From the IMG/VR virus record IMGVR_UViG_3300022752_000405, positions 1 to 23,406 of that record: a stretch of DNA of 23,406 nt, one strand, 5' to 3'. Under the pieces are notes generated by a model. That model was given only the letters and a program-made list of their open reading frames with translations, did no database searches and was not told the origin of the DNA. Source of the stretch: a virus. Position numbers and translations under genes: made by a program. Position 1 is the stretch's first letter; each line of letters starts with the position of its first letter. Positions 1 to 23,406 of the stretch are shown piece by piece.

Positions 1-3000
1 TTTCTTTTTCTTTTCCTTGAAGTCGTGTATTTTCCAGAATTCTCTTATTTTCTTCCTCAATTTGTTTCTGAGTCTCAAGCGATTTTGCGTCAAACGTTGC
101 AATTGCTTGCTTGTTTCCCGCCATTACGCCGATTGAATTTGCCTCAGCTTCGATAAGGGCAAGTTCACGCTGTTTTTGTTTAACAGTATTTTCTCCTTTT
201 GCAGCTTCAAGTACACGCTGAAGAGCTGCATCTTCGCCAAGAGCATTGAGCCTTTCCTGGAGCACAATTGCTTCTTTTTTGATTCTATTATCATTAGCAC
301 TGAGCGTTGCCATTTGCCCCTGAATTGCTGAAACTGGAGGGCCAGGAACTCTGAATTTATTTGGAATAGCGGAAATTGGGACTTGACCACTTACGGTGGC
401 AGCTTGTGTATTCACTGGGGCTGGGCCAATCATATTCATTTCTCTTGCTAATGCTGAATTCATTTTTATCATTCCACCTGGGCTGGGCAGATGAAGATGC
501 ACATTGGAGTCCCACGGTCCACGCCCATGTCCCGCCGGATCGCTAATCGGCCCACGCAAGACACCGTTGCCACCCTCTGGGAATGCACCAGTCGCCCGCA
601 AACGTCGCTCCATCTTCACCGTTTCCCGATAAGCATCGGCGACAGTTCCAGACAGCCATCCCATATCCATTGCGTTGAGCATGTGATTCGGGGTTGCATG
701 ACCAGCATTTGTAAAATCGCCTCTGGTTCGATCGAATCCTTGCGAGCGCAACCACGCACGCATTACAGATTTATTGATATAAGCTGGAAATGATTGACCT
801 CCGGTGCCAATTGCACCACCCTGATAGACGGGTGATCCGCGATCAGCCTTGATCTGTGCATCTTGTTGATCCCTTAGGTACTGCCTATTCATGTCGTCAA
901 CTTTTCTTGCATTCGCAAACTTCATCTCTTCAACTTGAATTTCGTAATTCAAGGTTGCTCTACGAATAGAATCTGCCTCCCTCGCCAGTCCGTAAACATA
1001 GTTCTGCGTATCGCGCTGCTGTTTTGCAATATCAAGCTCAAGATTGCGGCGAGCAGTCTCAATTTCGGCTGCATTAGTCTTGCGAAGTTTGACGAGATCG
1101 GCTTCTGCAGAAAGAACGGCAGCGGCCCTACCCTCTTCGTTAGAAATTTCCTTGCGGTATTGCAAGTCAACGGTATCTATTACAATTTGCCGCTTAAGGC
1201 GATCATTCGCAATTTGATCACGCTGAAGCTGTTGCTGCTTGTTGAAAATATCGTCGCTGACTCGACGTTGCAAATCCCAGGCTTGCCGTTGCAGATCAAT
1301 TGCTTGATACTCAAACTGACGGGTTTGAGTCTTGGAATTTCTGATATAATCTTCCACCTCCCTTGCTCTTTGAAGCTGCTTGTCGTCCCTGTCTCTCTGT
1401 TCTTGGCGATTTTTGTCTTGCTCTTCCTGCTGTTTCGCTGGATCAACCTTTAAGGCTGGTGCCGCAAGTGGCACCGTCATTCCCCTCAGGCTTTGCTGAA
1501 GAGCAGCCTCCGACTCTCCAGTTGCTCCGTAAAGATTTAGAGCCTTCCTCCTGTTATACTCAATTTTACCAGCAGGCGTAAGTGATTGGATAAAATCTTT
1601 GCGCTGAACCTCCCGCCTATTTCCACTCGAAAATAGCTCGACTACACTTGTTACCCACTCAAGCAATCCAGCAAGCGGCCCTGCAATGGCTGCTTGTATC
1701 TGGAGATTTAATTCAGCCCAAGCCTTGCCAAGCCTTACACTTTGCTCGTCAAGATTTGCCATATCTCGCATGGCAAGCACACCAATCTTTTTCGCAAGCT
1801 CTTCCTGAATTACGGCAGCAGCCTTTGTGGAATTTCCGTATTCAATCAGATTCTTGATCTGCAGCTCTTGAGACTTACTTGCAAACAGACCAGCATCAGC
1901 CAACTTTTGGAAATTGGTGATTGGATCACGCATAGCGGAAGCGGCGTCCTTGGCAGCCGTTGCCAGACCGTCGATAGCCGATCCCAAGGCCGTTCCAATC
2001 AAGGACAGGCCGAAGCCAAGGCCACCCCCGGCAAAGCCGCCTGCAGCACCGCCCAGGCCGCCTCCAAGGGATGCCCCGAGCCCCTGGCCGAACAGCAGCG
2101 GGAAGGCGCCACCGATCAAGCCTTCACTGATAGCAGCGCCGCCCTTTCTGCCAAATCTGCGCTCCAGGAATGGTGTTTGATTGAAGATGGGACTTCCTGG
2201 CATATTGACCCCTCCCATAATTGGAGAAGATGGATAGCCGGTCGTCTGTTGTTTTAGAGTGCTATTTCTTTGTCTAAGGAGGGCTATGCTTCTGCTTATT
2301 GCAGCAAGAGTATTATTTTCAATATCAAGATTTTTTAGGTTAATATCAAATGTTCCAGATTGAATTCTGTTGATCTGATTTTGCAGTGTAATTTTTTCAC
2401 TAGATACATTAAGTCCCTGAGCTTCAAGTCCATTCAGCTTGGCAAGAAGCATTTCATTAGCACTGTAAATAGCGTTTAATTGCTTCTGTCCGTTAATAGG
2501 GGAAAATTGACCAGTTTTAATTGGCCCAGTGCTGCGATTTAATCTTTCAAGAGAAAACCTTTGTTTATCAATTTCTCTTGTAATTCTTTGAGCATCTTCA
2601 AGCCTGTTTTGCGATAAAGCATCAAAGCCTTGATGAAGCCGTCCAAGTAGTTGGGTTTTTTGTACCTGAGTCAACAAACCCTGATTTATCCTATCCTCAA
2701 GTGCGGCCTGCCTGCTCAGTTCATCGCTTACCTTTCTTTCGTATGTTGCTTTTTGCGTGAACGCACTTACTGATCCAAGGTTTGTGGCTGGTCCCTTTGC
2801 GGTCGCAATTCTTGCGGACTGGCCGCGCATTCCGATAGCAGACAAATCGTTTTTTGCCCTGCCAATAATCTCCTCAAGTGCGCTAAATTCATTGCTGATA
2901 GCAGGAACTATTGACTGAAGTTCACTTGCCCTGGCGACAAAAGCAGACATAGCTGCTTCACTTTTTACAATACTGGAATATGAGTTAATAAGATCAGTTA

Positions 3001-3799
3001 CCTGACTTCTTGCCGCACTAATCGAGCCCTCTCCGCCGCGACCAATATTAACTCTTGGTGCTTGTGCTGACAATCCAAACGCAAGAGCCTCAAGCCTTTT
3101 TTGTTGAGCTTCGTAAGATTTTCCGCTTGCTAGTTGAGCTGCAATAGAAAATCTATTAAATTCAGAAGAAGCAATCTTTGAGTTATTTGCAATAAGCATC
3201 AAGGCATTTCCTTGCGCCGTAAGCTGTGATACAGTTACAGCTGATTGATCCTTCAGTATTTTTCCATCTCTAATTGATCTTTGTTGACTTGCTCCAAGCA
3301 AAAGATAGTCGTCGGCTAATTGCCTAATAGCTGCTGCAGCCTCCTTTGCTCTTTCTGCCTCTTCAAGTCCGCGACCAGCTTCTTTTCTTTTCTGCTGAGC
3401 TTTGGCTAAATCAAGCTCAGCCTTTCCCATTTCATACATTGACTGGCTAAGGCCATCCTGAGCTTTTTTCTGATCCTCAAGTGCCTTGGTATATTTTTTT
3501 GTATTTGGATTGGTTAATTCAAGAATTTTATTAGCAGCAGCAAGCTTACTTGCATACGTTTCAAAGGATTTTGACGCAGAATCAGAAGTCTTTTTAATGC
3601 TATCAATATTTGCATCAAGAATTTTTGTTTGCTGCCAAAAAGATTCTACTGATTTTTCGGCAGAGGAAGCGTTAATATCAATTGGTTTTTTATTGATGCT
3701 ATTTACTATTGACTCAAGCTGTGAAACCTTGCTGATAATCTTCTCAATTTTTGATAAGCCATTTGCAATTATATTGATTTGCGCCTCGTAACTTGCCAT
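1..3799 (-). CDS. Tail tape measure protein (3' end beyond window)
   Basis: An uninterrupted minus-strand frame opens at ATG 3797-3799 and is still open at the left edge, giving 1266 visible codons. The length, the position just after the tail assembly chaperone, and the composition fit a siphovirus tape measure protein, which sets tail length and helps DNA pass into the host. Residues about 1-540 are Gln/Ala/Lys/Glu-rich and probably helical. Residues about 550-620 are a Gly-rich hydrophobic stretch (GLGASLGGGLGGAAGG), typical of the membrane-inserting part of tape measures. Residues about 730-990 are again coiled-coil-like and rich in Gln, Arg and Asp. Residues about 1030-1110 carry an M23-peptidase-like pattern (HMLNAMD, SGTVADA, then HLHL). 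A further helical stretch follows. A strong terminator lies just upstream, so the gene may depend on readthrough or on an unseen promoter. Confidence 0.9.
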   Translation of the reverse strand, partial: MASYEAQINIIANGLSKIEKIISKVSQLESIVNSINKKPIDINASSAEKSVESFWQQTKILDANIDSIKKTSDSASKSFETYASKLAAANKILELTNPNTKKYTKALEDQKKAQDGLSQSMYEMGKAELDLAKAQQKRKEAGRGLEEAERAKEAAAAIRQLADDYLLLGASQQRSIRDGKILKDQSAVTVSQLTAQGNALMLIANNSKIASSEFNRFSIAAQLASGKSYEAQQKRLEALAFGLSAQAPRVNIGRGGEGSISAARSQVTDLINSYSSIVKSEAAMSAFVARASELQSIVPAISNEFSALEEIIGRAKNDLSAIGMRGQSARIATAKGPATNLGSVSAFTQKATYERKVSDELSRQAALEDRINQGLLTQVQKTQLLGRLHQGFDALSQNRLEDAQRITREIDKQRFSLERLNRSTGPIKTGQFSPINGQKQLNAIYSANEMLLAKLNGLEAQGLNVSSEKITLQNQINRIQSGTFDINLKNLDIENNTLAAISRSIALLRQRNSTLKQQTTGYPSSPIMGGVNMPGSPIFNQTPFLERRFGRKGGAAISEGLIGGAFPLLFGQGLGASLGGGLGGAAGGFAGGGLGFGLSLIGTALGSAIDGLATAAKDAASAMRDPITNFQKLADAGLFASKSQELQIKNLIEYGNSTKAAAVIQEELAKKIGVLAMRDMANLDEQSVRLGKAWAELNLQIQAAIAGPLAGLLEWVTSVVELFSSGNRREVQRKDFIQSLTPAGKIEYNRRKALNLYGATGESEAALQQSLRGMTVPLAAPALKVDPAKQQEEQDKNRQEQRDRDDKQLQRAREVEDYIRNSKTQTRQFEYQAIDLQRQAWDLQRRVSDDIFNKQQQLQRDQIANDRLKRQIVIDTVDLQYRKEISNEEGRAAAVLSAEADLVKLRKTNAAEIETARRNLELDIAKQQRDTQNYVYGLAREADSIRRATLNYEIQVEEMKFANARKVDDMNRQYLRDQQDAQIKADRGSPVYQGGAIGTGGQSFPAYINKSVMRAWLRSQGFDRTRGDFTNAGHATPNHMLNAMDMGWLSGTVADAYRETVKMERRLRATGAFPEGGNGVLRGPISDPAGHGRGPWDSNVHLHLPSPGGMIKMNSALAREMNMIGPAPVNTQAATVSGQVPISAIPNKFRVPGPPVSAIQGQMATLSANDNRIKKEAIVLQERLNALGEDAALQRVLEAAKGENTVKQKQRELALIEAEANSIGVMAGNKQAIATFDAKSLETQKQIEEENKRILENTRLQGKEKE

Positions 3800-3838
3800 T
3801 GTTGCAAACCGCCTCGTCACCCAAGTCTAGCTAGACAA

Positions 3839-3863
3839 GAAAAAGCCGCCCCGAAGAGCGGCC
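3839..3863 (-). terminator. Rho-independent terminator after tail chaperone
   Basis: On the minus strand the stem is GCCGCTC / GGGCGGC with a TTCG tetraloop, followed by TTTTTC. One pair is G-U only when read on the minus strand, which supports that orientation. It separates the chaperone extension (stop 3865-3867) from the tape measure start. Confidence 0.85.
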
Positions 3864-3864
3864 A

Positions 3865-4053
3865 TTACTTGCGTTTGATTTTTTCAAGTTCCGCTTCCTG
3901 TCGTCTAGCTTTGATGGCAAAATAAGCAGCCCAGAGACTCATCTCTTCGTCTGTTATTTTGCCTTTAAGCTCTGACAATGTGCAATGCAGAACTTCGGCG
4001 AGAGAGAGTTGAAAGTAGAGCCTGCCATCAGACTCCAGCTCGCTCTCAATCGC
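3865..4053 (-). CDS. Tail assembly chaperone C-terminal extension (gpT-like, made by frameshift)
   Basis: After the chaperone stop, a second frame runs for 62 codons to TAA at 3865-3867. It encodes an acidic-to-basic helical segment containing YFQLSLAEVLHCTLSELKG and ending in KARRQEAELEKIKRK. It has no plausible start codon of its own. In many siphoviruses the gene before the tape measure makes a short form (gpG) and a frameshifted long form (gpGT), and the T part binds tube protein. Here the extension is in the +1 (equivalently -2) frame relative to the upstream gene. The frames can join only between the T-frame stop near 4103 and the G stop at 4046. The run AAAA at 4054-4057, in GCC AAA AGC GAT TGA, lets a lysine tRNA re-pair one base forward. 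The fused product would be about 184 aa. Confidence 0.72.
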   Translation of the reverse strand, partial: AIESELESDGRLYFQLSLAEVLHCTLSELKGKITDEEMSLWAAYFAIKARRQEAELEKIKRK

Positions 4054-4420
4054 TTTTGGCGTCAGGTTCTGCGTCGTCGGAACCCCGTGGCCTCAACACA
4101 CACAGAATCAACTTCTGAAGATCCTCATCTTCAACTTCACGCTTGAGTACGGGAATGTCGCCAGGCTTGAAAAGCTTTTGACCGCTTTCGTCAAGCGCTT
4201 TTGCAATCAGCAGTTGCATTGCAAAATCACCAGCGGTATCAGACTTTGCATCCTTCTGTGCTCGCTCACGCTCGGCAGCGGTAAGAGGAGCGGCGTAGAA
4301 AATGAATTCATCGCCGTTGACAAGAGTAACCTCTTGCTTAATCGGCTCAAAGTTTGCTGCCTTACGCAAGCGGTCAATCGCCCTGATCGTGGAGGCCGGA
4401 GATGGTTGAGTTGCGCTCAT
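4046..4420 (-). CDS. Tail assembly chaperone (gpG-like)
   Basis: This gene encodes 124 aa and starts at ATG 4418-4420. It lies between the major tail protein and the tape measure, the standard place for the gpG-type chaperone that coats the tape measure during tail assembly. The protein opens with a short disordered N-terminus, then a beta-rich segment (PIKQEVTLVNGDEFIFYAAP), then helices (LTAAERERAQKDAK) and an acidic tail ending DAEPDAKSD. That layout matches tail chaperones. The 3' end overlaps a second open frame, described separately as the frameshifted extension. The family call rests on position, size and layout rather than on an invariant motif. Confidence 0.75.
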   Translation of the reverse strand: MSATQPSPASTIRAIDRLRKAANFEPIKQEVTLVNGDEFIFYAAPLTAAERERAQKDAKSDTAGDFAMQLLIAKALDESGQKLFKPGDIPVLKREVEDEDLQKLILCVLRPRGSDDAEPDAKSD

Positions 4421-4472
4421 AAAAAAAAAGCGTTCCCGAAAACTCTACAGCACCCTGCTGCACACTGCAAAT

Positions 4473-4495
4473 AAAAAGCCCCGCCGAAGCGGGGC
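4473..4495 (-). terminator. Rho-independent terminator after major tail protein
   Basis: On the minus strand GCCCCGC / GCGGGGC forms a perfect 7-bp stem closed by TTCG and followed by TTTTTATTTG. It lies directly after the major tail tube gene and would limit readthrough into the chaperone and tape measure genes. Confidence 0.9.
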
Positions 4496-4517
4496 AAGAG
4501 ATCGACCATTCGCAGGA

Positions 4518-5288
4518 TCAGGTTTGAGCAAGATCGAAACTGGGGCTTGCACTGGGGCTGAAGTTGATTGCCACGCTGATAGCGTTATCAGGGTCAACAC
4601 TGATGCTTGCACTCTCAAGCACAATGTCCATCGAGATGGAACGGGACTTCGTTTCATCAGTAGTGGTGCCACTGGAAACAATACGATCAACGTAAAGTCG
4701 CACCGAAGCACCAACCTGATTGCGTTGAAGAACATCTTCAATCATCCGGTTAGCAAGAGCGCTATCTTCATCCGTCATGTAGACGGTTGCGCTTCCACTG
4801 CCATCAGCAAAGCCGGTGATGTAGTTCTTGAAAGGTGCATACTGGCCAGGAGCTTGACCGATGGTGGTAACATCAATCTTGCTACGGCTAATATCAAACT
4901 TCCAATCACGCACCTGTGCAACGATTGCATAATCCGCATAGTCAACACGGAATTCATTGGGGGCAGTTGCGGTGCCAGCAGTGGTAAGAGTAACGGAAGC
5001 CCCACCAAGGGTGGCAGATACCTTCAGGACACCAGTCGAAGGAACGTAGGAAAAAACGTAGTAGGTCGTACCAGCAGTCAGGCCAGCGGGAAGAGTTCCA
5101 GAAACGGTTCCACCAAGGATGTTATAGACAGCGAACTTGACCGGATCACCAACTTTCAGGTTGCGATAGGTTTCAATGGTGATTTCAGCAGAGGCAAAGG
5201 CAACGTTGGCCGGAGCGAAAGTACCAGAAGTTCCAGCAGGCTTGTAAGAAAAAGCGCCGGAAGTACCAGAAAGAACGGTTGCGGGCAT
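4518..5288 (-). CDS. Major tail (tube) protein
   Basis: This gene encodes 256 aa and starts at ATG 5286-5288. The sequence is rich in Thr, Ser, Ala and Val, with alternating beta strands, as expected of a tube subunit that stacks in hexameric rings. The second half (about residues 125-256) carries WKFDISRSKIDVTTIGQ, a pattern I associate with siphovirus tube proteins, then a GFADGSGSATVYMTDED stretch and a C-terminal strand series. Residues about 40-115 look like an inserted, domain-like repeat (GLTAGTTYYVFSY), which may be a surface decoration. The position between the tail terminator and the chaperone fits. A short TGGGC-AGT-GCCCA hairpin lies in the 57-bp gap upstream (5311-5323). Confidence 0.85.
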   Translation of the reverse strand: MPATVLSGTSGAFSYKPAGTSGTFAPANVAFASAEITIETYRNLKVGDPVKFAVYNILGGTVSGTLPAGLTAGTTYYVFSYVPSTGVLKVSATLGGASVTLTTAGTATAPNEFRVDYADYAIVAQVRDWKFDISRSKIDVTTIGQAPGQYAPFKNYITGFADGSGSATVYMTDEDSALANRMIEDVLQRNQVGASVRLYVDRIVSSGTTTDETKSRSISMDIVLESASISVDPDNAISVAINFSPSASPSFDLAQT

Positions 5289-5345
5289 GACGAATCAGGG
5301 ATAGTGGCTGAGTGGGCACTGCCCAGCTAAGAACAGAATAGCGAT

Positions 5346-5774
5346 TCACCCTGATGTAGCCTGCCAACTAGCGTCAATTCGTCCGACAAAGTGAGGAATG
5401 GTATCCGGCGACTGAAAAGAGGGTCCAGTGATTTCCCCAATTCTTACATAAGTTGAGTCTGCTGTTTTTCCGGTTGAATTAAGCGCATCAATTACGGTTT
5501 TTGCAAGTGCAATGAGTTCCTGACAGCGAGCCGGACCAGCGCCTTTTGCGGTAAAACAGCGAACAATAATTGCACCCCTTGCATGATCAAGCGATCCTGT
5601 GAGTGTTGATCTAGTTGTAAGCCCAAATGCAGTGTTGATCCTAACGTACTCTTTCGGAGCATCAGGGGGAACTGCGGTTACATTATCAAAATAAACAGGA
5701 ACTGGTGGAGTCTGTGAATTGTAAGCTGTCAGCAAAGGTGCCTCGATTTTTGCGCGAATTGACTGATAGTTCAT
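5346..5774 (-). CDS. Tail terminator protein (DUF4128/gpU-like)
   Basis: This gene encodes 142 aa; its ATG follows the stop of the upstream gene directly. The N-terminus (MNYQSIRAKIEAPLLTAY) is a helix followed by PVYFDNVTAVPPD and EYVRINTAFG, the usual opening of tail terminator proteins that cap the tube and meet the head connector. The middle segment ARGAIIVRCFTAKGAGPARC, followed by a helix, matches the alpha/beta fold of that family. Its place between the gp10-like protein and the tube protein fits the role. The family name is from memory; position and fold pattern are the main support. Confidence 0.75.
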   Translation of the reverse strand: MNYQSIRAKIEAPLLTAYNSQTPPVPVYFDNVTAVPPDAPKEYVRINTAFGLTTRSTLTGSLDHARGAIIVRCFTAKGAGPARCQELIALAKTVIDALNSTGKTADSTYVRIGEITGPSFQSPDTIPHFVGRIDASWQATSG

Positions 5775-6299
5775 TTAGTTGCTCCTCGCAAATGCAATTT
5801 TAATACCATTCTCAAGCGACTTTTGCAATCCACCTCCATTGATATAGGTGATAAACCAGTCTGGTTGTGCAGTTGCAAATGACGTTGATTCTTTTCCATC
5901 CTCTGGTTCCGCAATATCTGTTCTCATGCGACCAACACGCCTGCCTTCAATAACAATCTCACCCTTTGGTGCAAAACCTGGATTTTCAAACACTCCTTCC
6001 TCAAGATCCATTGCCGCCATTGCGTAGTCAGTTGTATTTACAATTGACAGCTTTGGATTTCGCTTTACAGCAGCAATTGTATCTGGTAGTGCCGGAGTAT
6101 CTCTAATTGTATAAGGATATGAGCCCTGTTTTCCTTTGCCTACCCCTGGCGCATCAGCAACCCAGCTATTGGCAAATTCTCCACTCCAATTAGGGCCAAT
6201 TCTTGCAAGATCATTCATGATTTCTGCTGCTGCATGTCTTGCGGCACTTTGAACCTGTCTGCGAATATCACGATTGATCTGCTTAAGCGGTTTTGCCAT
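5775..6299 (-). CDS. HK97 gp10-like head-tail/tail completion protein
   Basis: This gene encodes 174 aa. ATG 6297-6299 comes one base after the upstream stop, and the ORF ends directly against the next start, so the three genes are probably translationally coupled. The N-terminal basic helix (LKQINRDIRRQVQSAARHAA) followed by GPNWSGEFANSWVAD is the pattern of the HK97 gp10-like family. Its members sit between the connector and tail terminator genes and are needed to complete or attach the tail. The central part contains YAMAAMDLEEGVFENPG, as expected in that fold. The exact structural role in this phage is inferred from synteny. Confidence 0.7.
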   Translation of the reverse strand: MAKPLKQINRDIRRQVQSAARHAAAEIMNDLARIGPNWSGEFANSWVADAPGVGKGKQGSYPYTIRDTPALPDTIAAVKRNPKLSIVNTTDYAMAAMDLEEGVFENPGFAPKGEIVIEGRRVGRMRTDIAEPEDGKESTSFATAQPDWFITYINGGGLQKSLENGIKIAFARSN

Positions 6300-6300
6300 G

Positions 6301-6678
6301 TCAATTCACTCTCGCAATAACGACATGAAGAATAGGATTGTCGCCTCGATAGGAAATCGGGTCGATAATTCTGGCTGTCCTAGTTGTGCCATTTTGCGCG
6401 TAACTAATCGAGTCAGTTGTCTGCGGATAGTACCCTGCTAGATAAACCGCCGGAATCAGGATCTTCATATCACCGTGCTGATACATTCCATCAATTTCTT
6501 TTGCCTTAAGATATGCTACAACAACTTTCATCGAAATTTTTGATGGCCCACCCGTAACAGTTCCAGTCTCTGGATCATACGATTGATTCTTATTTGCTTT
6601 CAAGTAAGTAGCGCTGATTCCAAACTGCTCGATCAGCGGTCCAGGAATTGAGGAAAAAATGTCATCAACAAGCGCCAT
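6301..6678 (-). CDS. Head closure (neck/stopper) protein
   Basis: This gene encodes 125 aa, with ATG 6676-6678 two bases after the upstream stop. It is a compact beta-rich protein with YDPETGTVTGGPSKISMKVV followed by KAKEIDGMYQHGDMKILIPA and a C-terminal ARIIDPISYRGDNPILHVV. This strand-rich layout (YDP..TG..., then ...GD.K..., then ...I...I...) is typical of siphovirus head closure proteins that plug the portal channel and accept the tail. Its place between the adaptor and the gp10-like gene agrees. I see no catalytic motif. Confidence 0.65.
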   Translation of the reverse strand: MALVDDIFSSIPGPLIEQFGISATYLKANKNQSYDPETGTVTGGPSKISMKVVVAYLKAKEIDGMYQHGDMKILIPAVYLAGYYPQTTDSISYAQNGTTRTARIIDPISYRGDNPILHVVIARVN

Positions 6679-6680
6679 GA

Positions 6681-7337
6681 TTACAGCGGATTACTGGCCC
6701 AGCCACCAGTAGCTGGAAAGACCTGGCCATTTGCAAAGCGAATTCCCCTGGCGCGAAATCCATTGCCGTAGTATGGATCAACCCTTGCAACACTTCTGCG
6801 AGTCACAAATGGCTGCGTAAATCCTGGATCATTCATGTAACGACGCAGAATATCCATTGAAAATGGAGGAATATAGTCAATGCCAGTTTGTGGTGCATCA
6901 CTACCCTTGAACTTGACCTGCAAGGCACCGTCGCCAAGATTTACTTCACTGTATTGATTTGTGTTACGCAGCGATCCACCGCCATCTCCTTCTGCAATAG
7001 CAGTGTATCCGCCACCACTGCCAAGAAAAGCTGCCATATAGGCAACTGCAATTTCAAAGTCGATTGGCAGATCGTCGTTTGAAAGCCGCCTGCTATCAAC
7101 TACAATAATTCTTGGCCAGGCAAGAGATTGAGTAGATGATGCAGTTGTCCCCTTCCACTTTAGGGGATTGATTGTCATTGTTGCAGCTACAAGCGTCTGC
7201 TCTTGCTCTGCCTCTGTCAATGCAAGCCAAGCTGTAATTCCGTCGCTTGCTGGCAAATCTTCAAGCAGAGTCGTGGCCCTCGCAACACTCAGGAAGGAGT
7301 TGGCGTTCTCCGCCCCCAGTGTCGATACGAAGGCCAT
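6681..7337 (-). CDS. DnaT-like head-tail adaptor protein
   Basis: This gene encodes 218 aa. The N-terminal 80-90 residues match the pattern of phage DnaT-like/adaptor proteins: GAENANSFLSVARATTLLED, then W..LTEAEQEQTLVAAT for the helix, then WKG and QSLAWPR. This family commonly occupies the slot just downstream of the capsid gene and docks on the portal as the first connector ring. The DnaT name reflects database labels rather than a role in replication. The C-terminal half is Gly/Tyr/Arg-rich (YYGNGFRARGIRFANGQ) and is not recognised. The start ATG 7335-7337 lies 19 bp after the Ala/Pro-rich mini-gene, with GGGAGA upstream as a plausible ribosome binding site. Confidence 0.72.
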   Translation of the reverse strand: MAFVSTLGAENANSFLSVARATTLLEDLPASDGITAWLALTEAEQEQTLVAATMTINPLKWKGTTASSTQSLAWPRIIVVDSRRLSNDDLPIDFEIAVAYMAAFLGSGGGYTAIAEGDGGGSLRNTNQYSEVNLGDGALQVKFKGSDAPQTGIDYIPPFSMDILRRYMNDPGFTQPFVTRRSVARVDPYYGNGFRARGIRFANGQVFPATGGWASNPL

Positions 7338-7356
7338 CTGCTCGTCTCCCTAGGGC

Positions 7357-7533
7357 TCAGGATTTGACGGTAGCGGCCTTGCCCTTTGTCGTGGGTGCAG
7401 GGGCTTCAGGAGCCGGTGCAGGGGCCTCTTGCACAGGCTCAGCAGCTTGCTCTGGCATGGGACAGGCGGCAGCGGCAGCGGCAGCGGCTTCGCGCTGCTG
7501 ACGGGCCATACGAGCACTAAAGGTTTCAAACAT
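7357..7533 (-). CDS. Ala/Pro-rich small protein downstream of capsid gene
   Basis: This 58-codon frame runs from ATG 7531-7533 to TGA 7357-7359. The protein begins MFETFSARMARQQRE, continues with an eight-alanine run and a Pro/Ala/Glu repeat (EAPAPAPEAPAPTTKGK), and ends with a basic tail. Its small size and Ala/Pro/Glu composition recall linker-like or accessory proteins often found beside phage capsid and connector genes. The function is unknown. GC content is much higher than in the flanks because of the Ala and Pro codons. The tight fit between the capsid terminator and the adaptor gene supports it being real. Confidence 0.6.
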   Translation of the reverse strand: MFETFSARMARQQREAAAAAAAACPMPEQAAEPVQEAPAPAPEAPAPTTKGKAATVKS

Positions 7534-7578
7534 GGCTCAAAAGTAGTGAAATTGAAGTTGATGATCTTGAGATTTGCA

Positions 7579-7601
7579 AATGGCCCCACCGAAGCAGGGC
7601 C
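7579..7601 (-). terminator. Probable weak terminator after major capsid gene
   Basis: On the minus strand GGCCCTGC / GTGGGGCC pairs with two G-U wobbles around a TTCG loop, and ATTTGC follows. The stem is strong but the U-tract is poor, so it probably acts as a partial terminator or an mRNA 3' stabiliser between the capsid gene and the connector genes. Confidence 0.6.
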
Positions 7602-7625
7602 AAATGCAAAATCAATTCGCCTCAA

Positions 7626-8612
7626 TCAGATGTAGGCCCGCAGTTGGGTAATCCGAATGTTGCGATTGTCGGTGAACACCTTTTCCCAGTTAGTGCCGAC
7701 AGCAAGCTCAGCATTGGTGGGACCACCCTGAGCAGCCGCATTGCCAATCCAGGAAACACCATTGGGGTGAACCATGTAGTGGGTGCGGTTGAACAGATAG
7801 TCCATGCCAACGCCGGGATCACGGTAGGTTTCCAGCGGAGTCTTGGCAGGAGCACTTGCATAGGCAAATGCACCGGGACCGAAGAAATAGGTGTAAAGTA
7901 CATCGGTGCCGCCAGTGCCAGCACCAGCATCGACGGGCAGGGTGTCGTCAACAAAAACCGGGCGACCAAGATAGGTGCCAAGTTCAAGGCGCTCAGTTGA
8001 CAGGCGCGTGTCAATCTGAGAAACACCAGTAGCTGGAACAATCAGATCCAGCTTCATCAAGCGGTAATAAGTCCGCGAGTGCATCAGGGCACCAGTCAGC
8101 TCATTACCTGCATCACCAAGTTTGGCGATGGCGTCAACCATCACATCCGAGGTGAGCTGGGTTGAAGTGCCACCGACAGCATGGGAGGTTGCGAGGGGGC
8201 CACCAGTTGCAAAGAGGCCACGAATTCCAGAGATCAAGGTTCCCTGCATCTTGCGAACCCAGAACTGACCAGTGCGACGAGCAACGGCCTGCATGGGATC
8301 GGAGCCAGACAACTCAGCAGCGAGATCCGAAGCCTTCCAGGACTTACCACGCATCAAGCGAACGCCAGTTTGCACGTTGCCGCTCAGCGTGTCAGCGGTA
8401 AGGCCAACGGTATCGCTGAGAACTTCGTCTTCTCCGGTCAGATCACCGAAGAAAGGAAGGTCGATGGTTTTGCCGCCTTTGGCAAATTCATCCTGGATGG
8501 CCTGGTTTGTAACCATGAGGCCACTGGTAACAAGAGAGTTCTTGTTTTGCAGCTCTTCCTGCTGGTATTCCAGGAAAAGCTGGGGAATAAAAGGAACGCC
8601 AGCAATGAGCAT
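7626..8612 (-). CDS. Major capsid protein (HK97 fold, Gp13-like)
   Basis: This gene encodes 328 aa; ATG 8610-8612 is preceded by AAGG as a ribosome binding site. Useful segments are the N-terminal PFIPQLFLEYQQEELQNKN, then TIDLPFFGDLTGEDEVLSD, RMRGKSWKASDLAAELSGSD-like residues near 110 (here LMRGKSWKASDLAAELSG), and the C-terminal DPGVGMDYLFNRTHYMVHPN and GVSWIG. These match the Gp13-like type of HK97-fold capsid proteins as I remember it. Such capsids have no N-terminal protease-cleaved delta domain, and they use a separate scaffold, which is present upstream at 9714-10547. The protein would form the icosahedral shell. A leader dense in hairpins precedes the gene. Confidence 0.87.
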   Translation of the reverse strand: MLIAGVPFIPQLFLEYQQEELQNKNSLVTSGLMVTNQAIQDEFAKGGKTIDLPFFGDLTGEDEVLSDTVGLTADTLSGNVQTGVRLMRGKSWKASDLAAELSGSDPMQAVARRTGQFWVRKMQGTLISGIRGLFATGGPLATSHAVGGTSTQLTSDVMVDAIAKLGDAGNELTGALMHSRTYYRLMKLDLIVPATGVSQIDTRLSTERLELGTYLGRPVFVDDTLPVDAGAGTGGTDVLYTYFFGPGAFAYASAPAKTPLETYRDPGVGMDYLFNRTHYMVHPNGVSWIGNAAAQGGPTNAELAVGTNWEKVFTDNRNIRITQLRAYI

Positions 8613-8655
8613 TGGTCTTTACCTTGGGAGGGTTTGGGAAATTAAAAAAAGTTGA

Positions 8656-8744
8656 CGGCACAGCCGATAGGGTCAAGTCACCTGCGGTACAACCGCTATG
8701 CCGATGCCTGACCTAGCGAGGCACAGCCTCTATTGCCAATAGAG
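8656..8744 (-). promoter_or_regulatory. Structured leader of capsid gene: mini-hairpins with UGU triloops
   Basis: Between the DUF6496-type gene and the capsid gene the minus strand holds four short perfect stem-loops: CTCTATT-GGC-AATAGAG (8728-8744), GAGGC-TGT-GCCTC (8718-8730, sharing its first bases with the previous stem), GCGGT-TGT-ACCGC (8684-8696) and CGGC-TGT-GCCG (8656-8666). Three of the four have the same UGU triloop. The last is followed by a run of seven T's, so it could act as a weak terminator. This is probably an RNA control or mRNA-stability element for the most abundant virion protein. The function is unproven. Confidence 0.55.
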
Positions 8745-8754
8745 TAGCAAGGAT

Positions 8755-8928
8755 CTACTTGGTCCTAGGCTTTTTCTTTCTCATTCCAGCTTCGCTCATT
8801 GCAATTGCAATAGCCTGCTTCCTGTTTTTCACAAGTGGACCCTTCTTGCTACCAGAATGAAGTTTGCCAGCAGCAAACTCCTTCATAACTTTGCTCATTT
8901 TTTTTTCGGCCTTGGTTTTCTTTTTCAT
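8755..8928 (-). CDS. DUF6496-type small basic protein
   Basis: This 57-codon frame runs from ATG 8926-8928 to TAG 8755-8757. The protein is very basic. It carries KMSKVMKEFAAGKLHSGSKK followed by GPLVKNRKQAIAIAMSEAGM and a Lys/Arg tail. The pattern MSKVM.EF..G.LHSGSK.GP.V..RKQAIAIA.SEAG is that of the DUF6496 family, short proteins common in phage and bacterial genomes with no proven function. Its place just ahead of the capsid gene, in the late block, suggests co-expression with virion genes. Its charge would suit nucleic-acid binding, but that is inference. Confidence 0.85.
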   Translation of the reverse strand: MKKKTKAEKKMSKVMKEFAAGKLHSGSKKGPLVKNRKQAIAIAMSEAGMRKKKPRTK

Positions 8929-8948
8929 GACTAGAAAAGCAATGTAAT

Positions 8949-8972
8949 AAAAAAGCCCTGCCTAAGCAGGGC
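8949..8972 (-). terminator. Rho-independent terminator after the 97-aa gene
   Basis: On the minus strand GCCCTGC-TTAG-GCAGGGC is a perfect 7-bp stem followed by TTTTTTATT. It lies between the 97-aa gene (ends 8991) and the DUF6496-type gene. Confidence 0.9.
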
Positions 8973-8990
8973 CAAAAACTTGCAACTAAA

Positions 8991-9284
8991 TCAAACGAGG
9001 GTAAGAGTCCAGCCTTTGCCGGTGGCAATGGCTTTTTCACCAGTTGTCAGGGATGCGGTGCCGGTGGCGCCAACAATGTCCAGGGTCTGAGTACCAGTCA
9101 CAGTTGGAAGACCGTTGAAGATCCTCACAAGTTGTGCTTGAGTCAGGGCAGTAGGAAGTTTGATGTTGGTGCTCGTCCGCAGACCAGTACCAGCAGAGTA
9201 CAGAATGCGGATACCAGCAATGACCTCATCAGCATCATCAGTAACCTGACGACCGATGATGTTTTGATCGGTTTTGTAGGGCAT
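8991..9284 (-). CDS. Small beta-rich protein, possible capsid decoration
   Basis: This gene encodes 97 aa; ATG is at 9282-9284. It starts MPYKTDQNIIGRQVTDDADE and ends with LTQAQLVRIFNGLPTVTG, then a short strand and GKGWTLTLV. The closing pattern (LP.VTG...I.G..G........A..KGW) recalls the ends of leucine-rich or BspA-like repeat segments found in some phage and bacterial surface proteins. A small beta protein between scaffold and capsid genes is often a head decoration or tail adhesin part. I do not recognise the family firmly. It has its own terminator, which suggests separate dosage control. Confidence 0.6.
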   Translation of the reverse strand: MPYKTDQNIIGRQVTDDADEVIAGIRILYSAGTGLRTSTNIKLPTALTQAQLVRIFNGLPTVTGTQTLDIVGATGTASLTTGEKAIATGKGWTLTLV

Positions 9285-9303
9285 GGGGGAATCAGATGTG
9301 CGC

Positions 9304-9627
9304 TCAAGTACAGCTTACTGATGCCGTCCCGATCAAGACCGCTCCAATTGCAATCCATTTGACGCGATTAGCCCAGTAAGCGGCTGACATTTTTCCCTTT
9401 GCAATATTTTTTGCGTGTCGAGCCTTGAAGGCTTCACGGCGCTTGCGATAGGCTTCCGATTCTCCTTCCTTTTTGGGAGAGCCAGAAACACCCTGCTGGC
9501 CAAATCGAATAAGTCTCACTTTGCCATTTTCCTTGACGAGAACAGCGTGCGATTTTTCTGGATGGTTTGGAGTTCGCTTTGGTTTATTGTATCCCTCAAA
9601 CGTTTCCCCTCTGTATGTAATTGACAT
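9304..9627 (-). CDS. Conserved small phage protein with AYWANRVKW motif
   Basis: This gene encodes 107 aa; ATG is at 9625-9627. The N-terminus (YRGETFEGYNKPKRTPNHP) precedes a strand pair (SHAVLVKENGKVRLIRFG) and a GVSGSPKKEGESEAYRKRRE segment. A basic helix then ends in KGKMSAAYWANRVKW. The pattern of Arg-rich helix, ARH...I.KGK, and S..YWA..VKW is one I associate with short conserved proteins in many phages, usually near structural genes and of unknown function. Residues about 91-103 (WIAIGAVLIGTAS) are hydrophobic and may be a short membrane or packing helix. Confidence 0.7.
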   Translation of the reverse strand: MSITYRGETFEGYNKPKRTPNHPEKSHAVLVKENGKVRLIRFGQQGVSGSPKKEGESEAYRKRREAFKARHAKNIAKGKMSAAYWANRVKWIAIGAVLIGTASVSCT

Positions 9628-9656
9628 TTTGAAATTGAGGCTAAAAAAATTCTAGC

Positions 9657-9686
9657 AATAAAAAGCCCCCAGTCTTGACCGGGGGT
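9657..9686 (-). terminator. Rho-independent terminator after scaffold gene
   Basis: On the minus strand CCCCC (9681-9685) pairs with GGGGG (9666-9670), with a short possible inner stem, and CTTTTTATT follows. It lies between the scaffold stop and the 107-aa gene. Confidence 0.8.
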
Positions 9687-9713
9687 GTAATCGCTAAAAG
9701 CATTAGCACTGCT

Positions 9714-10547
9714 TTACATTGATTGAAGAGCCCTGGAAATAACAGGATCAAGTTTTCCAGCCAACCGTGCATCCTGAATCAAGCGCTTTGCCTTGTCGGG
9801 ATCGGAATTAAGCAGCCTTGCTGCCTCCGTAGCATTTGCGGAATCCTTGCTGAAGGGATTGTTTGTATAAGTAGGGGCTGGAGTGCGATTGGTTGTCATG
9901 CCAGATCCAGTTGCGCCGCTACCACGGAAGTAAATTGCAAACTCTTCGTCTTCACGGAGCTTGTTGACAGCATCACGAAGAGAAACGGGATCTTGCTCAG
10001 AACCAAAAACAACAGTGTTTTCATCGTCAAGAAGCCTGAACTTCTCCTGGAGCAGTTTGTAAACATGCTTCGGTCGATCGCACTGAACTTTTGCAAGCTC
10101 ATCAGTCACAAAACTTTCAAGTTTGTTTTGACGACGCTTGTCGCGCTCTTCATTCTTCTCCTTCTCCAGCTTTTCGTTGGTCTTGCGAAGGTTCTCCAGT
10201 TCCGTCCGCAGGGACGCGAACTGGGCCTTCACGGCCTCGTCCATGGCGTCCGAGGGGGATTGCCCTTGAGGCGCAGCAGGTGGCTGTCCCTGAGGCTCTG
10301 GCGGGGCGATGGCGGCCTTCAGAACGGGGGCGAGACGCTCGGCAAGGGCTTCCTCATCGAGATCACCCGACAGATCAAGACCGGCAACCTTGATAAAAGA
10401 ATCAATGGTTTTTTTCTTCTTCAGATCCTTAAGCAGTCCTTGATTTGTTGATTTAAGCTTTGCCTGCTCGTTTTCAAGATCACCTGCCTTTTTGTCAAGC
10501 TCTTGGATCAGAGCGATGGCTTCTTCAAGTGTTTCTGGAGGATTCAC
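9714..10547 (-). CDS. Capsid scaffolding protein
   Basis: This gene encodes 277 aa. It probably starts at GTG 10545-10547, 19 bp after the portal stop; no ATG is available nearby. The protein is highly charged. It has an N-terminal coiled coil (ALIQELDKKAGDLENEQAKL), a Pro/Gln-rich linker near residues 80-98, and a second long coiled coil (LRTELENLRKTNEKLEKEKN). A C-terminal part contains IYFRGSGATGSG and ends in short helices. Charged coiled-coil proteins between portal and capsid genes are scaffolds that guide procapsid assembly and then leave. No protease motif is visible, so maturation by proteolysis in cis is not indicated. Confidence 0.82.
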   Translation of the reverse strand: MNPPETLEEAIALIQELDKKAGDLENEQAKLKSTNQGLLKDLKKKKTIDSFIKVAGLDLSGDLDEEALAERLAPVLKAAIAPPEPQGQPPAAPQGQSPSDAMDEAVKAQFASLRTELENLRKTNEKLEKEKNEERDKRRQNKLESFVTDELAKVQCDRPKHVYKLLQEKFRLLDDENTVVFGSEQDPVSLRDAVNKLREDEEFAIYFRGSGATGSGMTTNRTPAPTYTNNPFSKDSANATEAARLLNSDPDKAKRLIQDARLAGKLDPVISRALQSM

Positions 10548-10568
10548 GCAAAGTCGTGCGTTGACTCG

Positions 10569-12287
10569 TTACATCATAGCACCTGTTGTCTCGTTGAGTT
10601 CAACCCCAGTCTCCTGCGTTTCCATATCACGCCCCTCCGAAAGCGGAGTGCTGGCATCAACGGGAATCTGGCCGCGATTGGGAACTCCACCCTTGTCGGC
10701 AATGCCAAGATCAGTTGCAGTTTCGTGACCTTCAAGATTCATTTTCTCCAGCAAATCTTTAACTGTAAAGTCAGGCAAGCCTTCAAACATTTCGCCAGCT
10801 TCAAGCATCCGCAAGAAAAGCTCAACGGTAATTGTATTGCTCTTAAGCAATGCCAGCAAAGCAAGCACCTGTTGAGAGTGCAGTTTGACTGGAATAAAGT
10901 TTTTGCTAATCGAAATGCTAACTGCTGAAATATCTCGATATGCAGAGGCGTACAGAAGGGCGCGATTCATTGCATCTTCAAGGCTCTGCACAAGAACCGC
11001 AAGCTGAGAGTCACTTTGCGAACGATCAAGGAGCTTTGCAAAGCCAGATTCTGCTTGCGTCTTGCCAGTTGTCATTGCAACAGCGGCCAAGCGCTCCATT
11101 GCAGACTCAATACGCTTCAGGTTTTCAAGCGTAATTGATGCTCCATCCATCGAAGCACTAAGCATTCCAAACTTTGCATCTGGATTGGAAGAAAAAAGCG
11201 CTCTACCGGAACCTGCTTCAACTTCATCCTCAGCACGCACCCCAGTACCCGTAAGAAGCGGAGAAGAAGTCAGGTGGATAGATTCTGCAAGATCCGCAGA
11301 AATGCTCCAATGATGCAAGTTCAGGCGAGCAATATCAAAGAGGAGTGGGCGAGCACGGAAAAATGCTTCCTTCTTCCCGCCGAATACTGGCACAAATGGA
11401 ATGAAGGAGATCGAAAGATATGAGGTATCCTCAAGGATATACTTGTCAATAGATTCTGTTCCGTTTTTCTTGGTGTAAAGGCGGCAGCGAACCTTCTCCG
11501 TGCCAGGAATCACACTCGGCTTGTCGCCAAGCATTGAAACCTCGTCGTCAATTGCGCTCACAATGTCGTAAACACGCACTGCAGGGACAACTTCTTCAAA
11601 GAATTCGTTGGAATCACTTTGCCGTCGTACTTCTGCTTTGACGCGCAAGTAGGTGGGAAATGCCCCAAAAAAATTTTGGCTTCCAATCTGTGCATTGAAT
11701 ACGCCGTAGCGACACTCAAGCACTTGATCCATTCGCATCAGGACAAAATATGGACGCGGATTAAGTGTCTTCTCTTCGCTTGCCGTCAAATTTTCTGGAA
11801 GTTTTGGATATTCAACCCAGATTCCAGAAACGCCACCGTCAATAGCTTCTGTAAAAGCCTCTTTAGCATAGGAAACCAGGGAGTGACCCTCAAGATCAAC
11901 ATCGGAAAAGAAATTTCCCCATTCCATAGGAATCTCTTCTGGCAGTGACACACCCTTGCGAAGCGCCGTGCCAACAACAAGATCCCGAAGGTGCGCGTAA
12001 TAATTCTGAAAGCTACTTTGTGCGCGTGTTTTACGCACTTCGTAGCTGCCTCCCTCTTCAAGATAATCTTTAGGAATATAAGCATCAAGCGCTTCTGTCA
12101 GGTAAAATTCTGGAAGCGTGCAAAAACGAATCGGCGACAAACGAGAGAATTGCTCTGCTTGCTCTAATGAGTAGGCATCGACACCTACAACTTCCTCAAA
12201 TGCTTCTTCGTATTCTGGAAATCTACGCTCAAACGGAAGTGCAAGATTGTCGCCTGTTGGAACGAGCGAGTTTGGAACGAGCGACAC
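10569..12287 (-). CDS. Portal protein (DUF4055-like)
   Basis: This gene encodes 572 aa; ATG is at 12285-12287, 40 bp after the large terminase stop. After an acidic N-terminus comes QNYYAHLRDLVVGTALRKG, then WGNFFSDVDLEGHSLVSYAK, EAFTEAIDGGVSGIWVEYPK and RPYFVLMRMDQVLE. This series (helix and LVG....KG, W...VDL.G.SL..., ...A...G..GI.V.YP) is that of DUF4055-type portals. The C-terminal half has long helices (LKRIESAMERLAAVAMTTGK). Portals form the dodecameric vertex through which DNA is pumped. The size (500-600 aa) and the place between terminase and scaffold agree. Confidence 0.88.
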   Translation of the reverse strand: MSLVPNSLVPTGDNLALPFERRFPEYEEAFEEVVGVDAYSLEQAEQFSRLSPIRFCTLPEFYLTEALDAYIPKDYLEEGGSYEVRKTRAQSSFQNYYAHLRDLVVGTALRKGVSLPEEIPMEWGNFFSDVDLEGHSLVSYAKEAFTEAIDGGVSGIWVEYPKLPENLTASEEKTLNPRPYFVLMRMDQVLECRYGVFNAQIGSQNFFGAFPTYLRVKAEVRRQSDSNEFFEEVVPAVRVYDIVSAIDDEVSMLGDKPSVIPGTEKVRCRLYTKKNGTESIDKYILEDTSYLSISFIPFVPVFGGKKEAFFRARPLLFDIARLNLHHWSISADLAESIHLTSSPLLTGTGVRAEDEVEAGSGRALFSSNPDAKFGMLSASMDGASITLENLKRIESAMERLAAVAMTTGKTQAESGFAKLLDRSQSDSQLAVLVQSLEDAMNRALLYASAYRDISAVSISISKNFIPVKLHSQQVLALLALLKSNTITVELFLRMLEAGEMFEGLPDFTVKDLLEKMNLEGHETATDLGIADKGGVPNRGQIPVDASTPLSEGRDMETQETGVELNETTGAMM

Positions 12288-12327
12288 TGTTTCTAGCGCA
12301 ATCTCCTAGCAGTGTAGCTCTTGCTCT

Positions 12328-13728
12328 TCAACGCCAGCGTGGACCGCGACCAGATGCCATCGAAGAACGCGGCATTGTATGCCAAATCAAATACCTGAAA
12401 GCATCCCCGGCGTGAGAACGATCATTCTTTCCGCCTTTTGCTGGTTTGTAACTGTCGTCGTAGGCCCATTGCTCTAGCGAATCGACCGTTTCAACGCAAT
12501 TTGTCAGGTTTACTCGGACGCTATTGGCTGCAATGTGCATATTTGCGTGAGCAAGGGTCTCTGCAACAGGTGGATTTCGATTTTCTGCAATCACACGTAC
12601 TCCTGCACTTCGCAAAATGTCGTGATCGGTCTGCGTAGAGCTTGTGCTGGCGTGACTTCCGCTCGCGTCTGGGTGGCATACGACCAATCCCCTGGCCAGA
12701 TGCGAGGGAAAACGGCGTTTCAGGTGCTCTACAAGGTCAAAAGTGGTTCTGCAAGTGTGTTCGTCAAAAACATGCAAGATTTGTCCAAGCGGACCAGCTC
12801 GCATAACGGCGTAACAAGACTGGCTGCAGCCAATATTGAAGTCTGCACCGAAAATAATCCTTTCGTCGGCGAGAGGAGAGAAGATTGTTGTGCTGTGCTT
12901 TGCTCTGTCGAATTCGTAAAAGACGAGAGAAGTGTTGAGCGAGACAAATTCACCGTTAAGATAGGCTTCAATCAGATTCGGCGGGTAGGAATTGCGAAGA
13001 TTCTGGATGAAACCTGGGTCAAGGTATGGATTATCTTCTGTTTTGGCCTTGTACAGCTTCTTCTCGTCTGATGCCTCGCGTACAAATAAGTTGTAAAGTG
13101 ACTTGTGGCCTTCTGGCGTGGAAGCAAAGCCAAGTTGTGGGCAATTTCCAACGCGAACACGACCTTGCAGCTTAATAATTGCAGCTTCTGCAATGTGTGT
13201 TGCAGCCGTGTCGATCTCGTCAACAATCATCGACGCCGCGTTTACACCGATCAAACGCTGATAATTCTCAAACGAGCGTAAAAGGATAGGTGTATCACCC
13301 TTTGGCAACTTCAACGTATAAACAGGTAGTGGGCTGCTCTTAAACTCATACGGAATCGAGTATCGTTCAAGCAAATTCTGCCAGGCGGGAATTGCAATAT
13401 CTCGCAAGTTTGGAATTGTCGGCTCCAAAAACAAGTGTGTGAAGCCCTGGCTTCTGAAGCAAAGTAAAACCGACTTGGCGACAGCAGCAAAGCTTTTCCC
13501 GCTGCCAAATCCTCCGCATAAAGCAACCATGCGATGGTCAAAGTCAGTGACAAAGCCGTGCTGATGCGGCAAGAGATCCGAAACAATCCTTGCTTCGCAA
13601 TGATCGCAGTTGAAACCGTTGTTTGCTCTTTTTGCTACGTTACGCAGCAACGAAGTATCTGTAAATAGTCCAAGCGATTGCAATGCAGCCTTGTCTGCGT
13701 ATCTGCTGCTTCGTAGTTTTGCTGGCAT
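12328..13728 (-). CDS. terL: Terminase large subunit
   Basis: This gene encodes 466 aa; ATG is at 13726-13728. The N-terminal ATPase has Walker A GGFGSGKS (residues 72-79) and Walker B MIVDEID (167-173, with Asp170 and Glu171), followed by FASTPEGHKSLYNLF. The C-terminal RNase H-like nuclease shows its acidic triad: GADFNIG (Asp296), HPDASG (Asp354) and RSHAGDAFRY (Asp442). The enzyme packages and cuts concatemeric DNA at the portal. A lone CDHC pair near residue 41 could be half of a zinc site. The probable small subunit is not adjacent; it lies about 3.3 kb upstream at 16997-17641, with small genes and a repeat region between. Confidence 0.95.
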   Translation of the reverse strand: MPAKLRSSRYADKAALQSLGLFTDTSLLRNVAKRANNGFNCDHCEARIVSDLLPHQHGFVTDFDHRMVALCGGFGSGKSFAAVAKSVLLCFRSQGFTHLFLEPTIPNLRDIAIPAWQNLLERYSIPYEFKSSPLPVYTLKLPKGDTPILLRSFENYQRLIGVNAASMIVDEIDTAATHIAEAAIIKLQGRVRVGNCPQLGFASTPEGHKSLYNLFVREASDEKKLYKAKTEDNPYLDPGFIQNLRNSYPPNLIEAYLNGEFVSLNTSLVFYEFDRAKHSTTIFSPLADERIIFGADFNIGCSQSCYAVMRAGPLGQILHVFDEHTCRTTFDLVEHLKRRFPSHLARGLVVCHPDASGSHASTSSTQTDHDILRSAGVRVIAENRNPPVAETLAHANMHIAANSVRVNLTNCVETVDSLEQWAYDDSYKPAKGGKNDRSHAGDAFRYLIWHTMPRSSMASGRGPRWR

Positions 13729-13731
13729 GAA

Positions 13732-13977
13732 TTAACTCTTCTTTTTCTTTTTTCTTTTGTGCTGGTAGCCGATTCTTTTTGAGCTTGTCTTCTCCCGCTT
13801 AAACTTCTTTTTTTCTGCAGCAGTCAATTCTTTTGCAGTCTTTGGCGTGTTGGCAGAAACTCTTTTCGACGGGCGACAGGCAGGATAGCCTCTCCTCTTC
13901 TCGCCCTCTTTCCTTCCGCACGGCTTTCCAGTTTTAATATCTATCCATTCTTCTTGAAACCAACGCTTTAGCGACAT
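13732..13977 (-). CDS. Small basic phage protein (DUF5872-like)
   Basis: This gene encodes 81 aa; ATG is at 13975-13977 and the stop is 4 bp before the terL start. The core WFQEEWIDIKTGKPCGRKEG, then YPACRPSKRVSANTPKTAKE and a Lys-rich tail, matches a pattern I recall from phage and giant-virus small proteins (K.W....W.DI...PCGR..G....YP.CRP..R). The two cysteines and the basic tail suggest nucleic-acid contact, but no function is established. The tight link to terL suggests expression with the packaging genes. Confidence 0.7.
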   Translation of the reverse strand: MSLKRWFQEEWIDIKTGKPCGRKEGEKRRGYPACRPSKRVSANTPKTAKELTAAEKKKFKREKTSSKRIGYQHKRKKKKKS

Positions 13978-13986
13978 TGGAGCAAC

Positions 13987-14136
13987 CTACTTGACAGAAG
14001 CATAGCGACCACCTCTGCGCTTGTACTCCTTCACAAGCCATCCATTGGCGTAGGCACTGGGATATACTTTGAACTTGCGTTTGGCCTCTGCTTTTATCCT
14101 TGCGTACAGCCTTTTGTCGAGCGGGACGTTTTTCAT
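13987..14136 (-). CDS. 49-aa basic protein with YPSAYANGWLVKEYKRRGG motif
   Basis: This 49-codon frame runs from ATG 14134-14136 to TAG 13987-13989. It begins MKNVPLDKRLYARIKAEAKR, and its core is YPSAYANGWLVKEYKRRGG, followed by RYASVK. The pattern (YPS.YA.G..VK.YK..GG) is one I associate with short proteins in phages and giant viruses, often beside the DUF5872-like type encoded next door. The two may act together. A longer alternative frame over the same DNA (13934-14149) has no family-like features and I treat it as a shadow. Confidence 0.7.
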   Translation of the reverse strand: MKNVPLDKRLYARIKAEAKRKFKVYPSAYANGWLVKEYKRRGGRYASVK

Positions 14137-14145
14137 TGCAGTTTC

Positions 14146-14388
14146 TCAAGACAAAGGGGCGGGATCGGAAAGGTTTTCTTTCTCTACTTGCATTAACAGG
14201 TACTCTTCTTCCTTGAATAAATTAACGATACCCTCGGTTTCCTCTTTGGAAAGGTAACGTGTAATCCTGCATGTCACAGCTTTGCCGGCTTCAATGCCGA
14301 TCTGAATTGCGGATACAGAATCACTATTCACGCCAAGCACTTGCAAAATCTTCAGGCCAACGTTACTTCCGCTTGCAATCCTTGCCAT
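14146..14388 (-). CDS. Small hypothetical protein
   Basis: ATG 14386-14388 gives 80 aa. An upstream TTG at 14404-14406, preceded by AGG, would add six residues. The first half (NVGLKILQVLGVNSDSVSAI, then QIGIEAGKAVTCRITRYL) is a helix followed by two strands, a pattern common in short phage proteins of unknown function. The second half is an acidic helix (SKEETEGIVNLFKEEEYL). It lies 9 bp before the 49-aa basic gene in the same direction, so the three small genes and terL are probably co-transcribed. Confidence 0.6.
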   Translation of the reverse strand: MARIASGSNVGLKILQVLGVNSDSVSAIQIGIEAGKAVTCRITRYLSKEETEGIVNLFKEEEYLLMQVEKENLSDPAPLS

Positions 14389-14575
14389 CTTGCGTTCGGA
14401 GATCAATTACCTACTAAGCATAGCAGTACCATCATGGAAGTAAATTGTAAGTAATTGTGAGGGAGGTAGGTTAAAAGTAGTTCATGGAATAGGGAAAAAA
14501 ATAGGGGAGTATTTGTAAGTAAGCTGCTGAAATAGGGAAAAAAATTATGGAAGGAGGGGGACGCCAGGAAAAGGC

Positions 14576-14589
14576 AGTACAACTGTACT
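14576..14589. repeat. AGTACA-AC-TGTACT inverted repeat
   Basis: A 14-base perfect inverted repeat with 6-bp arms lies in the gene-free stretch 14407-14675. The same stretch holds two copies of AATAGGGAAAAAAA (near 14490 and 14530). It could be an operator; there is no functional evidence. Confidence 0.4.
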
Positions 14590-14593
14590 ACCC

Positions 14594-14671
14594 CCGGTAA
14601 CTATAGTTAAACCTAACCAAGTCCTGGCCCGGTAACTATAGTTAAAACTTAGCTAAGTCCTGGCCGGATTG
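14594..14671. repeat. 35-bp direct repeat with TAACTATAGTTA palindrome
   Basis: Two copies start at 14594 and 14629. Each begins CCGGTAACTATAGTTAAA and ends AAGTCCTGGCC. A diverged third start follows at 14664 (CCGG...TAACTA), again at 35 bp. The 12-bp TAACTATAGTTA in each full copy is a perfect palindrome, and its half TTAACTATA recurs in the 49-bp repeats at 15622-15895. This suggests a binding site shared by both arrays. No gene lies between 14407 and 14711. Confidence 0.7.
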
Positions 14672-14676
14672 TAACT

Positions 14677-14702
14677 AAAAAAGGGCCATTAGTATGGCCC
14701 TT
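14677..14702 (-). terminator. Rho-independent terminator after the 225-aa gene
   Basis: On the minus strand AAGGGCCAT-ACTA-ATGGCCCTT forms a 9-bp stem, and the last T's continue into TTTTTTAG. It lies 10 bp after the stop of the 225-aa gene and isolates that gene from the terL cluster. Confidence 0.9.
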
Positions 14703-14711
14703 AATTGTATG

Positions 14712-15389
14712 TCAGCCCTGCAAGTCTGACCGCACTTTAGCGATCAGTTTGTTTGCCACGATGGCAAAGTTTGCATGGCAAGCATGGGTCGGCATTGTGA
14801 TACGTTCTAGCGTAAGGATTCCATCGGATACCTTGACGGGAAGGTTCATACGCTTTGCCAGCATTGTTACTACTGTTTTGTGAGTTTCCTTATCTGCGAG
14901 GCCGAATCCCACGGTAAGGGCGGCCAGATCAGTTACGGCAATCCTTCCCTTACTACGTGCCAGTGTGGCCGCAACGGCGCAGCACAGTTGATACCTTGCC
15001 TCTTCCGCTTGCCTCTTCTCTTCTCTCAGCTTGGCAAGCGAAGCGGCGTCGTAAGCGTCGGCGCCGCGAACCTTACCCTCCTTGCTGGGCTTCTGGGCTG
15101 GCTTGGCTAGCGCTGGCTTGGCGGCTGTGACGCTGCCAGCGACGGGTCCGAAGCTGGCAGGGACCTCCTGCCAGCCAGCGGCTGCCAGTACCTTCTGATC
15201 GGCTGTGGCCAGCCCTTGAAACCACGCGGAAGGGGTGATCTGTGCGCCATTAGGACGCGCTTTACGGGGAGTCTTGGAAGGTTCGGCAGTAGCCTCTTCC
15301 ATCGCCATTTTGAGCAACTCTTCCAAGGTGGGCTCCCTCTTCCCACCGCTGCCGTTGTTGCCGTTGTTGGTGCCGTTGTTGGTTGCCAT
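14712..15389 (-). CDS. Hypothetical protein with disordered N-terminus
   Basis: ATG 15387-15389 gives 225 aa. A TTG at 15423-15425 would add 12 residues, but the ATG is the better choice. The N-terminus is low-complexity (NNGTNNGNNGSGGKREPTLE), followed by an acidic helix (ELLKMAMEEATAE) and a basic Pro-rich linker. Residues 40-110 contain ITPSAWFQGLATADQKVLAA. After a charged helix (LAKLREEKRQAEEARYQLC), the C-terminal 80 residues look like a small helical, possibly DNA-binding domain (ALTVGFGLADKETHKTVVTM, then LAKRMNLPVKVSDGILTLER). I do not recognise a family. It is flanked by repeat arrays and has its own terminator. Confidence 0.75.
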   Translation of the reverse strand: MATNNGTNNGNNGSGGKREPTLEELLKMAMEEATAEPSKTPRKARPNGAQITPSAWFQGLATADQKVLAAAGWQEVPASFGPVAGSVTAAKPALAKPAQKPSKEGKVRGADAYDAASLAKLREEKRQAEEARYQLCCAVAATLARSKGRIAVTDLAALTVGFGLADKETHKTVVTMLAKRMNLPVKVSDGILTLERITMPTHACHANFAIVANKLIAKVRSDLQG

Positions 15390-15579
15390 GGTCGGAAAGT
15401 TTCTTTTGTAAGTTTGGCGCGGCAAGTCTTGAAAGTAAGTCTCACCGGCAGAAAGGCCGTAGCCTCCCCGCTCCCTAATGATACAGCCACGGTTGACCCA
15501 TGCAACGTATCGGGTGATCAGTCTTTCTTATAGGTTCCCTGCCGCTGGCTTGGCTTGAAACTAACGAAACAACAAACGA

Positions 15580-15605
15580 CTACAAGTTGCGGTGATAACT
15601 TGTAG
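15580..15605. repeat. 9-bp-arm inverted repeat beside the 49-bp array
   Basis: CTACAAGTT and AACTTGTAG form a perfect inverted repeat around an 8-base centre, immediately before the tandem array. It could extrude as a hairpin or bind a dimeric protein. Confidence 0.6.
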
Positions 15606-15621
15606 AAACTAAGTTGCTCGG

Positions 15622-15895
15622 TAACATTTAACGATTGCATTAGTTTAACTATAACGAGCAACTTGCTAAGTATCATTTAGCAATCTCTTTGTGTTAACTA
15701 TAACAAGCAAGTCCTTAAGTAACATTTAGCAATCTGCTAAGTTTAATTATAGCGAGCAAGTCCTTAGGTAACATTTAGCAAGTAGGTTGCATTAACTATA
15801 ACGAGCAACTTACTAAGTAACATTTAGCAAGTAAGTTGTATTAACTATAACGAGCAAGTCCTTAAGTAACATTTAACGATTACCATTGTTATAGT
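15622..15895. repeat. 49-bp tandem repeats (5 full copies plus part), iteron-like
   Basis: TAACATTTA (TATCATTTA in copy 2) recurs at 15622, 15671, 15720, 15769, 15818 and 15867, exactly 49 bp apart each time. Each full unit continues through a variable stretch, then TTAACTATAACGAGCAA or a close variant, and ends in one of two forms, ACTTRCTAAG or AGTCCTTARG, used in mixed order. Copy 6 breaks off after about 29 bp. No gene lies in 15390-16268. Exact phasing, direct orientation and a winged-helix gene nearby fit iterons of a replication origin or a multi-site operator. The even 49-bp spacing without unique spacers argues against CRISPR. Confidence 0.85.
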
Positions 15896-15934
15896 AAAAC
15901 TAACTCCGCCAACGCTAACTAACAGGAACCGCCT

Positions 15935-16068
15935 AGAAACTAAGTCTGCAAAGTAAGTCAAATCTGCTAAGTCCGGCCAGGGCCAGCGTAACTAAGTCTA
16001 TGCTGCAACTAAGTCGCAAGGGTAACTAAGTAAGTAGGGCAAGTAAGTAGGCACAGCAAGTAAATCAT
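15935..16068. repeat. Cluster of TAAGT motifs
   Basis: About eight TAAGT words occur in 130 bp (AACTAAGTC, AAGTAAGTC, GCTAAGTCC, AACTAAGTC twice, AACTAAGTAAGTAGG, AAGTAAGTAGG), at irregular 8-25-bp distances. TAAGT also ends many of the 49-bp units. No protein-coding frame is supported here. The function is unknown. Confidence 0.5.
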
Positions 16069-16069
16069 G

Positions 16070-16269
16070 GTTAAATGAATGTACACAATGAATGTATGCT
16101 GTGAATGCAAAGTATGAATGCAGTGAATAAATGAATGCCTAGATGAATGCAGATTATGAATGAATGAATCGGCGTGATGAATGAATGTTTTAGATGAATG
16201 CTCTTGGTTAATGAATGCAGTTAATGAATGAATGTTATTCATGAATGAATGAATGCCGTGCATGAATGC
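16070..16269. repeat. ATGAATG heptamer array with 13+4n spacing
   Basis: Twelve units each consist of a unique linker, mostly 6 nt, followed by ATGAATG (one GTGAATG), sometimes extended by one or two AATG steps. Successive unit lengths are about 13, 13, 13, 17, 12, 21, 17, 13, 17, 17, 21 and 13 bp. Linkers such as TACACA, TATGCT, CAAAGT, GGCGTG and CCGTGC share nothing. The minus strand stays open for 84 codons, but 13 and 17 are not multiples of 3, so the repeat shifts frame from unit to unit and is not coding in design. Single ATGAATG or GTGAATG copies also flank the adjacent gene, near 16666 and 16708. Confidence 0.8.
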
Positions 16270-16673
16270 TAACTTTCAATGCCTAATCTAGCTTTGTTTT
16301 CATTCCAAACTTTAACTTTAAGTGCCTTTCTTTTGTAGCTGCCAGGATTAACAAGGAGCGGCGAAACTATTAGCCCGCTTCTGTCCGCCGTCTTACTTTT
16401 GTCTCCGAGTCTTTTCTTGAATGTTATCTTTTTAACTAAGTCAAGCAACTTAAACTTATGAATGGATGTTGCAACTTTGCTGTATGGCTCATTCAATGTT
16501 TCCGCCAGGAAGGCGACTGAATACTTAATGTACACTCTCCTCAATGAAAGTCTTGTCAAATAATCAAGTAAAAACAGATCAAAGAATGTTAAGCCAAGCT
16601 CCTTTCTTCGCAAGTAAAGTTGCCTAAATTTCTCTTCATTTGGGAGAAGGCGAGGGTTAATTGTTTCGATCAT
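16269..16673 (-). CDS. Winged-helix protein, possible RepL-like initiator or regulator
   Basis: This gene encodes 134 aa; ATG is at 16671-16673. Residues 28-82 form a predicted helix series (LTFFDLFLLDYLTRLSLRRV, then YSVAFLAETLNEPYSKVATS and IHKFKLLDLVKK) like a helix-turn-helix. A basic wing follows, then LIVSPLLVNPGSYKRKALKV and WNE. The order of HTH, short wing, ..VNP.......A....WNE recalls RepL-type plasmid replication proteins and related MarR-like folds. This is a pattern judgement made without a search. Three repeat arrays lie directly downstream and a switch-like leader upstream. That context fits an origin-binding or autoregulatory protein. Confidence 0.55.
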   Translation of the reverse strand: MIETINPRLLPNEEKFRQLYLRRKELGLTFFDLFLLDYLTRLSLRRVYIKYSVAFLAETLNEPYSKVATSIHKFKLLDLVKKITFKKRLGDKSKTADRSGLIVSPLLVNPGSYKRKALKVKVWNENKARLGIES

Positions 16674-16739
16674 CTGAGTGAATGCAGCAAGTAAAAGGCG
16701 AAGAAAATGAATGAAAAAGGGGCGTGAAAAGGTAAGTTT

Positions 16740-16940
16740 GTAGGCAAATTAAGGGCTTGAGACGGTTGTGAGTCCCAGTGAGAAAGCCTGTCCACCACTA
16801 AAGTCTAGTACGGAAATCGCGTAAAAGTCGTCGCTGAGATCGACTGCGCCGCAACGGATCTCGAAAACACTTGATAAGTCTATTCTTAGCGGTGGTGACT
16901 TGCGACTCGCGCCAACTAAGTTGCAGGTTCAGGCTTTGAC
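16740..16940 (-). ncRNA. Structured leader with mutually exclusive helices (putative attenuator)
   Basis: The gene-free stretch 16674-16996 contains long-range complementarity. In the minus-strand RNA, AAAGCCTG (16937-16930) pairs perfectly with CAGGCTTT (16790-16783). Inside that, CACCAC (16897-16892) pairs with GTGGTG (16798-16793), and further in GAGATC (16862-16857) pairs with GATCTC (16841-16836). An alternative helix AGTCG/CGACT lies at 16845-16841 and 16830-16826. The same CAGGCTTT can instead pair with downstream AAGCCC (16757-16752), giving a hairpin that ends near CTTAATTTG. Two competing partners for one strand is the layout of an attenuator or riboswitch. It precedes the winged-helix gene. 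The ligand or signal is unknown. Confidence 0.5.
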
Positions 16941-16996
16941 CTCGCGCAGTGTAAGTATCACAGCAATGTAATTCACTTAAAAACTGATCTCATAAC

Positions 16997-17641
16997 TTAC
17001 TCATCAATGTCAGCTTCCTCTAGTGCAATAAGTAATTGCTCAACACCTAAAGCTCCTGATTGCAAACTCTTACCAACTTCAGCTAACTTTGCAGCGCTGT
17101 TAAGTAGGCCAGGTATGTCTCTCATATCAAGTAACCTATCAGGGTGATCAATGTAAGCATCAAGTGTACGTTGTGATAACGCAGCTAACTTAGCTGCATT
17201 AGCTGATAGACTTCTACCTAGAAACTCCTGTTGCTGCCTGTAAGTCTCTAGCCTCTGTTTATGTTCTATCGCCCTACTATCTTGCTCAAGTTTAAGTTTC
17301 TCAGCTAACATGTCCATGTCATAATCAGCAGCTCTCTGTTCCCAGTAATTACGCTTGGAGAGTTTTCGGATGGAAGTATCTGTTAAATTATAGATAGTAG
17401 TTATGTAGGATAAAGATCTACCATTTCCCGACCTAAGGTAAAAGTGAAAAATTTCGTATTCTTTTTGAGTTTCATTTACGGCGCCTCCGTTTCTAATCGA
17501 ATAGCTTTTTTCAGTTGTAACTTTATTTAAGATGGAGTCGTAGTCGGGCGCGATTTCAATGTTTGATTGCAATGACTCTAGGTCTTCTTCTTCAAGGTCT
17601 GTTTCGTCCTCAAAGTTATTGGAGTCAGTAACTTCTGTCAT
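16997..17641 (-). CDS. Probable terminase small subunit
   Basis: This gene encodes 214 aa; ATG is at 17639-17641. The first 35 residues are strongly acidic. Residues 58-112 read EYEIFHFYLRSGNGRSLSYI, TTIYNLTDTSIRKLSKRNYW and EQRAADYDMDM. This pattern (F..YL..G..RSL..I.......S...I...S....W..RA..YD) is a helix-turn-helix that I associate with phage small terminase subunits and related packaging proteins. A long helix (KLKLEQDSRAIEHKQRLETY) and a helical C-terminus follow, suiting oligomerisation. It would recognise viral DNA and hand it to TerL. It lies 3.3 kb from terL, and a terminator stands just upstream of it, so its expression may depend on readthrough. Confidence 0.65.
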   Translation of the reverse strand: MTEVTDSNNFEDETDLEEEDLESLQSNIEIAPDYDSILNKVTTEKSYSIRNGGAVNETQKEYEIFHFYLRSGNGRSLSYITTIYNLTDTSIRKLSKRNYWEQRAADYDMDMLAEKLKLEQDSRAIEHKQRLETYRQQQEFLGRSLSANAAKLAALSQRTLDAYIDHPDRLLDMRDIPGLLNSAAKLAEVGKSLQSGALGVEQLLIALEEADIDE

Positions 17642-17688
17642 TGCTGTAAATAAATCTGTAGCATAAGAAGCTTAGCACGGAAGGCAAT

Positions 17689-17719
17689 AAAAAAGGCCCG
17701 CAAGGAAACCCTGCGAGCC
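17689..17719 (-). terminator. Strong rho-independent terminator
   Basis: On the minus strand GGCTCGCAGGG and CCTTGCGGGCC form an 11-bp stem around TTT, followed by TTTTTTATT. Two pairs are G-U only on the minus strand. A second perfect hairpin GCAAGG-TTT-CCTTGC lies 16 nt upstream (17735-17749). Together they end the transcript starting near 17901. Confidence 0.9.
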
Positions 17720-17789
17720 AAAGAAGAAAACAACGCAAGGAAACCTTGCTACTTATTTTGTAATTGCTTTTAACACACTATCAATATGC

Positions 17790-17843
17790 CTAGTGAATAA
17801 CGATAGGATTATCTTTAACACTATCTAAGCAGTGCTCAAACAA
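17790..17843 (-). CDS. Possible 17-aa leader peptide
   Basis: The frame TTG (17841-17843) to TAG (17790-17792) encodes 17 residues (start, FEHCLDSVKDNPIVIH). It has GGAG five bases upstream, the only good ribosome binding site in this leader. It would suit a leader peptide coupled to the downstream terminators. The TTG start and tiny size make this weak. Confidence 0.2.
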   Translation of the reverse strand: MFEHCLDSVKDNPIVIH

Positions 17844-17869
17844 GTATCTCCGATGCGGTTTTAACTAAC

Positions 17870-17897
17870 GGCGGAAAAAGTAAATACTCCTTCCGCC
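17870..17897 (-). promoter_or_regulatory. 5' leader hairpin of promoter 1
   Basis: On the minus strand GGCGGAAGGAGT-ATTT-ACTTTTTCCGCC forms a 12-bp stem with two G-U pairs. It begins a few nt after the predicted start of transcription. Related hairpins follow the other three promoters of this type. Confidence 0.75.
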
Positions 17898-17907
17898 GCA
17901 TGTGTTA

Positions 17908-17936
17908 ATTATACACCATTTTTACTGCTATGTCAA
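17908..17936 (-). promoter_or_regulatory. Consensus sigma70 promoter 1
   Basis: TTGACA (17931-17936) and TATAAT (17908-17913) are perfect consensus boxes with a 17-bp spacer on the minus strand, preceded by GCC. It drives the candidate small RNA and possibly the small terminase gene. Confidence 0.88.
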
Positions 17937-17975
17937 GGCAATCTCTAAATCAATTTAATCTAAGTCTACTGCGAA

Positions 17976-18458
17976 TCACTGCAGATCATCGTAACTCTGC
18001 AACTTATCAAAAAAGAAGGTTGTTTTACTTCCAGCACGATAAAGAATCCTCGGCGCATGATGCAAGCTCCCCAGGCAAACTACACTCTTAAAGTCAATTT
18101 CCCCATGCTTATTAACAAAGCACATCGAAGTTAAACAGAACAGCCTCTTAAGTTGCACATAGTAACTACCTGCATACTCCTGCACGTTATAGAAATCAAA
18201 CTCATTGTCATCAACAAACAGCTCTCGATTATCTTTCACGCATTCCGTCATCAATTCCTCAGTCAAGGGAATTGAATTAACAAAGTTGTACTCGCTCAAG
18301 CAATCATACCCTTGCAACTGAATGCAAGGAAGAATCTTTTGCTTCGGCGCCAGGAAAAGAACACGTTGCGTCTTGAATCGTTGCAAGTGCTCCTTCGCTG
18401 CTTGCAACCTACGGCGCACTTCAATCAAGCTAAAAGCTTCCGTTGTCTGTTTCGCCAC
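17976..18458 (-). CDS. Hypothetical protein
   Basis: This gene encodes 160 aa and probably starts at GTG 18456-18458 (GTG GCG AAA CAG); there is no ATG upstream in frame and no Shine-Dalgarno. The N-terminal 40 residues are a basic helix (IEVRRRLQAAKEHLQRFK). The remainder alternates strands and short helices (FVDDNEFDFYNVQEYAGSYY, then VQLKRLFCLTSMCFVNKHGE). No family is recognised. It is the last gene before promoter 1 and lies downstream of a terminator, so it probably has its own, less obvious promoter in 18459-18580. Confidence 0.75.
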   Translation of the reverse strand: MAKQTTEAFSLIEVRRRLQAAKEHLQRFKTQRVLFLAPKQKILPCIQLQGYDCLSEYNFVNSIPLTEELMTECVKDNRELFVDDNEFDFYNVQEYAGSYYVQLKRLFCLTSMCFVNKHGEIDFKSVVCLGSLHHAPRILYRAGSKTTFFFDKLQSYDDLQ

Positions 18459-18579
18459 TGTTTACAAGTAAGTGTGATTTGCCGTGAATCTAACTTAAGT
18501 TGCGGATCTCTTCAACGCCTCTCAGGATCGCCTACAACGCCCCTCAACCATCTCCAGCGGCAATCCCTCGTCGGACACA

Positions 18580-18614
18580 AAGAAAGCCCCTCCCAGCGGC
18601 AGCCAGAAGGGGCT
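18580..18614 (-). terminator. Rho-independent terminator ending the small-gene operon
   Basis: On the minus strand AGCCCCTTC and GGAGGGGCT form a 9-bp stem with one G-U pair around a GC-rich loop, followed by TTCTTTG. It lies 25 bp after the stop of the 105-aa gene. The remainder of 18459-18638 shows no supported gene. Confidence 0.85.
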
Positions 18615-18638
18615 CAGGAAACTCTGGGGGCCGGTCGT

Positions 18639-18956
18639 CTAAAGCTCCCCAGAAAGCATGTGCTCCAGAGCAACTTTCACCAACGCATCCCTATCATCTT
18701 TGTATTGCTTGACCAAGTAGATCATTTGCATGATCTTTTCACTATCTGTCATACAACATTCTTTTCGACAAACTGTGGCAACAAGTTGTGCCATCGACTT
18801 GTCGCTTTGAAACAAATCTGATCTCCTTTCGTCAACTTCCAGAAACTTATCTGGATCTGAAATGTGATAGCCAAAGCAACCAATCATTCCAAGATTACAA
18901 AGTCTTTCCAGGGTTCCAAAAGCCCAGAGAACTTGATCTTGTTGTTTGGTCGTCAT
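18639..18956 (-). CDS. Hypothetical protein, last gene of promoter-2 operon
   Basis: This gene encodes 105 aa; its ATG overlaps the upstream stop as ATGA, a sign of coupled translation. The predicted structure is all helical (TTKQQDQVLWAFGTLERLCN, MAQLVATVCRKECCMTDSEK, IMQMIYLVKQYKDDRDALVK). Three cysteines cluster near residues 67-72 (CRKECC). No family is recognised. It is followed by a strong terminator. Confidence 0.75.
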   Translation of the reverse strand: MTTKQQDQVLWAFGTLERLCNLGMIGCFGYHISDPDKFLEVDERRSDLFQSDKSMAQLVATVCRKECCMTDSEKIMQMIYLVKQYKDDRDALVKVALEHMLSGEL

Positions 18957-19168
18957 GAAAGTTGCTCCGGCTTAATAAGTCGGTAGTCCTCAATGCCATA
19001 ATAGGCAACTACGTTTTTGCCAGCATTGCGAAGGAAGCTAAGTTCGTTGTCTGCGCCTTTGCGCGACTTAAAAAACTTTGTACTCCATCTTCCATTGCAC
19101 TTAGTCGCAACGCAAAAAGAAGCATCCTTTTGAACTTGTCTGCCAGTGGGCAAGATGAAAGTGTTCAT
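18953..19168 (-). CDS. Hypothetical protein
   Basis: This gene encodes 71 aa; ATG is at 19166-19168, preceded by CTACAAACAGAAA and no Shine-Dalgarno. The protein has TGRQVQKDASFCVATKCNGR, then WSTKFFKSRKGADNELSFLR and AYYGIEDYRLI: a beta hairpin, a basic helix and a strand. Small fold and family unknown. It ends in an ATGA overlap with the next gene. Confidence 0.7.
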   Translation of the reverse strand: MNTFILPTGRQVQKDASFCVATKCNGRWSTKFFKSRKGADNELSFLRNAGKNVVAYYGIEDYRLIKPEQLS

Positions 19169-19236
19169 TTTCTGTTTGTAGTGGTTTCAGCTGACTTTTA
19201 TAACTTGAAGTGTTGAAATACCCATTCCAGATCGGA

Positions 19237-19449
19237 TCACAACCTGAATGCAAGAATGTTTTGATAGTCAGCTTGTAAATGCTCGTTAGCACATTTAAGA
19301 AAGCGCTCGACAAACTGTTTATCGTCGAGTCCTTTCTTGCTAAGGCGAGTGAGCATGGCCTCTCTAAACTTTTCTGGACTTGCAACTGCTTCTGCAATCG
19401 TAAGTTTAGCGGAAGAAAGAGCACGCTGATAAGTACCGTAAGGGCACAT
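19237..19449 (-). CDS. Hypothetical small helical protein
   Basis: ATG 19447-19449 gives 70 aa. Longer frames upstream run through the preceding gene and are less likely. The protein is helical (YQRALSSAKLTIAEAVASPE, KFREAMLTRLSKKGLDDKQF, VERFLKCANEHLQADYQ). It starts 5 bp after the previous stop. No family is recognised. Confidence 0.65.
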   Translation of the reverse strand: MCPYGTYQRALSSAKLTIAEAVASPEKFREAMLTRLSKKGLDDKQFVERFLKCANEHLQADYQNILAFRL

Positions 19450-19453
19450 GATG

Positions 19454-19645
19454 TTAAACCTCCAGGAAAAAGGAATTGTCATTTTCAACAAGCTCAAAGC
19501 TTGTATGAACAACATCAATGTACTCTTGATACAACTGCGAGAGTGCGTGGGGCTCTGACTCTGCTGATATCAGAATGTCAAACTTGGAATGTCTTCCAAA
19601 CGCCCCAACCTCTCTTCCCATAAATCTACACCTATAAATATTCAT
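19454..19645 (-). CDS. Hypothetical small protein
   Basis: This gene encodes 63 aa; its ATG overlaps the upstream stop as ATGA. It begins MNIYRCRFMGREVGAFGRHS, continues KFDILISAESEPHALSQLYQ and ends with an acidic strand. The strand-strand-helix-strand order, with SAESEPHAL before the helix, suggests a small alpha/beta fold. Function unknown. Confidence 0.7.
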   Translation of the reverse strand: MNIYRCRFMGREVGAFGRHSKFDILISAESEPHALSQLYQEYIDVVHTSFELVENDNSFFLEV

Positions 19646-19905
19646 GAAACCTCCATTGAGATTAAGTGATTGGCGTATCTCTGCGCCAAGTTATGGGCTC
19701 CGATCAAAGTATCTGCGTAACCGCAGAACTCTGCAACGTATTCCATCCTGTCCGGCCAAGATGGCATGTGAAATGCTCGGAAAAAGAAGTCCAGATCGAC
19801 TTCAGTGTTTTTGGAGATAACTCCAATCGGCTCGCCATCAAGGCGAACTGTCTCCCAATGGAGAAAGTCTAAACTGTCTTCAACTGTGATGGTAATGCGT
19901 TCCAT
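19642..19905 (-). CDS. Hypothetical protein
   Basis: This gene encodes 87 aa; ATG is at 19903-19905. The protein is acidic: ITITVEDSLDFLHWETVRLD, then GEPIGVISKNTEVDLDFFFR and GYADTLIGAHNLAQRYANHL. It begins with two beta strands and ends in a helix. No known catalytic motif is visible. It is coupled to the next gene by ATGA. Confidence 0.72.
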   Translation of the reverse strand: MERITITVEDSLDFLHWETVRLDGEPIGVISKNTEVDLDFFFRAFHMPSWPDRMEYVAEFCGYADTLIGAHNLAQRYANHLISMEVS

Positions 19906-19937
19906 GGAAAAATTGCAAGTGAATCCGAAAGAGATTT

Positions 19938-20252
19938 TTAGTTCTTGTAAGTAGAAACCTCCGCAATCAAAACCGCAACCTCATCGGCGGTCACCCAGCC
20001 AGCAACTGCTCCTTGCGGATCAACCTTGTGCCTAATTGAATTAAACCTGCCAGTAACAAACTCATGCTCAAGGAAAACAGCAACTTCGCAGTCACTGCTG
20101 CTATGCAGTGATCCCGATTCCTGCATACTCTCTTTCAAGGTATGCTGGTGGCAACAATAGTTGCCTCTTCCAAACATAACGGATACTTGGTATCCGTTAG
20201 TGAACTGAATCTGAAAACCCTTTTGGGTAAAGACTGACAGAAAAGATTCCAT
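19938..20252 (-). CDS. Conserved phage protein with NGYQVSVMFGRGNYC motif
   Basis: ATG 20250-20252 gives 104 aa. The frame extends upstream into the preceding gene, but the internal ATG fits the gap best. The segment FQIQFTNGYQVSVMFGRGNY, then CCHQH, followed by an acidic stretch (SSSDCEVAVFLEHEFVTGRF) and a helical end (GWVTADEVAVLIAEVSTYKN), resembles hypothetical proteins I recall from large phages (F.NGY.VSV.FG..NYC ... V.GY...DEVA..I). The clustered cysteines and His-x-His-like CCHQH could bind metal. Function unknown. Confidence 0.72.
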   Translation of the reverse strand: MESFLSVFTQKGFQIQFTNGYQVSVMFGRGNYCCHQHTLKESMQESGSLHSSSDCEVAVFLEHEFVTGRFNSIRHKVDPQGAVAGWVTADEVAVLIAEVSTYKN

Positions 20253-20275
20253 TGGCGAGTGATTAAAGCAGGTAG

Positions 20276-20479
20276 TCAAAGATACTTGCGTGGAATGCAA
20301 GCAATGTTTGTTTGGCCAGGAAAAATTCTGTCTTCGTAACTAATAAGCGCTCGATCTGGACTGTGGGCACAAATAAGCCTTGAGACATTATTGAGCCCCT
20401 CCTGCAATGGGAAACAAAGTCCCCAGCCAACAATCCCGGCACCAGTGATGACAGCAGCGCCAGTAAGAAAGTCTTTCAT
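20276..20479 (-). CDS. Small protein with N-terminal hydrophobic segment
   Basis: This gene encodes 67 aa; ATG is at 20477-20479. Residues 4-24 (FLTGAAVITGAGIVGWGLCF) are hydrophobic and Gly-rich after one Lys, consistent with a membrane anchor or signal-type helix. The rest is soluble and contains AHSPDRALISYEDRIFPGQ. It is the first gene after promoter 2 and its hairpin leader, with no Shine-Dalgarno. A role at the host membrane is possible, but unproven. Confidence 0.68.
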   Translation of the reverse strand: MKDFLTGAAVITGAGIVGWGLCFPLQEGLNNVSRLICAHSPDRALISYEDRIFPGQTNIACIPRKYL

Positions 20480-20521
20480 GGAGTCAATGCGAGAAAAGAA
20501 AGATTGTGTTTGTAACTAACA

Positions 20522-20546
20522 GCGGAAAGGTTGCTACACCTCCCGC
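20522..20546 (-). promoter_or_regulatory. 5' leader hairpin of promoter 2
   Basis: On the minus strand GCGG-G-AGGT-GTAGCA-ACCT-TT-CCGC forms two stacked stems just after the promoter. The inner stem AGGT/ACCT differs from those of the other leaders but keeps pairing. Confidence 0.7.
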
Positions 20547-20556
20547 CGTTGCGCTA

Positions 20557-20585
20557 ATTATAGCACTAATTCAATGCTATGTCAA
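20557..20585 (-). promoter_or_regulatory. Consensus sigma70 promoter 2
   Basis: TTGACA (20580-20585) and TATAAT (20557-20562) have a 17-bp spacer on the minus strand. The -35 box begins one base after the stop codon of the upstream gene (TGACTTGACATA). The spacer ends carry an inverted repeat ATAGCA/TGCTAT. Confidence 0.9.
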
Positions 20586-20586
20586 G

Positions 20587-20874
20587 TCAATCTTCGTCCT
20601 CCTCGGGTGGAAAGAAACCCTCTTCTCTGCCAACCTCCAAGCCCACTGTGTATGGACAGCAAACTTCAAAAGCTTGCGTCATTAAATCATCAAACTTTAA
20701 GGATTGCTCAGCATTGAAACAAGGTTCTCCCGTTTCAAAGTTAACGTATCCAATAAAGCTATCATCTGGATGAAAGCATAGGTTTTCCACCCGATACAGG
20801 TATCGGAAGAATTGCCTTGCATCATCCAAAGATTCAATCTTCTGTGGACAGGTAACGTCTTGGCTGTCTGTCAT
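20587..20874 (-). CDS. Conserved phage protein with HPDDSFIGYV motif
   Basis: ATG 20872-20874 overlaps the upstream stop as ATGA and gives 95 aa; an in-frame TTG five codons upstream is less likely. The core DDARQFFRYLYRVENLCFHP, then DDSFIGYVNFETGEPCFNAE and LMTQAFEVC, is a pattern I recall from hypothetical proteins of large phages (FF.YL.....L.FHPDD.F..YV...TGE..F.......D.LM...F.VC). The C-terminus is acidic (PPEEDED). Function unknown. It is the last gene of the promoter-3 unit. Confidence 0.75.
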   Translation of the reverse strand: MTDSQDVTCPQKIESLDDARQFFRYLYRVENLCFHPDDSFIGYVNFETGEPCFNAEQSLKFDDLMTQAFEVCCPYTVGLEVGREEGFFPPEEDED

Positions 20875-21077
20875 GGGTTGGGATTGCAAGTATGCTGTAT
20901 GACGGAAACTTCAGTGCAGTTGCCCTCAATTTCCATCAATACAATATCTATGTCGTAGATGCTTTCATGGTGCCTGCCATTGCCGTAAACGCCAGGAAAC
21001 TTTGCTTCCTGACGAATCAACTCGGCCCTGTAATCAATCAAAGCAAGTCGAAGCGTTGTTGCGGAAAGAGTGGCCAT
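20871..21077 (-). CDS. Hypothetical small protein
   Basis: This gene encodes 68 aa; its ATG follows the previous stop by one base (TGACATGG). It begins ATLSATTLRLALIDYRAELI, then RQEAKFPGVYGNGRHHES, and ends with a strand (VLMEIEGNCTEVSVIQH). The helix followed by a short turn is unremarkable. No family is recognised. Confidence 0.7.
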   Translation of the reverse strand: MATLSATTLRLALIDYRAELIRQEAKFPGVYGNGRHHESIYDIDIVLMEIEGNCTEVSVIQHTCNPNP

Positions 21078-21078
21078 G

Positions 21079-21312
21079 TCAATCTCTAAGAATGAACTGT
21101 TCCGCCGTCATTGCGCCATCGTTTTCACAAAGACGCTTTGCGGTTTTAACAATGATTGAATCGTTGCCAGAGTCAAAATCTTCGTTATCTTCCTCTGTGC
21201 AACATGCACCATCAACAAAATATCCACCTGCAACCCTGCAGATAGAGCCATCAGCGGCAACAAACAAAAGATTGTCGCAACCAAGCGAGAAGTGAAGAAT
21301 TGATCTGTCCAT
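21079..21312 (-). CDS. Hypothetical protein with Cys-containing core
   Basis: ATG 21310-21312 gives 77 aa and sits one base after the previous stop (TTCTGACATGG). The sequence LGCDNLLFVAADGSICRVAG, then GYFVDGACCTEEDNEDFDSG, is strand-rich with acidic loops, followed by a helix (IIVKTAKRLCENDG). Five cysteines in 77 residues is high for its neighbours. Function unknown. Confidence 0.7.
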   Translation of the reverse strand: MDRSILHFSLGCDNLLFVAADGSICRVAGGYFVDGACCTEEDNEDFDSGNDSIIVKTAKRLCENDGAMTAEQFILRD

Positions 21313-21313
21313 G

Positions 21314-21487
21314 TCAGAAAAGCAGGCTGTCGTTTTGATCGTAAACGTGTTTGATCTCTGTATTGAGAAAAAGAGTGTTGTCATCTTCATCATCAATAGA
21401 AACCGAAAGCTCGCAATCTTGAGCTACGGTGAGCGGATCTTCGCCTTCGGGAATGTCTACCCGAACAAGAATGTAACAATGTGCCAT
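21314..21487 (-). CDS. Hypothetical acidic small protein
   Basis: ATG 21485-21487 gives 57 aa, 37 bp after the previous stop. The open frame continues upstream to 21646, but that part overlaps the preceding gene. The protein begins MAHCYILVRVDIPEGEDPLT, then VAQDCELSVSIDDEDDNTLF, and is acidic and strand-rich. No family is recognised. Confidence 0.65.
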   Translation of the reverse strand: MAHCYILVRVDIPEGEDPLTVAQDCELSVSIDDEDDNTLFLNTEIKHVYDQNDSLLF

Positions 21488-21524
21488 GTCAGAAAAATGC
21501 GTGGTTGACTGTGCTGTACCGTAA

Positions 21525-21860
21525 TTAAACATAAACCGAGCAGCTAGTTGCAACAAACTCAATGCTAAGTTTGTAACCAAAGGATGAGTCCTTGCACTTC
21601 TCGCAGATAGCGTTAAATCCTCCACTGCCACTTGTAGCTTTATCAATGCGATCCATCCAGGAAATTGAGCTATTAAACAAAACGTGAATCTGTATTTTCA
21701 TTTCGTCAATCGTTGGACAACGAAACTCATTGCTGGAATGAATCATCCATTTCCAGTCAAGTGCGTCCATGACTTTAATTACTTTGTCAAAGTCAAACTT
21801 TTCAATGATCTCGTCAACCGCCATGTAAGCGCGGCCAAGATTAGCGACAGAAGTTTCCAT
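21525..21860 (-). CDS. Conserved phage protein with MDALDWKWMI motif
   Basis: ATG 21858-21860 gives 111 aa. The frame stays open upstream through the hairpin leader, which is not coding. The core FDFDKVIKVMDALDWKWMIH, then PTIDEMKIQIHVLFNSSISW, GSGGFNAICEKC and LSIEFVATSC, resembles hypothetical proteins I recall from large phages (FDF.KV..VM..LDW.W....... P....E......L......... TGGF.........L...FV). First gene after promoter 3, with a pyrimidine-rich leader and no Shine-Dalgarno. Function unknown. Confidence 0.78.
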   Translation of the reverse strand: METSVANLGRAYMAVDEIIEKFDFDKVIKVMDALDWKWMIHSSNEFRCPTIDEMKIQIHVLFNSSISWMDRIDKATSGSGGFNAICEKCKDSSFGYKLSIEFVATSCSVYV

Positions 21861-21886
21861 TGTGAGAAAGAAAGTGAAAGAACAAA

Positions 21887-21924
21887 GTATGCGGAAGAAA
21901 GTAGTTACTCCCTCTCCCGCATAC
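21887..21924 (-). promoter_or_regulatory. 5' leader hairpin of promoter 3
   Basis: On the minus strand GTATGCGG and CCGCATAC form an 8-bp base, extended inward by AGAGG/CTTTCT with wobbles. A 44-base stretch (21880-21923) is identical to the leader of promoter 4. Confidence 0.8.
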
Positions 21925-21928
21925 ACAA

Positions 21929-21957
21929 ATTATAGCATATTTTGTACGCTATGTCAA
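21929..21957 (-). promoter_or_regulatory. Consensus sigma70 promoter 3
   Basis: TTGACA (21952-21957) and TATAAT (21929-21934) have a 17-bp spacer on the minus strand. The upstream gene's TGA stop (21959-21961) abuts the -35 box. The inverted repeat ATAGC/GCTAT spans the spacer. Confidence 0.9.
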
Positions 21958-21958
21958 G

Positions 21959-22204
21959 TCAAACTCTGTTGCCTCTGTACTTATTTTCTTGAATAAGAAG
22001 TTGTTTCGTGGCAGCCTTCGCAATGGAAAGCAGCTCATTTTGCATTACAAACTTGCGACCATTACGCCTGAACATGGCGTAAATGTTGCCAGTCAAAGAG
22101 TCCCACTGCTGCCTTTCAATGTCTGAAAAGTCATCGTGATCTCTTGACCTAAGCGCATGTTTGTAAGCAACTGAACCACGAACAATGTCGATAATGTCTT
22201 GCAT
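21959..22204 (-). CDS. Hypothetical helical protein
   Basis: This gene encodes 81 aa; ATG is at 22202-22204, with CTCC upstream and no Shine-Dalgarno. The protein is helical and basic: MQDIIDIVRGSVAYKHALRS, then RDHDDFSDIERQQWDSLTGN, IYAMFRRNGRKF and LLSIAKAATKQLLIQENK. It lies between the hairpin array and promoter 3, so it is probably transcribed with the array. No family is recognised. Confidence 0.72.
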   Translation of the reverse strand: MQDIIDIVRGSVAYKHALRSRDHDDFSDIERQQWDSLTGNIYAMFRRNGRKFVMQNELLSIAKAATKQLLIQENKYRGNRV

Positions 22205-22235
22205 AAAGGAGATTGAGTTGAAAGTTATCAGCGTC

Positions 22236-22529
22236 GGCGAAGCATGGAGAGCATGTTATTCTTCCATCTGCGCCAATAGATTCCGATTCTACAGTGTTTG
22301 TAGCGCCTGGAAAGACAGATGAATACATCTATCTCTGGTGGCCACCAAGTCTCATGAAACATGAGACTCAGTGAGACCCTGCCGATCCTAAGTGATGCCT
22401 TAGGCGGCAGACACCAAGGCTGAGATGAATCGACATGGAGCATGAAACTCCAATCCGATAGTGTCATCAACGTGACACGACGAAGAAAAAACTTCTCCGT
22501 CCAAACTAAGTCCATTTGTAATGGACTAG
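22236..22529 (-). ncRNA. Array of consecutive stem-loops, candidate structured RNA
   Basis: Nine to ten stem-loops follow one another in 294 bp between two genes. On the plus-strand text they are: GGC..GC.ATGGA/TCCAT..GCGCC (22236-22274); CTACA/TGTAG (22289-22303); AGATG-AATA-CATCT (22317-22330); TGGTGGCCACCA (22336-22347); AGTCTCATG-AAA-CATGAGACT (22348-22368); CTGCCG-at-CCTAAG/CTTAGG-CGGCAG (22379-22410); ATCG...TGGAG/CTCCA...CGAT (22429-22459); GTGTCA/TGACAC (22461-22478); GACG.AGAA/TTCT.CGTC (22479-22501); CTA-a-GTCCAT/ATGGAC-TAG (22506-22529). All neighbours are transcribed leftward, so the minus strand is the likely RNA. A 106-codon frame (22228-22548) also spans it and overlaps the upstream stop as ATGA, but its product is Trp/Arg-rich and unlike its neighbours. 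Confidence 0.6.
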
Positions 22530-22544
22530 AGTAATTGATGAAAG

Positions 22545-23024
22545 TCATCGGCTGAACTCCCCGATGGAAGACTTAAGGTCAGAAACTTGCTTTTCCAGTG
22601 CAGCAATTTTCTCGCGTGTTTCCGTAACCTCTAATGCCATGTAGTCTGTGCGAGCTGGCTCAAACTCTCGGAAGCCCTCAAGAATGCCATTTCTGATTGA
22701 GCAGATGTAAATGTCGCGCTTTACATAATCAACAGCACTCTCACTCACTCTGTATGTTTTGTCAAGAGTAGCGTAAACCGTGTATTGAAAACTCCAATCA
22801 AAGACAAGCCTGAATCCTCTTAAGTGCAATTCGGCTTGAATCGGATCCAAGATAATGGAAATCTTTTTTGTCGCTGATCTATACGGGGTTGTCTTGATAA
22901 TCTTTTGTCCGATGTACGGACGAAGCAAGTCCATTAACCGCAACTGAAGTTTATTTGCGGTTTGATTGACTGAGTTGCGTGTTGCAACTTGTACTTCAAG
23001 CAAGTCTGCTTTGGTGAACTTCAT
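22545..23024 (-). CDS. Hypothetical protein with C-terminal coiled coil
   Basis: This gene encodes 159 aa; ATG is at 23022-23024, after CTTACAAACACAGATTC with no Shine-Dalgarno. Residues 1-40 are helical (LQLRLMDLLRPYIGQKI). The middle is strand-rich (KKISIILDPIQAELHLRGFR, then LVFDWSFQYTVYATLDKTYR). The last 30 residues are a heptad coiled coil (VTETREKIAALEKQVSDLKS), which suggests oligomerisation. First gene after promoter 4. The 3' end contains CATCGG/CCGATG, a possible hairpin at the entrance to the downstream stem-loop array. No family is recognised. Confidence 0.78.
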   Translation of the reverse strand: MKFTKADLLEVQVATRNSVNQTANKLQLRLMDLLRPYIGQKIIKTTPYRSATKKISIILDPIQAELHLRGFRLVFDWSFQYTVYATLDKTYRVSESAVDYVKRDIYICSIRNGILEGFREFEPARTDYMALEVTETREKIAALEKQVSDLKSSIGEFSR

Positions 23025-23049
23025 GAATCTGTGTTTGTAAGGAACAAAG

Positions 23050-23085
23050 TATGCGGAAGAAAGTAGTTACTCCCTCTCCCGCATA
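23050..23085 (-). promoter_or_regulatory. 5' leader hairpin of promoter 4
   Basis: On the minus strand TATGCGG/CCGCATA forms the base with AGAGG/CTTTCT inside. It is part of the 44-base exact repeat of the promoter-3 leader. Confidence 0.8.
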
Positions 23086-23090
23086 ACAAA

Positions 23091-23119
23091 ATTATACCAC
23101 TATTTTAGTGGTATGTCAA
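23091..23119 (-). promoter_or_regulatory. Consensus sigma70 promoter 4
   Basis: TTGACA (23114-23119) and TATAAT (23091-23096) have a 17-bp spacer on the minus strand. The spacer is a perfect 9-bp-arm inverted repeat, ATACCACTA-AAA-TAGTGGTAT, running into both boxes. The upstream stop lies 7 bp away. Confidence 0.9.
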
Positions 23120-23126
23120 GTCAATC

Positions 23127-23406
23127 TTAGTAGAGCGATGTGTAAATCTCCACTGGATGTGAATATTTTTTAAGCTTACCAACAAAGCAATTTCTTTTCT
23201 TTGACCATACAACTTCTTCTGATTTAAGCAACTTTTCAAGTTCATAGCTAGGGGAATGGCTGTATCCAGCAGAAAGCTTTTCAGAAATGTCCTGCAAGGA
23301 ACTATCTTCTTCGTGATCAAAGCGACGGAGCCAATAACCAATTCTCCATTGAAAGAACTCTGTGTCGGCAATGCCGCCAGAGTCAATGAAGTAAAGTTTA
23401 CCATCA
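23127..23406 (-). CDS. Hypothetical protein, 5' part beyond window
   Basis: This is the C-terminal 92 residues of a protein whose start lies beyond the right edge; the stop TAA is at 23127-23129. The visible part reads DGKLYFIDSGGIADTEFFQW, then RIGYWLRRFDHEEDSSLQDI, and later VVWSKKRNCFVGKLKKYSHP. This frame gives a balanced soluble protein. The other open frame over the same DNA (23105-23404) is Leu/Ser/Lys-heavy and runs into promoter 4, so I treat it as a shadow. No family is recognised. Confidence 0.7.
   Translation of the reverse strand, partial: DGKLYFIDSGGIADTEFFQWRIGYWLRRFDHEEDSSLQDISEKLSAGYSHSPSYELEKLLKSEEVVWSKKRNCFVGKLKKYSHPVEIYTSLY

Follow-up and report, generated by a model that had tools for sequence, protein, structure and literature searches.

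The window analyzed here comprises the whole of a 23,406-base IMG/VR virus record, which is itself a fragment. All of its nameable genes (major head protein, portal, large terminase, and small terminase) are encoded on the minus strand, and the closest counterparts of its large terminase and portal occur in cyanosiphoviruses such as KBS-S-2A (~40% and 28% identity, respectively), which points to a phage of cyanobacteria as the probable source. When genome contigs were searched with the terminase, distant clostridial relatives were the sole matches. Our analysis centered upon two genes of a single operon, encoding proteins of 159 aa and 81 aa, and upon the spacer between them, which contains a densely structured block (Table 1). 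Since a consensus promoter lies upstream and no terminator-like site occurs inside the block, we infer that the block would be transcribed as part of the 159-aa/81-aa message from the promoter near 23119. A weak promoter-like site (22313-22286, 9/12) is also present ahead of the 81-aa gene.

Table 1. Coordinates of the structured block, its predicted hairpins, and associated features in the window.
Feature	Position	Strand	Remarks
159-aa gene	22545..23024	-	Upstream of block; 54% identity to L004 protein
81-aa gene	21959..22204	-	Downstream of block; 70% identity to L004 protein; lacks a strong promoter
Spacer between 159-aa and 81-aa genes	22205..22544	-	340 nt; contains structured block
Sigma-70-type promoter, TTGACA-N17-TATAAT	23091..23119	-	12/12, TG before -10; nearest consensus promoter upstream of block
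Structured block, nine hairpins	22236..22529	-	From folding and pair probabilities; 294 nt
H1	22527-22509	-	Predicted hairpin
H2	22501-22479	-	Predicted hairpin
H3	22478-22461	-	Predicted hairpin
H4	22459-22429	-	Predicted hairpin
H5	22411-22378	-	Predicted hairpin
H6	22374-22342	-	Predicted hairpin
H7	22336-22311	-	Predicted hairpin
H8	22303-22289	-	Predicted hairpin
H9	22274-22236	-	Predicted hairpin
Core of block, three arms	22300..22430	-	Arms reach 13, 15, and 11 bp; z -7.1 in isolation
106-aa open frame spanning whole block	22228..22548	-	ATGA overlap with stop of 159-aa gene
ACTTTCA, left flank repeat copy	22539..22545	-	Weak candidate target-site duplication
ACTTTCA, right flank repeat copy	22219..22225	-	Direct repeat, 7 bp
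Promoter/leader-hairpin module copies	23039-23127, 21877-21965, 20539-20593, 17856-17944	-	Also in L004 and L026

The block was originally noticed on the plus strand, which is the antisense of the genes, as a run of about ten stem-loops between two genes. Its position and its intercistronic placement are as claimed, while the number of stem-loops was slightly overstated, as the minimum free energy (MFE) structures contain nine hairpin loops on the minus strand and seven on the plus strand. A folding energy no better than that of shuffled sequence had been named beforehand as the outcome that would count against such a structure. None of 200 dinucleotide shuffles was as stable as the block on either strand, with the MFE of 22236-22529 being -101.9 kcal/mol (z -6.13) on the plus strand and -121.5 kcal/mol (z -7.22) on the minus strand, and the block also gave the lowest z when 150-nt frames were scanned across the entire window. 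The mean pair probability was no lower than 0.88 for any of the nine minus strand hairpins, regardless of whether the block was folded alone or together with 100 or 300 nt of flanking sequence per side (largest folding context, 944 nt). Long-stemmed hairpins are also more numerous than in shuffled sequence: with G-U pairs allowed and loops of 3-8, the block contains five hairpins with stems of ≥8 bp (shuffle mean 0.65, maximum 4) and three with stems of ≥10 bp (shuffle mean 0.09, maximum 2; 1000 shuffles in both cases). Several individual elements that had been singled out are real as well, including a 9-bp stem with a 3-base loop (AGTCTCATG TTT CATGAGACT, 22348-22368), which grows to 14-15 bp on the minus strand via two G-U pairs, a bulged stem at 22378-22411 (6+7 bp), and a GTCTCA direct repeat, the two minus strand copies of which start at 22377 and 22367. 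When the core is folded in isolation, a further stem closes its three arms into a four-way junction; this stem does not dominate when the full block is folded, and the modeled junction is therefore uncertain in that context.

The two strands of the block differ in their computed pairing. Stems on the minus strand include ten G-U pairs and lack any single A-C mismatch. With G-U allowed, this strand alone offers unbroken stems of 15, 11, and 10 bp, the best on the plus strand being 9 and 8 bp. Given these G-U pairs and the confinement of the longest stems to the minus strand, selection would appear to act upon a minus strand RNA, and the sequence favors this strand, which is also that of the surrounding genes, as the functional one. 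An array of palindromes operating purely at the DNA level would be expected to lack such a strand bias.

An open frame of 106 codons crosses the entire block, which raises the issue of whether the block might simply be a structured coding sequence. Such a frame is expected by chance in ~0.9% of shuffles for that particular frame and in 3.3% for any of the three. If it were a real small gene, its mRNA would be strongly structured as well, ribosomes would keep the hairpin array open, and they would end 24 nt short of the next gene. In agreement with this reading, the frame opens at an ATGA overlapping the stop of the upstream gene and takes up the spacer, and in a distant relative (G007) the homologue of the 159-aa gene is followed in the same ATGA position by an ordinary 80-aa gene, which is unstructured (z 0.2) and whose product shares a weak 21-residue similarity with the frame (BLASTP E 0.007; 8/500 shuffles). 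The frame also has a match to Pfam DUF1281_C (Api92-like) at E 0.0071, with 16.7 bits falling under the 22.8 cut-off, and its product is predicted to form six strands, with a pLDDT of ~63-76 in mid-chain. Against this, the mean pLDDT is 59, and a fold search with this low-confidence model returned no significant match. Likewise, no protein homologues were found in viral contigs, genome contigs, phages, plasmids, PHROGs, NCBIfam, or the PDB. The frame has a codon score of -0.09 per codon, compared with 0.10-0.28 for each of the 25 genes in the window. G occupies the first position in 14% of its codons as opposed to 24-40% in genes, and its composition includes 0.9% Ala and 6.6% Trp. Because both the codon score and first-position G fall below those of genes, the frame is probably non-coding, and we consider a genuine small gene unlikely. 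Furthermore, the structure of the block exceeds that of synonymous-codon shuffles in which the protein was kept (z -7.2); since such shuffles lose the structure, the fold is no by-product of the frame. With regard to the original proposal of a new phage non-coding RNA, a structured RNA without a matching Rfam family is supported, while its non-coding nature is likely yet unproven, given the frame of 106 codons open across the block.

Two related contigs, L004 and L026, which are the nearest relatives to span this site, retain both flanking genes (54-56% identity for the 159-aa protein and 70-73% for the 81-aa protein), whereas their spacer at the same site measures 29 nt rather than 340, leaving ~310 extra bases in the window. 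Based upon these two short spacers, the difference is either a gain in the lineage of the window or a loss in that of L004 and L026, and the lineage of this phage most likely acquired the block in one piece. G007 has no bearing upon gain versus loss, as its next gene differs. A small mobile element or captured piece of structured DNA, functionless for the phage, could have arrived at such an empty site with the flanking ACTTTCA repeat as its target-site duplication; removal of one repeat copy would leave a spacer of 20 nt, near the 29 nt of the relatives. However, ACTTTCA is frequent in this genome, with 7 occurrences on the minus strand compared with ~1.4 expected, and a flanking 7-bp match is expected by chance in 2-8% of trials, so that the repeat amounts to a weak indication of insertion. 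No second copy of the block was detected in the window or its relatives, no terminal inverted repeats were apparent by eye, and the G-U strand bias suggests selection on RNA. A functionless insertion accordingly strikes us as quite improbable. It should also be noted that the block is known from a single contig, with no other contig found to cover it, as might result from a chimeric assembly in which the block is foreign to this phage. Both of its junctions are nevertheless in order with the neighboring genes, and its G+C content of 46% is in keeping with the window, which renders an assembly artifact very improbable.

Searches for relatives of the block itself yielded little. No DNA homologues beyond chance were found in phages and plasmids. 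A model derived from the core recovered only itself among 38 sources, plus faint reverse-strand echoes, and had no match in 11 related viral records. A pattern search of viral contigs based upon an 8-bp palindrome produced five matches, all judged to be chance. Similarly, a 24-nt exact match between 22321-22344 and positions 1501-1524 of the huge-phage record LR745206 (L031; E 0.03) was attributed to chance, as it falls within an unrelated gene, which we take from its encoded residues to be glycoside-hydrolase-16-like. None of the 4227 models of Rfam 15 matched at gathering score using cmscan, and with E values up to 5 the lone match was a chance miRNA model located outside the block. Group I/II introns, ribozymes, and riboswitches were dismissed for lack of an Rfam match, as was membership in pRNA or HEARO. 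The covariance models of GOLLD and ROOL did not match the block either, and the window, which is a fragment, contains no tRNA genes. The original reader's failure to recognize the RNA as a member of GOLLD or ROOL agrees with the absence of Rfam matches. The block is a strongly structured, probably non-coding RNA sequence without known relatives; structured phage RNA, as a broad kind, is already known.

In the early genes of T7, RNase III processing sites are located between cistrons as single irregular hairpins of ~60 nt and recur at several junctions. The predicted stems of the block share the T7-type trait of intercistronic stem-loops on the transcribed strand of an operon, cleavage of the block being hypothetical. 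Unlike T7, it occupies one junction and consists of nine hairpins over ~290 nt. By analogy, we infer that the block would most likely act in cis upon mRNA processing, stability, or translation. A minus strand transcript would proceed from the promoter near 23119 through the 159-aa gene, the block, and the 81-aa gene, and the block RNA would form nine stable hairpins in series, separating the two cistrons. Its stems of 10-15 bp could provide double-stranded sites for host RNases as well as a barrier to 3' exonucleases, such that the upstream message might be cut or protected independently of the downstream message, and translation of the 81-aa gene could follow a rate of its own. No particular RNase site is singled out by the sequence of the block. 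An orphan structured RNA within an operon mRNA, acting in cis and probably gained as a unit, is accordingly the reading we tentatively prefer, with confidence somewhat short of even. The ~300 spacer bases would be a rare expense for a compact phage genome, and the block versus the 29 nt of the relatives offers a clean with/without pair for assessing the role of a structured intercistronic RNA. It further suggests that a single phage group can acquire or lose structured intercistronic RNAs.

The main rival to a cis-acting element is a discrete phage non-coding RNA that is cut from the operon transcript and acts in trans by binding a protein or RNA of either the host or the phage, for instance as a decoy for a nuclease or defense protein. 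The dense fold and compact three-arm core of the block are compatible with such a role, and there are precedents among phages. ICP1 produces an abundant transcript of ~800 nt from an orf-less space of ~1 kb, illustrating that phage non-coding RNAs can top phage transcript abundance (PMC7567579); the block is similar in being a putative phage non-coding RNA with no tRNAs nearby, but the ICP1 RNA is ~800 nt. Staphylococcal phages give rise to cabRNA, a structured RNA of ~400 nt that derives from terminase genes, is recognized by CBASS cyclases, and lacks shared sequence between different phages (PMC10686824). Like cabRNA, the block would belong to an operon and yield a structured phage RNA several hundred nt long, whereas it resides in another operon, with the large terminase gene ~8.5 kb away. 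cabRNA is characterized by binding to a CD-NTase and activating it. GOLLD and ROOL, which are ~650 to >800 nt in length, are often found near tRNAs and have conserved cores (PMC12286853). The block resembles them in being phage-borne and elaborately structured, but it is about half as long, has no Rfam match, and has no tRNA in the window. A trans-acting RNA must also be weighed against the lack of a strong promoter or terminator belonging to the block, the absence of long complementarity between the block and the remainder of the window, and the missing family match; we view it as possible but rather unlikely. It is more doubtful still that the block, as a gained array of nine hairpins in an operon, represents a previously undescribed family of structured phage RNAs, as its first known example, operating in trans on a host factor such as a nuclease or defense sensor or forming a defined particle.

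Several other structured or repeated sites were evident in the window. A module consisting of a sigma-70-type promoter and a leader hairpin (TGCGG..AGGnGTAACnACTTT..CCGCA) occurs ahead of several early operons. Among 11 copies, the hairpin stem had a covariation score of 0.348, which none of 500 shuffles reached, although kinship of the sequences inflates such counts, and four of its pairs are altered on both sides. Judging from these copies, the module looks like a 5'-leader RNA common to this phage group. Among the 150-nt frames scanned, 21851-22000 on the minus strand ranks second in structure (z -6.2), and it includes one of these modules. Directly downstream of the small terminase gene, a non-coding region on the minus strand (16737-16999) carries a conserved motif, GAGATCCNTTGCGGCGCAGTCGATCTCAG, that L002, L004, L005, and the distant L030 share apart from a few changes, making this region a candidate packaging (cos/pac) site or structured RNA. 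Lastly, 15583-15900 contains ~6 copies of a 49-bp tandem repeat, possibly iterons or operators, and the adjoining region at 16054-16268 is dense in ATGAATGAATG simple repeats.
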